From Streptomyces zhihengii (GTDB lineage Bacteria > Actinomycetota > Actinomycetes > Streptomycetales > Streptomycetaceae), in assembly GCF_016919245.1 (NCBI RefSeq), contig NZ_JAFEJA010000003.1, positions 554,215 through 618,214 on the forward strand: a stretch of DNA of 64,000 nt, in the 5' to 3' direction. A program made the translations under genes and the position numbers. Under the pieces are notes generated by a model, which was not told where the DNA came from, ran no database searches, and worked only from the letters and a program-made list of their open reading frames with translations. This document shows positions 1 to 64,000 of this stretch, piece by piece. The stretch's first letter is position 1, and every line of letters starts with the position of its first letter.

Positions 1-643
1 CGGCCCGCTCCGCGGCGCTGCGCTGACCGTCGTGCACGACCCGGTGAATCCGCGTCGGCAGCACGATCCGGATCCCGCCGTACAGGTCCTGGACGGCCGG
101 ATCGGGCCCGGACGCCGCAGCCTCCCGGTAGGCGGCGGCCCACTGAAGCGCATCTTCCTCCAGTGCCTGTCCGTACCGGTGTTCCGCGTCCCGGTGCCCA
201 TACAGGCCCAGCTCCTGATTCCGGTAGGCGTTCGCTGCCCGGTGTGCGGCCACCTGCAGCGCGGGAAAGTACGCCGCCCATTCGGACATGGGCCGGTTGT
301 GAATATTGCGCTCCGGCGCCGGGTCCGTGTACGCGTCCCACCACCGTGCCCCATCGGGCTGCCGGGAACCGTGGTTGATCCAGGCCTGCGGATGCGCCGC
401 ATGCAGGGCATCCATCATCACCGAGGCCAGCCCACGGCGCTGGAACTGCGGCTCGACCGCCAGTTGCCACACCGTCAGAGCCCGCCCATCGGGATGGAGC
501 AGGAAGTCCAGCCGCCCGGCCAGCTCGCCGCCGACCAGGGCCATCATCCGCCTGGGCACCCACGTGTCGCTGTGGGAGATCTTCCAGTCGGTCAGCCACA
601 GCGCAACACCCTCGTTCCCAAGCTGCGCCTCGGCCCCGGCCAC
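1..643 (-). CDS. GNAT-like acetyltransferase, C-terminus cut by window edge
   Basis: The visible N-terminal part resembles a GNAT fold: a strand region LVGGELAGRLDFLLHP is followed by VWQLAVEP and then QRRGLASVMMDA, which fits the acetyl-CoA-binding Q/RxxGxG/A loop. A later segment rich in W, Y and H (for example ARWWDAYTDPAPERN) looks like a family-specific extension. The GTG start at 643 sits six bases after the stop of the upstream minus-strand gene, so the two are probably co-transcribed. Substrate is unknown. The gene runs off the left edge, so its true length cannot be judged. Identification is by motif reading only. Confidence 0.65.
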   Translation of the reverse strand, partial: MAGAEAQLGNEGVALWLTDWKISHSDTWVPRRMMALVGGELAGRLDFLLHPDGRALTVWQLAVEPQFQRRGLASVMMDALHAAHPQAWINHGSRQPDGARWWDAYTDPAPERNIHNRPMSEWAAYFPALQVAAHRAANAYRNQELGLYGHRDAEHRYGQALEEDALQWAAAYREAAASGPDPAVQDLYGGIRIVLPTRIHRVVHDGQRSAAERA

Positions 644-649
644 GGCCGG

Positions 650-1045
650 CTACTCCCGCACTCCGGGCAGCCCCCCGACAGCGACCAGGCGGGCGCTGGC
701 CGCCCGGACGCCAGGCAACCGTCCTGCCGCCTCCGCCACCGACGACGCGACACCCTCGGCGGCGTCCTCAGCCTCGAGCGCCACAGGGTCCAGCTCCAGC
801 ACCGACTGGACGGTCACGACCGCACGCTGCCCGCTCACCGGACCCGCCGGGGAGACAGCCGGGGGACGGGTCACCAGCTGCGCAGTGCACAGGACGTTGC
901 CCCCGGCAGCCGGCTGCGACACCGGACCGAAGATCACCTCGCCGACCCCCGACAGATGCTCCATCAGGCGCGCGACCGCGTCGGCCGGACCTGTCAACTG
1001 CACCTGCGTGAACTCGGAACTGACCTCAGTGGTCACGCTGTCCAT
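650..1045 (-). CDS. hypothetical protein, 131 aa, upstream partner of the GNAT gene
   Basis: I do not recognise the family. The ATG at 1045 (MDSVTTEVSSEF) is preceded by a GGGAG ribosome site about eight bases upstream. The same frame stays open to 1243, but that extension is arginine- and glycine-rich with no ribosome site. The protein has alternating hydrophobic stretches and an Ala/Val-rich C-terminal half, with no signal peptide or membrane segment. The stop lies six bases before the GTG of the GNAT gene, which suggests an operon. Confidence 0.6.
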   Translation of the reverse strand: MDSVTTEVSSEFTQVQLTGPADAVARLMEHLSGVGEVIFGPVSQPAAGGNVLCTAQLVTRPPAVSPAGPVSGQRAVVTVQSVLELDPVALEAEDAAEGVASSVAEAAGRLPGVRAASARLVAVGGLPGVRE

Positions 1046-1592
1046 GGCTACTCCCGTTGGCCCGGCGGGCCCGCTGATATACGGCGGTTGAACGACCGCC
1101 CCAAAACGCAGGCACCGCACCCGGCCCTGCGATCCTTCAGTGTGCATGGGGCAACCGCGCGCACCCGCACCGCCCCACCCCCAATCTTTCGAACAGGGCG
1201 CTACAGCCGTGGAGTTGACGGACCCGTCATGGCCCGTCGCCACCCGCCGACCCCATCCGCCCCGACGCAGCGCCGGCCCGGCTGCCCCCAGCAGCCTGTC
1301 AGTGCTGATTGCCGATCCCGTGCGTCAGCACTCAGGCGCGCCAGGGCCCGGCACCACGATCCGACCCCGCGTACCAACCCCTGGGAAACCCCGCAGCACA
1401 CCCGCTGTATCCGCAGCGCACCCCACTACCGTGAGCGGCCCGTCCACCAGATCCGGACGGAAGGACACCCACGAAGACCGCCCCTACGGACATGCGCGTC
1501 GATGTCCCCGACCGCCGCCGTCCGGCCGACCCACCCCAGAGCCGGACGAGGTGCAGCGAGCCGGTGCACGGAAGCGGAACGGGGGAGAGGGA
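1046..1592. other. divergent intergenic region
   Basis: No convincing gene. Long open frames cross it on both strands but translate to Arg/Pro-rich sequence typical of non-coding frames in GC-rich DNA. It separates a minus-strand and a plus-strand gene and should hold both promoters; no clear promoter motif was seen. Confidence 0.4.
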
Positions 1593-2702
1593 ATGGCGAC
1601 CATGGCCCGTACGTACACGATCACAAGGGACACCGCGGGAGCGGTGACCGGAATTCCGGGCACCGAGCCGCATACCGTGACCGGCGATCCCGTCGAGGCC
1701 CTGATGCAGTGGGCCCGCCTCGACCGGCCCGGACTGCGTTACCGAGTGCAGGTCGACGGGTCCCCGGGCCTGGAGCTGCCAGTGCAGAACCTGCTGTGGG
1801 ACGCGGCCAGACACCGCCGCGAGGACCCGGCTCGCGAAGCCGGCGTACACGAGGCCGTGGCCGGCTGGCTCCGCCACCATTCTCGCCCGCTCTTCCCGGA
1901 GGAACTCGTCGGCGGCTTCGACCCGCTGGCACTGCAACGGGCCGGACAGGCATGGATGCTGCGGACACAGACGTCCGTCCCGTCCGGTGCACTCGCCCAC
2001 CTACCGCTGGAGGACCGCGAACAAGTCCGACACGGCGCACGCGAGATGGGCGACGCCCTCCACAACAGCCTCGCCCGCGGCGGGCCCGGTCCACGGCTGA
2101 GAGGTACAGCCCTTCGGGAACTGCACGGCCACTGGCAGAGGCTGGCGGGCGCCGCCCAGCTCGTGCCGGAGGCCACCGGGCCGGCCCGGAAAATCCTCGA
2201 CCGGCTCATCACCTCTACGCCCGACGCCCCGCACCCGCCTGCTGCGAACGCACCAGACGCAGACCTGCGAACGGCTGCCGCCCGCATCTGGTGGCTCGCC
2301 CGCGAGCACCAGCCCGATCTCGCCCAGGCCCTGCGCCGCGTCGCCGACCCTGCAGCAGCCGGACACCTCCCGCGTCCCCTGTTCACCGTCCTGCCGGACT
2401 ACCTGAGACACCACCCGCACATGGTGGACGACCTTCTGCACTCCGCCGAAGCGCTGGGGAACAATCTCGCCCTGCACGATCAGTACACCTCGTACCCTGA
2501 CAGCGTACGGCGCCGCTTCAGCGAGGCAGTCGACGTCGCCACCCTGACGCTCGGCGTTCAGGGTGCCGCGGTCGCGATGGCAGCCAACGCAGCAGCTCCC
2601 GCACCCCGGCGCGAGGCCGCCGCTTCGGCAACCGTGCGCCTGCAGGCCCACACTCAGCAGCCGGCGGCACAGCATCAAGGCCCACAAGGCATGACCCGGT
2701 GA
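1593..2702 (+). CDS. hypothetical protein, 369 aa
   Basis: Family not recognised. The ATG at 1593 (MATMARTYTITRD) follows a GGGGGAGAGG ribosome site. The frame is open further upstream, but that extension is low-complexity and lacks a ribosome site. The body has ordinary amino-acid composition with alpha-helical stretches and several His/Trp-rich segments (for example WLAREHQPDLAQALRR), and a Pro/Ala/Gln-rich C-terminal tail of about 50 residues. No signal peptide or membrane helix is visible. It is monocistronic as far as can be seen. Confidence 0.7.
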   Translation: MATMARTYTITRDTAGAVTGIPGTEPHTVTGDPVEALMQWARLDRPGLRYRVQVDGSPGLELPVQNLLWDAARHRREDPAREAGVHEAVAGWLRHHSRPLFPEELVGGFDPLALQRAGQAWMLRTQTSVPSGALAHLPLEDREQVRHGAREMGDALHNSLARGGPGPRLRGTALRELHGHWQRLAGAAQLVPEATGPARKILDRLITSTPDAPHPPAANAPDADLRTAAARIWWLAREHQPDLAQALRRVADPAAAGHLPRPLFTVLPDYLRHHPHMVDDLLHSAEALGNNLALHDQYTSYPDSVRRRFSEAVDVATLTLGVQGAAVAMAANAAAPAPRREAAASATVRLQAHTQQPAAQHQGPQGMTR

Positions 2703-3018
2703 AGCGACGCGCATTTGACGCCCGACGATCCAGCAGGCCGGGGCGTCCGTCGCCACAGGCCCCGACCGTGACGCGGTGTCGCCCCTGTGACCGGACCCCG
2801 AAACCCGACGTGCGGAAGCAACCTCACCCGCAACAGCGGCGGAGCACAGGCCCGCCTTGACACATGACACACCGAGGTCGATCACCCCCACGCCCTGCCA
2901 GGATGGAGCCGGGGAGAGCGCGGCCCCACCCGGCCTCATCCGGCAGAAGCAGTGCCATCGGCGGGTAGGGGCCCACATCCGGCCCCAGGCCGTAGGCCGT
3001 CAGACGCGGGGCCGGCCC
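2703..3018. other. intergenic region between converging genes
   Basis: About 316 bases with no gene that I can support. It lies between the 3' ends of a plus-strand and a minus-strand gene. Confidence 0.4.
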
Positions 3019-3822
3019 TCACGGACCATCTGTCCCCAGAACCTGACGTGCAGCCTCGATCAGCTCCTGCCTGGCCTCTTGGTAACGGTAGTTCCGCTGC
3101 GCCCACTCCCGCCTTGCGTTGAGCCGCAGACCTGCCTGCGTTGGTTCGTGACCTCGCTCGTACTCCAGTGGCTCCACCGCTGTCACCAGCAAGAGCCGCA
3201 CCTGGCCCCGCTCCAGTTGCGGCACGGCGTTCAGCGCGGCGATCGCCGCCTCGTACTCAGGCGGAGGATCTCCATCGCCATGCCTCGGATTCCACACAGG
3301 AGCCCCCTCAGCACGCAGACGCGCCAAGGCGCCCTTGGCACGCGCAGCAGCCGCATCCCCCTGACGGCTCAACCTGTCAAGCTCCCGCCACGCCTGTTCA
3401 CCCGGAGCCCGGGTGCGCGCCCAGTGATGCGCCGTCCTCACAGCCCGCCCCACCGCCGCGAGTTCCTCCTCCACCCCCGGCGGCGCAGCCAGCTCAGCTT
3501 CGGCGAAAGCCAGACGAAAAGCGTGAAGCACCTGCTCCGCCTCGGCTTGTTCCCCGCTCGCCTCCGGTGCAGCCAAGTAGAGCCGCCCCGACGCCTCCAC
3601 GCACTCGCCAGCCGCGCGCAGCAACGCCGTCATGGTCCTCCACCGCAGGTCGTGCAACGCCTGGCGCCGCGCAGACTGCGCGACTGTGTCAGCGGCGTCC
3701 CTTGCTGCCTGGGCCTGCGCCAGCCCACCGTTCGCTTGAATCCGCGCACCCACGATGGCGCCGGCGATCGTGCCGCAAACACCAGCCGCACCGATCAACG
3801 CGACGGTTATCTCCGTGTCCAT
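3019..3822 (-). CDS. membrane-anchored coiled-coil hypothetical protein
   Basis: The N-terminus (MDTEITVALIGAAGVCGTIA) forms one membrane segment of about 20 residues. An Ala/Glu/Arg-rich, probably alpha-helical cytoplasmic part follows, with long charged heptad-like stretches between residues 35 and 260. Start chosen at 3822; an in-frame ATG at 3834 is also possible, but the GGAG ribosome site fits 3822 better. Streptomyces carries many such single-anchor helical proteins of unknown function. I cannot name the family. Confidence 0.7.
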   Translation of the reverse strand: MDTEITVALIGAAGVCGTIAGAIVGARIQANGGLAQAQAARDAADTVAQSARRQALHDLRWRTMTALLRAAGECVEASGRLYLAAPEASGEQAEAEQVLHAFRLAFAEAELAAPPGVEEELAAVGRAVRTAHHWARTRAPGEQAWRELDRLSRQGDAAAARAKGALARLRAEGAPVWNPRHGDGDPPPEYEAAIAALNAVPQLERGQVRLLLVTAVEPLEYERGHEPTQAGLRLNARREWAQRNYRYQEARQELIEAARQVLGTDGP

Positions 3823-4571
3823 GGACAGCATCATCTCCAGTCAGTCGACAGGGCCGCTGGGAAGGGCAGGCAATGCGACTCATCCCAGCTCGGAACTCTT
3901 CACAGCAGCGGGCCGTAGAGCCGATGAGGCTTGCGGGACAGGTGCACTGTGTCAGGAGTTCACCAGCCTGCGCAGAGACCGGCACAGACCCGGCGAGTTC
4001 GCGCTGAGCTGCGCACCCGCGTGTGCGCCCCCCACAAGGTCTGCTTGATCGGCGTCGGCCCATCGTTGTTGGTTGCGGCCATGGCCTCCCGCGCGGCTGC
4101 AAGCGGTGACGGCGGCGACGTGGACGTTGTCGAGCCGGCCGCAGCGACCGTCTGGCTCCACCGTCTACCGGTCGGACACCTTGACGGGTGCAGGAGCACA
4201 CCACGGCGCCCTACGGTTTGCCCCCGTCGGCCTGCTCGCTCCCGAGAGGACCGCGCAGAGTCTCATGGGCGGCCGTGCAGGCCAGACTCTGCGCGCTGGC
4301 CCGCGGCAGCGGCACCGAACCACCGCAGGTCCACGCGCGACCGACCCGCCCCGCAATACCGGCGCGCAGCGCGGACCTGCCAGCTGACACCATCGCACGC
4401 GAGCCGCTGCGTTCAGGCATGCTGGTGCTCGCCGTCGACATGGGGAAGGGTTGCGCAGTCACCGCCAGCCGCTCGGCGCCTCCGCACACGCCGACGGCCG
4501 GGGAGACCGGGGCTACGACGTGCTTGCCGGCCCCGGGCTGCAGCACACGAGCTTGCGGGGCCTGGCCGCCT
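3823..4571. other. about 750 bases without a supported gene
   Basis: Several open frames exist on both strands, but all have Arg/Pro/Gly-rich translations and no paired ribosome site. I found no recognisable protein fragment here. Confidence 0.4.
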
Positions 4572-5432
4572 CTATCGGGCCGCTGTGTCACGGATGCATG
4601 TAGACACGGCGTGAGGCTCGGGCGTTTTCGAGGGCGTCGGGCGCTGGGTTGTGGGTGCGGGATCCGGGGTGCGCGGGTTGCGGGCTGGGAGCTCCGGCCG
4701 CCGAGTGTCTGGCTGCTGCGGCGCAGTGTCCAGGAGATGTGCGACGCGGGTCGAGAAGTCGGGCCCGGGCAGGGGCATCTCCCAGTCGGGCTGGCGGAGG
4801 TATCCGGACGCGACGGCAGTCGGAATGTACTCCATCAGTTCGACGAGTACCGCGGAGTAGGGACGTGTGGTGTGCTTTGCGAGGTGTCGCAGTACCCGGA
4901 GCATGGTGGCCGTGGAGGCCTTGGTGACTTGCTGGTTGGCCGGGTGCCAGGTCTGCGCCGGTTCCGGCGACTTGCCGGGTTCTTCTGGTGTCTCGTTCGG
5001 TCCGTCGTTGGTGTGCCGGTGCCACCAATCCGCGAGATGGGCCTCTCCCTGAGAGAGGTGGTGGAGGTAGAGGCAGTAGGCGGCCGCACTCTGGCCGGCA
5101 CCCCAGGCGTACTGCCACCAGTAGCGGGCGCCGTCGTCGGTGTCGGTGAGCTGGAGAACGCAGGCGAGGATCATGGCGCTGCGGGGCTCAGGGACCTGCT
5201 CGGTGACGAAGTCCGCGACATCGTTCGCGGGAGCGTGGGTGACCAGCGTCTCGCACAGGGCCCGCAGATCCTCCGCCGCGGCGGAGGACACGGGTGTCTG
5301 GCCCTGCGCGCCGACAGGGGCAGCTGGGTCCCAGTCGGAGTACGCGGACTTAGACGGCGGCACGATGTCCCGGGGTACTGAGCGGTCCCGGACCAGCAGG
5401 GCCCGGGAGAGGATCTCTTCGATGCGTGTCAT
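4572..5432 (-). CDS. hypothetical protein, 286 aa, last gene of the sigma-like operon
   Basis: The ATG at 5432 (MTRIEEILSRALLV) overlaps the stop of the upstream sigma-like gene as ATGA, indicating translational coupling. The protein is Trp- and His-rich in the centre (ARYWWQYAWGAGQSAAAYCLYLHH, residues about 90-115, given here in part as a helical aromatic block) and ends in a long Pro/Thr/Arg-rich tail. I know no enzymatic motif in it. Its conserved placement after the regulator suggests a regulatory partner or effector, which is inference. Confidence 0.75.
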   Translation of the reverse strand: MTRIEEILSRALLVRDRSVPRDIVPPSKSAYSDWDPAAPVGAQGQTPVSSAAAEDLRALCETLVTHAPANDVADFVTEQVPEPRSAMILACVLQLTDTDDGARYWWQYAWGAGQSAAAYCLYLHHLSQGEAHLADWWHRHTNDGPNETPEEPGKSPEPAQTWHPANQQVTKASTATMLRVLRHLAKHTTRPYSAVLVELMEYIPTAVASGYLRQPDWEMPLPGPDFSTRVAHLLDTAPQQPDTRRPELPARNPRTPDPAPTTQRPTPSKTPEPHAVSTCIRDTAAR

Positions 5433-6322
5433 GCGGTTGTCCCTTCGGTCTCGGTCGGCGGGCAGATGACGCTCTCCAGGAAGTGGGTGGCGTGCCGCTC
5501 GCTGGACAGCACGACGGCCTGCGGCACACCGAGCAGCGCGGACACCTCCTCGGGGAGGAAGGCATAGGAGCGGCGCATGATCATCACGTCGAGCTGCTGG
5601 TCGGGGAGCCAGCTCATGGCCTTGAAGAGCTGGAGGCTCTCTGCCATCTGATGGGCCTGGGCCGCCTCGGTGGACAGCTGCTGCAGCGCGATCGTGTCGA
5701 AGGCCGCCGCCCCGAACTCGGGCCGGCCGTCGATGTGCGGCGTGCGAGACATGACCGTGGCGCGCAGCGCCTGCCAGGCGAATCGCCGGATGTCGGGGCT
5801 GGCCAGCGCGTCGTTCCAGCTCAGCCACAGGATGTCGAACGTGTTGGAGATGGCGGTGTCCCGCTGGTCGTCGTCGAGGAAGACCTGCGCGTACAGCCGG
5901 TACTTGTTCTCCACCGTCTCCCTAAACGCCTGGTGGTCGAGCGGAGGCGACTGGGATGTGGTCACCGATGCCCTGTCGGTCGACTGTTCCACCCAGTCCG
6001 ATGACTTCCTGGCCTCGAGCGCAGCCTGGCGCCACAGCCGGTACAGGGGCCAGCTGGGTACCTCCAGTGGCTGCGACAGGCTGAAGATGATCTCCCACCG
6101 GGGGTAGTGCCCGATCCCGCGCAGCAGCTCCGAGATCTTCGACTTCGCCAGCGGCACCCGCACGCTGAGGTGGCTCATGGTCAGCCCGCTGCCGAGGTAG
6201 GCCGACCGTAAAGGCTCCAGCCATGCCCGGTGAACGCTGCCCACGCCGTCCACGATCGGCCCGAGTTTGCGGCCAGGCCGTACAGGAGCCGGCTGCGCCG
6301 GCGGCTCCAAGGGGGTCGTCAC
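5429..6322 (-). CDS. HTH / sigma-70-like fusion regulator, 297 aa
   Basis: Residues about 25-80 look like a helix-turn-helix of the XRE type (SGLTMSHLSVRVPLAKSKIS followed by ELLRGIGHYPRWE). Residues about 130-195 resemble sigma region 2 helices. Residues about 235-280 resemble sigma region 4 (FLPEEVSALLGVPQAVVLS). The GTG start at 6322 overlaps the stop of the upstream small gene as GTGA, and its own stop overlaps the next start as ATGA, so the three genes form a tightly coupled operon. I infer a DNA-binding transcription factor related to ECF-type sigma factors; the core-binding residues cannot be verified by eye. Confidence 0.65.
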   Translation of the reverse strand: MTTPLEPPAQPAPVRPGRKLGPIVDGVGSVHRAWLEPLRSAYLGSGLTMSHLSVRVPLAKSKISELLRGIGHYPRWEIIFSLSQPLEVPSWPLYRLWRQAALEARKSSDWVEQSTDRASVTTSQSPPLDHQAFRETVENKYRLYAQVFLDDDQRDTAISNTFDILWLSWNDALASPDIRRFAWQALRATVMSRTPHIDGRPEFGAAAFDTIALQQLSTEAAQAHQMAESLQLFKAMSWLPDQQLDVMIMRRSYAFLPEEVSALLGVPQAVVLSSERHATHFLESVICPPTETEGTTA

Positions 6323-6543
6323 AGTGCGCTGCCCTCCTCGCCGGAGGTGTCGTCTCCGCAGCCGTCTGCCGCACCCCGGGACGTGCGGCCCGATCCGCGC
6401 GGGATCTGCTGCACGACCAGGACGACGAGAGGGGCCAGCGCCGCGATCGCAGCAGCCTGCCCCATGGCGACCATCGCGATGCTCCCCGCAAGCACCGCGA
6501 GCGCAACGATCAGTATCTGATTGAACGTCATGTCCAGCTCCAT
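6319..6543 (-). CDS. small membrane protein, first gene of the sigma-like operon
   Basis: A product of about 74 residues with one or two hydrophobic helices (QILIVALAVLAGSIAMVAM, then AAAIAALAPLVVLVVQQI) and a polar Gly/Asp-rich tail. The start at 6543 has GGAG nine bases upstream; the ATG at 6531 also has GGAG at six bases, and longer starts at 6558 and 6576 are possible. Its stop overlaps the next start (GTGA). A role as membrane partner of the downstream regulator is only suggested by coupling. Confidence 0.65.
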   Translation of the reverse strand: MELDMTFNQILIVALAVLAGSIAMVAMGQAAAIAALAPLVVLVVQQIPRGSGRTSRGAADGCGDDTSGEEGSAL

Positions 6544-6874
6544 GAATGTCGGCTCCATCCGAAGCCCACGGTTCACGGGTGCCGAATCCGCTCACCGAGG
6601 GAGGGCAACCAGCTTGAAGCACACGGGAGTTGTAACGCCACGTGATCATGGATTCACGGAACAATGGCAGTCGCAGAACGAGCTCAAAGCGCACAAAGAT
6701 GACCGTTCCGGAGCGCAGGGTGCCCGAACGGTCCGTCTGCCGTGTAGAAGTTCCCTGTTTTCCTTGCAATCGCACCAGGGACCCACGTCAATGGATACAG
6801 GACACCTCCAGGGTGTCGGCCTTCCCATCCGGAAGGGCTCTGCCCCGTGCCGAGAACAACAGGGACAGAGCGCC

Positions 6875-6917
6875 GCCGCTCCCGCCTGACCGCCCAAAGA
6901 GGTCAGGCGGGAGCGGC
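6875..6917. terminator. 17-bp perfect hairpin
   Basis: Inverted repeat with arms 6875-6891 and 6901-6917 and a nine-base loop (GCCCAAAGA). It lies between the 5' end of the minus-strand small membrane gene and the plus-strand nuclease gene, without a T-run. It is probably a factor-independent terminator of the type common in actinomycetes; an operator is the alternative. The rest of 6577-7184 shows nothing else I can name. Confidence 0.5.
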
Positions 6918-7184
6918 TCAAGTCCCCACGCGCGAGGACCTCGAAGACCGTAGCGGAGAGCACCGACACCCGGAGCCGCTGACCGTCCGACACCGAACTT
7001 CGGCCGGTTATCGCTCTGAGAGACCCACGGCGTGCCCCGAGCCCGGCCCGCCATACCCACGCGGACCTACCCCGCCAGCCTTCGGCACCACGAGCGCCCG
7101 GACACTAACCGGACCACCCCCTCCGGCTGCACCACACGGAGAACGTGACGTCACCCGCGGCGCCTTCGTGGAACGTTTCGCCAG

Positions 7185-7922
7185 GTGAAAGCGCTCACCC
7201 GCTCGGGTAAACAACACGCCGCGCGCTATCGCCACAGCCGAACGGCCGGTATCCACATCTTCGTGATCACGAACCTCCTGCGCGGAATCACCGCGCTCAC
7301 CCTCGCACTTGCCCCACTCACCATCGCTGCACCGGCCCAGGCCCTGGAGACCGTGCCGCTCGCCGACGCCGTCGAGTTGCTGCCCGTCGTCGTCGAGGAC
7401 CGCACCGGCTACACCCGCAGCAGCTTCAAGCACTGGACGGGCGGCGACGACCCGGCCGACGGCTGCAACACCCGCCAGGAGGTGCTCCTCGCCGAAGCCA
7501 CCGTCGCACCTGAGATCGGCCCCGGCTGCGCCATCAGCGGCGGATCGTGGACCTCGTACTACGACGGACAGACCGTCATCCAGGCTGGCTCCCTCGACAT
7601 CGACCACATGGTTCCCCTCGCCGAGGCATGGGACTCGGGGGCCAGCACGTGGACCGCGGCACGCCGCGAAGCGTACGCCAACGACCAGGGTGCCGCGGTC
7701 TCGCTCGTCGCCGTCACCGCCCGCTCCAACAGGGCGAAAGCCGACCGCGATCCTGCCGAATGGCTGCCGCCGGCCGCCGACGTGCACTGCCGGTACATCG
7801 GCGAGTGGGTCGCAACAAAGCTGCGCTGGGGACTCGCGATCGACGAGGCCGAACAGAAGACCCTGGAGGTCTACGGCGAGACCTGCGAAACGACGGTGGT
7901 GAACTACACGGTAACCCCGTAG
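7185..7922 (+). CDS. secreted HNH endonuclease (DUF1524/GmrSD C-terminal type)
   Basis: The central motif DIDHMVPLAEAWDSG followed by AVTARSNRAKADRDPAEW is the HNH/DUF1524 signature seen in secreted Streptomyces nucleases. Paired cysteines (DGCNTR, GPGCAI, VHCRY, GETCET) suggest disulphides. A signal peptide is visible (LLRGITALTLALAPLTIA, then APAQA before the mature start), so it should act outside the cell, probably on DNA. The frame opens with GTG at 7185; an in-frame GTG at 7263 would place the signal peptide right at the N-terminus and may be the true start. It appears monocistronic. Confidence 0.85.
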   Translation: MKALTRSGKQHAARYRHSRTAGIHIFVITNLLRGITALTLALAPLTIAAPAQALETVPLADAVELLPVVVEDRTGYTRSSFKHWTGGDDPADGCNTRQEVLLAEATVAPEIGPGCAISGGSWTSYYDGQTVIQAGSLDIDHMVPLAEAWDSGASTWTAARREAYANDQGAAVSLVAVTARSNRAKADRDPAEWLPPAADVHCRYIGEWVATKLRWGLAIDEAEQKTLEVYGETCETTVVNYTVTP

Positions 7923-8444
7923 CTGAGCTGGTCCGTGCTGCGATCACCGTCGATAGGTCGCAGCGCGAACCCATGACAAAGACCGCTTGCACCGATTGGC
8001 CCGTGCATGGCGGCCTGCGGGCCACGGCATCCTTGGGAGACCGTGACGGAACGCAACGGCGCCTTAGTTTCCAGTTGGCGGCGCGTGTGGTCGGCTTCCC
8101 CACAAAGGATCAAGACCTGGACGCCATTCTCGGTACTGGCAGGGAAGGCAAGCTTCTGCGGGAGAGGGAAACCTGCCAGAGGAATCATGCGCCTGCGCAG
8201 GACGGTCTGCTCACACCGGCGGTGAGCCGAGCCTCCACACGGGGAGGTTCGGCGGGCCCCGGGGCGCGTCACGTCACCCAGGGAGACTCTTGATGTGACA
8301 GCGCCGCCATCACGCCGCGTGACGCCGCAGCGGAGGGTCAACCTCGGGACGGTCACGTTCGGCCGCACGGCGCACTGACCGTGCGCGTGGCGATGCGCGG
8401 GGTGGTCGGCTTCGATCACGAGGCTCGCTCGGGGCCACAGCCGG
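7923..8444. other. intergenic region between converging genes
   Basis: About 520 bases, with a hairpin at 8227-8252 and no protein-coding segment I can support. Open frames on both strands lack ribosome sites and have biased composition. Confidence 0.4.
8227..8252. terminator. short GC-rich hairpin
   Basis: Arms CCGAGCCTCC (8227-8236) and GGAGGTTCGG (8243-8252) pair with one mismatch around a six-base loop. It lies between converging genes and may terminate transcription from either side. Confidence 0.4.
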
Positions 8445-8714
8445 TTAATAGACTCGCAGGACCTCGAAGGCGCCGTCCTGGGGGCGGGCAGCCAGTTCGG
8501 CGATGAGCGAAGGGTGCACGCTTGTATAGGACGTGCCGTCCGGGAGCCGAGAGCGCGGCCCCGTAGCGGGCAAGTAGGTCGCCACCGCGCGGGCCAATTC
8601 CTCCGGCACATCTGCGGACACGACGAGTTGACCGCGTGGCAGCCGCAGGACGAGCTGCCGGGGCTGCGCCGGAGGGCCGATGTAGCCCGCCATCGTGGCC
8701 TCCAGAGTGTTCAT
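8445..8714 (-). CDS. small hypothetical protein, 89 aa
   Basis: The ATG at 8714 (MNTLEATMAGYIGPP) has a GAGGG ribosome site directly upstream. The sequence contains a beta-like segment (RQLVLRLPRGQLVVSADVP) followed by a helix (EELARAVATYLPAT). No motif is recognised. The longer frame up to 8927 is Arg/Pro-rich and not supported. Monocistronic. Confidence 0.65.
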   Translation of the reverse strand: MNTLEATMAGYIGPPAQPRQLVLRLPRGQLVVSADVPEELARAVATYLPATGPRSRLPDGTSYTSVHPSLIAELAARPQDGAFEVLRVY

Positions 8715-9651
8715 GCCCTCAAGCGTGCCGCAGCCGCGCCTAGCGACGGGTGAAAAGCAGCACGTGACACGCAGGAGGGTGGAGGGTGCCACGCCGCACA
8801 GGTTGCGGTAGGCGTCTCGGCCGGGTGCTCCAGGGGCCAAGTGTCGCCTCTTTCGGTGCCGCTGGGTTGGTGCTGTGCTCCTGCCCGGTGGACAGCGGAC
8901 CAGTCCGGACCAGCTATGGTGGGTCACACATCAAGCGCTTCGGGTAACTCCTGGGACAGAGCGTTCATGCCGAACTCGGCATGGCCCTCGCCGTGGTCCC
9001 TGCTTACTCGGCCTGCTGGGCGACGCCCTTAGTGGTACCGGTGGGGCCGACCGCCCTCTCGCGACGCTGTCTGGTGCAGGCCATGTACGCTATCGCCCGA
9101 CTGCCCAACTTCCATGCCCAATCCGTTGTCGGTCTATCAGGACCAGGCCGTGGGGCAGGAGACCTGGCTAGACGGTCGACCAGACCTGGGACACTCGCGT
9201 CGCACTGCCCACCGTTGGCCCCGCCTGGAGACCGAGAACCCGCCGCGGGGACAACCCCAGCCCCGCCCAAAGAGGCCAAGCCGTGGACAGCGATCAGCGG
9301 GCTTGTGGACTCCTTTGCGGGACCACGTACCCCCGCCGCGTCCGGCTCGAGCGGCTCACGACGGAGAAGCAGCGCAAGGCGGGATCTTCCGATACCCACA
9401 GCTCCGTCCACCCTCGGTGCCGAGGGCGGAGAGCGCGGTGGAGAAGAACGCTGGCACGGTGGGGCCAGCGACGAGCGAGCGAGCGTGCTTATTACGGCGT
9501 AATGGCAGCCTGCAGCTGGGCTACGGCAGTTCGGCCTTGCCTCGGCGCCCCTCGATCCCTCTTCCGCGCGGGAGAGTAACTCCGACTGGTAGTCGCTCGC
9601 TGGTGGGGTCTTCACGTAACCCGCTGATCGAACAGTTCCCCGGCGCGGCGA
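8715..9651. other. about 940 bases without a supported gene
   Basis: Many open frames on both strands, all Arg/Pro/Ser-rich and without paired ribosome sites. The only distinct element seen is the small inverted repeat at 9491-9503. Confidence 0.35.
9491..9503. promoter_or_regulatory. 13-bp perfect inverted repeat ATTACGGCGTAAT
   Basis: ATTACG and CGTAAT flank a single G. It stands out as AT-rich in a GC-rich gene-free stretch and has the size of a regulator half-site pair. No adjacent intact gene is evident, so a function is speculative. Confidence 0.2.
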
Positions 9652-9981
9652 TCAGCACCGGCGGGTGAGTGACCATGTTCCGGAGAACGACAGGTGGCGG
9701 CGCCGGGGGTGAGGCATGGACTGCTGTGCTCTGGCGGCGAATTCTCCAGCGGTCCGGCGCCGCCGCGGGCCGTTCCCGTGGTCGACGATGGCGACGGGCA
9801 GCTTCCTGCCGCGCATGACCGCTTCGCGGATCGCGGCGCGTGTAGCCGCGTGAGACCCGTCCCGGCCGGTGATCGCATCGTGCCCGTTCTCGCCCACGAC
9901 GACGGCCGGTGTGGGAAACGGTTCAATGACGAGGTCACGAAAATTGCGAAAGTTCTGGATGCGAACGCGGCGAAGCTGCAT
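9652..9981 (-). pseudogene. N-terminal stub of a RecF/OLD-type ATPase
   Basis: The start at 9981 opens with MQLRRVRIQNFRNFRDLVI and continues to VVVGENG. This is the characteristic N-terminal strand-helix and the beginning of the Walker A loop (normally GENGxGKS/T) of RecF-, OLD- or SMC-like ATPases. The frame then leaves the family at residue 35 and continues with unrelated residues, including ITGRDGSHAATRAAIREA, which weakly recalls a universal-stress-protein start. All downstream ATPase motifs are missing, so I call it a truncated remnant joined to another sequence. Confidence 0.5.
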
Positions 9982-10166
9982 CGTTCTCCCGGCCGGCACA
10001 TGGCGATGTTCTCTCACTGCTGCGCCGAGGCCTGCCCACGCGGCTGTTCGAGACGGATGAACCATCGTAGCTACGGGCAAACCCCGGCGGGCTCAGTTCC
10101 CCCCGAGACAGAGAACCTGACCACAGCTGGAAGCCGCCCCAGGTCGGTGCGGACCGGCAGATCGCC

Positions 10167-11450
10167 TTAAGCGAGGCTGTCGGTCACGCTGTCCGCCAGC
10201 GTCTGCAATGCGTGCGCAGCGGAGGGAAGCCTCACCCGGCCCCACTCCGTCTCGGGCCAGCTGTGCTCCAGCTGCCAGTCACCGGCTGTCAGCCGGTGCG
10301 TCTCGGCAATGAACGAGACCCGTCGGCCGTAATACACCGCCCCCAGAATCACCCTGCGATCGCTGCCCGCGCACGAGGTGGAGAAGCTCAGCAGACCATC
10401 CGGTTCGAACCCGTCCTCCGAGTTGTGCGGCCACCCGTACGTGGCAAGCCAGCGAGGCCTTTCCGGGTCCCCGAGGGCATACTCCTGGTGGCTGGCCTGG
10501 TCGCCCAGATGTCTTGCGATCCGGATCAGCATCCGCCGCATGATACCGCGGCTCTCCGCCATGTCCCGGGCGTAGTCATCCTGCGGACCCCAGCCGCTGC
10601 GCAGGCCGGTGTTCCTGACCAGAGGGGTCTGGGCGGAGTGGAGCCACAGGCGCAGTTCCTCCTCGAGGCCGTCGATCCTCAGCCGCTCGTTCCGGTCGTT
10701 CCTCGTGGCAGCTTCCAGTACATGCCCCAGCGCGTCCAGAGCAGTGTGATCTCCCTTCCAGCGCCGGTTGAGGTCGTAGTCCGTGGCTCCGGCGCGGAAG
10801 GTGCCCGGGAGCGGGAGCTGGCCGAGGGGGTAGATGAAGGCTGAGAGGGTCTGCGCCAGAGAATAGACGTCGGCCTGACTGCCCTCCTCCCGCTTGGTCA
10901 TGCTGCGCATCTCGGGGGCCATGAACCACAGGGGTCCGAGCTTCTCGCCTTCGTAGGTCACGCTCGCTTCACCGAAGTAGGCGATGCCGAAGTCCGCGAG
11001 TACGGGGCGTCCGTCGTACCAAAAGAGGTTGTCGGGCTTGATGTCTCGGTGGTAGTACTCCCGCTCATCGAGCTCGCACAGAGTCTGTGCCAGCACATGT
11101 ATGTGGCCGACGATCTCCTGCAGGCTGGTCGTCTCCACGAAGACCGACTCGAGCGGACTGGCCTTGGGCATCACGTACCAGGCCGGCGTGCCTCCGGTGT
11201 CGATGTCCAGAACCGGAAGTACTCCGGCGAGGCCTTCGCCTGTGAACCGGTGCATCATGACAGCTTCGTCGTGGAAGCGTTTGGCACGATTGCTCATGGG
11301 CGGCGCCGACCGGTGCTTCAGGACTGCTTCTTCACCGGTCGTCTCGTGTTTGACACTCCGGACGAAGTGCTTCGTCGACTTCGGGTCCTTGATCAGAGGA
11401 CCTAGATCCTTCCAACCCGGAACGCCAGCTTTGTAGTTGATTTTTCCCAC
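10167..11450 (-). CDS. serine/threonine protein kinase, 427 aa
   Basis: Eukaryotic-type kinase domain at residues about 20-250. The likely ATP-anchoring lysine is in EAVLKHR (K45), the catalytic loop is HRDIKPDN (134-141), the metal-binding motif is DFG (153-155) and the activation segment ends in APE (178-180). The roughly 150-residue C-terminal part is unfamiliar and has no membrane helix or PASTA repeats, so it is probably a soluble cytoplasmic kinase rather than a PknB-type receptor. It appears monocistronic; substrate unknown. Confidence 0.9.
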   Translation of the reverse strand: MGKINYKAGVPGWKDLGPLIKDPKSTKHFVRSVKHETTGEEAVLKHRSAPPMSNRAKRFHDEAVMMHRFTGEGLAGVLPVLDIDTGGTPAWYVMPKASPLESVFVETTSLQEIVGHIHVLAQTLCELDEREYYHRDIKPDNLFWYDGRPVLADFGIAYFGEASVTYEGEKLGPLWFMAPEMRSMTKREEGSQADVYSLAQTLSAFIYPLGQLPLPGTFRAGATDYDLNRRWKGDHTALDALGHVLEAATRNDRNERLRIDGLEEELRLWLHSAQTPLVRNTGLRSGWGPQDDYARDMAESRGIMRRMLIRIARHLGDQASHQEYALGDPERPRWLATYGWPHNSEDGFEPDGLLSFSTSCAGSDRRVILGAVYYGRRVSFIAETHRLTAGDWQLEHSWPETEWGRVRLPSAAHALQTLADSVTDSLA

Positions 11451-11621
11451 TCACTCAGAGTACGGATCACGCACCCGGGCGCGCTCGTGAATCTTCTGAT
11501 CGCCGGTGCCGCTTCCCTGCGAAGACCACAGCGCCGCGCACGGCGCGTGTCCAGAGTTCCGGAGCACCAGACCCCCACTCGGCGAGCAGGGGCCGCACCT
11601 CACCGATGGCCCGCGTGATGG

Positions 11622-12538
11622 TCACCGCGCCCGGTGCGGGAAGTAGCGTGGCAGTTCCGCGGTGACTACGGCCGCCGCGGGGGAGACCCAGCGTCGGCGT
11701 CGGCGCGCCAGCTGGACGGTGACGTCGGGGAACCGTGCTCCGGGAACCTGTGCCAGGCTGCCCGCCGCGAGCGCGTCCGCGACGTTGGCGTGTGCCAGCA
11801 GGCTGAGGCCGAGACCAGCGGCGACGCAGGACCTGGCAGCCTCCAGGCTGCCGAACCTCGTGATCCGGGGCGGCCGTCCTCGGCGGCCGCGAGCAGCCGC
11901 TCGAGGAAGCGGTCACTGTACGAACAGCCCTGCTCGTGCAGGAAGTAGTCCTCGCGGGCCAGTTCCGTCCAGTCCACCGGTGCGCCGGCGGCCTTGCCCG
12001 CGGCCCGGTGTCCGGGAGCGCAGACGAGCACCAGCGGCTCGCGGGCCAGCGGCGTGCACTCGATGTCACGGAACGCCGCCTCGTCCTCCAGCAGCAGGGC
12101 CAGATCCAGCTCGCCGGTGCGCAGCGCGGCGACGGCGGCCGCGGTCCCCATCGTGCGCAGATCCACCTCGATCCCGGGGTGAGTGCGCCGCAGCGCGGCA
12201 ATCACCGCCGGCAGCCGGGCGGAGACCAGGCTCTCGCCGGCCGAGAGCACGACCCGTCCGGTCAATCGGTCACCTCCGCCACCGGCGGACGCGGCGACCG
12301 CGCGCAGCTGGGATTCGGCCTCCAGCACCGCTTCGACGTGCGCCATCACCTCGCGTCCGGCGCCGGTGAGCACCACTCCGCGCGGCAGTCGGTCGAACAG
12401 GCGCAGGCCGAGTTCCTTCTCCAGTGCCTGCACTTGGGCGGTGACGGTGGACTGGACGAGGTGGAGGCGCTCGGCGGCCGCGGTCAGGCTCTCGGCCCGG
12501 GCGACGGTGGCGAATGTGCGCAGGAGTCGGGTGTCCAT
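11622..12538 (-). pseudogene. LysR-family regulator interrupted by a one-base shift
   Basis: From the ATG at 12538 the N-terminal winged HTH is intact (TFATVARAESLTAAAERLHL, then VQSTVTAQVQALEKELG), followed by the start of the effector-binding domain. At the four-base G run 11867-11870 (CCCC on the coding strand) the frame is lost. Adding one C restores a typical LysR C-terminus (RITRFGSLEAARSCVAAGLG and onwards) ending at the TGA 11622-11624. It is either a recent pseudogene or a sequencing error. It is divergent from the PhzF-family gene, the usual arrangement for a LysR regulator and its target. Confidence 0.8.
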
Positions 12539-12570
12539 CGCGCCGACAGTACTTGCTGCCATCGGAACCA

Positions 12571-12597
12571 GCGATGGATCGGATCGAAATTCATCGC
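12571..12597. promoter_or_regulatory. candidate LysR operator between divergent genes
   Basis: GCGATGGAT (12571-12579) and ATTCATCGC (12589-12597) form an inverted repeat with one mismatch and a nine-base spacer. It lies in the 95-base divergent region between the LysR start (12538) and the PhzF-family start (12634). Size, symmetry and position fit a LysR binding site; binding is inferred. Confidence 0.5.
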
Positions 12598-12633
12598 TTG
12601 TACGCATACCAGTGGGGTGTCACGGTAGGGGAC

Positions 12634-13527
12634 ATGAACCTGACCACAGACCCTGAGATCCTGCGATACAGCGCATTCACCACCGACCCTGCCGCTGGCA
12701 ATCCGGCCGGCGTCGTGCTCGACGCGTCCGGACTGGACGACGCCGCCATGCTCGCCATCGCCGCCGAAGTCGGCTACTCGGAGACCGCCTTCGTCACCGC
12801 CGCGGACCACCCGGCGCGCCGGTTCCGCCTGCGCTACTTCAGCCCGCTCGCCGAAGTCGCCTTCTGCGGTCACGCGACCGTGGCCACGGCGGTGGCCCTG
12901 GCCGAGCGGATCGGTTCCGGCCCGCTCGTCTTCGACACACCGGTGGGCGAGATCGCCCTGGACACCTCCGCGCGGTTGTCCGCGTCCGTGGCGGCGACAC
13001 TCACCAGCGTCCCCACCCGCTCCCGGCCGGCGAGCGACGAGGAGCTGCACTCCTCCCTCGCGGCACTGCGCTGGTCCCCGGATGACCTCGACCCGGCACT
13101 TCCGCCGCACGTCTCCTTCGGTGGCAACGAGCACCTCGTTCTCGCCGCGGCCACCCGCGAACGTCTCGCCGCCCTCGACTACGACTTCGACGCCCTGGCC
13201 GAGGTGATGCACCGGCACGGCTGGACCACGCTCCAACTGGTCTGGCGAGAGTCCGGGGAACTCTTCCACGCCCGCGACCCCTTCCCCGTCGGCGGTGTCG
13301 TCGAAGACCCGGCCACCGGCGCCGCGGCGGCAGCGTTCGGCGGCTACCTGCGCACACTCGACGCCCTCCCGCCCTCCGGCGCGTTCACCATCCGCCAGGG
13401 CGAGGACCTCGGCCGACCCAGCCTGCTCCGCGTCGAAGCGTCAACCGCAGACCCGCGGGTGCGGGTGACCGGGCAGGCGGTCGCGATCACGACGGCGGAC
13501 ACGCGCACCGCGGGCACACCTGCCTGA
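12634..13527 (+). CDS. PhzF-family isomerase/epimerase, 297 aa
   Basis: Family signatures are in order: GNPAGVVLD near residue 22, GYSETAFV with the conserved catalytic-type Glu at 50, RYFSPLAEVAFCGHAT at about 70-85, and the C-terminal half-barrel motif VVEDPATGAAAAAFGGYL. Length is typical for PhzF/YddE proteins of diaminopimelate-epimerase fold. The ATG at 12634 follows a TAGGGGA ribosome site. The substrate is unknown; a phenazine pathway is not implied because no phz genes are present. It is probably controlled by the divergent LysR gene. Confidence 0.9.
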   Translation: MNLTTDPEILRYSAFTTDPAAGNPAGVVLDASGLDDAAMLAIAAEVGYSETAFVTAADHPARRFRLRYFSPLAEVAFCGHATVATAVALAERIGSGPLVFDTPVGEIALDTSARLSASVAATLTSVPTRSRPASDEELHSSLAALRWSPDDLDPALPPHVSFGGNEHLVLAAATRERLAALDYDFDALAEVMHRHGWTTLQLVWRESGELFHARDPFPVGGVVEDPATGAAAAAFGGYLRTLDALPPSGAFTIRQGEDLGRPSLLRVEASTADPRVRVTGQAVAITTADTRTAGTPA

Positions 13528-14132
13528 CCGGTCCGGTGCGCCGCGCACCGCCTGAGCGCCCGGTGCGTTGCGCGTGCCGGCGGCGCAACGCATCAGGACC
13601 GGCCCCGATGCGAGGGCGGGCCCGTCCCCGGCCGCCTCCGCCAGACCCTGCGCCGATCACCCCGCCCCGTGCTCCGCAATGCGCGTGACGCATCCCGCAC
13701 TGCCAGTCGAGACTCCGTACACGCGTACGAGCGACTACATCTACATCGACAACCTGCGGCAGGAGGACGAACTGCTCACGGACGCCGTCTGGCAGGCTGG
13801 TGAGCACGCCCCGGTACCGACGTGCCCGGCCGAGCTCGTGGCACGTGAGCCACCGGGTGCGCCCACAGGGTGACCGCTCGGGGGCGGCAGGCAGGCCGAC
13901 TGCACGCTCTGGCGCGGACTCCAACAGAGACTTCACTCCCTCGCCGGCGGAGCACGGCAGACGAGTGGGCGGCCCGTGCCCGGCTTCGCCGCACGCATCG
14001 GGACACCGGACGCGGACAACGGCGAGCCCGCCGAAGCACCCGCCCCGGTCTACATGTCGCGGGGCGACATTCGGCCCGCCGACGGCGCCGAGGGCGTACG
14101 CCCCGTACCCCCTCGCGCTGGTTCTCGCCTGA
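13528..14132. other. intergenic region with one weak small frame
   Basis: About 600 bases between converging genes. Apart from the weak frame at 13679-13873 nothing was recognised. Confidence 0.35.
13679..13873 (+). CDS. possible small protein or gene fragment, 64 aa
   Basis: The frame from the ATG at 13679 contains TPYTRTSDYIYIDNLRQEDE, whose Tyr/Asp/Ile-rich composition is unusual for a random frame in this DNA. No ribosome site is obvious and the end becomes Pro/Gly-rich. It may be a fragment of a lost gene. Confidence 0.2.
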   Translation: MRVTHPALPVETPYTRTSDYIYIDNLRQEDELLTDAVWQAGEHAPVPTCPAELVAREPPGAPTG

Positions 14133-14468
14133 TCAGCCCGCCGGAGCGAGTACCGTCAGGCGCAGCACCGTGGCGATGGCGATGAGGGCGGGCATGGTGA
14201 ACCACCAGCGGCGCAGCCAGCCTGCCTTGACGAAGAGAAGCGTCAGGATGCCGGTGACCGCGGTGACGCCCATCCCCAGGCCGGCCGCGACGCCGGAGTG
14301 CGCGGCGGTCTCCGTGGTGCCGGGCTCGACCATGTAGGCGAGCAGGATCAGATACGTGGCGACGAGATGTCCCGCGCTGAGCAGAACTCCGCACGCGATG
14401 GTTCCCAGGCGGCCGGCACCGCGGCGTTCGGCAGGGTGTCCGGGGGAGGTACTTGCTCGCGTGGCCAT
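14133..14468 (-). CDS. small polytopic membrane protein, 111 aa
   Basis: Three hydrophobic helices are visible: TIACGVLLSAGHLVATYLIL, GVAAGLGMGVTAVTGILTLL and PALIAIATVLRLTVLA. The ATG at 14468 overlaps the TGA of the transglycosylase-like gene (TGATG), with a GTG at 14471 as alternative, so it is translationally coupled as the third gene of the type VII-like set. It could be an immunity or export-associated membrane protein. That role is inferred from position only. Confidence 0.7.
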   Translation of the reverse strand: MATRASTSPGHPAERRGAGRLGTIACGVLLSAGHLVATYLILLAYMVEPGTTETAAHSGVAAGLGMGVTAVTGILTLLFVKAGWLRRWWFTMPALIAIATVLRLTVLAPAG

Positions 14469-15808
14469 CACCGCAGGGACTCCTTGGCCTCGTCCAGGTG
14501 CTGATCGAATTGACGGCCGTAGCGCTGGGCGTCGGCGCTCTCGTAGTACGGGCCGCCGTTGTAGCGGGCGGCGAGTTCCTGCATCTGCTCGCGTGTCATC
14601 TTCTCCGGCGGCACGTCGGCGAAGCCACTCTCCGCCTTGAGCTGCGCCAGGTACTCGGAGGCGATGAAGATGTTCGTCGCGGGGGCCTTGACGGCGTCCA
14701 CGACGACGGCACGTTGCGTGTCCGTCAGGGTTTCCGGGTCGTAGCCGAGGACTTCGGCGGCGCGACGGATCTGGATGGCCATGGGCCCCATCGAGGTCCG
14801 GTCCGGGTCTTCGCTGCCGGGAAGGATCTTGCGGCCTTCGAAGGCCGCGTCGTCCAGCAGGCCGGGATCACCTGCCACTTCCTTCCAGGCTATGCCTGCC
14901 ACCATTTCCGGGGGAAGTCCGGAATCCGCTGCTGCGGCCTTGAGGAGTTCCTTGTTGGCCGCGATGTACTCGCGACGGTCCTCGTCCGATGTGGACAGCC
15001 ACCAGTAGTTGTTGCCCACGCCTTCCGGCAGGCTGTTCACCCTGGTCTGGATGCGGAACAGCGCCTCCGACATGTACACGTGCTCACCCACGGTGGGGAT
15101 CGAGTCGACCTTGGGGCCGGCTCCCGGCAGCTGGGTCCCGGCGTTCCCCCTGGCTTCCCGGGCCTCCGTCTGGAGTGGCACGAGGCCCTTCAGGAAGGCC
15201 GCGATGTCGGGCACCGTGCCCTTGAACTCGGGTATCGCCTTGTAGGCGGCCTTCAGGTCGGCGACGCACAGCCGACGGGCGGCCGACTCCACGCGCAGCG
15301 CGTCACCGTAGTGGTCCTTGGTCTGGTTGTAGAGGCGTTCGGCGTCGTCACGGATCGCGTCCACGTCCACGGTCGCCTCGGCGAGCCAGTCCATGACGCC
15401 TGTGCTGGCGCGCAGGTCTTCCCACTGGCGCAGGGGTTCCGCCGCCCGTGCGGTGGGTGTGATGGCGGACGCCTCCCGGGCCATGACCTCGGAGAGCTTG
15501 CTCTCGGCAGCCCGGCCGTTCCGGTAGTGCGTCTTCGCGGTCGTGACGGCATCGGCGTATGCCGCGAGCGCTGTCGAGGCCTTCCGGAACGCCTCCGAGA
15601 GCCCATCGGCCAGCGAGCGGCTCTCCTGGAGCCGCTTCGCGTACAGATCGCGCGCGGAGCTGACCCACGCGATCCGCCCCGCCTTCCGGAAGGCGTCGTC
15701 AGTGGAGTCGATGAGCGTGTGCAGTCGCCGGAACTCGGCGGCGTTCCGGTCGATCAGCGCCGGATTGGCTTCTTCGAGGAAGGCGACGTCCGCGTGATAG
15801 GCCATCAC
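14468..15808 (-). CDS. type VII secretion-associated lytic transglycosylase-like protein
   Basis: Residues 1-230 are long amphipathic helices resembling the N-terminal secretion-signal region of T7SS-exported Streptomyces proteins. Residues about 275-446 resemble a soluble lytic transglycosylase or goose-lysozyme fold: a candidate catalytic Glu in GIAWKEVAG (E310), a Ser-Met-Gly segment (TSMGPMAIQIR, near 340) and ARYNGGPYYES (414-424). The expected substrate is peptidoglycan. GTG 15808 or ATG 15805 serves as start, with GAGG inside the end of the upstream gene. The gene is flanked by a WXG-like gene and a small membrane protein, which supports an export or toxin role. No ESX secretion core is in the window. 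Confidence 0.7.
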   Translation of the reverse strand: MMAYHADVAFLEEANPALIDRNAAEFRRLHTLIDSTDDAFRKAGRIAWVSSARDLYAKRLQESRSLADGLSEAFRKASTALAAYADAVTTAKTHYRNGRAAESKLSEVMAREASAITPTARAAEPLRQWEDLRASTGVMDWLAEATVDVDAIRDDAERLYNQTKDHYGDALRVESAARRLCVADLKAAYKAIPEFKGTVPDIAAFLKGLVPLQTEAREARGNAGTQLPGAGPKVDSIPTVGEHVYMSEALFRIQTRVNSLPEGVGNNYWWLSTSDEDRREYIAANKELLKAAAADSGLPPEMVAGIAWKEVAGDPGLLDDAAFEGRKILPGSEDPDRTSMGPMAIQIRRAAEVLGYDPETLTDTQRAVVVDAVKAPATNIFIASEYLAQLKAESGFADVPPEKMTREQMQELAARYNGGPYYESADAQRYGRQFDQHLDEAKESLR

Positions 15809-15811
15809 CGG

Positions 15812-16267
15812 TCACCTCTTCTCGGGCGGGACGAAGGTACCGCAGTCGAGGATCGAATCCATCCGGCCCTGCACGCCCTTGTCCACGGTGACATAACTGC
15901 TGCCGGCCGCCTGCAACTTCGTGGCCAGGGACGCCAGGAGAGCGACCATGTCGTTGTACTGGTCCTGTGCGAAACGGGCGAGTGTGTCGACCTGCGCGGC
16001 CACCTCGTCATGGGCGCGGGGAAGCCTGGCCTGGGTGGCATTCTCGCCGTCCATACGGCCCTCGTAGAGGAGGCCGGCGATCTCCATGAGGAGATGCGAG
16101 CTGCCGTTGATCGAGGCCTTGCTGACGGAGTATCCGCCTCCCGCATTACCTGCCCCATCGGAACCGGTGTCCGCGGCCGGCACCCCGTTGAGTTGCATCT
16201 GCGCGGCATCACGCCGCCGCGCGAGCGCCGCCTCTTTGAGGCTCGCCCACTCCTCATCGAACGACAT
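15812..16267 (-). CDS. WXG100-like small helical protein, partner of the transglycosylase
   Basis: Starting at the ATG 16267 (MSFDEEWASLKEAALARR), this 151-residue protein has the helix-turn-helix-hairpin character of type VII-associated WXG-like proteins. A Gly/Asn-rich linker near residue 45 and a second helical pair (DEVAAQVDTLARFAQDQYND) follow. Its stop is three bases before the GTG of the downstream gene. Upstream frames to 16315 are not supported by a ribosome site. It is probably a chaperone or co-secreted partner. Confidence 0.65.
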   Translation of the reverse strand: MSFDEEWASLKEAALARRRDAAQMQLNGVPAADTGSDGAGNAGGGYSVSKASINGSSHLLMEIAGLLYEGRMDGENATQARLPRAHDEVAAQVDTLARFAQDQYNDMVALLASLATKLQAAGSSYVTVDKGVQGRMDSILDCGTFVPPEKR

Positions 16268-16329
16268 CGCTCTCCCCCTGAGCTCGTACATATGGTGATC
16301 TGACGATAAGTCCACCGACGATCAGGATG

Positions 16330-16570
16330 TCACAGGTCGCTGGTACGGTCCGGCCGAGATTGCGCCAGGGAACACGCATCCTCTGGGTGAGACCCCCGGC
16401 ACTGCGCGCACGGGGGACTGCGTCCCGGATCTCCGTCGGGAACAGGGCAGTTTGAGCCCTGCGGAGCGGCCCGCACGTGGTTGGAGTCGATCACCGCCGG
16501 GACCTGCGGGTCACCCACGTCGCCGGCGCCTGTCTCTTCTCGCGAAGCTTCGACAGCAGCTGTTCACCGC
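16330..16570 (-). pseudogene. degenerate IS5-like transposase fragment
   Basis: Two overlapping minus-strand frames give pieces that recall IS5-family transposases: EQLLSKLREKRQ in one frame and VPAVIDSNHVRAAPQGSN in another, the latter like the first catalytic Asp region (V/I-D-S/G-x-H-V/I-R-A). Frame changes and lack of both ends show it is decayed. The call rests on weak resemblance. Confidence 0.3.
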
Positions 16571-16674
16571 TCCGGGAGACAAGCGGACTCACCTGCCTCC
16601 CGTGTTCCTGGGCACGGGAGGCATTGTGTCGTCCGGCCTCTGGCGGGCCGCCGCGCTCCTGCCATGCCGCAAGG

Positions 16675-17226
16675 TCATGGTCCCTCCGCCGGCCGTTGGA
16701 CCGTCCTCCAGCGCGGGGCGTCGTCATCCGGGACCTCCGGTGACGCGAAGTGGAAGGGCACCTGGAGGTGGGCGGCCAGCGCCCCGCCGGCCTCAGTGGC
16801 AGCAGCGCCGGGAGGAGGGCTGCCAGGCCGGTGATAGATGGTCGCCAGGCGGATCTCTCCCTCCGGAGCGTCCAGAACCGCTACCAGGTCCACGAACCAG
16901 TCGTGCACGGTGTTGCCGTCCCAGATCGCCTCCACCGCTGCCACACGGTCAGGTAGAGCCGCGGCAAGGGCTGCGAGCGAGGGGAGGTCCAGCGGATCGG
17001 GCGGCGTGTGCTCTACTCGGTCGCCCAGAGCCTGGTATCGCGCGTGGACCACCCGCTCGGCCTCGTGTAGCCCGACCCCCAGCGGGCGCAGCGCCTCCCA
17101 GACGGACCTGACCGCCGACAGTCGGCGGTCACGCAGCACATCGGCATCCACCTCTCGGCAGGTCCGTTCCTCCAGGTAGGCCCACCAGCCACTCACTGGG
17201 CCACCAGCCGGGATCTCAGGATGCAT
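16675..17226 (-). CDS. hypothetical protein, about 183 aa, start uncertain
   Basis: Ordinary soluble protein composition with repeated aromatic and charged helices (SGWWAYLEERTCREVDADV, DWFVDLVAVLDAPEGEIR). The family is not recognised. The first in-frame ATG is at 17226, but convincing coding sequence (EYQVLAYVPTHD) continues upstream. Removing one base from the four-C run at 17272-17275 would join it to an ATG at 17281. The gene may therefore be slightly longer and frameshifted at its 5' end. Confidence 0.5.
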   Translation of the reverse strand: MHPEIPAGGPVSGWWAYLEERTCREVDADVLRDRRLSAVRSVWEALRPLGVGLHEAERVVHARYQALGDRVEHTPPDPLDLPSLAALAAALPDRVAAVEAIWDGNTVHDWFVDLVAVLDAPEGEIRLATIYHRPGSPPPGAAATEAGGALAAHLQVPFHFASPEVPDDDAPRWRTVQRPAEGP

Positions 17227-17621
17227 GTCATGCGTGGGAACGTACGCCAGGACCTGATACTCCGGCCCGGTCCCCGGGCATGACCGTGACCGATGACCCG
17301 CATCGGACCTCGGCCAAAGGGCAGCTTGGCAGCAGCGGAGGGATCGGAGGCGGCCCCGGCGCTGTGATGCGTCTCGTGGAGGTGGCCCACGCTGGTCTGC
17401 GCGAGCCACCGCTCCACCTGGTCAGCGCCGAATCCTGATGACGGCAAAGGCGGTACCGACCTAGCGTGCCGCGCATGACCTCCCCAGGCGGCCACCCTGA
17501 CGACAAGCCCAGCGTGACCATTTGCTGCCATGACAGCTCTTCCATAGGCGTGACGCTTTGCGACCGATTCGCTTCGACACGGACGCCGTGCAATACGCCG
17601 TTGAGCTAGGCGCCCCGATAA

Positions 17622-17774
17622 GGAGGCTATGCCGGACTGACCTGGACCCTGCGGCCCTGGCGAGGGGGCGCCGGCGGCTGGGACGCCTCGGTGACCAACG
17701 GGCTGGAGGCCGGCGAGCAGATGACTTCCCTGGCGGCCGACGTCTGGAACTTCCTCACCCGCGGGCAGCCATGA
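17622..17774 (+). pseudogene. C-terminal remnant coupled to the next small gene
   Basis: A frame bounded upstream by TAA at 17619 reads TWTLRPWRGGAGGWDASVTN and ends FLTRGQP, with a TGA overlapping the next ATG (ATGA). A perfect AAGGAGG lies at its left end but no ATG or GTG start follows in frame. It looks like the tail of a gene whose 5' part was lost. Confidence 0.35.
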
Positions 17775-17992
17775 CAGCTGGCATACGCATCACCTGGACG
17801 TTGGCGGGATCCGGGTGGGCCGACTGCACCCTGGAAGATGATCACGCGAATGCCGGACTCACTGTGTCCCGCGTCAGCACCGCACCCGGAGAACTTCTGA
17901 CCGCCGTGGCCCGGCTCGTCACCCGTGAGGCAGAAACGCACGCCCAGTTCGAGGCCGACGCTACGCGCCGAAGGCGCCACCGCCGTCCATAG
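17771..17992 (+). CDS. small hypothetical protein, 73 aa
   Basis: ATG at 17771 overlaps the stop of the preceding remnant. The sequence (AGIRITWTLAGSGWADCTLE, then TAPGELLTAVARLVTREAE) looks like a small alpha/beta protein. I know no motif in it; immunity-type or antitoxin-like proteins of this size exist, but nothing here proves that. Confidence 0.5.
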   Translation: MTAGIRITWTLAGSGWADCTLEDDHANAGLTVSRVSTAPGELLTAVARLVTREAETHAQFEADATRRRRHRRP

Positions 17993-18182
17993 GGCCCCGG
18001 GCGCGCTGACGCGACCACGGCCGTCGAAGCCGCTGTCCGGTTCGACTGACCGGTCGGGCACCGGCCTGGCCTCGACAGGCGCGTGCAACATTGGCTTGGC
18101 CACCGCAGTGAACACCGGTTACGAGACAAGTCCAACAGCGGGGCGGCGGAGGCAGGGCGATGAGCGGGCTGCTCGGGTGGAT

Positions 18183-18924
18183 TCAGTCGCCTCCGCCGAA
18201 GTCGCCGCTGTGCGGGGCTCTGTCGTGGGTGCCCGAGTCGGCCGGCTCGTCGAGGTCGTGCCGGGCGGCTGTGCGGCCGCTGGGGCTGTGGCCGCGGCTG
18301 AGGTTGTCCGCTGGGCGAGAGCCTGTTGTCCTGTGCGGTGTGGACGAGCTGGTGACGGACACCAGGTGGTGAGTGTGGCTGTCCTCGCCGTTCAGTGCCT
18401 GGGTGACGACGGTGCGGCAGTGGCGGGTGAAGCGGGGCCAGGGGCGGGTCGTGCCGGCGGGCCAGATAGCGGCGGGCGGCCAGCACGGCCCTCAGCGGTA
18501 TCCAGGCCGTCGTCCACATGCCCGGATCCAGGGAGGGCAGTCCGGGCACTGGACACCGCGCGATCATCGCGTGCAGGGACAGGCTGAACGCCGCGCGGAC
18601 CTGCGCCGAGGCTTGCGGTCGTTTCCCGTCCCCGGCGACGTCCTCGGGCAGGTACGGGTACACGGCGCACAGCATCCCCCGTGCGGCCGGCTCCGCCTCC
18701 TGCGCGGGCTCCGGTACGGCGGCGTCCAGGACGCCGCCGGCGGTCAGCGCGATGGCGTACCCGAGCCACGTCCGCGCCCTCGTGTCCCCGCGCAGCGAGC
18801 CGACGAACCGGTCCGCCGCCAGCGTGAGAGAGCACGCCCGCCACAGGGCGAGGGACCGCGTCCGGCAAGCCGTCCGGTCGCCGTAGCCGCCGTAGAAAGC
18901 CGCCTGATCTTCGTGGACAGCCAT
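18183..18924 (-). pseudogene. hypothetical protein gene split by a one-base shift
   Basis: From the ATG at 18924 (MAVHEDQAAFYGGYGDR) the frame codes a coherent helical protein with a hydrophobic stretch (WLGYAIALTAGGVLDAAV) up to RRYLARRHDPP. At the four-G run 18441-18444 the frame fails. Dropping one base gives a natural continuation (WPRFTRHCRTVVTQALNGED) to the TGA at 18183. The family is not recognised. It is either decayed or affected by a sequence error. Confidence 0.5.
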
Positions 18925-19208
18925 TGCCGTGACGCCCACGGGGGGTGCGAGCAACGAGACCGGCGCGGCGGCTCCAGGCTGAGTGGTCGGCGTTGGGGGC
19001 GCGTTGGGCGGTTCAGCGTGCGGGGTGCTGACGAGGTCACGGCCTGCCGCACCAGCGGCCCAGGTCCGCAGAACGGTTTAGCCGGCCCTTCCGTCGCGAT
19101 GCGACCGCTCCTTGCACTGTATTCGAATCCGGCGGCGTGGAGGTGTAGGTGTGCTACACCTGGGAAGGTGCCGGTCCGGTAAGGATGCACCACCGGGAGG
19201 GCTTGGAC

Positions 19209-20096
19209 ATGGCAGCGATCTCTGTGCCGCGGACGGACTGCAGGGCGACTGACGCACTGGCGGGTTCGGGGGAGCGGGTCTCGGACGTTGCCGACCTGCC
19301 CTGGGTCGAGGACGCCGGGAAGGTTGCTCCGAAGGATGCCCGTGCTCTGTCGAAGGTGTTCTTCGACCGGCTGCAGGTGCTGGAGGAGGGAACGCACGCG
19401 TATCAGTACGCACGCAACACGCTCATCGAGATGAACCTCTCCTTGGTGCAGTTCGCCGCCCGCCGGTTCCGTAGCCGTGAGGCCGGCGACATGGAGGACG
19501 TTATCCAGGTCGGCACCATCGGTCTGATCAAGGCGATCGACCGGTTCGACCTGTCCCGTGAGGTTGAGTTCAGCACCTTCGCCATCCCCTACATCGTCGG
19601 TGAGATCAAGCGCTTCTTCCGGGACACCAGCTGGGCCGTACACGTGCCCCGCCGCTTGCAGGAGCTGCGCGTCGACCTGGCGCAGGCCAAGGAACTCCTC
19701 GCTGCGCGCCTCGACCGTGACCCGAACGTGAGGGAGCTGGCAGACCACCTTCAACTGACCGAGGACGAGATCATCGAGGGTTTGATCGCCTCCAACGGCT
19801 ATACGGCCGGTTCGCTCGACGTGCCTGGCGAGGGCGAGGGCCCGGCGGGCGTCGCACGCACCTATGCGGACGTTCTGGGCGCAGTTGATCCGGCCCTGGA
19901 GAAGTCAGAGGATCTGCAGGCGCTGGCTCCGCTTCTCGGGGAGCTCGGTGAGCGGGATCGCCGTATCATCGCGATGCGGTTCGGTCAGGAGATGACCCAG
20001 GCCCAGATCGGCACCGAGCTCGGCGTTTCTCAGATGCACGTGTCCCGGCTCCTGTCCCGCGCGCTCGCCCAGCTCCGCACCGGCATGCTCGCCTGA
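19209..20096 (+). CDS. SigB/SigF-type RNA polymerase sigma factor, 295 aa
   Basis: Regions 2, 3 and 4 are complete. Region 2 reads DVIQVGTIGLIKAIDRFD followed by FSTFAIPYIVGEIKRFFRD, region 3 contains VPRRLQELRVDLAQAKELL, and region 4 has the HTH TQAQIGTELGVSQMHVSRLL. Length and motifs match the stress/differentiation group (SigB, SigF, SigG, SigH paralogues of Streptomyces). The ATG at 19209 has GGAGGG eight bases upstream. No anti-sigma factor is adjacent, so it is a solitary paralogue whose control is unknown. Confidence 0.93.
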   Translation: MAAISVPRTDCRATDALAGSGERVSDVADLPWVEDAGKVAPKDARALSKVFFDRLQVLEEGTHAYQYARNTLIEMNLSLVQFAARRFRSREAGDMEDVIQVGTIGLIKAIDRFDLSREVEFSTFAIPYIVGEIKRFFRDTSWAVHVPRRLQELRVDLAQAKELLAARLDRDPNVRELADHLQLTEDEIIEGLIASNGYTAGSLDVPGEGEGPAGVARTYADVLGAVDPALEKSEDLQALAPLLGELGERDRRIIAMRFGQEMTQAQIGTELGVSQMHVSRLLSRALAQLRTGMLA

Positions 20097-20162
20097 CACT
20101 CCCCAGGACGGGCGCCCCATGGTCCTTCGCCGAGGCGCCGGCGCGCACGGTGTTCGGCTAGC

Positions 20163-20666
20163 TCAGGCCACTTGACGGGTGCGGGGTCTGCTGAGGTCTT
20201 CGCCGGGGAAGTCAAGCTGGACTGCGAGGGCAGCGAGTCCCTCGCCGAGTGCGCGGCGTTCGGTTGGGCTCAGGTTCCCGATGGCTCGGTGGAGCATGGT
20301 GTCGCGCTTCTCGCGGATGCCGCGCAGGTGCGTCTTTCCAGCGTCGGTCAGCTGCAGGGTGATCTCGCGCCTGCTGCCGGGGCAGGGGCGCCGCTCGAGG
20401 AATCCCATGGCTTGGAGGCGGTCGCACAGCCGGCTGACGTTGGACGGCGAGGACGCCAGCAGGGTGCAGGCCTTCCGCATACGGATGCCGTCGTCGCGGT
20501 CGATGACGTAGAGCAGCCGAAGCTGCGAGGTGGACATGGGCGCGGTTGCGTGGCTGGCAGAGTTCCTGGCGTGCTCCCACAGCACGTCGAGGAGTTCGGT
20601 GATGAAGCCTGCTGACTGGCTGGTCTCATCACCTGTGGTGCTGGGGGCAGTGTCCGGTGCTGGCAT
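20163..20666 (-). CDS. MarR-family transcriptional regulator, 167 aa
   Basis: Winged HTH typical of MarR: LRLLYVIDRDDGIRMRKACT leads into the recognition helix (SSPSNVSRLCDRLQAMGFLE), followed by the wing (RRPCPGSRREITLQLTDAG) and a C-terminal dimerisation helix. The ATG at 20666 follows GGGGAAG. It converges with the sigma factor gene; no divergent target gene is obvious, so it may be autoregulatory or act elsewhere. Confidence 0.88.
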   Translation of the reverse strand: MPAPDTAPSTTGDETSQSAGFITELLDVLWEHARNSASHATAPMSTSQLRLLYVIDRDDGIRMRKACTLLASSPSNVSRLCDRLQAMGFLERRPCPGSRREITLQLTDAGKTHLRGIREKRDTMLHRAIGNLSPTERRALGEGLAALAVQLDFPGEDLSRPRTRQVA

Positions 20667-20971
20667 GTCTTCCCCATGGTGTGGTGCCTGTACCCGGCGG
20701 TCGGCCGGGCAGTGGCTCATCTGGTGCTGTTGGGCCCGGTGGGGCGGGCCGTCTTCGTCTCGTCGCCGGAGCTTGCGGGCTTCTCGGCACGGGTGGGGAG
20801 TGGTCGCCAATCAGCCGATGACCTTATTGCTGGTCCTCCGGAAGCAACCCGCCGCCTCCGCGGCCGGATAGATCACGAAGCCGTTCCTGCCTGGAGTGCT
20901 GCTGGCAGGGGAGCCGGTGCGGACGTGGGTCCCTCGAGCCCGTCGGCCTGAGGGACCCACGCGCCGTTTCG
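20667..20971. other. intergenic region upstream of the MarR gene and downstream of the helicase
   Basis: About 300 bases. It contains the hairpin at 20924-20961 and presumably the MarR promoter; no gene is supported. Confidence 0.4.
20924..20961 (-). terminator. 12-bp hairpin downstream of the helicase gene
   Basis: Arms CGTGGGTCCCTC (20924-20935) and GAGGGACCCACG (20950-20961) are perfectly complementary with a 14-base loop. It starts about ten bases after the helicase stop on the minus strand and so fits a transcription terminator. Confidence 0.6.
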
Positions 20972-23620
20972 CTACTCCTTGACTGGGGTCGCCTTCAGCA
21001 GGGGCAGCCACTGTGATGGCAGCGCCTGCTCGGCCCGGAAGATGTCGGCGAGTTCGGCGAGGCTGAGCACTGTGATCGTGCGTGCTCGGGCAGTGCGCCA
21101 CGACCGGATGAGGCGGTCGAAGACGTCCAGGACCGTTGGCTGGCGTACGAGGTAGGTCTCGTCGTTGGCGAGCATGCGCGCGGCGGCCATGATCTTCGGC
21201 TTGGGGGACATGAGGAGCGCGATGGAGCCGCTGGGCGCAGAGGCCTTTCGTTCTGCCTCCGTGTACCTGAGGTGTCCTTGTGCCTGGCGGACATTGTCCG
21301 GACCGATCTCACCGGTGGGCGTGGCTTCACTCTTCGCCTCCCAGGTGACCCAGCGGGCGTCGTCGAAGATCCAGACGGCATCAGGGGCTGCGGGGTTGGC
21401 GTCGTCGTCGTTGCCGTAACTTTCCGAGGCGCCGGCGAAGCTGCCGAGGTGGACGAGTCCGGCTTCGTAGGCGCGGTACTCGGTGCCTGCGAGGCCGGCC
21501 CGCGCTTCGGTGAGGGCCCGTTCGAAGGGCTCGGGACGGTGCAGTTCGGTACGGGCGATGACGGCGAGCATCGCGGCTTCATCAACGGGGGCGAGGTCGC
21601 CGAGGACGGGCGCGTGGGCCCGGTCGCTCGGCGAAGCGATGTGGGCGAGGAAACTGCTGGTCTGCGCCTTACGCTGGAGCTCGCGGTAGTAGCGGACACC
21701 GGTGGCGCGGTGCGTTGAGTCTCCGCCCTGCTGCGCGAGCCGCTCGGCGATGCTGTACCCGAGGTAGTTCCACAGCGCGGCATAGCGCTGGGGTGTCCGC
21801 TCGCCCTTGAGCTGGTCCAGGACGCGCTGTACGGCGGTGAGGGCCCAGTCCCATTGGTTGTTCCAGATAGCTTCCCAGGCCGCGACCTCGTGCCGGGCCG
21901 CGTTGTGCAGCTCACGGGAGCTGGGGGCGACGGTTCGGGTGTACTGCTCGCGCTGGGAGGAGATATGGGTGTCGACCCCAGCCCAGTCCTGATCATGCCT
22001 GCGGAAGACGGCGAGGTTGTCGAGCATCTCGCTCGAGGTGGTGCCCAAGCTGTTCGTCCGTCCGAACTCGACCTCGGCGTGGACTTCCGGGTGCAGCGCC
22101 CCCTGAACGTCTGGACCGGACAGGTACGACGTCAGGGACCGGCCGAGCACCATGACGGCCGCCCAGTCTTTGTTGTTGCGTGTGGCCCGGCCCGAGCCCT
22201 GCACGATGCGCGCGCGGATGCGCTCCTGAAGCACTTCCAGGGCGCCGAGTGATTCGTGCAGGAAGCGTTCCTGCAGGTCTCCTCGGGCGGGCAGGCCTGC
22301 GAGTACGACGAGCCGGCAGTCGTCTCCAGGGAGGTCTATGCCGTCGTAGCGGTTGGTGAGGAGCAGGACCGCCTGGTCCATCGCGGTGAAGGCAGTGAGG
22401 TCGTCTTCGACGTCGTTGGCCTTCACGACGGGGTGTGTCTCGGGCAGGCACTCCTTGGCGAAGGTCTCGGCTGTACGGCTGTCGGGGGTGAGGATGACGG
22501 CTCGTCCCGCGCTGCTGACAACCCCGGAGACGAAGGCGGGTACCCGCGCGGGCGCTGTGGACAGGTCGTCTGTCAGTTCGGGGAACATGAAGAACCGTCG
22601 CCCGGTGCCCCGGGTTTCCCAGCCCTTGGGGACGGGGATACGGTCGATCTTCCTTCGCCCGAAGGCACGCTCGAGCTCGCCGCCGTCTCCGAGGGTCGCA
22701 CTCATGTATACGCGGCGGACAGGGCTGTTGAAGGCCTCGTGCTGCGCCGTGGGCGCGATGAGGGGGCGGATGAGGATCTGTCCGTACGAGACGTAGATCA
22801 GGCATCGGTCGAGGCGTCCCTGGAGGAACTTCCAGGCATGGAAGGCGTTCGTACTCAGCTTCGAGCCGTGGGCTGCTGCCGCGACGGCTTCTTCGAGGGG
22901 GAGGGACTGCTCGGCAACACCGATGGGGGAGGCGAGGTACACGTACGCCGAGGAGTCTTCTGTCTTCGGAGCGCGCAGCCGGGTGTCGACGAGTGGATCC
23001 AGCGCGGGCTTCAGCACGGAGAGAACGTCGAGGTACGCACTCTCCTCGGTCTTGCGGGAGATGGCGAGACTCCACGGACCGGCCACGTACCCCTCGGCCG
23101 CGTGAGCGTCGTCCAGGACGAGCATGCCAGCGTTGTCGAGAGCCGGATTCGAGTTGAAGACATGGCTGTAGACGCTGACGGCGACGGCTTCCCCTGCCTC
23201 GTACTGCGCCTGGTGGGCTGGATTCCATGTATTCACGCGATTGACGAGCAGTACGTTCGGAATTCCATACTCGTCGAACTTCGCTGCCGTCTGCCGCGCC
23301 AATTGCCGCGTGGGACAGAGGTAGGCGACACGTTCGCCGTGTTTGCGGCGCCGGTACTCGCTGATCAGTCCTCCGACAAGAGTTTTACCCGCCCCGGTCG
23401 GCAGCTCAATTGCTACGTCTGACGCGTCCGACTTCGTTTCGTGCCAGTCTCGAAGGACATCCTGTTGGTGTCCCCACACGAATTCGGGCCCACGGTTCGT
23501 CAGGGCAAGAATCCGATACAGGTCGACCGGGTCTTCTGGCATGGCCGCCTCGGCGGACTTGAGCTTGAAGGCCACTGCACTCCGTTCCCCCCGCTGAGCT
23601 GACAAGAGCTCAGCATCCAT
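20972..23620 (-). CDS. DEAD/DEAH-type helicase with C-terminal PD-(D/E)XK-like domain
   Basis: Superfamily 2 helicase motifs in order, counted from the ATG at 23620: Walker A PTGAGKT (74-80), motif Ia near CPTRQLARQ, Walker B VLDDAH (168-173), motif III MSATLGDGG, and motif VI QGSGRATRNN. In the C-terminal third, PDAVWIFDDARWVTWEAKS followed by VRQAQGHLRY resembles the D...ExK core of a PD-(D/E)XK nuclease. At 882 residues it is longer than simple helicases. A TTG at 23641 is an alternative start. It precedes, on the opposite strand, an HNH gene and a NACHT-nuclease gene, which suggests a defence role; that is inference. Confidence 0.8.
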   Translation of the reverse strand: MDAELLSAQRGERSAVAFKLKSAEAAMPEDPVDLYRILALTNRGPEFVWGHQQDVLRDWHETKSDASDVAIELPTGAGKTLVGGLISEYRRRKHGERVAYLCPTRQLARQTAAKFDEYGIPNVLLVNRVNTWNPAHQAQYEAGEAVAVSVYSHVFNSNPALDNAGMLVLDDAHAAEGYVAGPWSLAISRKTEESAYLDVLSVLKPALDPLVDTRLRAPKTEDSSAYVYLASPIGVAEQSLPLEEAVAAAAHGSKLSTNAFHAWKFLQGRLDRCLIYVSYGQILIRPLIAPTAQHEAFNSPVRRVYMSATLGDGGELERAFGRRKIDRIPVPKGWETRGTGRRFFMFPELTDDLSTAPARVPAFVSGVVSSAGRAVILTPDSRTAETFAKECLPETHPVVKANDVEDDLTAFTAMDQAVLLLTNRYDGIDLPGDDCRLVVLAGLPARGDLQERFLHESLGALEVLQERIRARIVQGSGRATRNNKDWAAVMVLGRSLTSYLSGPDVQGALHPEVHAEVEFGRTNSLGTTSSEMLDNLAVFRRHDQDWAGVDTHISSQREQYTRTVAPSSRELHNAARHEVAAWEAIWNNQWDWALTAVQRVLDQLKGERTPQRYAALWNYLGYSIAERLAQQGGDSTHRATGVRYYRELQRKAQTSSFLAHIASPSDRAHAPVLGDLAPVDEAAMLAVIARTELHRPEPFERALTEARAGLAGTEYRAYEAGLVHLGSFAGASESYGNDDDANPAAPDAVWIFDDARWVTWEAKSEATPTGEIGPDNVRQAQGHLRYTEAERKASAPSGSIALLMSPKPKIMAAARMLANDETYLVRQPTVLDVFDRLIRSWRTARARTITVLSLAELADIFRAEQALPSQWLPLLKATPVKE

Positions 23621-23811
23621 CCCCGTTGCTCGGCTGCTCAAAGTACTGCAGCATGCCGGGCCGCTGGCAACAACTGGATGCCGAGGTGGTGATGCATGTC
23701 CACGCGTCCGAAGGAGAGACCACGACTCGGACCTGTCCGTGGAGGCAGACGAACGATCTCGCCACGGGCTGTCGCATGCACGCTCCCGGGGCGGTGTCCG
23801 CCGTTACACGG

Positions 23812-23920
23812 TCAGGAGCTGGTAGCTATGCGGCAGGCGGGGCATACCTTGGGGCTTCGGGCCCCATAGCGGTGGATCGGGGCAGCACACAGCGTGCAGG
23901 GCCTATCTAAAACGCAAGCT
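23812..23920 (-). pseudogene. zinc-ribbon C-terminal fragment
   Basis: The minus-strand frame reads RPCTLCAAPIHRYGARSPKV then CPAC and stops shortly after. Two CxxC pairs about 17 residues apart suggest a zinc ribbon from the end of a longer protein. No start or upstream domain is present. Confidence 0.35.
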
Positions 23921-24083
23921 CGCCGCCCGGCTCGCGCACCAGGGCATCGAGGCCCTCCGTGATCTGGCCGACGAGATCGCCCGAACTGGCGGGCACGGCT
24001 GCGAGTAGGAGACCCTCTACGACGAAGTCCTGCCCACGCTCCCTGGCCTGCTGAAAGCCGGCCACCTGAGCGGCAGTTGCTGA
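23904..24083 (+). pseudogene. helical C-terminal fragment with an in-frame TAG
   Basis: The frame reads YLKRKLAARLAHQGIEALRD and on to HGCE, then TAG at 24006-24008. It continues in frame with coding-like sequence (ETLYDEVLPTLPGLLKAGHL) to a TGA at 24081. Composition is clearly protein-like on both sides of the TAG, so a sense codon probably mutated. No start is visible. Confidence 0.35.
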
Positions 24084-24341
24084 CCTCGCGCCAGGCGGAC
24101 AGGGCGGGGAGGCAGGGCTGTCTTCCACACCTGGTCCTCCCGCCATGGGTGCCAGCCGCGAATGGAGAATCTCGGCTGTGCCGTGTCTGGGAGAGGCGGG
24201 TGCGCGCCTGCGGGCAGGCGACGGTTCGCGACCGGCGCCGCAGGCAGCACGACGACGCACGTGGAGCGCGCCGGGTCGGTATCGCCCCGGCGCGCCACAA
24301 AAAGCCAGCGACCGAGGGGCGAGGGCCATTACGCTCCCTGA

Positions 24342-25211
24342 ATGTCTGACAAGCGGCCTCCGGGCACGTTGGGTGTTGACCTGCGCAAGCCGGGACTTCG
24401 TCCCTGCGGGCTGTGCGGTGAGGTGCGCGGGATGACGAAGGCGCATGTGCCGCCGAAGGTAGCCGGCAACCGAGGCAAGGTGACCAGCGCAACCGTTCGG
24501 GTCCACAACAACGTACGCAGCGTGGGTCGACTCGACGCGGGCGGCATGTGGATGCGCGGACTCTGCGGCGACTGCAACAGTCTCGCGGGACTGAACTACG
24601 ACAGCGCTTATGGCGACTTCGCCAAGGCTTTGGACACCTACCAGCGGGCGCGCTCGCTCCTGCTTCTTCCGCGGGCTGCCCCAGCGCCGCCCGTACGCGT
24701 CGCACCAGGCCGGGTCGCCCGGTCGATACTGATCGGGATGTTCGCCACCACTCCACAGCTGCGGGTGATGTTCCCGGGACTCGCCGTCGACCTTCGCGAG
24801 CGGCGCTCTCACATTACGCTGCCCGAGGGAGCCTCGCTGCGCGTGGCCCTGTATCCCCTGAGGTGGACACGCCTGGCCAGCATGTTCAGCAACTACCGGG
24901 TGCTGGGGCGCAGGCTCTACTACAACGTGTTCTCCGAGGTCTACTTCCGCCCGCTGGCGTGGGCCCTGATACCCAGCGACCGCGGGTACGACGAGCACAT
25001 GGGCGAGTCCGTCTTCGACAACCTCGGATGGGCAACCGTGGACGACTGGCTCCAGTACGGCGATGACGTCACAGGGGTCGATCTGCGCGACCTCTGCCGC
25101 CGCGGCATCCCCCACGTGCGGCACCCGCTGTCCGGGCACGAACAGGACAACTGGGTCCAGCTCTTCAACGACAAGATCACGGCCATCATCGAAGGCGAAA
25201 TTCCAAGCTGA
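24342..25211 (+). CDS. HNH-type nuclease-like protein, 289 aa, defence-module partner
   Basis: Residues 20-80 carry an HNH/zinc-finger layout: CGLCG (C22, C25), TKAHVPPK with the likely catalytic His at 35, and CGDCNS (C75, C78, N79). The remaining 200 residues are of unknown fold with many aromatics (VYFRPLAWALIPSDRGYDE). It is followed after about 160 bases, on the same strand, by the large NACHT-nuclease gene, so the two may form one module. ATG at 24342 has no strong ribosome site. Actual nuclease activity is inferred from the motif. Confidence 0.7.
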   Translation: MSDKRPPGTLGVDLRKPGLRPCGLCGEVRGMTKAHVPPKVAGNRGKVTSATVRVHNNVRSVGRLDAGGMWMRGLCGDCNSLAGLNYDSAYGDFAKALDTYQRARSLLLLPRAAPAPPVRVAPGRVARSILIGMFATTPQLRVMFPGLAVDLRERRSHITLPEGASLRVALYPLRWTRLASMFSNYRVLGRRLYYNVFSEVYFRPLAWALIPSDRGYDEHMGESVFDNLGWATVDDWLQYGDDVTGVDLRDLCRRGIPHVRHPLSGHEQDNWVQLFNDKITAIIEGEIPS

Positions 25212-25369
25212 CGTGCTGGGCCACGGGCGGGAACGGGCAGCCCACGGTTGGATAATGGCCCTCACGCTCGATCCACCCGCGTCCCGTCGGCCGCCGGGCG
25301 GGGATACCCCAGAGGGCTCCAGCACCCTCGATGGCCGGCAGCCCACACCGCGCATGCCAGGAGAACACG

Positions 25370-28300
25370 TTGATACAGCAGCAGTTCCCATGGCAGCGGC
25401 GCGTGTTCGTGCTGGACGAGCCCCCTGCTCACGGCCGTTACGGATGGCCGCCCAGCCACGCACAGGCTGGTGTGCTACTAGCCCAGGAGCGGGCCACCGC
25501 GATCATCGTGTTGCGTGGCGAACGCGGCATGGGCAAGACGTACGCCCTGCGCCAGGAACACGATGCCCTCCTGTCCGCCGGTCTGCATCCCGCCTGGCTC
25601 GACCTGAAACGGTGCACCACGACCCGCAGGGCGCAGAGTCACCTGCAAGAAGCACTTACACCCCCCACCGAACCAGGGGAGTGGCACATCCTCCTCGACG
25701 GCCTGGACGAGGGCCTCAATGACCTCCCCCAGTTGGACCAGCTCCTGCTGGAGGCGCTCGAGGATGTGGCCGAAGCAGACCGCGAAAGGCTTCGCCTGCG
25801 GATCACCTGCCGCAGCGCCCGCTGGCCGGCCCGGTTCGAAGAAGCCCTGCGCGCAGACTGGCAACCCGACCAGATAAAGAGCATGGGCCTGACCCCACTC
25901 GGCCCCGACGACGTAGCCGTCGCAGCTGGGATGGTCGGCGTGCCGGACACTACTGCCCTGCTCGAGTCGATCCAGCAGCAGGGACTGGTGGCGCTGGCCA
26001 CCCACCCGGTCACGCTGCTGCAGCTCCTGGACAGCTACACCCTTCACGACCGCCTGCCGGCAACGGTGCACGACGCCTACCTCCAGGCATGCCTGCGCCT
26101 GTGCACCGAGCACCGCCGCCCCACCAACCCGACCCAGCTCCAGGCGCAGGCATCACCCGAACACCTGCTGGCCGTCGCGGCCCGGCTGGCGGCCACGATG
26201 CAATTTGGTTCATACACCGCGGTGACCGAGGACGAATCCGGTACGCCGACAGACCTGCGCCTGTCGCGGCTCGACGGCCTTGATGAACCCGGACACCTTG
26301 GCGGCAACGTCCCGTGCACCCTGTGGAATCTGCGGCAGGTCACCGAATCAAGCCTGCTGGTCCCGACCGGTGACCTGCGCTGGACCTTCGCCCACGACAG
26401 CTATCGCGAATTCCTCGCCGCGCATTTCCTACGCATGCACCATTTGCAGCCGCAGCCCCAGCGCCAACTGCTGTGGATCGGAGACGGCGAAGCCCGCCAC
26501 ATCATCCCCGCCCAGCAGGAAGTCGCCGCCTGGCGCACCACCAGTGACGCCACCCTTTTTGCCGACCTCCTGCACGACGACCCCCTCGTCTTGCTTTTGG
26601 CCGACCTGCCCAGCCTGCCCGACACCGACCGAGAGCGCGTAGTTGACGCCCTGTTCACCCTGCTGGAACGGGATGACACGGTAAGTCTCGACCACAGCCT
26701 GCTGCACCGCCTTAACCACTGCCGACTGGCCGGCCAGCTGCGTACTCGCCTGCAGGAGCCCGGCGAGCCCCGGTTGACGTATGCGGTAGTCAGCATCGCC
26801 CGGGCTTGCCCCCACCCCGAACTCGCCGACGACTTGCTGGACGTGGCCGAAGACGCGCGCTACGACACAGGCGTGCGCACCGCTGCCCTAGCCGGCGTCA
26901 CCGAGCCCACGCCTGACACCCTCACCCGGATCATGGACCTGACCCAAGATCCTTCGCCCGAGGTGATCGCTGCGGCCCTACGCCACCTCTATCCCGGCCA
27001 TCTAACGGCGACCGGCTACCTCGACCGCATCCGCGACCCGGACCCGGCGTTCGTGGGCACCGCCTTCATCCTGCGCAATGAGGCACCGGCACAGCTCGAC
27101 GGCAGCACCATCGCCGAAGCAGCCCAATGGGCCGGACGTGCCCTTCGCGCGGGAGATGCCCAGTCCACCAGCCCCAGCCTGGCCCTGGCCGTGTTGGGCC
27201 GTGCGGTTATTCTCAACGAGGAGACCCCCGCCCTCGACCTCGTGCCCTTCATTGGCGAGGGACTGCTCGGCCTTGCCGACGACGAGGACCGCCTGCACAG
27301 CTCGCTCCTGCAGACCTCTCTGGAGGACCTGGCTCAATCTCTGGACAGCTGTCCCCAGACCCGGCGCCTACTCGCCCGCCATATCCTTCAGCACTCCGAG
27401 GACGATCCCTTCTACACCGTGCTGGCCGGCATCCCCGGCGGTTCCTTCCTGCCCGGTGCCGACCTGCTGTACTGGATGGAACACTGGGACCAACTCATCG
27501 CCATCAATCCGGCCCGCGCCCAGCAGGCTGTCCGCTTCGCGCCCCCCGAAGAGCCTCAAACAAAGGCACGTGCGGATGCCGCGCGCCGCGCCCATCCCAC
27601 GCTCGCCGAGGCCACGGCATTCTGGGAGACTTATCAACGCGATCAGCGAGAACGCTCTGCCCGAGCCGAAGCGCAACGGCGACAACAGCGCTTTGATCCG
27701 GCCGCCCTGAGCACGGCCATCGACGAGGTTCGCGCCGCCCGCGGCCCAGACGTCCTGACCGCGTGGAACGCCCTCCTGAACTACCTGCGGCGCACGCCGG
27801 ACGGATCACCAGCGCGACACACCGGTGGCGTGTCCATGCTGGCCGCCCGGGCACCCTCACGTCCCGCCACCGGCACCGACCCCGCCCGGCGCCTCAGCCA
27901 GGCAGCCACTCACCTCCTGAGCGAACTCCCCCCGCTGACCACAGCCAACTTCCGCCCAGCTTCCACCGCCCGCCCGCCGTCCGCAGAACTCACCGCCTTC
28001 GCCCTCGTCGACAACCCGGTAGCGCTACACGCCAGCCCCGAGCACTGGGCCGGCTGGGCCGTCGCCCTCGCCCAAAACCCCGCCTACAATGCCGAGGAAC
28101 GCCAGCTACAGCGCACCTGGATGCCACTGTGCGTTGCGCGTGCCGAAGACCAGCTGCCCCCGCTGCTGCTGGATACCCTCGACCACGTCACCGACCAGAC
28201 CTTGCGCGACCTGGTAAAAGCCTTGGAAGGGGATCCCTCATACAAGCTCCAAACGCTCCTGTCTGCCTGGGCACGGCACAGCGACCGCAGCCCCGAGCAG

Positions 28301-29536
28301 TGGTGTGCCGTTCTTGAGGAACTCGCCGCCGCCGAAGACCGCAACGCCCTCGGCCACCTGGTGGACGCCCTCGACACCGATCCGCGCGGACACGAGCCCG
28401 GCTCGCCGCCACGGCAACGCTGGCTTTTCGCCGCCCGCGCCCTGCTGCGTCACGACATCCTGCCTGACCACTGGCCCGCTCTGCGCCGCGGCTTGGCCGA
28501 CGCCACAGTCTTGGCGGAATACGGCAACCTGCTCACCGGCCTGTCGACCGGCCCCGATGGAGGGGCCTTTGACCACCTCGACGACGACGTACTGGTCGAT
28601 CTCTACACTCTCCTTCTGAAGGACACCGGCATCGCACGCCTGCAACGGCCTCTGCGTGGTGGCTTCATCCAGCAGGAAGACCGCCTCGTCGACCTGCTGC
28701 GCCACCTGCCACGCATCCTCGCCTCCCGTGAAACCCACCACGCGGCAGCCGCTCTGTACCGGCTCGCCCAGGCCTACCCGCTCGTATGGCAACTGCGCGT
28801 GCTCGCCCGAGCCACCGCCCGCACGGCGGCGGACCGTAGCATCCTGCCTCTCGAGCCCGAACAGATGATCCGGCTTGTCACCGACCACCAGGCACGCCTC
28901 GTCCGCGACGCCCGCCAACTCCTCGACCTGGTCCGTGAATCCCTGGCCGCCCTGGAGGAAGACCTTCAGGGCTACAACGGAACGGCCGTCAGCCTCTGGA
29001 ACCGTAACCAGCACCGCTTCAACTCCAGTACCCAGTGCTGGCCCTGCTGGGAAGACGACCTCAGCGACGCCGTCGCTTCCTTCCTGCGCCGTGACATCGG
29101 CGGCCACCGCGTCGTCGTCAACCGGGAAGTCCAGGTACGACGCGACGGCCTGCCCGGCCTGCGCACCGACGTCCAGATCGAAGCCCCCGCTTCTCCCGAC
29201 ACCGGTCAGCACACCCTCAGAGTCATCATCGAGGCCAAGGGATGCTGGAACCCAGAGCTGCCCACCACCGCCCGAACCCAGCTGCGCGCCTACCTCAGCG
29301 AACCCGACACCGCGGGACTGCTCCTGGTCGGCTACTTCGACTGCACGCGCTGGAACACCAAGAAGCGCAGCTGCCCCGCGACCAACCACGGCATCGACGA
29401 CGTCCGCCGCGAGCAACGCGAGCAGGTTCGTCATCTGACCCACGAGGGCACACTGCTGGCCGCAGCGCACGTACTGGACTGCCGGCTGCCGAGTGAGGAC
29501 AGCGACTGGCGCAAGACGACTGACGAGATGTCGTAG
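25370..29536 (+). CDS. NACHT-like STAND ATPase with C-terminal PD-(D/E)XK nuclease domain, about 1388 aa
   Basis: Numbered from the TTG at 25370, which has AGGAG seven bases upstream (an ATG at 25331 lacks a site). The P-loop is GERGMGKT (50-57) and Walker B is ILLDGLDEG (about 107-115), the acidic D-x-x-D/E pattern of NACHT/STAND ATPases. A helical sensor-like middle follows, with HEAT/TPR-like repeats over about 800 residues. The last 150 residues contain NREVQVR, RTDVQIEA and VIIEAKGCWN, which read as E...D...ExK of a PD-(D/E)XK nuclease, then LLLVGYFDCTRW. The architecture matches antiviral STAND (Avs/bNACHT) proteins with a nuclease effector, which oligomerise on sensing a phage protein. 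The target is unknown. Confidence 0.82.
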   Translation: MIQQQFPWQRRVFVLDEPPAHGRYGWPPSHAQAGVLLAQERATAIIVLRGERGMGKTYALRQEHDALLSAGLHPAWLDLKRCTTTRRAQSHLQEALTPPTEPGEWHILLDGLDEGLNDLPQLDQLLLEALEDVAEADRERLRLRITCRSARWPARFEEALRADWQPDQIKSMGLTPLGPDDVAVAAGMVGVPDTTALLESIQQQGLVALATHPVTLLQLLDSYTLHDRLPATVHDAYLQACLRLCTEHRRPTNPTQLQAQASPEHLLAVAARLAATMQFGSYTAVTEDESGTPTDLRLSRLDGLDEPGHLGGNVPCTLWNLRQVTESSLLVPTGDLRWTFAHDSYREFLAAHFLRMHHLQPQPQRQLLWIGDGEARHIIPAQQEVAAWRTTSDATLFADLLHDDPLVLLLADLPSLPDTDRERVVDALFTLLERDDTVSLDHSLLHRLNHCRLAGQLRTRLQEPGEPRLTYAVVSIARACPHPELADDLLDVAEDARYDTGVRTAALAGVTEPTPDTLTRIMDLTQDPSPEVIAAALRHLYPGHLTATGYLDRIRDPDPAFVGTAFILRNEAPAQLDGSTIAEAAQWAGRALRAGDAQSTSPSLALAVLGRAVILNEETPALDLVPFIGEGLLGLADDEDRLHSSLLQTSLEDLAQSLDSCPQTRRLLARHILQHSEDDPFYTVLAGIPGGSFLPGADLLYWMEHWDQLIAINPARAQQAVRFAPPEEPQTKARADAARRAHPTLAEATAFWETYQRDQRERSARAEAQRRQQRFDPAALSTAIDEVRAARGPDVLTAWNALLNYLRRTPDGSPARHTGGVSMLAARAPSRPATGTDPARRLSQAATHLLSELPPLTTANFRPASTARPPSAELTAFALVDNPVALHASPEHWAGWAVALAQNPAYNAEERQLQRTWMPLCVARAEDQLPPLLLDTLDHVTDQTLRDLVKALEGDPSYKLQTLLSAWARHSDRSPEQWCAVLEELAAAEDRNALGHLVDALDTDPRGHEPGSPPRQRWLFAARALLRHDILPDHWPALRRGLADATVLAEYGNLLTGLSTGPDGGAFDHLDDDVLVDLYTLLLKDTGIARLQRPLRGGFIQQEDRLVDLLRHLPRILASRETHHAAAALYRLAQAYPLVWQLRVLARATARTAADRSILPLEPEQMIRLVTDHQARLVRDARQLLDLVRESLAALEEDLQGYNGTAVSLWNRNQHRFNSSTQCWPCWEDDLSDAVASFLRRDIGGHRVVVNREVQVRRDGLPGLRTDVQIEAPASPDTGQHTLRVIIEAKGCWNPELPTTARTQLRAYLSEPDTAGLLLVGYFDCTRWNTKKRSCPATNHGIDDVRREQREQVRHLTHEGTLLAAAHVLDCRLPSEDSDWRKTTDEMS

Positions 29537-29578
29537 ACGCCCGGCCTGCCGCGGCAGTCCTCAACTCGGGCCGCGCGT

Positions 29579-29990
29579 TCAGCCGTCCGCACGCGGCGAG
29601 AATGCCAGGACCGCACCGTTGGGGCGTTGCTGGCCCAGCCATTGCCCGAGAGGGCAGCCGGCTTGCCGGGTGTATTTGTCCGGGGTGAGGTGGCCGTTCT
29701 GGGAGACGTAGGCGCGTGCGTGGCCCGGGCCGGGGCTGACGCTGCAGGAGCGTGTGGCCGAGGCGGGCCGTTCGCTCGTGTCGGCGTGGGGTGTGATGCC
29801 GAGGGCGGTCAGGAGATCCTGCTGGGCGGGGTGGAGATGCTCCCAGCACTCGCGCTGGACACGGGTCCAGCGGCAAAGGCCTCGGGAGAGGCTCGTGGCC
29901 GGGACGCCGTCGGCACCCGTAGCTGCTGTGCGGATGCGGTGGTAGGTCTGCTGCCACTGCAGGGGGCCAGGGCGGATTCCACCACGGATC
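29579..29990 (-). pseudogene. helicase-associated (HA) domain remnant
   Basis: The minus-strand frame to the TGA at 29579 reads WQQTYHRIRTAATGADGVPA, RWTRVQRECWEHLHPAQQDL, and NGHLTPDKYTRQAGCPLGQW. These W-, H- and GxxLGxW-rich repeats are the hallmark of helicase-associated domains at the end of large Streptomyces helicases. No start or helicase core is present, so this is a C-terminal remnant. Related pieces lie at 42512 and at the right edge. Confidence 0.65.
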
Positions 29991-30083
29991 GATCATGGTC
30001 AAAGCCTTCCCCGGATCGGGGAAAGACGCCCCTCGTTGGCGCGTCGTCGTTGCCAGGCCAGCCACTTCCCCAGCGCGGTCCAC

Positions 30084-30290
30084 GTGGACGCGACAGCCGT
30101 ACGCTTCGACACCCCGATACCCGGCGACCTGCTGCCAGCCTTCACCTGGCACAACGCTCGAGGCAAGACCCGCAACCTGAAGTACATCGTGGACGGCCGC
30201 CTGGAGCGCTCCGTCAGCCTCCAGGGCTTCTGCCGACTCACCTCCGAGTCCCCCGATACGCTGGACGGGCTGGTCGACAGCGTCCAGTGA
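30084..30290 (+). CDS. small hypothetical protein or fragment, 68 aa
   Basis: From the GTG at 30084 the frame reads VDATAVRFDTPIPGDLLPAF, then TWHNARGKTRNLKYIVDGRL. The composition is protein-like and unlike the reverse frame. No ribosome site or known motif is seen. It may be the tail of a lost gene. Confidence 0.35.
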   Translation: MDATAVRFDTPIPGDLLPAFTWHNARGKTRNLKYIVDGRLERSVSLQGFCRLTSESPDTLDGLVDSVQ

Positions 30291-30347
30291 GACCGGCAAG
30301 CCGCGCACCCCGATGCCCACCGGCCGAGGAGCGGTATCCCTATCGCG

Positions 30348-30722
30348 CTACACGCTGCCCGCCCAGACCCCGTCAATGCCGGCGGCGCCCCATCCGGCGA
30401 CCTCGGGCGGGTTGAGCGTGGCTGTGGCCTGCACGTAGTCGACGTCAGAGCAGCCGCGGACGGCGTGTTGCCGGGTGGACGTGAGCGTCCACGTTCGGCC
30501 GGTGCCGTCGGAGATGGTGTCGCCGTCCTTGACCGGCCACCCCTTGGGGTCGAGCCGTACGGTCCATGTGCCGTCGGGCTGTTCGAGGACGGAGCTGGGC
30601 CAGGTGGCGCGTGGTGCGGGCCGTCGGCCCGGGGGCGGGGTACGGGTACGCCGTTGGCGTCGCGCGCCCAGGGGGGCGAGGACGTACGCGGTGAGCATGG
30701 CGTTCGGGAGCACGACGGCCAC
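30348..30722 (-). CDS. phage-like or element-borne hypothetical protein, probably frameshifted
   Basis: The C-terminal 70 residues (EQPDGTWTVRLDPKGWPVKD and on) look genuine: a compact beta-rich domain ending in YVQATATLNPPEV. From the GTG at 30722 the first 16 residues are also convincing, but the middle is Arg/Pro-rich. The alternative frame there (WARDANGVPVPRPRADG) reads better, suggesting two compensating shifts around the six-G run at 30671-30676. A small head-tail type phage protein is one possibility, inferred only from size and neighbour. Confidence 0.45.
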   Translation of the reverse strand: MAVVLPNAMLTAYVLAPLGARRQRRTRTPPPGRRPAPRATWPSSVLEQPDGTWTVRLDPKGWPVKDGDTISDGTGRTWTLTSTRQHAVRGCSDVDYVQATATLNPPEVAGWGAAGIDGVWAGSV

Positions 30723-30739
30723 GGCGAGCGAATCCCTTC

Positions 30740-31400
30740 TCAGCGGGCGCGGCGGCTGGAGGAGTAGAGCCGCGGTTGGCGGGCGGGCCGGTTGAGAGCC
30801 TGGAAGAGGCGGCGCTTCCAGCGGGAGAAGCTGCTGAGTTCCGGCAGAGCGCCGGCCTGGCCGGTGACGGGTGATGAGTCGCAGGAGATCGACTGCCCCT
30901 CCGCGTTGACGGAGGACACCCGGCCCTGGGAGCCGACCCCGCCGGGCCGGTTGTGTTCGGTATCGGCGGCATGGGTGGTGACGTAGCGGACGATCGGGTC
31001 GACGGCGGCCCCGTCGAGCCCGACGAGGAAGTCGACATCCTACGTGCCGTCCCCGCGGGGGCGGTAGGCGGCGACCTCGACCAGGTCGTCGATGTCGATC
31101 GGCCAGGAGTCGACGTCCTCGAGCTGGTCGCTCCTGCGCAGTGTGAGACCGATCTTCGTGACGAGCTTGGGAACGACGAGCTGCCCCCCCGACAACGTCG
31201 GCCTGTGCGCTCCGGATGGCAGGCCGCGGTCAGCGGGAGCGGTACTTCGAGTCCACCGGACGACGGCCTCGGGTGAGGTGAGGAGCCCCAGCCTGAGCAG
31301 CAGGTCGAGCCGTATGGACTCGTGGACGGGTTGGGCTCCCTCGCTCGGGGTGAACGTGACGGTGGCCCGGGGGCACGTCCGGCAGCGTGAACCGGCGGGC
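30740..31400 (-). pseudogene. reading frame interrupted by TAG, possibly phage-derived
   Basis: Coding-like sequence begins near 31400 (TVTFTPSEGAQPVHESIRLD) without a clear start, runs through a beta-rich segment (GGQLVVPKLVTKIGLTLRRS) to DGT, and meets TAG at 31040-31042. The same frame continues DVDFLVGLDGAAVDPIVRYV to a TGA at 30740. The continuity of composition on both sides indicates one protein broken by a nonsense change. Family unknown. Confidence 0.45.
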
Positions 31401-31577
31401 GGGCTAAAGCGGCGGGGCAAACACAATCTGGCGATGCGGAGCGCCTCGCCTTCTGCAGCTCCCGTACGTCCCGCGGATACCGAACGGCAACCTACCCATG
31501 CTTTCGGATACCTGGGCGAATCCATTTGCCGAGAATCGCAGGTTTGGGCATTTACAGGGCAGGAGTGGCACGATCCC

Positions 31578-33044
31578 TTATTTGGTTTCTTTGAACACTC
31601 GCTCGATTACAGCGTCAGGGCAGCCAAGAATTCGCAGTGAGTGCGCTCGGACGATCAACTCAAGAATCCTGACTACTTCGTCGAGTTTGTGTTCTTCGTA
31701 TCCTCGGTTGCCATGCGCGAGATTATTTCGTACCACGCGCAGGGCACTCGCGGCTGTCGTTGGTGCCGGAGGTTGCGATATGACGTCCGCGACGAGTGCG
31801 GTTTTCGCGAGGTGATGCATGGAATTCACAGGCAGGTCGCTAACTGTAGCATTCAATGCTGATTCGAGGCTCGTCGGCGGGTTCTTTAGAAGCGATTTTT
31901 TGAGGAACCTCATTGTGTCGCTGTCAACCTTATCCTTCAGGTCGACGATGACACTCTCGCGCTTAGATAGGTGCTCCATTTTGCGCCGATTGTATTTGTC
32001 CTTCATTTCGTGACCATGCAGACCTTCCAGCGCTTGGATTAGAAGCAGGAACCGTGACCGTGGGTGCTGGTCGCGCGCATGGAGCATCGATCCGTAGGTT
32101 TCCACTAGTGGGTGGTGCGTGGCAGCGTACTGTCGCCATTTGAGGATAAGATCCAGAAGTGAAAGGTCATCATTTTTGGCCCGGACAGCGCTGCTGTTGG
32201 ATCGGATTTCATTTGACGAGCTCGCGAACGGTTTCTGGTCAATGCCCGTACCGAAAACTTGCAGCACGCCAGAGGAGGCCATCAGCTCGACCGAAACATA
32301 CGTCAGGTCCTGAACTTTTCCGGTCGCGATACAAATGATCCGGCGCAGCGGCTCTACGAACTCATCCATAACGACGCGAAGCGATGCACCTTCCCTTACC
32401 TTGAGCTCCGCCACTGGGCTAAATGCCAACCGGAATTCATAGCCATCCATTGTTCGCATCCGACCCTCGTAGCCAACAGTGAGCGAAAGATCCTCGACTT
32501 CCCACTTACCCTTCGCTTCCAGGTCGAGGTTCGCGCTCCATAGATCTTTAGGGTTCTCCGGATGTATTCCAGGGGTTTGCACGCTCTTGATAGGAGAGAT
32601 GCCAATGACTGCATCGAGAGCCGTCACTTGGAATTTCACGGATGAAATTAGCGGCACATCGCTTGCGTGATCGAATGCTGTTCGCGGACTGTGTCGACCG
32701 AAAAATTCACGTCCCTTGCCGAGGAGTGCCGCGCTTCCCGAAATGTGCCCTTGTCCCATCGACCAGTAAGTGATGGAGGCGTCTAGCAGAACTACTGATC
32801 CGCCGTTGGCTAGAGTTCCAGCAAGCGCACAGAATTCAACTACCTGCGGAAAGGAATACACGCCGGGGGATTCGCTATTCAGTGGCACCGAACCATATAT
32901 TGAACCCGTGGGCGGGCGATTGGGAAGCACCTTTAGGTTACCGGGGAGTTCGGCAATGCCGCCCCTTCCGTCGGGGACAGTCCAGGTGCAAAGGTAGTTG
33001 TCCGGCTCGTACGGCAGTCTGAGCGGAACAATGCTTTCAGGCAA
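31578..33044 (-). CDS. apeA: ApeA-type HEPN anti-phage protein, 488 aa
   Basis: The length, the N-terminal all-beta region (PDNYLCTWTVPDGRGGIAEL, GSVVLLDASITYWSMGQGH) and the C-terminal helical domain resemble the ApeA family. The HEPN ribonuclease motif R-x4-H is present as RNNLAHG (R439 to H444). ApeA is known as a single-gene abortive-infection defence protein. The start is TTG at 33044; an upstream in-frame TGA excludes a longer form. Base composition is clearly less GC-rich than the neighbours and AT-ending codons are common, so it was probably acquired recently. Its 5' end abuts a broken DUF6262-like gene. Confidence 0.8.
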   Translation of the reverse strand: MPESIVPLRLPYEPDNYLCTWTVPDGRGGIAELPGNLKVLPNRPPTGSIYGSVPLNSESPGVYSFPQVVEFCALAGTLANGGSVVLLDASITYWSMGQGHISGSAALLGKGREFFGRHSPRTAFDHASDVPLISSVKFQVTALDAVIGISPIKSVQTPGIHPENPKDLWSANLDLEAKGKWEVEDLSLTVGYEGRMRTMDGYEFRLAFSPVAELKVREGASLRVVMDEFVEPLRRIICIATGKVQDLTYVSVELMASSGVLQVFGTGIDQKPFASSSNEIRSNSSAVRAKNDDLSLLDLILKWRQYAATHHPLVETYGSMLHARDQHPRSRFLLLIQALEGLHGHEMKDKYNRRKMEHLSKRESVIVDLKDKVDSDTMRFLKKSLLKNPPTSLESALNATVSDLPVNSMHHLAKTALVADVISQPPAPTTAASALRVVRNNLAHGNRGYEEHKLDEVVRILELIVRAHSLRILGCPDAVIERVFKETK

Positions 33045-33087
33045 GGTAAGTACCCATCGACGGAGACTTCAGCCCCAGAGGCCGCGG

Positions 33088-33561
33088 TCAGTGCTGATGT
33101 TGCCACGAGCTCGGATGTCGATGCTGTCGCTTTAATAGCGTCCCTGAGGAGCTCGCGGCCGGTGCTGTGTGGGCAGCGAGCGAACTTTGGGCCTGGAGCG
33201 GCGAGCCGCTGACGCAGTTGCCAGTTCTCCATTTGTGCCTGGTGCAGGGCACCAACCAGGGCTTCGACGTCGGACCGTAGTCCCGCGAGTCCTTGGCGTC
33301 CGCAGCCCGCAGTTTCATGAGCTCAGTCACCAGGTGGCGCAGTCGCTTCTCGCTGTCCGGCATGGCGCCCCGGGCGCGAACCTTGTCGTAGAGCTCGTTC
33401 TTCAGGTCCAGGTGGCGCTGGGTAAGTGCGGTGCGGGAAACTTGGGCTTCCTGGGCAAGGGCCACGATGGTCAAGGCGCCGTTGGAGTACTCAATAGCAT
33501 CGGCCAGGATCCGTTCCATGGGGGCCCGGATGCGGTCGCGTTCATCAGGCACGGGGCTCAT
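33088..33561 (-). pseudogene. DUF6262/TnpC-like transposon gene, frameshifted and truncated
   Basis: From the ATG at 33561 the N-terminal part has an HTH-like segment (ALTIVALAQEAQVSRTALTQ) typical of DUF6262, the third gene of Tn554-type integrase trios. Near 33279-33284 one base is missing; the adjacent frame restores a coiled-coil continuation (SDVEALVGALHQAQMENWQL). That continuation then runs into the ApeA gene, so the 3' end is lost too. ATGA overlap with the upstream integrase tail supports the assignment. Confidence 0.6.
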
Positions 33562-33690
33562 GACAGGTCCTCCTGGACGATGACGCGGTCGCGGTAGTGC
33601 TCATTGGCGAGAGCGCGAAGGCGGCTGGCGCGGCGGCGGAACCGGTCAGCCAGCGGGAAAGCGACCAGTTCGGCACCGTGCCTTCGGCGT
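33558..33690 (-). pseudogene. C-terminal tail of a Tn554-type integrase
   Basis: The frame reads HGAELVAFPLADRFRRRASR, then ALANEHYRDRVIVQEDLS and a TGA overlapping the DUF6262-like start. No tyrosine-recombinase catalytic residues remain in the fragment. The call rests on the conserved gene order (integrase then DUF6262). Confidence 0.4.
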
Positions 33691-33694
33691 GGGG

Positions 33695-33904
33695 CTATTG
33701 TCCTGCGCTGTCTCGTGCGGGCTGCTGGGCGCTGTCGTGCTCTGTCTGCGCCGCGCTCCCGCCCTTCGTCCAGAAGCGGTAGCTGAACTGCTGATCGGCA
33801 TAGCCGTACCTGATGTACGGGCTGGCGTCGTACGGGTCGCCTTGCCGGAATGCGGCGTTGCCCTCGCCCATGAGGTCCGGGGCGGTCTGACGGTCGAGTT
33901 GCAC
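33695..33904 (-). CDS. small hypothetical protein, 69 aa
   Basis: The GTG at 33904 has AGGGAG about eight bases upstream. The product is polar and aromatic in its centre (YDASPYIRYGYADQQFSYRF) with a Gln/Ala-rich tail. It directly follows the broken acidic gene and likely belonged to the same operon. Family not recognised. Confidence 0.55.
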   Translation of the reverse strand: MQLDRQTAPDLMGEGNAAFRQGDPYDASPYIRYGYADQQFSYRFWTKGGSAAQTEHDSAQQPARDSAGQ

Positions 33905-33916
33905 AGTCTTGGCTCC

Positions 33917-34515
33917 CTACTGGCTAGCGAACATGGAGTTTTGGACCCCGCGGTCTCCCGGCGTCTGTGTGGCTTCGCCGGCGGGCTCGGTCGACCCCTC
34001 GGGGCCGTGCGTTCTGTCATCTGCGCCCCGTCGACGTCGGTTGCCCACGCCTCGGGGTCGGTGCAGCGCCACACCTGGTCGGTGGCGTCACGGACCCACC
34101 CGATCAGTGTGCCGTCGGGTACCCGGTCGAGCCAAACCTGTTCTTCGTCGGCGCCCGTGTAGGCGGAGAACGCGGCGTTCGGATCGGTCTCGTCGCCCTT
34201 GTCGTACTGGTCTCCGGCCCAAGGTCGGGAGCCGTCGTGAGGGACCTGTGGGGCGGCTGCCGGGTCCTGGCCGGAGGCGGCGTCGGGGGTCTAGGCGGGT
34301 GCGGTGTTCGGTTCTTCGGAGAGTTCGTCTTCGAAGTCGTCGTCGTTGGGCTGCGGGCCGGAGGCAGTGGGGTCGGCCCTGTCGAGGGAGGCCTGTTCGG
34401 AGGCTTCCACGGTCTCGTCGTTCTCGTCGTCCTGCTCTCCGAAGGGCTTGCCGCCCTGGGGGAGCGCCTCGATGGCGAATCCGTATCTGGTCACATGTGA
34501 AGGATGAGCCCGCAT
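33917..34515 (-). pseudogene. acidic hypothetical protein gene with TAG and frameshift
   Basis: The frame from ATG 34515 (GTG 34494 also possible) codes a very acidic region (FGEQDDENDETVEASEQASL, DDDFEDELSEEPN), then TAG at 34291-34293. It continues in frame with well-formed sequence (ADEEQVWLDRVPDGTLIGWV). At the four-C run 33994-33997 a one-base shift is needed to reach a tail ending NSMFASQ at 33917. Two lesions in one gene suggest decay. Function unknown. Confidence 0.45.
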
Positions 34516-34770
34516 GATGGCGAGCGTTCTCACGGACGCCGGGGGAACCTCGAGCCGAAGCAGCGCGTCCCTGACCGTAGGACTCAGCCTGCAAACTGCG
34601 AGGTCGCGTTGCCCGGTTCCCGCTCTCCACGGTTACGCATACGTCAGCTAAGACCACGCCCTCCCGCCCGTCCTCCAGTCGCAGCATCTCCGGGCCCGGC
34701 AACGCCGACGCTGCCCACCGCCTCGCGTTCCCGGCCTTTCGTCGACGCGGCACGCAGGTGGTACGGCCGC

Positions 34771-35331
34771 ATGGACTGGGCGAAACACACGGCTGTCTTG
34801 GTAGCGCTGATCGCAGCGGCTGGTCTGATGGTTACGGCTTGGGGCACCTTGAAGACTGCCCAAGTCGCTGACGAGCAGCTTGCTCAGGCCAGGGAGCAGC
34901 GGGAGAGCAGCAGTCGTGAGCAGACCGAGCGGATCACGTTCTGGTGGCACGCTGACCGATGGGAGACCATTATCGCCAACAGAACTCTCGACGCGGCGCC
35001 CATCTGGATCGAAGTTGGAGTGCGCGGCCTAAACACAGTCGAAGATCGTGAGTGGGTGCAACTCGGAATCCTTCCCCCCTGCCAGCGTCTTGAAATTCCG
35101 ACCGCGAGACTGATGAAGGGGGCCATCCGCCTGCACGTCAGCAAACTGCTGATCCTAGACAGGGACGGCAAGTTCTGGGAACGCACAGCCGATGGAGTCC
35201 TGCACGAGAGCTCCATCGTTGAAGCCCAGATTCCTGACATATCGACCCCTTCACCTGACCTGGCTCCCATGAAGCCAGGTGAGGACGAGTGGTTGCGGTA
35301 CGTCAACATCGAGCAGTGCGGCTCCAAGTAG
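34771..35331 (+). CDS. single-pass membrane protein of unknown function, 186 aa
   Basis: The ATG at 34771 (MDWAKHTAVLVALIAAAGLM) starts with a membrane segment of about 22 residues. A short coiled coil (EQLAQAREQRESSSREQTER) and a beta-rich extracytoplasmic or cytoplasmic domain follow (ITFWWHADRWETIIANR, IWIEVGVRGLN). AGGTGG lies about nine bases upstream. The longer open frame to 34504 is Arg/Pro-rich and rejected. It is monocistronic. Confidence 0.72.
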   Translation: MDWAKHTAVLVALIAAAGLMVTAWGTLKTAQVADEQLAQAREQRESSSREQTERITFWWHADRWETIIANRTLDAAPIWIEVGVRGLNTVEDREWVQLGILPPCQRLEIPTARLMKGAIRLHVSKLLILDRDGKFWERTADGVLHESSIVEAQIPDISTPSPDLAPMKPGEDEWLRYVNIEQCGSK

Positions 35332-35663
35332 CCATCCAAGATCGTTCTTGCCCAATTGTGCAAGCGCCGCCCCGAGGCTGAATCACGGGTTGGTGCCCGC
35401 GGGCCGGGCCTTCACCTCCTCGATGATGTGGGTGAACTGCCGCAGCACTGAGAGTACGGACGCTCGTTGCCGCAGTCCACGGTGACGGCGGGGCCGGTGG
35501 GTGCCAGGGCGAGGGCCTCTCCCTGGCCTCTCCTCGGTGGAGCTCGACGAGGGCCGCGGCACGGTACGACCCGATCATCGGGCGGCCGGCCCGCCTGGTG
35601 ATCTGCACGGTGTTAGGTCGCACGGTCGCCAAACGTGCCGGTGACGGTGAGCATTGGTGCCAC
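35332..35663. other. intergenic region
   Basis: About 330 bases between the membrane protein and a decayed minus-strand gene. Nothing recognisable was found. Confidence 0.35.
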
Positions 35664-35940
35664 CTATCGCGTGGCCATCAGGCCCAGGAGGAACGCCCGC
35701 AGGTCGTCGTCCAGCGCCCTCGGAGCCCATGCCGCGGATGTCGGCCAGGGACGCGGCTACGGTGTTCGGCACGGCAAGTTCGGTCTCGGCGTCCTCGCCG
35801 TCCGGGATCGTCCCGCCGGTGCGCGCGGCCAGGCGATCCACCACGCGCGGCTCCCGGCTGGCGACGTGCTTGTCGGCGTTCTGGAGAGCGCTGTGCGGGT
35901 CGTCGCCGAAGTCGTCGCCGAGGGCGGAAGGTCACGCGCC
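35664..35940 (-). pseudogene. decayed hypothetical gene, C-terminal part
   Basis: Reading leftwards, one frame gives LGDDFGDDPHSALQNADKHV through ELAVPNTVAASLADIRGMGS. A one-base shift near 35715-35725 is then needed to read ALDDDLRAFLLGLMATR to the TAG at 35664. The composition is clearly protein-like, while the 5' part beyond 35940 is unreadable. Family unknown. Confidence 0.4.
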
Positions 35941-36072
35941 GCTGCGACTGCCCGAACCGGCCAAGCTCCGGCAGGATTTCGGCCCAGTGGAAGACCCGGC
36001 TGGCCAGGGAGCCCCCTCTGCGTCGGGCAGGTCCACGGCGCGCCGGAGACGCGCCAGGGGGCGGGTCTCCGG

Positions 36073-36460
36073 TCACACCCGGACACGGCGGGCGGTGCGG
36101 CCCAAGAAGGCGCGCAGGCGCCGCAGCCGCTCACGGGCGCTGCTGTACTTCTCTGCGATCTTCCGGGCGGCGGCCTGCACGAGCCCGGCCAGGCGCTCGG
36201 CCATGCGGATGAGGAGAGAGACGATCCGGGCGAGGAGACCCGGCTGCCGGCCGGCAGCCGGGTTCGCCGCGGTGACCAGGGCCGCGATCCGGCGGGTGGA
36301 GCCTGCCGCGATCCGGCCATCTGCTGGGTGAAGATGCGGCCGATCCGTTCGGCGTCGCCGGAGGACACACGTTTCCGCTCTCACGAACAGCTCGTAGCTG
36401 CCGAGCAGCCGCTGTTCCCGTTCTGAGGAGGTCGAGTAGGTCGCCGGAGCCTCCCCATCT
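36073..36460 (-). pseudogene. decayed helical gene with at least two frameshifts
   Basis: Three successive frames read as one protein: EREQRLLGSYELFVRAET, then SSGDAERIGRIFTQQMA (shift near 36365-36371), then IAAGSTRRIAALVTAANPAA and a basic helical tail ending RRVRV (shift near 36313-36316). Each segment makes sense only if single bases are added or removed. Family unknown. Confidence 0.4.
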
Positions 36461-36687
36461 ACCACAGACCGTTCTCCTTCGTCCGTTCCTGGTAGGCGCC
36501 ACCTGCGCGCACCGAGACAGCGGCCTCGGCCGCAAGCCACACAGACCTGAACGAGTGCCGCCAGACCTGCATCGGACCGGTGCCGCTCGGGTCCCGAGGC
36601 GCCGGCTTGCGTCGCCTCGGCAGTGCGTTGCCGGAGGTCCCAGCTAATCTGCACCACCTTTTGTGGCAGGTGGGGCGGGTGACGTCC

Positions 36688-37637
36688 TTTGAGGGTCCGT
36701 TTCGGTCCCTTCGCTCCTGTCTGATCCCAACACGCCCCCGGTCACGCCTGTTTGCGCCCTGTGGCGTGACGGCGGGCATCGCTACTACAGAAACATGCCT
36801 CGTCGACAGCGCCCGTATCCAAGTGACCTGTCCGATGCCCGCTGGGAGCTGGTGGAACCGACTCTGACAGCCTGGCGGGCCAACCGGAGAGGGAAGGGCC
36901 TGGACATCGGCCGGCCGCCCGAGCACGACCTGCGTCGGATCATGGACGCCATCCTCTACGTCGACCGCACCGGAATCCCGTGGAGGTATCTGCCGCACGA
37001 CTTCGCCCCGTGGGAGACCGTCTACGGATACTTCGCCGCATGGCAGAAGGACGGAGTCTTCGAGCAGCTCAACAGTCTCCTCCGCCGGCTCGTGAGGGAA
37101 GCTGAGGGCCGGGACGCCGAGCCGAGCGCCTGCGTCCTCGACGCCCAGAGCATCAAGACCTCCGCGAACGTCCCCGTGTCAGGCCAGGGCATCGACGCGG
37201 GCAAGAAGATCGCAGGCCGCAAGCGCCACATCGGCGTCGACACACTCGGCCTTCTCCTGACCGTGCTGGTCACCGCCGCCAGCGTCTCCGACAACGTCGG
37301 CGGAATCCGCCTGCTCTCGAACATCGCCGCCGATCACCCCCGCATCACCAAGGCATGGGCCGACACCGGCTACCGCACAAAGGTCATCGATCACGGTGTA
37401 CGCCTCGGCATCGACGTCGAAGTCACCCGCCGCGATCCTGCCCAGAAGGGCTGCAAGGTGATTCCGCGGCGGTGGGTTGTCGAGCGGACCTTCGGCTGGC
37501 TCATGCATCACCGCCGCCTCGCCCGCGACTACGAGACCCACCCCCACCGCTCCGAAGCCATGATCAAGGTGGCGATGGTCGACCTCATGAGCCGCAGGAT
37601 CACCCGAGAGTCGACTCCGAACTGGAAGGACTCATAG
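36688..37637 (+). mobile_element. IS5-family insertion sequence, ends approximate
   Basis: The element contains one complete transposase gene. Candidate ends are GAGGGTCCGTTTCGG starting at 36691 and, inverted at the right end, GAGTCCTTCCAGTTCGG just inside 37633. These share a GAG tip and TTCGG core but are imperfect, and no target duplication was found, so the exact ends are uncertain. The right end overlaps the stop of the adjacent zinc-binding gene. Confidence 0.55.
36795..37637 (+). CDS. IS5-family DDE transposase, 280 aa
   Basis: A complete DDE transposase: first Asp in ACVLDAQSIKTS, a conserved AGKKIAGRKRHIGVDTLG block, second Asp in AWADTGYR, and Glu in RWVVERTFGWLMHHRRLARD. The N-terminal domain (YPSDLSDARWELVEP, GIPWRYLPHDFAPWETVYGY) is also typical. 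Length is normal and there is no frameshift, so it may be active. The start is the ATG at 36795. Confidence 0.93.
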   Translation: MPRRQRPYPSDLSDARWELVEPTLTAWRANRRGKGLDIGRPPEHDLRRIMDAILYVDRTGIPWRYLPHDFAPWETVYGYFAAWQKDGVFEQLNSLLRRLVREAEGRDAEPSACVLDAQSIKTSANVPVSGQGIDAGKKIAGRKRHIGVDTLGLLLTVLVTAASVSDNVGGIRLLSNIAADHPRITKAWADTGYRTKVIDHGVRLGIDVEVTRRDPAQKGCKVIPRRWVVERTFGWLMHHRRLARDYETHPHRSEAMIKVAMVDLMSRRITRESTPNWKDS

Positions 37638-38030
37638 CCGCCGGGCCACGCTGACCCGCGCGTCGGCGCCTCTCATCGCCGGCGGCCAGCGGTCGTCGAT
37701 GACACTCGCCGCTTCCCGACAGGCGCCACAGGCGTCCTCCCGTTCCGGCAGCCACCAGTGGTCGGACGGCGACATGCCAGCTTCCTGAATACCGCACAGC
37801 GTCCTGTCGAAGATGCCGAAAGCGTGAGAGGCGCCAGCGGGACGGCCGTTCGCGACGGCCCTCTCCCAGCGCATCTCTATGGGCAGGTATGGCGGTCGCG
37901 AGATCTCGAACCACTCGCCGCCTACATGGGTGGCGGCATGGCACCAGGAACAGGACCAGATCTCCTCTTCCCACGCTGTCGGCGGCACCGGCCACCGCCA
38001 CTTTGCCGCACCACACACATCGCACTCCAC
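37632..38030 (-). CDS. zinc-ribbon hypothetical protein, 132 aa, 3' end at the IS boundary
   Basis: From the GTG at 38030 (GAGG eight bases upstream) the protein shows ECDVCGAAKW and SCSWCHAATHVGG, two CxxC pairs fitting a zinc ribbon, and later EDACGACREA. Its stop codon (37632-37634) lies within the last bases of the IS, so the C-terminus may have been altered by the insertion. The role is unknown; it stands next to the first CRISPR block. Confidence 0.6.
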   Translation of the reverse strand: MECDVCGAAKWRWPVPPTAWEEEIWSCSWCHAATHVGGEWFEISRPPYLPIEMRWERAVANGRPAGASHAFGIFDRTLCGIQEAGMSPSDHWWLPEREDACGACREAASVIDDRWPPAMRGADARVSVARRL

Positions 38031-38126
38031 AGGCGGATCCTCACACGTCGGTACGGTCCGCCCCAAGCAGCGACAACGCGCTAGATACCAAACGCCCCCG
38101 CCAGGATGAAACGCTCTTTCAGAGAA

Positions 38127-38632
38127 TCCTCCCCTCCACCGTAGCGGGGGCGCCTCGCATGGGGACGCCCTGCCGACGGTGACGGAACGGAGCACCCCAC
38201 GTCGGCGGGGTACCCCGTGCCGTAACGACGTCACCGCCATGTGCGCCGAGTCTCCCCGCCGTCAAGCGGGTGCCCCGCCCGCCGTGACCGCCCTGCGCCG
38301 CACCCTCGTGTTCACCCCGCCCACGTGAGGGTGCTCCGACCGGTGAGCCCGGCGCCCGCAGGCACGGGAGTCCTCCCCGCCGATGCGGGGGTGCTCCGCC
38401 ATGGGAGCAGCAGTCCGAGCACTCCAAGGCGTCCTTCCCGCCGACGCGGGGGTGCTTCGCGTGCCCACGACGGCTCCACGCTCGCCGCGCACGTCCTTCC
38501 TGCCGCCGCGGGGGTGCTCTGCTGGCGGCCTTCTCGGCGGCGCCGCCAGCTCGTCCTCCCCGCCGACGTGGGGGTGCTCCGCTGGCCAAGGAGGAGGGCG
38601 ACTCCGCTGCTCAGCGCTCCTCGCCATCGTGG
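38127..38632 (+). CRISPR. CRISPR block 1, type I-E-like, degenerate ends
   Basis: Repeats of about 29 bases, consensus close to GTCCTCCCCGCCGACGCGGG followed by GGTGCTCCG, recur about every 60-62 bases. Clear copies start at 38250, 38310, 38370, 38431, 38493 and 38553, with degenerate ones near 38127 and 38615. A further unit at 38186-38210 matches the consensus on the opposite strand. Spacers are about 31-33 bases. The repeat matches the palindromic I-E type known in Streptomyces. No cas gene lies within the window, so it is an orphan array; leader probably left of 38127. Confidence 0.85.
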
Positions 38633-38820
38633 GAACTGCACTGGTAGATCCCCCGTTGCTCGGCTGCTGGGCGCAGCACCGTGTGGCAAAGGGATAAGTC
38701 GAGGTTCGGCCCGGTTCGCTCGTATGACGGTTCAGTGGTGCGGCCCGGCGATACCGTGGTGACATACGCCAGACGATGAGCGAGCAGCCGGCCCTCGTGC
38801 CCGACCGCCAGCCCCTTGAC
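38622..38820 (+). repeat. conserved CRISPR flank, copy 1
   Basis: Begins GGGAACTGCACTGG, includes GCTCGGCTGCTGGGCGCAGC and CGTGTGGCAA, and runs into the MSEQPAL gene. The same segment recurs at 47281-47537 beside the third CRISPR block with many identical stretches. Copy 1 lacks 17 bases, including the ribosome site, that copy 2 has before the ATG. Confidence 0.75.
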
Positions 38821-39006
38821 GAGCAGGCCGCCGCGTCGGCCCGTGCGTACGGGGCCGACCAGCGCGCGAAGGCCGACGTTCTGGCCTCGGTGCTGGAGGA
38901 CATCGCCGCCCACGGCTATCCGTTCCCGGAAACGGGCGTGCTGTGGGAAGACGCCCGCGACGCCCACCTGGAGTGCCTGGCCGGCGAGCTGCCCCGTGTC
39001 GCCTGA
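38776..39006 (+). CDS. small acidic protein beside CRISPR block 1, 76 aa
   Basis: The frame opens MSEQPALVPDRQPLDEQAAA and continues as an amphipathic helical protein (AKADVLASVLEDIAAHGYPF, DAHLECLAGELPRVA). It is full length compared with the copy at 47451, which shares the first 35 residues. The 17 bases upstream that hold CAGGAG in the other copy are deleted here, so translation may be poor. Function unknown. Confidence 0.6.
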   Translation: MSEQPALVPDRQPLDEQAAASARAYGADQRAKADVLASVLEDIAAHGYPFPETGVLWEDARDAHLECLAGELPRVA

Positions 39007-39560
39007 TCACGTACCGCGCCGGTCCCAGGTCGTCATGGTGGAACCCGCGCTGAGCCAACTTGCCGAGCGCGGACCTCGATGGGCCCAGAAAATGCAAGCC
39101 GCTGACAAGCGCTCCCCAGATCTGCTGAGCGTTGTCCCGTAACTGCTGCTCAGGTGTCGCGACGGATGCCGGTGCTGGCTGCCGTGCGGGGACTCCATAG
39201 CCATTGCCTACGGGCCGGCCGCGTTGTCAGTGGCTCGGGATACGGTGCGGTGTGATGGGCCGGACGGAGATCGTGGGGGACTCGCGGCCATGGGGGGTGG
39301 GTCGGACAGGCCCCGGCAGCCAGCTCGGGACTGGAGGTATTTTGCCGTGTCCCCACCCCTCAACTCCGCGCGCTGGCTCAGGCCCTGTCGCGAGAAGCAC
39401 GGTTGACCGGCCCATACATCGGAAGCGGATGCCGCGGGTGCCATGATCTTGCGTGGCTGGTGTGATCACGGCATCGGGATGCCCGCCCCGTCGACGGGAG
39501 CTGACCAGCGCTCGCCCAACGTCGATGGATTTGGCTGGGGCATGTCGGTTTCGGTGCCGG
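39007..39560. other. about 550 bases without a supported gene
   Basis: Open frames on both strands are short and Pro/Arg/Ser-rich. No recognisable element was found. Confidence 0.35.
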
Positions 39561-39821
39561 TCAGATCAGGCGGCGGAGGCGTTCGCCTGTTGAGTGGACG
39601 CTGCTGACCGGCACCCTGTCCACCTCACCCGCATCCGTTGTCCGTGTCTGCCCGGCCTCGCCGAGCAGGTGGACGAGGGTGAGTGTGTGCTGGCCGAGGA
39701 CCTCTGCGGCTCTGCCGCGTTTGTCGTGGTCCGTGATCGCGGCCATCCGGTCGGCGACCAGCGACGGCAGTCCGGAGACCGCCACTGCCTCCACCCCGTC
39801 GACGTCCACGAGCCGGCGCAC
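39561..39821 (-). CDS. hypothetical protein or remnant, 86 aa
   Basis: The GTG at 39821 opens RRLVDVDGVEAVAVSGLPSL and continues with a helical segment (AAEVLGQHTLTLVHLLGEAG). It is preceded, in the same frame and after a TGA at 39825, by a second fragment reading GFASRVVWTYLARIRRREGG and FMP. The two may be one broken gene or a coupled pair. No family is recognised. Confidence 0.4.
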   Translation of the reverse strand: MRRLVDVDGVEAVAVSGLPSLVADRMAAITDHDKRGRAAEVLGQHTLTLVHLLGEAGQTRTTDAGEVDRVPVSSVHSTGERLRRLI

Positions 39822-40052
39822 ACGTCACGGCATGAAGCCGCCCTCCCTGCGCCGTATACGGGCGAGGTAAGTCCAGACCACCCGTGATGCGAAGCCGGAC
39901 GGGTTGGAGGGGCCGCGCGGGCCGATGATGTCTTTGCGGAGGACGGGGCCCGCTTAGCACAGAGCAGTGGCCCTGCGACGATGTGCGGGCCCGACGGTTG
40001 GCACGCGGGCAAGCGCGATCGAAGCCGGCCGACGGGCTGACGAGCGAAGCGG

Positions 40053-40607
40053 GTGTGGCATTTGCAAACGCTGGTGGAGGGGGCTGTCGCGCAGGCACTG
40101 CGTGACAGCGGCGGCGCGGTGGTCCGTCTGTACGTCGCGGGCTGCGCGGAACGCATGGCGCCGCTGTTCATCGGCCTGCGGGCGGGGGTGCCTGGGCGCG
40201 AAGCCGACCTGGACTTGTGCGTGCGGTCCGTACGCGACCTCTGGCATACCGTCCAGCCGCTGGCCGACGCTGCTGAGCGTGTAAGCGTGCTGGAGCGGTT
40301 CCCCGAACTGCAACGGGGCGAAGAGGGGACCACCGACGTCGCTGATACCTACGCCTTCTTCGGCGCCCTCGTCCTGCGGCACGCCCTGCTGGCCAACAGC
40401 ACCGGGGATGCCCGTGACGCGGTGGCCTGTGGCCACGCGGCACTCACCGCGGTGGGGATGCTGGACCGGAACCTCGCGGGTGCCGGCTTCAGTGCCGAGG
40501 AGCAGCGGCTTCAGTCCCGCTCGGCGACCAGCGACGCCGCAGGCCTTTGGGAGGCCAGCGTGACAGCGGGACGGGAGCGGTTCCGTGCAGTGCTGGGGCG
40601 TACCTGA
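40053..40607 (+). CDS. hypothetical protein, 184 aa
   Basis: From the GTG at 40053 the protein has an amphipathic helical N-terminus (QTLVEGAVAQALRDSGGAVV), a central Trp/Leu-rich region (SVRDLWHTVQPLADAAERV) and a C-terminal helical part. Composition and codon use are normal for the genome. It has no signal peptide and no motif I know. It stands alone. Confidence 0.65.
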   Translation: MWHLQTLVEGAVAQALRDSGGAVVRLYVAGCAERMAPLFIGLRAGVPGREADLDLCVRSVRDLWHTVQPLADAAERVSVLERFPELQRGEEGTTDVADTYAFFGALVLRHALLANSTGDARDAVACGHAALTAVGMLDRNLAGAGFSAEEQRLQSRSATSDAAGLWEASVTAGRERFRAVLGRT

Positions 40608-40948
40608 CGCGGCGGAGGCTCAGCGCCGGAGTTGGCCGCGCGGGCAAAGTAGGCCGCTCAGTCACGCGTCACACATTCCGGCAGACTGTGAGCGGGTGTC
40701 GCTGCTCCTCACACCCAGCTTCAGCAGGCCGTCTGGTGACTCGTGCTCGACGGCTGTCGGCGACTGCTGCCCCGTCCGCTGAAGAGCAGCCGGCTCAGGG
40801 GCACAGGCTCTCTTCTTGCGGATCGAAGCAGACGAGACCAGGGCCTGACGCGAAGCCTGGGCGCGCCGGGCTTCGATCGACACCCAGCGAGGTTCCGGCA
40901 GCGCAAATCCCGTGACCGGCGAGGACGGGTCATGGCACAGTCGCCCGC
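40608..40948. other. intergenic region
   Basis: About 340 bases between co-directional genes; no element recognised. Confidence 0.35.
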
Positions 40949-41581
40949 ATGTCCGACGACATCGCCTATCCCGTCCTGCGCACTTCCGACGCCGGCCTGG
41001 CTCTCAGCACCGCGCGCCGTCTGGTGGAGTTCGGCCGCCGTGAGGACTCTCGAGTCGCTGCCTATGCCGAGCTCTGCTCTGTTGCCGAGGTGCAGCGGGT
41101 GGCACGGGAGCTGCCTCAAGGGCAGTACACGGGGGACTTTGACCACCGAGAGATTGACGCAGTGCCACGGGAGCAGTGGCCCCCGCTGGTGGCCGGTCTT
41201 GCAGGACCGGATCTGCCGACCGATCCGGCGGCTTACGAACGTCGTCTGCCGGTGAGGTGCGAGCTCGACGACCTGCCGATCGGAAGCATGGAGGACATCT
41301 TCGCAGCGGTGATCGGCCCGAGCAGGGGCTGGATCAACTGGGAGTGGCTGTGCTGGCCGGATGCGCCTGAGCTGGATTTCCTTGGCGAGCGTAAGCATGC
41401 CGAGGTGTCGCTCCTGTTCAACACACGTACCCGCGATCTCGACGAGCCCGCCGACGATCACACCGTCCTGCTCCATGTCCGTAGCTGCCGCATTGACGGC
41501 CGCCAAGTGAGGGAGCCATACGCCCACTGGCTTGCCGAGCAGGCCGGACTCACGGTCGTAGGCCCCGGAGAGCTGTGGTGA
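40949..41581 (+). CDS. hypothetical protein, 210 aa
   Basis: ATG at 40949 (MSDDIAYPVLRTSDAGLALS). A soluble, acidic protein with a Trp-rich centre (GPSRGWINWEWLCWPDAPEL) and a beta-rich C-terminal part (AEVSLLFNTRTRDLDE, HTVLLHVRSCRIDGRQV). Normal length and codon use. Family unknown, no operon partners. Confidence 0.7.
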   Translation: MSDDIAYPVLRTSDAGLALSTARRLVEFGRREDSRVAAYAELCSVAEVQRVARELPQGQYTGDFDHREIDAVPREQWPPLVAGLAGPDLPTDPAAYERRLPVRCELDDLPIGSMEDIFAAVIGPSRGWINWEWLCWPDAPELDFLGERKHAEVSLLFNTRTRDLDEPADDHTVLLHVRSCRIDGRQVREPYAHWLAEQAGLTVVGPGELW

Positions 41582-41673
41582 GCCGGAAGCGCTGTGACGG
41601 AACGGACCCAGCCAGCCGTAGCGGTCGGTCACGGCTCCCGGACGAACGCGCCGCGCTCGCCGGATCTCGGGCG

Positions 41674-42357
41674 CTACGTGCCCGGCACGGTGTGATAGCC
41701 CGCGTGCAGCGTCCATTCGAACAGGGTGCCCGGGCGCTCCCGCAGCGTGGCAAGAGTGAGGTCTGCGGGCTCGGAAACGCAGGTACGGAAGACGGCCTTG
41801 TGTCCGGGACACTGCTCAGCCAGGCGTGTCCTGGGGTTGGCGCCCGGCGCATCCCAGGAGAGGCCCTCGCCGCCAGGGAAGCTTCCGATGGACGGCGGGT
41901 ACGGATACGGCCCCTCGTAGGCCCGGGAATCGAGATACTGCTGCGCGCTGCGCAGCGATCCCTCACTCCACGCGGTCGGGACCTTCATTGCCCGAAGGTC
42001 GTTGAGCACCTCGGGCACAGGACGGTCCACGACGAAGTACAGATGCAGCCGCATAATGCAGAAGAGGACCGGCTGCTTCGGCGCGTTGCGATCGAGGTAG
42101 TTCTTGCCCCCACCTTGTGCACACGAGTCCGCAACAGTGATACGTGCGGCCGGACCCCACGGCCCGGACTTCACGATCGTTGCAGCGCGTCGACGTAGTT
42201 CCCGCTCGGCACGCTCCCGCTTCTGCTGTACCTCGTCCGAAGTCGCGACCTTCTTGAGCTCTCGCTGGCCGGGGCTCGTACAGGCGCTTGCGCCCGCAAG
42301 AAGGAAAAGCACCAGCAGAGATGCGACCTCGCTCGACCGCCGACGTAAGGGACTCAC
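41674..42357 (-). CDS. putative lipoprotein, 227 aa
   Basis: The GTG at 42357 has a GAGGG ribosome site eight bases upstream. A basic N-terminus (SPLRRRSSE) and hydrophobic core (VASLLVLFLLAGASACTS) end in a lipobox-like cysteine, so the protein is probably exported and lipid-anchored. The mature part is polar with several Cys (ADSCAQGGGKN, LFCIMRLHLYFVVDRP, AEQCPGHKAVFRTC). Function unknown. It is divergent from the radical SAM gene. Confidence 0.75.
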   Translation of the reverse strand: MSPLRRRSSEVASLLVLFLLAGASACTSPGQRELKKVATSDEVQQKRERAERELRRRAATIVKSGPWGPAARITVADSCAQGGGKNYLDRNAPKQPVLFCIMRLHLYFVVDRPVPEVLNDLRAMKVPTAWSEGSLRSAQQYLDSRAYEGPYPYPPSIGSFPGGEGLSWDAPGANPRTRLAEQCPGHKAVFRTCVSEPADLTLATLRERPGTLFEWTLHAGYHTVPGT

Positions 42358-42471
42358 GCTCGATCCCTCTGCGAGAGTGCCACAGCCGAGACCACCATGA
42401 TCATTCCCTGCGACCTCATCACGCCCGCCTCCCTTGAGTACCTGCCAGGAGACCAGCCTGAGCTGCCGACA

Positions 42472-42511
42472 GGGTTGCGCGCATGAGTAGACGTACTCAT
42501 GCGCGCAACCC
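42472..42511. terminator. 18-bp perfect hairpin with 4-base loop
   Basis: Arms 42472-42489 and 42494-42511 (GGGTTGCGCGCATGAGTA and its complement) flank a GACG loop. It lies in the divergent region between the lipoprotein and the radical SAM genes, at the end of a helicase-associated remnant. It could be a terminator from the lost gene, or a protein-binding palindrome. Confidence 0.5.
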
Positions 42512-42640
42512 GCCGGGCAGGCCCTGCCAAAGCCCAGGGACCACTCGCACCCGGTCGACGCCGAGTGCGGCGAGCCGGCGGCGCTGTTCTGCGCTAAGCC
42601 CAGCGCATCTGCTGCGGGTGTTGGATACCTGCACGCGACG
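42512..42640 (-). pseudogene. helicase-associated domain tail, stop lost
   Basis: The minus-strand frame reads VQVSNTRSRCAGLSAEQRRR then LAALGVD. This is nearly the same as the intact tail at the right edge of the window (VWVSNTRSRRAGLSEEQRSR then LAALGIDWV). The expected stop is replaced and the frame runs on into the hairpin. Only about 35 codons remain. Confidence 0.6.
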
Positions 42641-42817
42641 AGTACGCCCTGTCGGCCGGGACGACGTCCGAGGGTGGTCCTGGGCCGGCCGATCAGTCGC
42701 GGCAAGCGCGTCCCGTGGCCGCCAGGGGTCGCTGTGGTGGCCATTGCAGAGGGCTTCCACCGGCCGAACTCGCGCCATCGCCAGGTGGGTTGGGGGCCAG
42801 CGGCCTACGATCGTGTC

Positions 42818-43735
42818 ATGACGATCGCCCGCAGGGCCCCTGTCAGGCTGCGGTTCTTGTCGCTGGAGATCACCGGCCGGTGCCAGCTGACCTGTCCCTC
42901 GCTGTGCTACGCCGCCTCGGGGCCGACGCGGGGTCACGGCACGATGAGCGACGATGACTGGCTGCGGATTATCGATGAGGCCGTTGCGCTCGGCGCCGAG
43001 GAGGTTCAGCTGATCGGGGGTGAGCCGACGCTCCACCCCGGGTTCGTCCCGATCGCCCGGCACGCGGTCGACTCCGGCCTGCGCGTGCGCGTCTACAGCA
43101 ACCTTCTGCGGATCAGCGAGGAGCACTGGCGGCTGCTGGAGCACCCGGCTGTGCGGCTGGCGACGACCTACCACAGCAGCGTCGCGGCCGAGCACGACGA
43201 GGTCACCGGCCGCCCCGGCTCGCACACGGCGACGCGCGCCAACATCGGCGGGGCGATACGGCGCGGCATCCCGTTGAAGGTTGCCGTCCTCGACGCAGGG
43301 GACCCCGGACGCGCGGAACGGGCCCGGGGGGAGCTGGAGGCCCTGGGCGTGCGCGACGTGCACGTCGGCAGGGTGCGGTCCGTCGGCAACGCCGCGGGCC
43401 TCGCGCTGCCGTCCACGGCCGAGCTGTGCGGGCGGTGCGGGGACCAGCGGGCGGTGGTCCTGCCGGGCGGCGACGTGGCGGTTTGCGAGATCGGGCGCTT
43501 CCTGACCGCAGGCAACGTCCAGGGGGCCGGCCTGGAATCCGTTCTGTCCAGCCCGCGGTGGGCCCAGGCGAGCGCGAGCATCCCCCAGCGGACAGAAGCG
43601 ACGGCCTGCCACCCGGACTGCCAGCCCTCCGACTCCGACTCCTGCGACCCCGGCAAGAACGACCCCTGCGACCCCATGGGCTACGCCCCCCTGGCGCCCG
43701 GCTCGCCCGCGGCCGCCGTGTCCGCACTCGTCTGA
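42818..43735 (+). CDS. radical SAM protein with Cys-rich C-terminus, 305 aa
   Basis: The radical SAM cluster motif is CxxxCxxxC within EITGRCQLTCPSLCYAASGP, followed by the GGEP motif (QLIGGEPTLHPG) and beta-strand motifs typical of the partial TIM barrel. The C-terminal part holds LCGRCGDQ, a later Cys (VAVCEIGRF) and a Cys-rich tail (ACHPDCQPSDSDSCDPGKND), which suggest auxiliary iron-sulphur clusters of SPASM type. ATG at 42818. The methyltransferase follows after 16 bases. The likely role is modification of a peptide or protein; no precursor peptide was found nearby. Confidence 0.85.
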   Translation: MTIARRAPVRLRFLSLEITGRCQLTCPSLCYAASGPTRGHGTMSDDDWLRIIDEAVALGAEEVQLIGGEPTLHPGFVPIARHAVDSGLRVRVYSNLLRISEEHWRLLEHPAVRLATTYHSSVAAEHDEVTGRPGSHTATRANIGGAIRRGIPLKVAVLDAGDPGRAERARGELEALGVRDVHVGRVRSVGNAAGLALPSTAELCGRCGDQRAVVLPGGDVAVCEIGRFLTAGNVQGAGLESVLSSPRWAQASASIPQRTEATACHPDCQPSDSDSCDPGKNDPCDPMGYAPLAPGSPAAAVSALV

Positions 43736-43751
43736 AAGGCGGGGCCTGTTC

Positions 43752-44930
43752 ATGCAAGGGACATCCGCGGGCTGGGAGGCCCACGCGGTCCGTATGGCCG
43801 AAGCGACGGTGCGGCCCGAGTCCCGCTGGCACCGGCCCCTGGCCACAACGCCCCGGCACCTGTTCGTGCCCCGCTGGTGGACGCCGGCCGAGCAGGACGG
43901 CACATGGGTCTACAACCTCCGCCACGGCGCCGACGACCTTGCCGCGTGGATGAGCAGCGCCTACGACCACACCCTCAGCGTGATCACCCGCGTCGGCCCC
44001 CACCACGCCGACCACGCCACGCCCGCAGCCGTTGTCCCGGAAGCCCGGCCCACCTCCTCGGCCACCCTGCCCGCGCTGGTGGTGAAGCTGTACCAGCACG
44101 CCTTCCTCACGGACGACTCCCGCCTCCTGGTCACCTGCGGAAGCGGCTACGGAACAGCCCTGGCCTGCCGACGACTGGGCGATGGCCGGGTCACGAGCGT
44201 GGACATCGACCCGTACCTGGTCCACGCGGCACGCGACCGCCTGGCCACAGCCGGGCACCGTCCGCACCTGGAAGTCTGCGATGTGACCGGCGCGCTGCCC
44301 GGCGTCTACGACCGCATCGTCTCCACCGTCTCAGTACCCGCCGTCCCCGCCTCCTGGCTCACTGCACTCGCCCCCGGCGGCCGGCTCGTGACGGCCCTGT
44401 CCGGCACGGGGCTGCTCATCGTCGCGGACAAGACCGCCGACGGCGGCGCCTCCGGCAAGGTCGCCTCCGAGCCCGCCGAGTTCATGAGCACCCGCCACGA
44501 CGACGACTACCCGCCCGCTGTCGACAAGGCCGATCTGTGGGCGACCGCACGCAATGCCGACGGCGAGAGCGTCACCACCGGCCGCTACCCGGTGACGCGG
44601 GTCAGCCGGACCTGGGACGTGCGCTCCACCCTGGAGCTCACCGTCCCCGGCATCGAACACCGCATGGAGACCGCCGCGGACGGCACCCGCACCGCCTACA
44701 TGCTGCACCCGGACGGCTCCTGGGCACGCGCCACGGCGCCCGGGGCCCGCCAGGCCCCCACCGTCCACCAGGGCGGCCCGCGCCGGTTGTGGGACGAACT
44801 GGACCGCATCCGCACCTGGCTCGTCATCGACGGCGACCTCCCCATCTCCAGGGCAGCGGTACGCATCGACCCGGACGGCACCTGCCACTTCAGCCGCAGC
44901 GGCTGGTCGGCCACCCTCGGCGCACCGTAG
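43752..44930 (+). CDS. PCMT-like SAM-dependent methyltransferase, 392 aa
   Basis: The SAM-binding motif is LLVTCGSGYGTALACRRLGD followed by VTSVDIDPYLV, as in protein-isoaspartate O-methyltransferase-like enzymes. The N-terminal region (TPRHLFVPRWW, LPALVVKLYQHAFL) also resembles that family. The roughly 180-residue C-terminal domain is of unknown fold. The ATG at 43752 is 16 bases after the radical SAM stop, so the pair is an operon. PCMT-like methyltransferases of this kind accompany ribosomal peptide pathways in Streptomyces; that pathway link is inferred. Confidence 0.85.
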   Translation: MQGTSAGWEAHAVRMAEATVRPESRWHRPLATTPRHLFVPRWWTPAEQDGTWVYNLRHGADDLAAWMSSAYDHTLSVITRVGPHHADHATPAAVVPEARPTSSATLPALVVKLYQHAFLTDDSRLLVTCGSGYGTALACRRLGDGRVTSVDIDPYLVHAARDRLATAGHRPHLEVCDVTGALPGVYDRIVSTVSVPAVPASWLTALAPGGRLVTALSGTGLLIVADKTADGGASGKVASEPAEFMSTRHDDDYPPAVDKADLWATARNADGESVTTGRYPVTRVSRTWDVRSTLELTVPGIEHRMETAADGTRTAYMLHPDGSWARATAPGARQAPTVHQGGPRRLWDELDRIRTWLVIDGDLPISRAAVRIDPDGTCHFSRSGWSATLGAP

Positions 44931-45535
44931 GCGAGGCGCGGGGGCCCACGGCGCGGTCTGGACCCGCTTCGGCGACCTGCACTCTCTCACCGATGCCTTG
45001 GCCCACTTCAGTAACCCTGCCTGTCTGGCCGTGCCCGTCCTGCGGCGGAGCGACCCACCCCCGGCATGCAGCCCGGCCTGGACGACTACCAGCTGGTGCT
45101 CCCGCGGCGAGGAAGCCCACCGGGACCTCGCCCACCGGAGAGCACAGACGGGAGTCCTCGCCCGGCTGCGCTCCCGCGCCGATGGCACGCTACGGACCGA
45201 AGGGCCTGCTGCCGACTCCTGGGGGCAGCGCCAGCCGACGCCAATACCGCGCGCCCGATTTCGGCAGCTGGGCGACAAGGCTGCCAGTGCGCTTCGCTCG
45301 ACCGGCACCCAGATGCTGGAATGCGATGAAGAACGACAGGGTGACGCGCTCGGGGGAGAGGCCAGCTCCGCTTGCTTGGGTCGATCAGCCGAGCTGGCAG
45401 CACGGCCTTCCAACGCGTGGCCGCGTCTTGCAGATGCAGGCTCGTTTCGTTGCCGACCGTGAGCCGGGTGGAGATGGCTCCTCGCCGCGCGCCTCGGCCG
45501 CCTTCCGGATGCCCTGGCACCGTTTGATGCCGATC
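44931..45535. other. about 600 bases without a supported gene
   Basis: Several overlapping open frames with mixed composition. Short stretches look protein-like (for example LGDKAASALRSTGTQMLECD), but no frame has a start signal or recognisable family. Confidence 0.3.
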
Positions 45536-45625
45536 CGGAGCACCCCCGCGTCTGCGGGGAGAACGCCTGTTCCTGATGCACGTCGGCGTGGGTGGTTGGA
45601 GCACCCCCGCGTCGACGGGGAGGAC
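45536..45625 (-). CRISPR. CRISPR block 2, two repeats and one spacer
   Basis: CGGAGCACCCCCGCGTCTGC then GGGGAGAAC (45536-45564), and a second copy at 45597-45625 (TGGAGCACCCCCGCGTCGAC then GGGGAGGAC), separated by a 32-base spacer. The 61-base period and sequence match the other blocks, on the opposite strand to block 1. It is probably a relic. Confidence 0.75.
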
Positions 45626-45844
45626 CTCGGCTCTCTGCGTGATGATCACAGGGATGCTAGATGTGCGCAAGGTCACTGTAGCGGGCCCACGTGGACGGGA
45701 AGCTTGGCCGGATCCCCGAAGGCGGCGGCCATAGGACCCTGGGCTGCCAGGCTGGCCGGGCCGCTACGGCTGGGAGACCGACGGCAAGCGGGCCTGCGCA
45801 CTGCTGCGGGCCCTGACCGAGGAGGAGGTGCTGGAGAAAGGATT

Positions 45845-46189
45845 TCTAACCGAGGCGGACGCGTCGTCTACCAGGTCGTCAGCCGTCGGGACTGGCTGTA
45901 CTGCCTGGACCCGGAGCGCGACACGATCGAGAACGGCCCCTCCACCCCAGCGCGAGTCGCGAGGCTGGCGCGCGAAGTCTCTGGTCCGTCCGAGTGGTGG
46001 CTCGGGAAGCCGCTGAAGCGGATGAGGGACGGCGACAGGCTGTGGATCTACTTCGGTGGGGCCGAAGGAAAGATCGCGGCGATGGCGCATACCCACGACC
46101 AGCACAAGTACCCCGAGGATCGATCACACCAGCCTTTTGACCTGCGACTTCAAGTTGGCGGAGGCTCACTGACCAGCACTCCGCGGTGA
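45845..46189 (+). pseudogene. EVE/PUA-like domain fragment, start not found
   Basis: The frame reads VVYQVVSRRDWLYCLDPERD, then WWLGKPLKRMRDGDRLWIYF and GAEGKIAAMAHTHDQH, ending at the TGA 46187-46189. The aromatic DPE segment and the MxxGDxxxIYxxG...IAAxA pattern are reminiscent of EVE domains, which bind modified bases. No ATG or GTG start with a ribosome site fits; only a non-standard ATT follows GGAGAAAGG. It may be a truncated gene or an intact small one. Confidence 0.4.
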
Positions 46190-46305
46190 AGCGGACGAGT
46201 GGCCCGGACGCGACGAAGGTGACCGAGATGGTCAGCTTCTCCGACAGCTCGGCCCCCCGCGCCGTCGGCCGTGTACGTGGAGCGCGAACTCCCCTAATAA
46301 CGCAG

Positions 46306-46335
46306 GGTCCCGGAGCGCGTCCGCTCCGGAGCCCC
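46306..46335. terminator. GC-rich hairpin downstream of the EVE-like frame
   Basis: CGGAGCG (46311-46317) pairs with CGCTCCG (46322-46328) around a four-base loop, with imperfect extension on both sides. It lies between converging genes. Confidence 0.4.
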
Positions 46336-46375
46336 TCCTCAAATCAGTCGGCTAATGGTCACTGGAATTGGCGCG

Positions 46376-46612
46376 TTAGCGGTGCATCGTTGTGGTGACC
46401 ATCAGGACCACCACAGCAGAGGCAAGAAATACCCCCGCGACCTTCAAAAATACGTCGCCCGCGAGTCCCAGTGCTGCGAGCACTGTAACCCCGCCTCCCC
46501 CGAGTGCCGCGAATCCGGCACCGAGTCCAATGATTCCGCAAAACATCAAGCCCAGGGCCAGAATAAGACTGATTCGGACGACCCGGTTATGGTCGGTCGT
46601 GGAATTCCTCAT
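46376..46612 (-). CDS. small two-helix membrane protein, 78 aa
   Basis: The ATG at 46612 has an excellent AAGGAG ribosome site. Two membrane helices are visible (ISLILALGLMFCGIIGLGAG and VFLKVAGVFLASAVVVLMVT) with a Gly-rich turn between them. Base composition is lower in GC than around it. Family unknown. Confidence 0.7.
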   Translation of the reverse strand: MRNSTTDHNRVVRISLILALGLMFCGIIGLGAGFAALGGGGVTVLAALGLAGDVFLKVAGVFLASAVVVLMVTTTMHR

Positions 46613-46968
46613 AGTAGTTTCTCCTTTGAGTCATCGTCATGGCATACTCCTTTTTGGCGCTTTCATAACTGCACTTAGAGTTGAAGTTGCTCAGGTGGTT
46701 TCCCTTTAGCGCGCAGCCAGAGGGGCGCCTTTCCTCTGTCTCCGCAAGTTTTGGCACCTGTTACCGCGTGGCGCGGCTAACTCAAGGCGGGTCTCGCATC
46801 ATGCGCCCCCTCTCATACCTGAAGTGATCAAGCGGCCCATCAGGCGTCCGTCGACGTAGGGCCGTAGAGCAACGGTAGCCGCCCATCGCTCGTCACGGCA
46901 GACGTACTTGACGGTCCGTAAGTTGCCTCGACGGCTCCGCCGTCACTCGATATACGTACATCCTGGAG
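46613..46968. other. intergenic region
   Basis: About 350 bases, relatively AT-rich upstream of the small membrane gene. It should hold its promoter; no clear consensus was found. Confidence 0.35.
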
Positions 46969-46974
46969 ATGCAT

Positions 46975-47120
46975 ATGACTCTGGCGATTACAGAAGACGT
47001 AGCGGCCTGAACGGGCCGCCCCATCACTGTCGAGGAGCGACCGCGGATCGCGGCGTTCCCTGAGGGCGCGTCGGCCTTCGTGGAGGACTACGCGCGGTGG
47101 GCGAACCTGATCGCGTCGGA
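46975..47120 (+). pseudogene. gene start broken by TGA and by CRISPR repeats
   Basis: The ATG at 46975 (GGAG six bases upstream) opens MTLAITEDVAA, then TGA at 47008. The same frame continues with protein-like sequence (RPITVEERPRIAAFPEGASA, FVEDYARWANLIASD) until the first CRISPR repeat at 47121, where it turns into repeat-encoded residues. It appears to be a gene cut by a rearrangement at the array. Family not recognised. Confidence 0.4.
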
Positions 47121-47272
47121 CGGAACACCTCCGCGTCGGCGGGGAGAACCCAACGCTCGCTCAAGTGGCGATCCGCTCGGCCGGAACACCCCCCGACGGC
47201 GCGGAGGACGCCACCGAGGAGCAGGCCGGGGACGGCATGCATGGAACACCCCGCGAACGTGGGGGTGCTCCG
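47121..47272 (-). CRISPR. CRISPR block 3a, ending in a hybrid repeat
   Basis: Repeats at 47121-47149 and 47182-47209 read CGGAACACC...GGGGAGAAC/GGAGGAC, the opposite strand to block 1. The third unit (47242-47272) joins the left half of this orientation (GGAACACCCCGCG) to the right half of the opposite one (GTGGGGGTGCTCCG). That is the product expected from recombination between inverted repeats. Confidence 0.75.
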
Positions 47273-47280
47273 TCGAGGCG

Positions 47281-47537
47281 GTGGGAACTGCACCGGCAGC
47301 TCCCCCGTCGTTGCTGGGCTGCTTCGCGCGCAGCGCCGTGTGGCAAGGGACGGGTGGACGTTCGGCCCGGTTCATCTGTATGAGGGTTCAGTTGGGCGGC
47401 CCGGCGATACCGTCGTGACACACGCGCCAGACAGAAGTCCAGGAGTTCCGATGAGCGAGCAGCCGGCCCTCATGCCCGACCGCCAGCCCCTCGACGAGCA
47501 AGCCGCCGCGTCGGCCCGCGCGTACGCGGCCGACCAG
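47281..47537 (+). repeat. conserved CRISPR flank, copy 2
   Basis: The segment (GGTGGGAACTGCACCGG, CGTGTGGCAA, TTCGGCCCGGTTCA) is closely related to 38622-38820 and in the same relation to a block of repeats and to the MSEQPAL gene. It keeps the ribosome site CAGGAG before the ATG at 47451 that copy 1 lacks. Confidence 0.75.
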
Positions 47538-47639
47538 CGTGCGACCCCCGCGACGGCGGGGAGGACAGCTCAGGTGATTCGGCGAACCACTCCGCAGGCG
47601 GAACACCCCCGCGTCGGCGGGAAGGACGAGGAGGCGTAG
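47451..47639 (+). pseudogene. truncated copy of the MSEQPAL gene, fused to CRISPR repeats
   Basis: The ATG at 47451 has CAGGAG about six bases upstream. The first 31 codons match the gene at 38776 (MSEQPALMPDRQPLDEQAAA), after which the frame enters a CRISPR repeat at 47538 and codes repeat-derived residues (TPATAGRTAQ, EHPRVGGKDEEA) to a stop at 47639. The 3' half of the gene has been replaced by array sequence. Confidence 0.65.
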
Positions 47640-48178
47640 GAGTTGGTGCCGGCGACGAACGGAGCACCCCCGCGTCGGCGGGGAGGCTCGGCTCGCCCGG
47701 CTCGGCTCCGGCATGTGGGACGGAACACCCCGCGTCGGCGGGGAGGACTTCTTCGGGGCGGTCATGACGGTCGTGAAGACCGGAACACGGGAGGACCGCA
47801 GTGAGTTCTGTGCCGCGCAGCTCGTCCACGGAGCACCCCCGCGTCGACGGGTAGGGCAACGTCAGCGTCTGCCAAGCCTACGTGCTGGTCGGAGCACTTC
47901 CGTGTTGGCGGGGAGGGCGTGCTTGTTGTCCGCAGACAACAAACTCTGTGTCGGGGCACCCCCGCGACGGCGGGGAGGACAGCCACTCCCCGGGCTTGGG
48001 GTCGGGATGGGCCGGAGCACCCCCGAGACGGCGGGGAGGACGTCTCGCTCGTCGTCGTGCTGCTGGTCGTGTTCGGAACACCCCCGCGTCGGTGGGGAGG
48101 ACGTCGCCAAGCCAAGCCCTTATGCGCCGGGTGCCGACGGGCAGGCCGGCGGAGCACCCCCGCGACGGTGGGGCGGAC
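47538..48178 (-). CRISPR. CRISPR block 3b, the largest array, about 11 repeats
   Basis: Repeat copies start at 47538, 47599, 47660, 47721, 47781 (internally deleted), 47829, 47890, 47952, 48013, 48074 and 48150. Consensus is CGGAGCACCCCCGCGTCGGC followed by GGGGAGGAC. The period is about 61 with 32-base spacers, except a 47-base gap before the last unit. By comparison with I-E arrays, transcription would run leftwards from a leader right of 48178. No cas genes are present. Confidence 0.88.
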
Positions 48179-48384
48179 CCGTGCACCACCGGGATGTAGA
48201 GCACGGTCGAAGCAGCTCGCACTGCCAGCGAAACCAGGTGCTCCGGGTCGGCGGCGGGCAGTCACTGCCCAACCCGGCGCCACCGCGCACAGCTTCCACA
48301 GCGCACTGGCGACGATGGCCGGCCACGTACGCAGGGCCACCGGCGTACGTCTACAAGCCGAGCCCGCTGCCGTGTGACCGCCAC

Positions 48385-49155
48385 TCACTCGGCTACGAGT
48401 TCCAGGCACTTCGCGGCGTGCAGCTCGTTCAGTGGCACCTTGCGACGCTTGGCCCCCCAGACGTACGCATGGACGGCCACGTCGGCATGGCGCACGACAG
48501 AAGCAAGGTTGTCCAGCACACCGACGACCCGCTCCACCCCGAGATGGACCCGTCCCCCGACGCGGGCGTCGTGGAGGAAGTCGGCGGCGTCCTCGGCTTC
48601 AGCGTTCCGGAACTTCTCCACGGCTTCGTCGTCGCGCAGCTCACCGTTCTGGTGGGTCAGGAGATGCCGCAGGTCCCTGGCCCACTCGACGTCTGGTGTT
48701 GCGACGGCGCTTCCGAGAACGGTGTGCGCGGTGACCAGGGTCTTCCAGCCCGGGGAGGTGAACCCCTTCGGAGTCTTCAGGCGCAACAGATGAGGGCCCG
48801 GCTTGCCGTCGACGGTGACGCTCCAGCCCTTGATGACCTCTTGGGCTGCCTTTTCGAGGTAGACCTCGAATGCCGTCACGCCGTTCTTCAACACCGAGGC
48901 CTCCACCATCCACTGGTGGGAGAACGGCCAGAGGCCGCCCACGGAGTCGTCGAACATGTCCACGTGCTCGTCGCCGTAATGAACTTCCGGATCGAACACC
49001 TCGCTCAGGGCGTCCTCGGCCTGCTTCCACTGACGCTCGTAGGCCTCCGCTGACCACTGGGCCGTCAGCTTCAGAAACGCTCGGTTCTCAGCATCGGTCG
49101 TGCGCCAGTCGTTAAAGGCCCGACTCACCGCTCCATGAGCTTCGTCCCAGGTCAT
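48385..49155 (-). CDS. HEPN-like protein, 256 aa, next to CRISPR block 3
   Basis: From the ATG at 49155 (MTWDEAHGAVSRAFNDWR) the protein is mostly alpha-helical. The segment DLRHLLTHQNGEL holds an R-x4-H motif (R163 to H168), the catalytic signature of HEPN ribonucleases, and the preceding helices (HQWMVEASVLKNGVTAFEVY) have the right character. HEPN proteins often act as toxin or abortive-infection RNases. No partner nucleotidyltransferase or antitoxin is adjacent. The family assignment rests mainly on this motif. Confidence 0.6.
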   Translation of the reverse strand: MTWDEAHGAVSRAFNDWRTTDAENRAFLKLTAQWSAEAYERQWKQAEDALSEVFDPEVHYGDEHVDMFDDSVGGLWPFSHQWMVEASVLKNGVTAFEVYLEKAAQEVIKGWSVTVDGKPGPHLLRLKTPKGFTSPGWKTLVTAHTVLGSAVATPDVEWARDLRHLLTHQNGELRDDEAVEKFRNAEAEDAADFLHDARVGGRVHLGVERVVGVLDNLASVVRHADVAVHAYVWGAKRRKVPLNELHAAKCLELVAE

Positions 49156-49246
49156 GGAACGAGCGTAGGAGCAACGGGCCGACCGGCGTACCGAGTTTCG
49201 AAACCGATGCCCACGGAGCCCGGCCTGCCCGCACAGGTACGTGGTA

Positions 49247-49534
49247 TCACCCGAGGGGGATGACTCCGCCTTGGACCAGGGGTGAGCACTCAGAGCATTC
49301 TTCAGGGTGGCCAGCAGCGCGGCACAGCGAGTCGGTGCGGGCGTTCTCGACGCCCTCCGTGCTCCACGACAGAACCTGCGCGATCTGTTCGACGTCCACG
49401 GGGCTGTAGCCGTAAGGGAGCGCGGCCGCGATCGAGTCGGACAGCGCAGCATGCGCGTTCTGCCACGCCTGGAGGGACTGCAGCATCGTGGCGCGGTCCG
49501 TACGGATCCGCTGCATGGCGGTTGCGGTAATCAC
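49247..49534 (-). CDS. small hypothetical protein, 95 aa
   Basis: GTG at 49534 (ATG at 49516 is an alternative). The helical N-terminus (RTDRATMLQSLQAWQNAHAA) is followed by a Cys-rich C-terminal part (SLCRAAGHPEECSECSPL) that could bind metal. Family unknown. It shares the strand with the HEPN-like gene but is 90 bases upstream, so an operon is possible. Confidence 0.6.
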   Translation of the reverse strand: MITATAMQRIRTDRATMLQSLQAWQNAHAALSDSIAAALPYGYSPVDVEQIAQVLSWSTEGVENARTDSLCRAAGHPEECSECSPLVQGGVIPLG

Positions 49535-50113
49535 GCGACCAGCCTGCCAGCCCGGAGTGGGAGGCCCGTGGAACGGCGAGCACGAAAATGGGCCTCGCAG
49601 TGGTGATCACCGGTATGTGCTGCGGCACAGCTGCGTGATCGCCGGGTTCGTGACTCTCTGGGAGGCCCGGCACAGGTCTGCCATATGGACCCGGCCCGTA
49701 GCCGGGGCAGGCACAGGCCGCTAGCGCGGCGGGGCCGGTGGGCGGGCGGTGTGGACCCGGCGGGTCTTCGGCTTCGACTTCGCGGGTGCCCACCGCTTCT
49801 CCTGCGTCCGCTCCCCGACGGATCGTCGGTTCTCCACCTCCGGCGCCGTGCGCCGCTCATCCCGCGGGCGAGACGCCGGCTGCACCTGGTCCGGCACAGA
49901 ACCCCTCGGGGGCGCGGCCGGTGAGGTGGTCGGGGGGTCGGCAGCGCGGTCAGCGGCAAGGGGCCAGCAGGGGCAGGGTCCGACGGTGCATACGACCACT
50001 CTGGCGCAGACGGCATCCGACCCCTCGCAGGCACGTCCGGTTCCCCGCTCCGGCAGGCGGGGAATCGGGCGATCCTGCTGTGCGCAGGGACGCAGACCGC
50101 GAGAATCAGCCAC

Positions 50114-50695
50114 ATGCTTGACTGGATCCCAGCGTGGGGGAGCACCGCGCTCATCGCGATGGCGACGACCATCGTCACCGGCCGCTACATCTCGCCGCTC
50201 CTGGAAGTCCGCAACCGGCGCTTCCAGACGAAGATGCAGGCTCAGGAGAAGATCACCGCAGCCGCGCTCTCCGTGCTGTCGGCCACGCAGAAGCTCCAGA
50301 CCGTGCAGATACCCGACGGCGTCACCGACACCCTGCGGACCGCGCTCACCGAAGAGCGGGCCCGCTGGACGAAGCAGCTCGACGAAGCCACCTGCCACCT
50401 GGCCGACCACGCGCAGGAGTTCGTCTTCACCTTCCGCGGCCCCAACTCGATCCGCGGCATGCGCTACTGCGGGACGGTCCGGATGGTGTGGATCTCCGAC
50501 CGAACCGACGAGGCCAAGCTGCGGCACCTGCTGGAACTCACCGCGCACTTCCACACGCTCTTCCTCGGGAGTCGATGGCGGGTGTGGGCGCTGAGCCGCG
50601 CGATGCGGGGGCTGGACCGGAGGTTCGAAGAGCTGGAGGAAGAAGGCCGCCCGCCGCTGCCGGAGAGCCGCCCCGTCCCGGCCGGAGAGGCCTGA
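50114..50695 (+). CDS. membrane-anchored helical protein, 193 aa
   Basis: ATG at 50114. The N-terminus (WIPAWGSTALIAMATTIVTG) is a membrane segment. A long coiled-coil-like helical region (VRNRRFQTKMQAQEKITAAA) and a globular part with conserved-looking aromatics (RMVWISDRTDEAKLRHLLEL) follow. Function unknown. It is terminated by a strong hairpin at 50714-50759. Confidence 0.75.
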   Translation: MLDWIPAWGSTALIAMATTIVTGRYISPLLEVRNRRFQTKMQAQEKITAAALSVLSATQKLQTVQIPDGVTDTLRTALTEERARWTKQLDEATCHLADHAQEFVFTFRGPNSIRGMRYCGTVRMVWISDRTDEAKLRHLLELTAHFHTLFLGSRWRVWALSRAMRGLDRRFEELEEEGRPPLPESRPVPAGEA

Positions 50696-50713
50696 CGAAG
50701 ACCGGGGACGGGC

Positions 50714-50759
50714 GAAGGGGTGCGGGCACCACCGACCACGGTGGTGCCCGCACCCCTTC
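50714..50759. terminator. 20-bp perfect hairpin between converging genes
   Basis: Arms 50714-50733 (GAAGGGGTGCGGGCACCACC) and 50740-50759 are perfectly complementary with a six-base loop. It lies 18 bases after the plus-strand stop and 12 bases before the end of the minus-strand gene, so it is a likely bidirectional terminator. Confidence 0.8.
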
Positions 50760-50771
50760 TACCGCCCCCAG

Positions 50772-51192
50772 TCAGTGGTGGCTTCTGCCGGCGTGGTGGG
50801 TCGTTCCGCTGTGCTCGCCGGTGGCCGGGTCCGGCGCGGTGACGGTCATCGTCACCTTGTACTCGAAGGTGCCCTCGCGGGGCCCGTCGGCGCGGGCCCA
50901 GGCGAGGGCGTGGATCTCCAGGCCGGGTGCCCGCCGTGCCACAGCGGCGGCGGCCTGAAGGGCGTCGGCGGGGCTGTCGCCGGTGCAGACGATGGCGCCG
51001 AAGGCGGACACCTCGACATCGCTGGAGTCGGCACCATCGGGGAAGGCGAGTCCGCCGACCACCGTGGAGGCCTGGTGCGGTCCTCACGAGGTCCTGCCCG
51101 AAGGACGGCCCGACGAGGACCTGCGGCTGGAGGGTCGTCTCGGACGGGGTACGTGTGGGTGCTGGAAGAGGGGTGTGCTGGGTGTCGTTCAT
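50772..51192 (-). pseudogene. small hypothetical gene, probable one-base shift
   Basis: The ATG at 51192 has GGAGG seven bases upstream and overlaps the stop of the gene before it (ATGA). It codes MNDTQHTPLPAPTRTPSETT then LVGPSFGQDLVRTAPG. Near 51069-51079 a shift is needed to read STVVGGLAFPDGADSSDVEV and the rest, to a stop at 50772. The C-terminal part alone (from 51062) is open. Function unknown. Confidence 0.55.
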
Positions 51193-51944
51193 GCCGTACC
51201 TCCAGGTGGGATGGGGCTGGGATGGGCTTCTTGGTCCGGGCGGCCGACGGGCAGCCGCCAGCCGGCGGGCACGCGATGCCGGACGCCGTCGGTGAAGTGC
51301 AGGGTGATGTAAGGGCTCGCGGGGGGACCGAAGAGGGCGACGGTGCGCGCGACCACGTGGACCTGGTCGTCGACGGTGACGATGTCGCCCGCGACGAGGG
51401 TGCAGGCAGCTCTTGAAGCCGCAGCGCCCCATGGCGGTGCCGGCACGAAGTCAGGGGTGTCACCGGCGCTGTACGGGCTGCTCATCACGATGCCGCCCTC
51501 CGGGCGGGGGGACTCGGCTCCAAGGCGCCACAGCACCTCGGCCAGTTCGTCGGCCCGGACGAGGGGAGGCGGGTCTTCACGGGGCGGACTGACCCAGTGC
51601 GCGGCCGGACTCCCGTGCGGCCCCCAGGGGACAACGACTTCGACACCCGTGGAGAGCAGCCGTACACCCGGCACGCCGGCCGCGAGGTGTCCAGTGCCGG
51701 GCGGGACCATCACGTACAGGACGCCGCTGACGTGGTCGGCGAGGACCGGGTAGCCGCGCCGCGGGCTGAGCCGCAGGACGGCGAGCGCGTTCAGCCCGAG
51801 GGCCAGGGGGCTGATCGCGACCGCGTCCCAGTCCCGGCCGCACGGCACCCATCCGGTACCGCACGGGGCCGTACGCCACTGCGCCACGCGCTGATCGTTC
51901 ACGGCCGCTTGCGTGTGCCAGGTAGGGCTGGAGCGTTTCGCCAC
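51189..51944 (-). CDS. hypothetical protein, 251 aa, divergent from the XRE-TPR regulator
   Basis: The GTG at 51944 has GGAGG six bases upstream; the frame remains open to 52154 but is Arg-rich beyond. The N-terminal part (DWDAVAISPLALGLNALAVL, GVLYVMVPPGTGHLAAGVPG) weakly recalls prim-pol-like N-terminal domains found with Streptomyces regulators. The C-terminal part (ACTLVAGDIVTVDDQVHVVA) is a separate beta-rich domain. The stop overlaps the next start, so it is operonic with the small gene downstream. Function unknown. Confidence 0.65.
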   Translation of the reverse strand: MAKRSSPTWHTQAAVNDQRVAQWRTAPCGTGWVPCGRDWDAVAISPLALGLNALAVLRLSPRRGYPVLADHVSGVLYVMVPPGTGHLAAGVPGVRLLSTGVEVVVPWGPHGSPAAHWVSPPREDPPPLVRADELAEVLWRLGAESPRPEGGIVMSSPYSAGDTPDFVPAPPWGAAASRAACTLVAGDIVTVDDQVHVVARTVALFGPPASPYITLHFTDGVRHRVPAGWRLPVGRPDQEAHPSPIPPGGTA

Positions 51945-52152
51945 TTTTCGCCTCCGGGTCCGTCCCTGCGCCTGCACCTTCACGACAGCAGTGCACGGAT
52001 ACCGCCCGCGAGACGCGAGCGATGAAAGAGCGATGCAACTTGCCTGCCGGACGGTGAAGAAACGGCAAGCGGCGGGCATGAACGGCGTGGGAGCGGTACG
52101 GTCGCAGCCCTCCCGCCCCGCCCCCGCGGACACCCTGCTTTCGGAGCCTGGC

Positions 52153-53463
52153 ATGGCCGACCGTCACCCCAACCGGGACTTACGCGCGCTGCGCGAGGCC
52201 GAGCTCCACATGTCCCGGCCCGAACTGGCCAAGGCCCTCAACGAGCAGGCGAAGCGGATGGGCGAGAACATCGGCTGCACTGCCCGCCTGATCGCCGCCT
52301 GGGAAGACGGCGACGTCGCCTGCCCCCGCGCCGTCTACCGCCGGGTCCTGACCGCCTACACCGGGCGGACCCTGCACCAGCTCGGTTTCGCCCTTCCCGA
52401 ATCGCGACCAGCCGGGCAGGGGAAGCCGACCGACGCCGACGACGGGGATGAGGGGAGTGGATCGGTGAACCGCAGGTCTTTCCTCCGCGACGGCGTCGGC
52501 GTCGCCCTGGCGCTTCCCGCCGCCGGCCGCGGCACCGGCCGCATCGGCGTCACCGAGGTCCGCGCCGTCACCGCCGCGGTCACCACCCTTTACGGGCACG
52601 ACCACGACCACGGGTCCGGCCCCCTGCGGCGGGCCGCCAACGAGGCCCTGCACACCGCCTACTCCTGGCTCCAGGCCGGTACCTACACCGACCGCACCGG
52701 CACCCGGCTCCGCACCGCCACCGGGAACCTCTCCATCGCTGCGGGATGGCTCTCCTACGACTCCGGCCGCCCCGCCGACGCCCACTCCCTCTACGGCGAA
52801 GCCCTCGCCGCCGCCCGCATCGCCGCCGACCGCGCCCTCGAAGCCCACGCGTTCGGCTGCCTGTCCCTCCTGGCCAAAGCCCAGGGCCGCCCCCGCGAGG
52901 CCGTCGCGAATGCCCAGGGCGCCCAGGCCGTCGCCCGCCACCTCGGCTCACCCCGCCTGCTCGCCCTCTTCCACGCCCGCGAGGCGGGTGGCTGGGCCCT
53001 CATGGGCGACCGGCAGGCCACCGACGCGGCGATCGTCCGCGCCCACCACCACTACGCCGCCGGGCCCGCAGAAACGGATCCGGGGTGGCTGGAGTTCTTC
53101 ACGCCCGCCGAACTCGCCGGCCTCGAAGCCCTCGCCCGCGCCGACCTGGGCCAGCACGAACGCGCCGCCGCCGGCGCCGAGCAGGCCGTACTCCTCCACG
53201 GCAGCGCCTTCGCCCGAAACCGGGCCTTGTACACCGCCGACATCGCGATCCAACATGCAAGTGGACACCGGCCCGAGCCCGAAGCAGCCGCCGAAGCCGC
53301 CGGCCGCGTCATCGCGTTCCTGCCCGATGTCCGATCCGACCGCCTGCTCCAGTCCCTCCACGGGGTCGCCGGAGCACTCCAGCGCCACGCACGCGTCCCG
53401 GCCGTCGCGGACTGGATCGAGCAGTACCGCACCATCACCGCACCCCAGGGAGGACGGGCGTGA
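52153..53463 (+). CDS. XRE-family regulator with TPR-like C-terminal domain, 436 aa
   Basis: Residues about 8-75 form an XRE HTH (LHMSRPELAKALNEQAKRMG, GCTARLIAAWEDGDVACPRA). A conserved NRRSFLRDGVGVALALPAA segment follows the linker near residue 110, as in many Streptomyces XRE-TPR regulators. The C-terminal 300 residues are TPR-like helices (LYGEALAAARIAADRALEAH, ALARADLGQHERAAAGAEQA). The ATG at 52153 is used; the open frame further upstream is not supported. The GNAT gene follows with a GTGA overlap. Confidence 0.85.
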   Translation: MADRHPNRDLRALREAELHMSRPELAKALNEQAKRMGENIGCTARLIAAWEDGDVACPRAVYRRVLTAYTGRTLHQLGFALPESRPAGQGKPTDADDGDEGSGSVNRRSFLRDGVGVALALPAAGRGTGRIGVTEVRAVTAAVTTLYGHDHDHGSGPLRRAANEALHTAYSWLQAGTYTDRTGTRLRTATGNLSIAAGWLSYDSGRPADAHSLYGEALAAARIAADRALEAHAFGCLSLLAKAQGRPREAVANAQGAQAVARHLGSPRLLALFHAREAGGWALMGDRQATDAAIVRAHHHYAAGPAETDPGWLEFFTPAELAGLEALARADLGQHERAAAGAEQAVLLHGSAFARNRALYTADIAIQHASGHRPEPEAAAEAAGRVIAFLPDVRSDRLLQSLHGVAGALQRHARVPAVADWIEQYRTITAPQGGRA

Positions 53464-54041
53464 CCACCCCCACCGACGACGAAGTCGCCATCCGCACCTA
53501 CGGCCCCGGCGACATCCCCGCCCTCCTTGACACCCTCGCCGACATCTGGGCAGACGCCCACCCCGAACTCGTCGACACCCCTGGCGGCAGCACCGACGGC
53601 CTCTCCACCACCGCCCTGCGCCGTCAGATCACCGGCCACGCCCGCCGCGAAGGCTTCGTCCTCGTCGCCGCCTACGCCCACGGCAGCCCCGTGGGCTTCG
53701 CCTACGCCTTCCCCGCCACCCCTGAGTACTGGTACGGCCCCGAACTCCTCCCCGACATCCCCGAACACATCCGGGCCGGCCGCCTCATGGGCCTGTGCGA
53801 ACTCGCCGTGACCCCGCCATGGCAGGGCCGCGGCATCGGCAGCCGCCTCCACCACCAGCTCGTCACCGCCATCGCACCCCAGTGGTCCTCCCTCCTCGTC
53901 CACCCCGACAACCCCCGCGGACGCGCCCTCTACGACCGCCTCGGCTACACCTACGCCGGCCCGTACCGCAACGAACCCCAAGGGCCCGTCTACGACCTGC
54001 TCGTCCTCCACGTCGGCACGGAGCAGCACCCGGCCGCCTGA
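53460..54041 (+). CDS. GNAT-family N-acetyltransferase, 193 aa
   Basis: Core motifs: a strand (FVLVAAYAHGSPVGFAYAFP), then LCELAVTPPWQGRGIGSRLH with the Q/RxxGxG/A acetyl-CoA loop, and NPRGRALYDRLGYTYAG at the C-terminal end. The GTG at 53460 overlaps the regulator's stop (GTGA), so it is translationally coupled with the XRE-TPR gene, a frequent pairing. Substrate unknown. Confidence 0.88.
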   Translation: MTTPTDDEVAIRTYGPGDIPALLDTLADIWADAHPELVDTPGGSTDGLSTTALRRQITGHARREGFVLVAAYAHGSPVGFAYAFPATPEYWYGPELLPDIPEHIRAGRLMGLCELAVTPPWQGRGIGSRLHHQLVTAIAPQWSSLLVHPDNPRGRALYDRLGYTYAGPYRNEPQGPVYDLLVLHVGTEQHPAA

Positions 54042-54047
54042 GCGGTC

Positions 54048-54253
54048 TCACCCGGGGCCGGGATACCCGCCTTCCTGCGGCCCCCGGGCCACGTCCGCGT
54101 ACACACGCACCTCCACGTCGCGCTCACCAGGAGTCCGCTTCAGCCGACAGGGCCGCTCGACAGGAACAGCTCCGCGATGCGCTGCGCCGCTTCGACCGCA
54201 GCCTTCTCGCTGCCGCGGATCTCGATCGTGATGAGGCCGTCGTCGTCACTCAT
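54048..54253 (-). pseudogene. DUF6207-like small gene with one-base shift
   Basis: The ATG at 54253 codes MSDDDGLITIEIRGSEKAAV and a helix (AAQRIAELFLSSGPV). Near 54144-54146 one missing base breaks the frame. The adjacent frame continues RLKRTPGERDVEVRVYADVA to a TGA at 54048. The R-x-PG...V-x-R-x-Y-x-D ending resembles small Streptomyces DUF6207 proteins. Function unknown. Confidence 0.45.
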
Positions 54254-54409
54254 GTCTGCGGAACCGCCGCGTCCACCTGGCGGTTCCGCTACAAGGCCAG
54301 GTCCCACACTCCAACGAGTTCAGCCCTTCGGCCAGGGCCCGCCGAGGGCAGGTAGCTCGAAGCGAGCAATGCCCCTTCCTGCTGCGCCTGAGATGGCTAC
54401 GCTGCCGGG

Positions 54410-54949
54410 ATGGCCTCCCATGTCGTTCCGCCCAGGTACAGCGATGCCGAGAGCGATCACCCTGCAATTGACCGATGGTGTTCCACGGTCCTGTCGGGAT
54501 CCGCAGCGCGGCTGCTCCTGATGGGTCCCTCGTGGTCCGGTAAGTCCCACGCGGCCTACGCAGCCATCCGTCGCTTGGTCAACGCCGGCTACGGCGCCGA
54601 GCACATCGCTGGGACGAATGCCTTCGAGGTGGCCAGGGCGTATGACGTGCCGATCCAAGCTGAGGTCGTCATGGTCGACGACGTCACGATCTCCGTGGAC
54701 CTGCGGCGCGAGGCGAAGGGGCCGCGGCCGCTCGACCCGGCCGAGGCGCAAGCCGCACTTGCCCTGCAAGCGGCTGGTGTGCGCGAGACGGTCACACAGC
54801 TCGTACGTTGCCCGAACCAGTCGTGGATTCTGATCGGTACCACCGAAGAACGACTCGCGGAGACGCTTGGGGAGGGGGTAGCCGCGAATATTCTCGCGGT
54901 CGCCGACGTAGCGGACCTGCCGGCCAGGCCCAAGCCGGGCTGGGACTAG
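54410..54949 (+). CDS. P-loop ATPase, 179 aa
   Basis: Walker A is MGPSWSGKSH (residues 39-46 carry GPSWSGKS) and Walker B is EVVMVDDV (about 84-91). A later polar segment (SWILIGTTEERLAETLGE) fits a sensor region. It is small and resembles DnaC/IstB- or AAA-like helper ATPases, without further domains. The ATG at 54410 is followed after a short gap by the DUF4365-like gene on the same strand, so the two may work together. Confidence 0.7.
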   Translation: MASHVVPPRYSDAESDHPAIDRWCSTVLSGSAARLLLMGPSWSGKSHAAYAAIRRLVNAGYGAEHIAGTNAFEVARAYDVPIQAEVVMVDDVTISVDLRREAKGPRPLDPAEAQAALALQAAGVRETVTQLVRCPNQSWILIGTTEERLAETLGEGVAANILAVADVADLPARPKPGWD

Positions 54950-55007
54950 GTTCCGTCCGCAAGAAGATCATGGCTGTCGCAGCCAGAAGGTAGGGGTCCG
55001 GGGAACT

Positions 55008-56585
55008 GTGTCAAAGAAACGCAACGGCGCGCAGCGGATCGGGGCTATCGGAGAGGACCGATTCCGGCTCTCCTGTCAGGAGAACTTCATCATCCCCAAC
55101 AAGGTCGAACACGATTTCGGGTTCGACTTCCTGTGTCAGCCGGACCTGGCCGCAGGCTTCGGCAAGATCGGACCGGTGGCCGGAGTCTTCGTCGGCTTCA
55201 GCGTCCGGGCCACGGATCGGGACGATGGGCGGATCAGGCTCAATCGGGCGGATGCTGAGTGCTTGCTGGCAGCCCACTTCCCGACCGGTCTCGCCCTGGT
55301 GAAGCTGAACGGGCCGAAGTCCGCCAGCATCTACTTCCGGATGATGGACACCGCCTTCATCGTAGAGCTGTCCGATTTTCTGGCGTCCGCCAGGAATTCC
55401 AAGCACTTCTACCCCAAGGACATGCGGCCCGTGACGGAGATCCGGGCCGCGATCGGTGAGGTCATCGCTACCGGCTACCTGGAGCAGGTACGTGCCGACG
55501 CCGCCCGGAAGATCGCCGAACCGATCACCGGACCCGTCCAGATTCAGATCCACCGTGACGCTGACACCCAGGCAACCCTCATCACATCTCTGGACATGTA
55601 CGCATGGTTCGAGCAAGGAACAGCCGCCGAGAAGGAGGCGCTCTACCTAGCCACTTTCGGTGAACCGGGGCGACGTGACCAGAGAATGCGTGACCTCGCG
55701 CTGAGTGGCAAGCTCATGGGGGGACTCACGCATCTGCCCCAGCCGTACGTACTGGCCGGCTTCGTCATGGACCACCCCACCCAGGTGTACGTCCAGACCG
55801 CGTCTGCGTCCGCAGAACTACCCGTGCTGCGTACCGCCAACGAGCATCACTTCGGCTACGTCTACCCTGCGGGCTTCGCCCTGACCGTCTCCGTCCGAGT
55901 CGAGCAGGACGGACAGTACGTGCACCTGATGCGGGCGCTCGCCGACCCGGACAGCGACGTCCTGCTCGCCAACCATCCGATCCTGGTTGATTTCCTTGCC
56001 ACCTGCGACCCCGAGTCGACCTTCCGTTTCGACGACCGCGACGGACTGACTCTCGACGTGACGCACTTCGAAGACTTGTCCGGTCTGGTCCGGTGCGCGG
56101 CCGCCTACCGCGATGCACGGGGCCTGGACGGCTGGGATGCGGTGCCTGTCATGGTCAGAGACCTGGCTAGCGCAGAGTCCCAGAACTCCCTGATCTTTCT
56201 CGGTGCGGCAGCCGACCTTCAGGTCCAACCGGTCCCCCGTGGACTCCTCCTGACGGCGCCGGAGGTGGAGGAGCAGGACTGTGACGCGGCACCCGGGACC
56301 GTCAGCGTCCCGGTCGTCTGCAACCTGGCTGACTCCAGCCTGGTCGTCTGGTTCTCCGGCCACGGATCCTTGCTGTTCCATGACGGCGATGTGTGCGGAT
56401 TCAAGGTGCCTACCTTCCGCGTGGAGACCATCGAGGTGCGTCCCCGGGTGTCGAGCCGATCCCTGTTCCCACGAGTCCACCTCGGGCCGAAGACGTTGAC
56501 CTGGGACGCAGGGCAGTGGCAGGAGAGCGATGCCGAGACAGAGTCTTGGGCAGACAGCCTCAGCACTCGTTTTCAGTTGGACTAG
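55008..56585 (+). CDS. DUF4365-like protein with long C-terminal region, 525 aa
   Basis: The N-terminal 110 residues follow the DUF4365 pattern, a PD-(D/E)XK-like fold: RIGAIGEDRFRLSCQEN, VEHDFGFDFLCQP, then GVFVGFSVRATDRDDGRIRL and a helix with AHFPTGLALVKLNG. The position usually holding VQVKS reads FSVRAT, so the catalytic lysine seems replaced by Arg. The 400-residue C-terminal part is unfamiliar. GTG at 55008 follows GGGGAA. It stands next to a P-loop ATPase and opposite three nuclease genes, suggesting a defence setting. Confidence 0.6.
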   Translation: MSKKRNGAQRIGAIGEDRFRLSCQENFIIPNKVEHDFGFDFLCQPDLAAGFGKIGPVAGVFVGFSVRATDRDDGRIRLNRADAECLLAAHFPTGLALVKLNGPKSASIYFRMMDTAFIVELSDFLASARNSKHFYPKDMRPVTEIRAAIGEVIATGYLEQVRADAARKIAEPITGPVQIQIHRDADTQATLITSLDMYAWFEQGTAAEKEALYLATFGEPGRRDQRMRDLALSGKLMGGLTHLPQPYVLAGFVMDHPTQVYVQTASASAELPVLRTANEHHFGYVYPAGFALTVSVRVEQDGQYVHLMRALADPDSDVLLANHPILVDFLATCDPESTFRFDDRDGLTLDVTHFEDLSGLVRCAAAYRDARGLDGWDAVPVMVRDLASAESQNSLIFLGAAADLQVQPVPRGLLLTAPEVEEQDCDAAPGTVSVPVVCNLADSSLVVWFSGHGSLLFHDGDVCGFKVPTFRVETIEVRPRVSSRSLFPRVHLGPKTLTWDAGQWQESDAETESWADSLSTRFQLD

Positions 56586-56661
56586 ATCCGATGATGATCT
56601 TGTAGTTGGCGCACGGTGAGCCAGGGGATGTGACGCGGGTCGGAAAGCGACGTCTTGCAGG

Positions 56662-57318
56662 TCAATTCTCCTCTGGCTCTTCGTAGGGGCCCAATTCCTC
56701 ATCGGTGAACGGTTTCCCAAGGTCCGGCATTGCGAAGAGACCACCCGCCCTTGAAGTTTCGATGAAGCGGACGACCCGATCCACTGGACTATGGAGCTCC
56801 TGCTTCTCGACCGAGCGGTGACAGGCGCGACAGAGCCATGGCCGGCGGAGGGTGATGCACTGTGCTCGTGCGCATGCGGGGCATGTCACGAAGTAGGCGG
56901 ACGGGCCCCAAAGGGCCTCCCACATGGCGTATCCGTACCGCGGGCGGTGGCCGCTCTCGTTCCATCGAGATGGTGCAGCCGACCGGCCCAGAAGGACGAA
57001 TTCGCCGCCGGGCCACCGGCAGGAGCACGCAGCTTCGCATCCGCATGCGCGGCTCCGGGCCAGTTCGGCAGTCTTCTCCACCCTGGGTATGCCGGGGCCC
57101 TTCACCTCGATCCAGGTCCCGAGCTCGGGCAACCAGAAGTCGGGAACGTAGACAGCACCGGAAGGCAACGTGATGGTCTCCGGTTCGTACAGCCATTGGA
57201 TTCCGGCACCGTCGAGCGTTGCCGCCCAGTCGGCTTCGAGGCGCGAACGGAACATGGTGTCGCCGTACAGGGTGGGGACGGCGTCGATGGCCGGCGCAGG
57301 GTCTTGGCTGCTGCTCAC
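56662..57318 (-). CDS. PD-(D/E)XK nuclease-like protein with zinc ribbon, 218 aa
   Basis: The GTG at 57318 has GGGAG seven bases upstream. The nuclease core reads FRSRLEADWAATL (E28), VYVPDFWLPELGTW (D60) and IEVKGPG (E71, K73), the pattern of PD-(D/E)XK enzymes that take a substrate-defining DF-EVK motif. The C-terminal part has CPACARAQC and CRACHRS, a zinc ribbon. The start overlaps the stop of the CoiA-like gene (GTGA). It is probably a DNA nuclease or its partner in an operon with CoiA-like and Mrr-like genes. Confidence 0.7.
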   Translation of the reverse strand: MSSSQDPAPAIDAVPTLYGDTMFRSRLEADWAATLDGAGIQWLYEPETITLPSGAVYVPDFWLPELGTWIEVKGPGIPRVEKTAELARSRACGCEAACSCRWPGGEFVLLGRSAAPSRWNESGHRPRYGYAMWEALWGPSAYFVTCPACARAQCITLRRPWLCRACHRSVEKQELHSPVDRVVRFIETSRAGGLFAMPDLGKPFTDEELGPYEEPEEN

Positions 57319-58678
57319 GATGTACTCCCATTCGAACCGCACATGAAATGAGTCGTAGGGCCCGGGAAGGATTCCGCTGCGTGTCCGTCCTCTCCGCCGA
57401 GGAAGAACACCTGGGGCCAGTGGTCGATGCCAACGCCATCCAGCAGGTCAGGGCAGGGCCGGACCACCCCGTACAGACCGATTGGGCTGCCGCGGTAGAC
57501 CGGCACTCCGTAGGCGAACTGCGGATCGGACTTCGGCGGATAGGCGATGCTGATCGTGATCCCCTCTGCTCGCGCCCGTTCTACGACGGCCGCGAAGAGG
57601 CCTTCGACCTGTTCACGGGGAAGGCGATCCCACCACGCGGAGCCGACGCGCTCACGTTCTTCGAGCCGCTTGGCCGCAGCGAGGGAGCGGCCTCCTGCTG
57701 TGCCCAGCGCTCGGACCGTTCCTTACGTTCGCGGACGAGCCGTGCCGCCAGCTCGGCACGCTGCTGCTCCCGGTACTCGTCCTCCTCGCGCTGGTACCGC
57801 AGCGCGGGGTTGGCCTTCTCTGCCTCGTCTCGGGCGCGTAGCCGCTCCTCCTCCATCTCCTCCCGCCGTCGGCGAGCCTCCGCCTCGGCTTCCTTTCGTC
57901 GTTGCTCTTCAGCAGCGAATTGGGCACGTTCTTGCTCGGCTCGCGCGGCCTCCCAGGCATCTCGCGCACGAATGGACTTCCGGGAGGTCCACCACAGCAG
58001 CGGGGCTCGCCTCCCGAGTGAGACCAGTTCGACCGTGCCCCCGAGCACCCAGCGGACGAACTGACCCAACCGCTCCTCGCGGACCACCCAGCGGCCCTTC
58101 TGCGGGTCGAAGCCGACAAGTCCTTCGCGAACAGCCATCGGGCGGACGCGTTCCACAGGGTGCACGCATATCGAAGGGACGCTGCCTATCCAGTCTGGAG
58201 ACGTCTGGTTCGGCGAGACCCAGCACACCGAGATGCCTTCCGCCGTGTACCGCTCCGTTCGCGACCGGATGTCGTCCACGGTGATGCGAGACAGCTGCGC
58301 TTCCCAGGCCATCCGCTGCGTACCGTCCGGCGAGGTAGCCATCACGTCGGCACGCCACGACCGGTCGTCCGCTGCGACTTCGAGTTGTGCGTACCAGCCC
58401 GCGTCACGGATCGCGCCCGCCATCTCCAGCTTGAGCATGTGATGGTCCATCGACTCATGCCTGAGCGTGCACGTATCGGGGCGTCCAGGGTCGTGGCAGA
58501 AGAACCGGACCCGCGGCGGCGATAGCTTCGCATGCACGCCCCACGCGCACTCCGGACACACGATTGAGGGCCTTGAACCGGCCTGGCGGTGGAAGTCGGC
58601 CCAGCGCAGGTTGCACCCCAGATCAGGAAGCGTGGCGTCCAGGAGCCCGAAGTCGGGATGCACCGCGGTAAACGGCAC
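57315..58678 (-). pseudogene. CoiA-like nuclease gene, one-base shift in the 3' third
   Basis: From the GTG at 58678 (AAGGAG eight bases upstream) the protein resembles the CoiA family: CPECAWGVHAKLS, FFCHDPGRPDTCTLRHESMD, then WRADVMATSPDGTQRMAWEA with D...E-x-Q of a PD-(D/E)XK core, and ISVCWVSP. A long coiled coil (EEMEEERLRARDEAEKANPA) follows. Near 57682-57692 the frame breaks. The next frame reads WWDRLPREQVEGLFAAVVER to a TGA at 57315 that overlaps the downstream start. CoiA proteins are linked to DNA uptake and processing, and to defence in actinomycetes. Confidence 0.65.
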
Positions 58679-58740
58679 CGCGAGGTCTCCTTCCCTGACA
58701 ATCGACCGGTTCGGATTCAGAACTGTGCAGACCGATGGAG

Positions 58741-59910
58741 TTACCGGAGGCCGTGCGCGGCGGCGATGTGCGGCTTTTGGGCCAGCAGGGTTTCGAGCCG
58801 GCTGTCGGGCCACAGGTCGATGTAGGGAACCGCACCTTCAGCGTTGTGCCGCTCCGCCCAGCTCACCGCGTCAGCGGTGAACCGGCCGCTGGTGGCGACC
58901 ACGATTCCCCGCACAAGAGGTGGGCTCCACAGCTTCCCCGCGGTGGCGGTCTCACTCACCGCAGCGGCGTTCACCGACCGGCTGCGCCAGTGCTTGGCTT
59001 GCACGATGACGCGTTCGGTTCGTACACCACCGGAGCCGTCGCGGAGGACCCGGTCCAGAGAGAGGTCACGACCCCGGTCGGGCGCCCGGGTCTGCATCAG
59101 CCACTGGACGTTCTCGTGCTCCGGGATGCTGCGCAGGAGGTCGTAGAGGAGACGCTCGAAGCCGTCGTCGTCCAGCCGCTCCCAGGGCAGTGCCAGGGTG
59201 GCAGGCCCCGTGAGGTGGCCGGAGGCTGCCTGCCCCAGGTCCATGTCCGGAACGGGCAGCGGATCGCTGTCGCCCAAGGCATGGGAGAGGATGTCGGCGC
59301 GCACGGTGGGCCAGTCGAGGACGACGATGTCGCGCCAGTCGTGCCCCTGGCTGAACCGCAGGTGTCGATGAAGGTCCCACCACCGTCCGATGGTGTCCGC
59401 GGCGTCGCCCAGGAGTCTGGCGATCTCTCCTACGGCCGTCTCGACCTGCTCCGTGTGCGCATTCACAAGGTGATCGAGCGAGTCCTCAGCAACTCCCTTC
59501 ACCGCGAGGGGCAGCGCGGTGTCGACGGTGGCGACAAGCTGCTCCAGGCGGCCCCGGGCGGCCCGCCGGCGGGCACGGTCGAGACGGTACCGGTAGGCGG
59601 CCAGGTCAGCTTCCGGCTTCTCGCCTGCCGCCTGAACCGCGTGGGGCTGCTCACTGACTTCGAAGTAGTCGAGGTAGGCCTGCCCCATGGCGGCGATGTC
59701 CGGCAACTGCTCGGTGATGGTCCAACCGTCGACCGGCGGGAGCCCGGGAAGCAGATCCGTCCATGCCCTCGCGAGATCGTCGTAGGCCGGATGTGAACCA
59801 TGCTGCGGGCCGGTCGGGATGTACGGCTTCGCGCGCTCCCACACGCCTTCCAGCTTGCTCAAGTTGGCCGCTGTTCGGTCCATCGCGCGGAGGAGCTCTT
59901 CAAGGTCCAT
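58741..59910 (-). CDS. Mrr-like restriction endonuclease, 389 aa
   Basis: The C-terminal domain reads ERLDDDGFERLLYDLLRSIP, a catalytic Asp in APDRGRDLSLD, then ERVIVQAKHWRSRSVNAAAV with QxK, followed by VRGIVVATSGRFTADAVSWA. These are the motifs of Mrr_cat-type restriction enzymes, many of which cut modified DNA. The N-terminal 200 residues are helical (LEELLRAMDRTAANLSKLEG) and unfamiliar. The ATG at 59910 is chosen over a GTG at 59931. It is about 60 bases upstream of the CoiA-like gene, so the three genes form an operon. Confidence 0.8.
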   Translation of the reverse strand: MDLEELLRAMDRTAANLSKLEGVWERAKPYIPTGPQHGSHPAYDDLARAWTDLLPGLPPVDGWTITEQLPDIAAMGQAYLDYFEVSEQPHAVQAAGEKPEADLAAYRYRLDRARRRAARGRLEQLVATVDTALPLAVKGVAEDSLDHLVNAHTEQVETAVGEIARLLGDAADTIGRWWDLHRHLRFSQGHDWRDIVVLDWPTVRADILSHALGDSDPLPVPDMDLGQAASGHLTGPATLALPWERLDDDGFERLLYDLLRSIPEHENVQWLMQTRAPDRGRDLSLDRVLRDGSGGVRTERVIVQAKHWRSRSVNAAAVSETATAGKLWSPPLVRGIVVATSGRFTADAVSWAERHNAEGAVPYIDLWPDSRLETLLAQKPHIAAAHGLR

Positions 59911-60233
59911 GCGCACAGACTTCCACCCCACGGGGGCAGCTGTGGAGGGGTTTGCGGCATCCCGAAGACAGGAGAAGGGCGAGGTTCAACCACGGGGTGG
60001 TCGTCGCTTCGTGTGGTGGGGGTGTGGGGGCTGGTCGGTGGGGTCGTGGGTGGGGTGTGGCGGTTCGGCGCGGGCGTGGGCGCGGCTGTGGGCGTGGATG
60101 TGGGTGGGGTGGGTTCGGCGTGGGGTGTTTTCGGGGGTCGCTGGTTGGGGTGATTGTGGGCCGCGGCAGCCGGTTTCGGAAGGGCTCGTGCAGCAGGCTG
60201 GGAGGATTTCCCCAATATTAAAGAATGGCAGCC
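59911..60233. other. G/T-rich, strand-asymmetric intergenic region
   Basis: From about 60010 to 60160 the plus strand is almost devoid of A and dominated by runs of G separated by T (many GGGTGTGGGGG-like stretches). The composition differs strongly from its neighbours. No gene is supported. It lies between the Mrr-like gene and the mobilisation locus and could form G-quadruplex structures. Confidence 0.5.
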
Positions 60234-60266
60234 AGTTAGTGCGGAATGGAACATTACGCCCTAACT
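60234..60266. promoter_or_regulatory. candidate oriT inverted repeat
   Basis: AGTTAGTGCG (60234-60243) and CGCCCTAACT (60257-60266) form a ten-base inverted repeat with one mismatch around a 13-base loop, in a locally AT-rich stretch. It lies 73 bases upstream of the mobC-like gene, where oriT of MobC/relaxase systems is expected. Nicking here is inferred. Confidence 0.45.
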
Positions 60267-60338
60267 GATCTTGATAAGGCCCCGGGCCCTGGGGCTGTTC
60301 TCGGTGTCCGGGCGTGGTCGAAAGGGGTGGCAGGGGCG

Positions 60339-60731
60339 ATGGCTGGTGAGGGTGGCCGCCGACGTGAGCGCGAGAGCGGGGCCCGGCGTTCGGAGCGGGT
60401 GGGCGTCGCGTTCAGCCCGGCCGAGTTGGAGGTCGTCCGCGCGGCCGCGGTCCGTGAGGGGATGTCGGCGGCGGGGTGGGTGGGGCAGCAGGCGATGGCA
60501 GTCGCGCAGGACGTCCTGGTGCCGGTCTCAGCGGACCGCGCGGACGTCCTTCGCGAGCTGGTGAAGGCGCGGGCCGGCCTGCGGGAGGTCGCGGTCCGCC
60601 TGGACGCTCTCGGCCCCGCCGCCACGACCGGGGCGGGGCTGGCCGACGCTGTGGCCGATGCCCGCGCTGCGGTGGTGCGGGTGGACGCGGCGACGCTGGC
60701 GGTGATGCGCGAACGCCGGGCCCGTACGTGA
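60339..60731 (+). CDS. mobC: MobC-like relaxosome accessory protein, 130 aa
   Basis: The N-terminal basic stretch (EGGRRRERESGARRSERVGV) leads to AFSPAELEVVRAAAVREGMS, a ribbon-helix-helix-like DNA-binding region of MobC proteins. A helical C-terminal part (VRLDALGPAATTGAGLADAV) follows. The ATG at 60339 is supported by an AAAGGGG site; the open frame to 60246 is unlikely to be translated. Its stop overlaps the relaxase ATG (TGATG). Its place next to an HUH relaxase supports the call. Confidence 0.7.
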   Translation: MAGEGGRRRERESGARRSERVGVAFSPAELEVVRAAAVREGMSAAGWVGQQAMAVAQDVLVPVSADRADVLRELVKARAGLREVAVRLDALGPAATTGAGLADAVADARAAVVRVDAATLAVMRERRART

Positions 60732-62152
60732 TGCCGAAGAAGCCGGAGATGGGCGACGACACCTACAAGCTGGTGGAGTACCTCTTCGGTACGGGCAAGC
60801 GCGACGAGCACACCGACCCCCACCTCGTGGCGGCCTGGGATCCCGATCTGCCGTGCCCGGCCCGGCGGCCGGACCGCATCGGGCTGGGCGAACTGGCGGA
60901 CCTGCTAGACGCTCCGGTGGAAGCGCTGCGCGGTGACCGTCCGGACAAGCACGTGTGGCACGTCTCGGTCCGCAACGCCCCCGCCGACCGCACCTTGTCG
61001 GACGTCGAGTGGGCGGAGGTCGCCGCCGCGATGGTCGACGCGGCGGGCATCGCCCCGGCCGGTGACGAACAGGCCTGCCGCTGGGTCGCCGTACGGCACG
61101 CGGACGACCACATCCACCTCGTCGCGACCCTCGCCCGCGTCGACGGACGGCAGCCCCGGCTGCGCGGCGACATCCTCGCGATGCACGCCGTCGCTCGCGC
61201 CTTCGAGGCCCGGTGGGGGCTGACGGCGATGTCGCCGCAGGACCGTACGGCGGTGCGCCGCCCGTCGACGGGGGAGCTGGCGAAGGCCGACCGTCGCGGC
61301 CTGCTGGAGACCGCCCGGGAGTCCCTCCATCGCACCGTTCGGATCGTGGCCGCGCGCGCCCACGACGACGCCGACTTCCTCGACCGGCTCCGCGACGCCG
61401 GTCTCCGCGTCGAGCGCCACGGCGATGACGGCACCCTCGCCGGGTACGCGGTCGCGCTCCCTGGCGACCGCGCCGATGCCGGGTCCCGGCCGGTCTGGTT
61501 CTCCGGCAGCTCCCTGGCCTACGACCTGTCGCTGCTCCGCGTACGGGAACGCTTCACCCCCGCTGTGGGCCCGGCGCACTGGACGGAGGCGGAGCGCCTG
61601 GTGCGCGAGGCCGCGGCCGCGCTCGCCCGTTCCGGCCGGGCCGAGGGCGCCGGCGGGGTGGCCGCGCTCGGCGACCTCCTGGTGGCCGCCGCCGCGCACG
61701 CCCCCGCGACGGTCCGCGACCGGATCACGGCGGCGGCCGACGCCTTTGAGCAAGCCGGCCGGGCCCCGGGCGAACGCTCCCTGGAGGGGCGGGCGCGTGC
61801 CGGATGGCGGGCATCGGCACGCGCGTTGGAGCGCGCACCGCGCACCGCCCGGGGTGGCGGCGCGGTGGTGGTCCTCACCCTGCTGGTGGCGCTCGTGGAG
61901 GCGGTGGAAGCGGCCCGCCTGTGGCACGAGGCGCAGGCCCACCGCGCGCAGGCGAAGGCCGCTGCCGAAGCCGGGCGGCTGCTGCGCGAGGCCGCCGCCG
62001 CGGCTGGCGCACCCGTCTCCCGTACGGGCCCGGCCCGTACGGCGAGGACGTCGCGGGCGGCGGGCCGTGGCCCGACCGGGCCCGGTGCCGTTACCGGTGT
62101 GCCGCCCCGTGCTCCCGGACCGCCCAAGACCGGCCCGGCCAAGTCCCGCTGA
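60731..62152 (+). CDS. HUH relaxase (mobilisation protein), 473 aa
   Basis: The metal-binding motif is HADDHIHLVATLARVDG (H123, H127, H129), with an upstream HVWHVSV (H74/H77) and a candidate catalytic Tyr in KLVEYLFG (Y17) typical of MOB relaxases. The C-terminal half is helical and Ala-rich with a hydrophobic stretch (VVVLTLLVALVEAVEAARLW). The ATG at 60731 overlaps the MobC-like stop. It should nick oriT and lead DNA transfer. No type IV secretion or FtsK-like transfer genes are visible in the window. Confidence 0.88.
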   Translation: MPKKPEMGDDTYKLVEYLFGTGKRDEHTDPHLVAAWDPDLPCPARRPDRIGLGELADLLDAPVEALRGDRPDKHVWHVSVRNAPADRTLSDVEWAEVAAAMVDAAGIAPAGDEQACRWVAVRHADDHIHLVATLARVDGRQPRLRGDILAMHAVARAFEARWGLTAMSPQDRTAVRRPSTGELAKADRRGLLETARESLHRTVRIVAARAHDDADFLDRLRDAGLRVERHGDDGTLAGYAVALPGDRADAGSRPVWFSGSSLAYDLSLLRVRERFTPAVGPAHWTEAERLVREAAAALARSGRAEGAGGVAALGDLLVAAAAHAPATVRDRITAAADAFEQAGRAPGERSLEGRARAGWRASARALERAPRTARGGGAVVVLTLLVALVEAVEAARLWHEAQAHRAQAKAAAEAGRLLREAAAAAGAPVSRTGPARTARTSRAAGRGPTGPGAVTGVPPRAPGPPKTGPAKSR

Positions 62153-62175
62153 CCCGTGCGCAAGGAGCCCCGATC

Positions 62176-63497
62176 GTGTCCACCCCCGCACCCGCCCCCG
62201 CCGCCGTCGACCCGTTCGCCGAGTCGGTCGCCGAAGCAGCCCAGACCGCCGCGGCGGCCTTCCGGCTGATGATGACGATCTCCGACGCCGTCCGCCGCGC
62301 CGCCCAGAAAGCCCGCAAGGGCGAGGAGGAGGAACTCGCTGAGGGGGAGGAGAAGCTCGCCCCGGGCTGGGCCGCCGACGCGCTGCGCCCGCTCCTCGAC
62401 GACCAGGTGCTGGCCGACTTGATGGCGGGGAAGGACTGGCCCGCGATGGCGGGGCAGATGGTCCTGCTGCAGCGCGCCGGCGTCGACCTGAACCTCTTCC
62501 TCCCGCAGCTCGGCCAGGCCGCCAAGATCGTCTACCAGGCGGTGGCAGCCAACCAGGCCCGCATCAGCGCGGCGGGCACCGACCGGTGGGCCGACCTCCT
62601 CACGAAGACGATGCCCGAGGGCCTGGTGCGCGACGCGATCCTGTCCTCCCCGGCCTGGCCGGACATGGCCGCCAAGATGGCCCACCTCGACCAGCAGGGT
62701 GTCGACGTCGCCGCCTTCCTGACCGCCGCGCACGGCCAGGGCGTCGGCGTCGACCAGGCCGTCGCCGCCCTCCTGGCCCAGCCCGGCGCCGCCGCCGCAC
62801 CGGCCGCTGTACCGGCGGCCGTGGTGCCAGCCGCCCGCCCCGCCCCCGCCCCCAACCCGTACGCCGCGCCCGCGGGGCCCGAGGCCGCCCCGCCCCCGCT
62901 GCTCCCGATCCGGCCCCGGCCCCGGCTGCGGATCCGGTGGCGGATCCGGTGGCGGTGAGCGCGGACGCCCGCACGATGTGGGGGCCGCTGACCCGAGGCC
63001 TCACCGTCTCCAACGACCTGGACCTGTCCGACCGGCCCGCAGCCCTGGAACAGCTCGGCGTCTCGACCACGGCGAACAGCCGGCTGGTGTCCCTCACACA
63101 GGAGTACGTCACCTCCGAGCGGGACACGGCCCTGCTGGTCAGCACCCGGGCCTGGCCCCTGCTCGCGGCCCGCATGGCCGACATCGCCCGCGGCCCGGAA
63201 GGAGAACAAGGGCTCCGGGACCGCCTGAAAGTCGGACTCAGGGACAACAGCGCCTGGCGGCAGGGCTCGTCCTCGAACCTCACGGGCCGCCTGGTCACCG
63301 CCACCCTCACCTCCCTGACCACCCCGCCCGGCGCCCCGGTCCCCGACGGCCCCCGCGCCTCCGCCACCGCCGCCCGCTCCCGCTCCACCACCACCCCGAC
63401 CGCCGCCGCGCCCGGTCAGGCCGCGCCCGCGGAACCCGCCGTGCCCGCGCACCGGCAGCAGGCCGCCCCGGCCAAGACCTCGGGCCGGGGCCGGTGA
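62176..63497 (+). pseudogene. mobilisation-locus protein, one-base shift in a C run
   Basis: The GTG at 62176 has AAGGAG eight bases upstream. The first part codes a helical protein (SVAEAAQTAAAAFRLMMTIS, LLQRAGVDLNLFLPQLGQAA). At the five-C run 62893-62897 the frame turns into Arg/Pro-rich sequence and stops at 62958. Adding one C restores DPAPAPAADPVADPVAVSAD, then RLVSLTQEYVTSERDTALLV, ending at 63497. It follows the relaxase by 23 bases and is probably a transfer accessory protein. Confidence 0.55.
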
Positions 63498-63762
63498 CCG
63501 TCCGCCCCTGGCTTAGGCGAACAAGCCCTCCCCGACCGGCTGGAGGCCGGGCCGATCAGGGGCGCCGCGCCCTCGCCTTTCCAGGGGCGACCTGGCGGGC
63601 TCGACAGTGCCGCGGCGGGGCCCCGCCCGGCTTCTGACCATCCCGCGCCGCCGGTAACCGCGCACTGCTGGTGCATCACCTCGATGTGACAGCGCCAGAC
63701 GTGCGAGATCCCGGGGCCATCACGGACCCGGGGTCTCGCGCACTCCACAGCGGCGAACCGGA
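63498..63762. other. intergenic region at right edge
   Basis: About 265 bases between converging genes; nothing recognised. Confidence 0.35.
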
Positions 63763-64000
63763 TTACACCCAGTCGATGCCGAGAGCGGCGAGTCGGCTGC
63801 GCTGTTCCTCGCTGAGCCCGGCGCGTCTGCTGCGGGTGTTCGATACCCACACACCCAGCTTCACCGGCCCGCCCGGGGTCTGTTCGACCCACGAGCGGGG
63901 GACCACGGTGCGGTCTTCGCGTTCGATGTACTGGGCGAGTGCGGTGATCCCGCGTTCGAATGCCGCGCTCGCTCCGGCCCCCGCCTGCTTCCCGCGCGCT
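63763..64000 (-). CDS. C-terminus of helicase-associated protein, cut by window edge
   Basis: The minus-strand frame ends VWVSNTRSRRAGLSEEQRSR then LAALGIDWV and TAA at 63763-63765. Before that come AAFERGITALAQYIEREDRT and VVPRSWVEQTPGGPVKLG. The W- and GxxLG-rich repeat is that of helicase-associated domains at the end of large Streptomyces helicases. The start and helicase core lie beyond 64000. Confidence 0.75.
   Translation of the reverse strand, partial: ARGKQAGAGASAAFERGITALAQYIEREDRTVVPRSWVEQTPGGPVKLGVWVSNTRSRRAGLSEEQRSRLAALGIDWV

Follow-up and report, generated by a model that had tools for sequence, protein, structure and literature searches.

A putative EruA-related NACHT/STAND ATPase with a predicted C-terminal nuclease and its HNH-like neighbor in a lineage-limited cassette

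In the window, i.e., the 64-kb stretch of DNA analyzed here from a genome of 9.73 Mb that its close relatives place in Streptomyces, a gene for an HNH-like protein (P0001) is followed on the same strand by a gene for a large NACHT/STAND ATPase-nuclease (P0002; Table 1). The reading frame of P0002 (25331-29536) comprises 1401 codons if begun at the ATG at 25331, and a TTG at 25370, which sits 6 bases past an AGGAG sequence, yields the 1388-aa protein; the nine closest STAND relatives are 1388 to 1398 aa long, and translation probably starts at the TTG rather than the ATG. The two genes do not overlap and are separated by 119 or 158 bases. A first-pass annotation, made from the DNA letters and their open reading frames, had described a 1388-residue STAND-type ATPase on the same strand after an HNH-type gene, in agreement with the ORFs, their strand and the TTG start. 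Because dN/dS relative to the homologs in a second genome, G568, is low, both frames look like genuine genes under purifying selection; the values are 0.029/0.086 for the STAND gene (178 differences in 1401 codons) and 0.016/0.051 for the HNH-like gene, the latter being imprecise with 21 differences in 289 codons. A promoter scan of 23500-30500 returned 0 sites against 0.6 expected by chance, and an Rfam scan of the 64-kb window for an RNA component returned no family at gathering score.

Table 1. Features of the HNH-STAND locus and its immediate surroundings
Feature	Position in the window	Strand	Basis
Helicase (DEAD/ResIII + Helicase_C_2), PADLOC candidate family PDC-S28	20972..23641	-	PADLOC 7.5e-109; Pfam
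HNH+STAND cassette common with G568	24195..29619	+	blastn against L092/L093; boundaries read
HNH-like gene P0001	24342..25211	+	ORF, 289 aa
NACHT/STAND ATPase-nuclease P0002	25370..29536	+	1388 aa from TTG; NCBIfam EruA profile 7e-44
Walker A GERGMGKT (residues 63-70)	25517..25540	+	ORF translation, alignment
Walker B LLDGLDEG (residues 121-128)	25691..25714	+	ORF translation, alignment
P0002 middle, presumed solenoid-like sensor (residues 441-1120)	26651..28690	+	column identity; PF13646 in four relatives
Predicted C-terminal PD-(D/E)XK nuclease (residues 1165-1390)	28823..29500	+	alignment, predicted fold
RTD motif of P0002 nuclease	29162-29170	+	
IEAKG motif of P0002 nuclease	29228-29242	+	
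ApeA_NTD1 + HEPN_Apea protein	31578..33044	-	both Pfam models above cut-off; PADLOC PDC-S58 9.5e-08

To analyze P0002, we aligned it with 46 of 62 relatives (31-93% identity), the other 16 being short or distant. The catalytic residues of the P-loop (G68, K69) and of the acidic Walker B motif (D123, D126) are invariant in 47/47 sequences, and the consensus near residue 353 reads F-A-H-x-S-Y-x-E-F-L-A-A, which we take to be the NACHT-type winged-helix signature. Pfam NTPase models all scored below cut-off (best E 0.0016), and judged from the combination of Walker A, acidic Walker B and winged-helix motifs P0002 is a predicted STAND/NACHT ATPase. The middle is the least conserved long stretch of the protein, with a mean column identity of 0.54 compared with 0.65 for the ATPase part (residues 52-440) and 0.66 for the nuclease. 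In four of the listed relatives, Pfam PF13646 (HEAT_2) was found, and we presume that the middle has a solenoid-like shape. PADLOC at E 1 assigned no family to either P0001 or P0002, and a search of 50,697 phage records for a phage origin of P0002 gave no match.

Within the C-terminal tail, E1241, R1265-E1266, D1280 and E1301-x-K1303 are invariant in 47/47 aligned STAND sequences. A further alignment leaves out locus L021, whose match stops at residue 1246. The predicted structure of the tail adopts a PD-(D/E)XK fold that aligns best with BamHI, Can2 and McrC, and the D-Xn-E-X-K motif is predicted to lie on the alpha/beta core that defines these nucleases. When 27 C-terminal STAND tails were compared with Pfam, none matched a nuclease family, a sequence search of solved structures gave one chance-level match for the tail (E 0.11) and none for the whole STAND protein or the HNH profile, and Foldseek aligned the tail with Avs3 (8dgc) at chance level only (E 0.55). 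Thus, the P-loop GERGMGKT, the acidic Walker B LLDGLDEG and the PD-(D/E)XK-like C-terminus that the first-pass annotation had read by eye are all borne out, the motifs by invariant residues and the C-terminus also by its predicted fold.

Among curated protein families, P0002 resembles the antiphage protein EruA (NCBIfam NF058535; 7e-44) and, more weakly, HyoA (NF058534; 6e-24). The resemblance to EruA extends to a similar length, a NACHT module near the N-terminus, a long middle and a C-terminal region alignable with the nuclease end. Searched against the genome, the EruA profile matched P0002 twice, at profile positions 23-736 and 1065-1263, and the C-terminal end of P0002 therefore shares the similarity to EruA. 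One STAND relative, P0057, matches the profile over positions 22-1269. In score, however, P0002 is a distant relative (150.3 bits for EruA, whose cut-off is 1000, and 83.7 bits for HyoA, whose cut-off is 1200, with the best stretch at residues 353-561), and seven more STAND relatives reached 189-310 bits, 0/7 being above the EruA cut-off. Judged by these profile scores, P0002 belongs to a wider EruA/HyoA-like group, yet not to EruA by its curated definition of 1000 bits. We found no literature on EruA or HyoA as antiphage proteins; the EruA of PMC12839154 is a SlyA-family regulator and not the antiphage EruA. With a profile built from nine relatives of ~1400 residues, at least 1869 database proteins were matched at E 1e-20, and the nuclease motif in this NACHT group was examined among the 120 matches listed. 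STAND relatives span several phyla. P0002 is not new as a kind and is instead a divergent relative of the NCBIfam antiphage EruA/HyoA proteins. The earlier proposal of a candidate new STAND defense module stands as regards an ATPase-nuclease in defense-like surroundings; its novelty does not.

The domain order of P0002 differs from that of better-studied systems. Avs (AVAST) proteins are likewise STAND ATPase sensors, some with nuclease effectors, and carry the effector at the N-terminus. In PMC12169576, bNACHT proteins are described with an N-terminal effector, a central NACHT module and a C-terminal sensor; the clade 6 proteins bNACHT25 and bNACHT32 described there share with P0002 the combination of a NACHT ATPase and a PD-(D/E)XK DNase effector, but their nuclease is N-terminal and their sensor C-terminal. 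P0002 follows neither layout: its P-loop begins at residue 63, which leaves no space for an N-terminal effector, and the order is effector last, with the ATPase first and the nuclease at the end.

HNH nucleases typically contain CxxC pairs together with a conserved His and Asn. P0001 has this pattern, with C22-x2-C25, T-K-A-H35-V-P-P and C75-x2-C78-N79, and in an alignment of P0001 with 36 of 71 relatives (37 rows; the other 35 relatives were left out), C75, C78 and N79 never vary, while at least 90% of the rows have H35. The closest Pfam family, HNH_5 (PF14279), shares the CxxC...H...CxxCN pattern, but P0001 scored under its cut-off (E 0.12; 12.8 bits against 27.5), and NCBIfam at E 1 gave no match. 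The AlphaFold2 model of P0001 (pLDDT 91, pTM 0.91), in which we looked for a beta-beta-alpha metal fold, surrounds the motif with strands and a helix, and the predicted structure matched none of the solved structures. The HNH label thus comes from the motif, and P0001 is possibly an HNH nuclease whose large C-terminal part is of an unfamiliar type. A scan of viral contigs gave 5 pattern matches and 0 relatives, and against PHROGs we observed weak matches to two families of unknown function (best E 0.00028).

The two genes together form one block of 5.4 kb that is present in two copies in G568 with 95.7% and 95.8% DNA identity. When 20 kb around each G568 copy was compared, the match stopped on both sides, with the exception of one transposase gene; inspection of the block ends by eye revealed no terminal repeats or transposon ends. 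The G568 copies are contained in a 13-kb segment that is repeated near the chromosome ends and is 99.85% identical between the repeats. In one of them (L092:12390-13251), the HNH-like gene is frameshifted beside an intact STAND gene, and in the other, it is intact. Two database strains also appear to carry both genes on one contig. In S. nigra, the pair has the locus tags ACIQSP_27980/27985 and the same longest contig, with 93% identity for the STAND protein and 96% for the HNH-like protein; a STAND protein of Streptomyces sp. Tue6028 (78%) and the HNH cluster P0069 (88%) are listed with an equal contig count of 4 and an equal longest contig of 57275. Because the pair is a single sharply bounded block in G568, the linkage of the HNH-like and STAND genes is real at short range.

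Beyond these close strains, the two genes part. An HNH gene was found at 0/27 named STAND loci (L002-L028), not all of which had 9 kb on both sides; L016, L023, L024, L025 and L028 are C-terminal matches only or run into a contig end at once, such that the gene start is possibly uncovered, and L002, L009 and L019 include merely ~0.8-1.9 kb upstream of the STAND gene. In a sample of 392 genomes of the genus, 4 had the HNH gene at E 1e-20 and 17 had the STAND C-terminus at E 1e-10, although 6 of the 17 matches were weak (27-35% identity) and one was a fragment; the source genome was the only one with both. The N-terminal piece of the STAND protein was present in 9/392 genomes of a nearly identical genus sample without the source genome. 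Counting the source genome, the HNH gene occurred in 2/150 nearest relatives and 3/264 genomes of the order sample, and the STAND N-terminus in 8/394 genomes of the family sample; G568 was the one further genome with both across the family and order samples, and the remaining STAND loci, some with just 1.5 kb of flank, had no HNH gene. Among plasmid records, 11 contained HNH relatives, 9 of which covered 80% or more of the query, and STAND relatives were found in 12, with 0 accessions in common. No other conserved STAND neighbor was detected among ORFs of at least 100 aa at E 1e-8. The pair is, therefore, a lineage-limited cassette. As for the HNH partner proposed by the first-pass annotation, the synteny holds for the 5.4-kb block in G568 and fails elsewhere; we reject the HNH protein as an obligate partner of the STAND protein on the basis of the named loci and the genome samples.

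Separately, the STAND genes of G091, G064 and G193 and the HNH gene of G166 are present as paired copies, one toward each end of the linear chromosome at mirrored positions, which suggests that these genes are part of terminal inverted repeats.

We also inspected 11 HNH loci besides the window (L053-L056, L063, L064, L093 and L101-L104). A STAND gene adjoins the HNH-like gene at 1 (L093), DISARM genes lie at 1, a gene for a PtuA/AriA-like ATPase at 1 and a DUF4238 gene at 2, while at 6, nothing was recognized close by. The PtuA/AriA-like ATPase, matched over its C-terminal part, is encoded ~1.7 kb upstream of the HNH gene in L064, and in L056, an annotated ATPase and a UvrD helicase lie ~4 kb from it. 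In L104 (7793-15533), we observed genes for DISARM DrmA (2e-289) and DrmB (7e-72) upstream on the same strand, with drmB ~1 kb from the HNH gene. In L053 (6817-8852) and L063 (6866-8755), the DUF4238 gene immediately precedes the HNH-like gene and shares its strand; DUF4238, which had no PADLOC match, and the HNH-like gene possibly form a pair. This association of the HNH family with defense genes is suggestive, 11 loci being too few for statistics.

The surroundings of the pair in the window are defense-like as well, and the earlier suggestion that the neighboring helicase favors a defense reading has gained in this respect. The PDC-S28 helicase gene is oriented divergently from the HNH and STAND genes, and the ApeA-like gene lies in a dip in G+C content to 58%; both are outside the block shared with G568. 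Near the C-terminus of the helicase, an apparent nuclease-like motif, D...WEAKSE, was seen by eye.

With moderate confidence, we favor the reading that P0002 is a self-contained, EruA-related NACHT sensor-nuclease directed against invaders and that the HNH-like gene is a separately mobile gene that was joined to it in one lineage. By analogy with NACHT systems, the variable middle would sense its ligand, an invader-derived or infection-altered molecule; ATP-driven oligomerization of the NACHT modules would then cluster the C-terminal PD-(D/E)XK domains; and the nuclease domains, switched on by clustering, would cleave DNA such that the phage is stopped or the infected cell is killed. Because relatives occur without the HNH gene and no neighbor is widely shared among them, the STAND protein most likely works on its own. 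The HNH-like gene, of a kind found on plasmids and at chromosome ends, would have come to lie beside the STAND gene in a single lineage, where it is probably optional and not a required partner; we infer that the two proteins are independent, and the HNH protein may add a second activity in the cassette.

Other readings have to be weighed against this one. The pair may be a two-gene module in the source lineage, in which the STAND protein senses and both nucleases act, the HNH protein serving as a second effector or modulator. Such a module would account for the co-inherited block between unrelated flanks in G568, for purifying selection on both genes alike, and for the S. nigra pair and the agreeing contig figures of the Tue6028 STAND protein and HNH cluster P0069, but with the HNH gene missing from all 27 other named STAND loci, HNH relatives without an adjoining STAND gene, the gap between the genes and the G568 copy in which the HNH gene carries a frameshift but the STAND gene is intact, we regard it as unlikely. 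That the HNH-like gene is an independent defense or mobile-element gene drifting among islands, its nearness to the STAND gene being a matter of island geography, is a possibility that we take seriously without preferring it: the varied neighbors at the 11 HNH loci, with STAND at 1 only, are what drifting predicts, while the G568 block, which holds both genes and ends close outside them on either side, is more than neighborhood. Drifting is compatible with the reading of a self-contained STAND protein, and the probabilities of the two overlap.

Bacterial STAND proteins can also be transcription regulators, as PMC7159879 states too. P0002 might then be a developmental or regulatory ATPase instead of a defense protein. 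We consider this highly improbable given the patchy distribution in the genus (17/392 genomes for the C-terminal and 9/392 for the N-terminal piece), relatives across several phyla, the nuclease predicted at the C-terminus, the repeats at chromosome ends that hold paired copies in several genomes and the defense-type neighbors. Finally, in a two-nuclease immune cassette, the NACHT PD-(D/E)XK sensor would also command the HNH-like nuclease, a plug-in effector or adaptor swapped among DISARM-, PtuA-, DUF4238- and NACHT-based systems; this extension is speculative, and we doubt it strongly.

In the favored reading of a self-contained sensor-nuclease, P0002 points to a large group of ~1400-residue NACHT proteins with a C-terminal nuclease. 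Their effector-last order, set against the bNACHT and Avs layout, raises the question of how a nuclease located on the sensor side would be presented when an ATPase ring assembles. The HNH-like family, in turn, is a candidate mobile defense accessory.

Two further genes in the window were noted. An IS4/5-family transposase is encoded at 36795-37637 (+), and similar genes are located near the STAND gene in L003, L004, L021 and L093. At 14468-15808 (-), a gene encodes a protein with weak, sub-threshold similarity to a T7SS signal and to an SLT-type transglycosylase.
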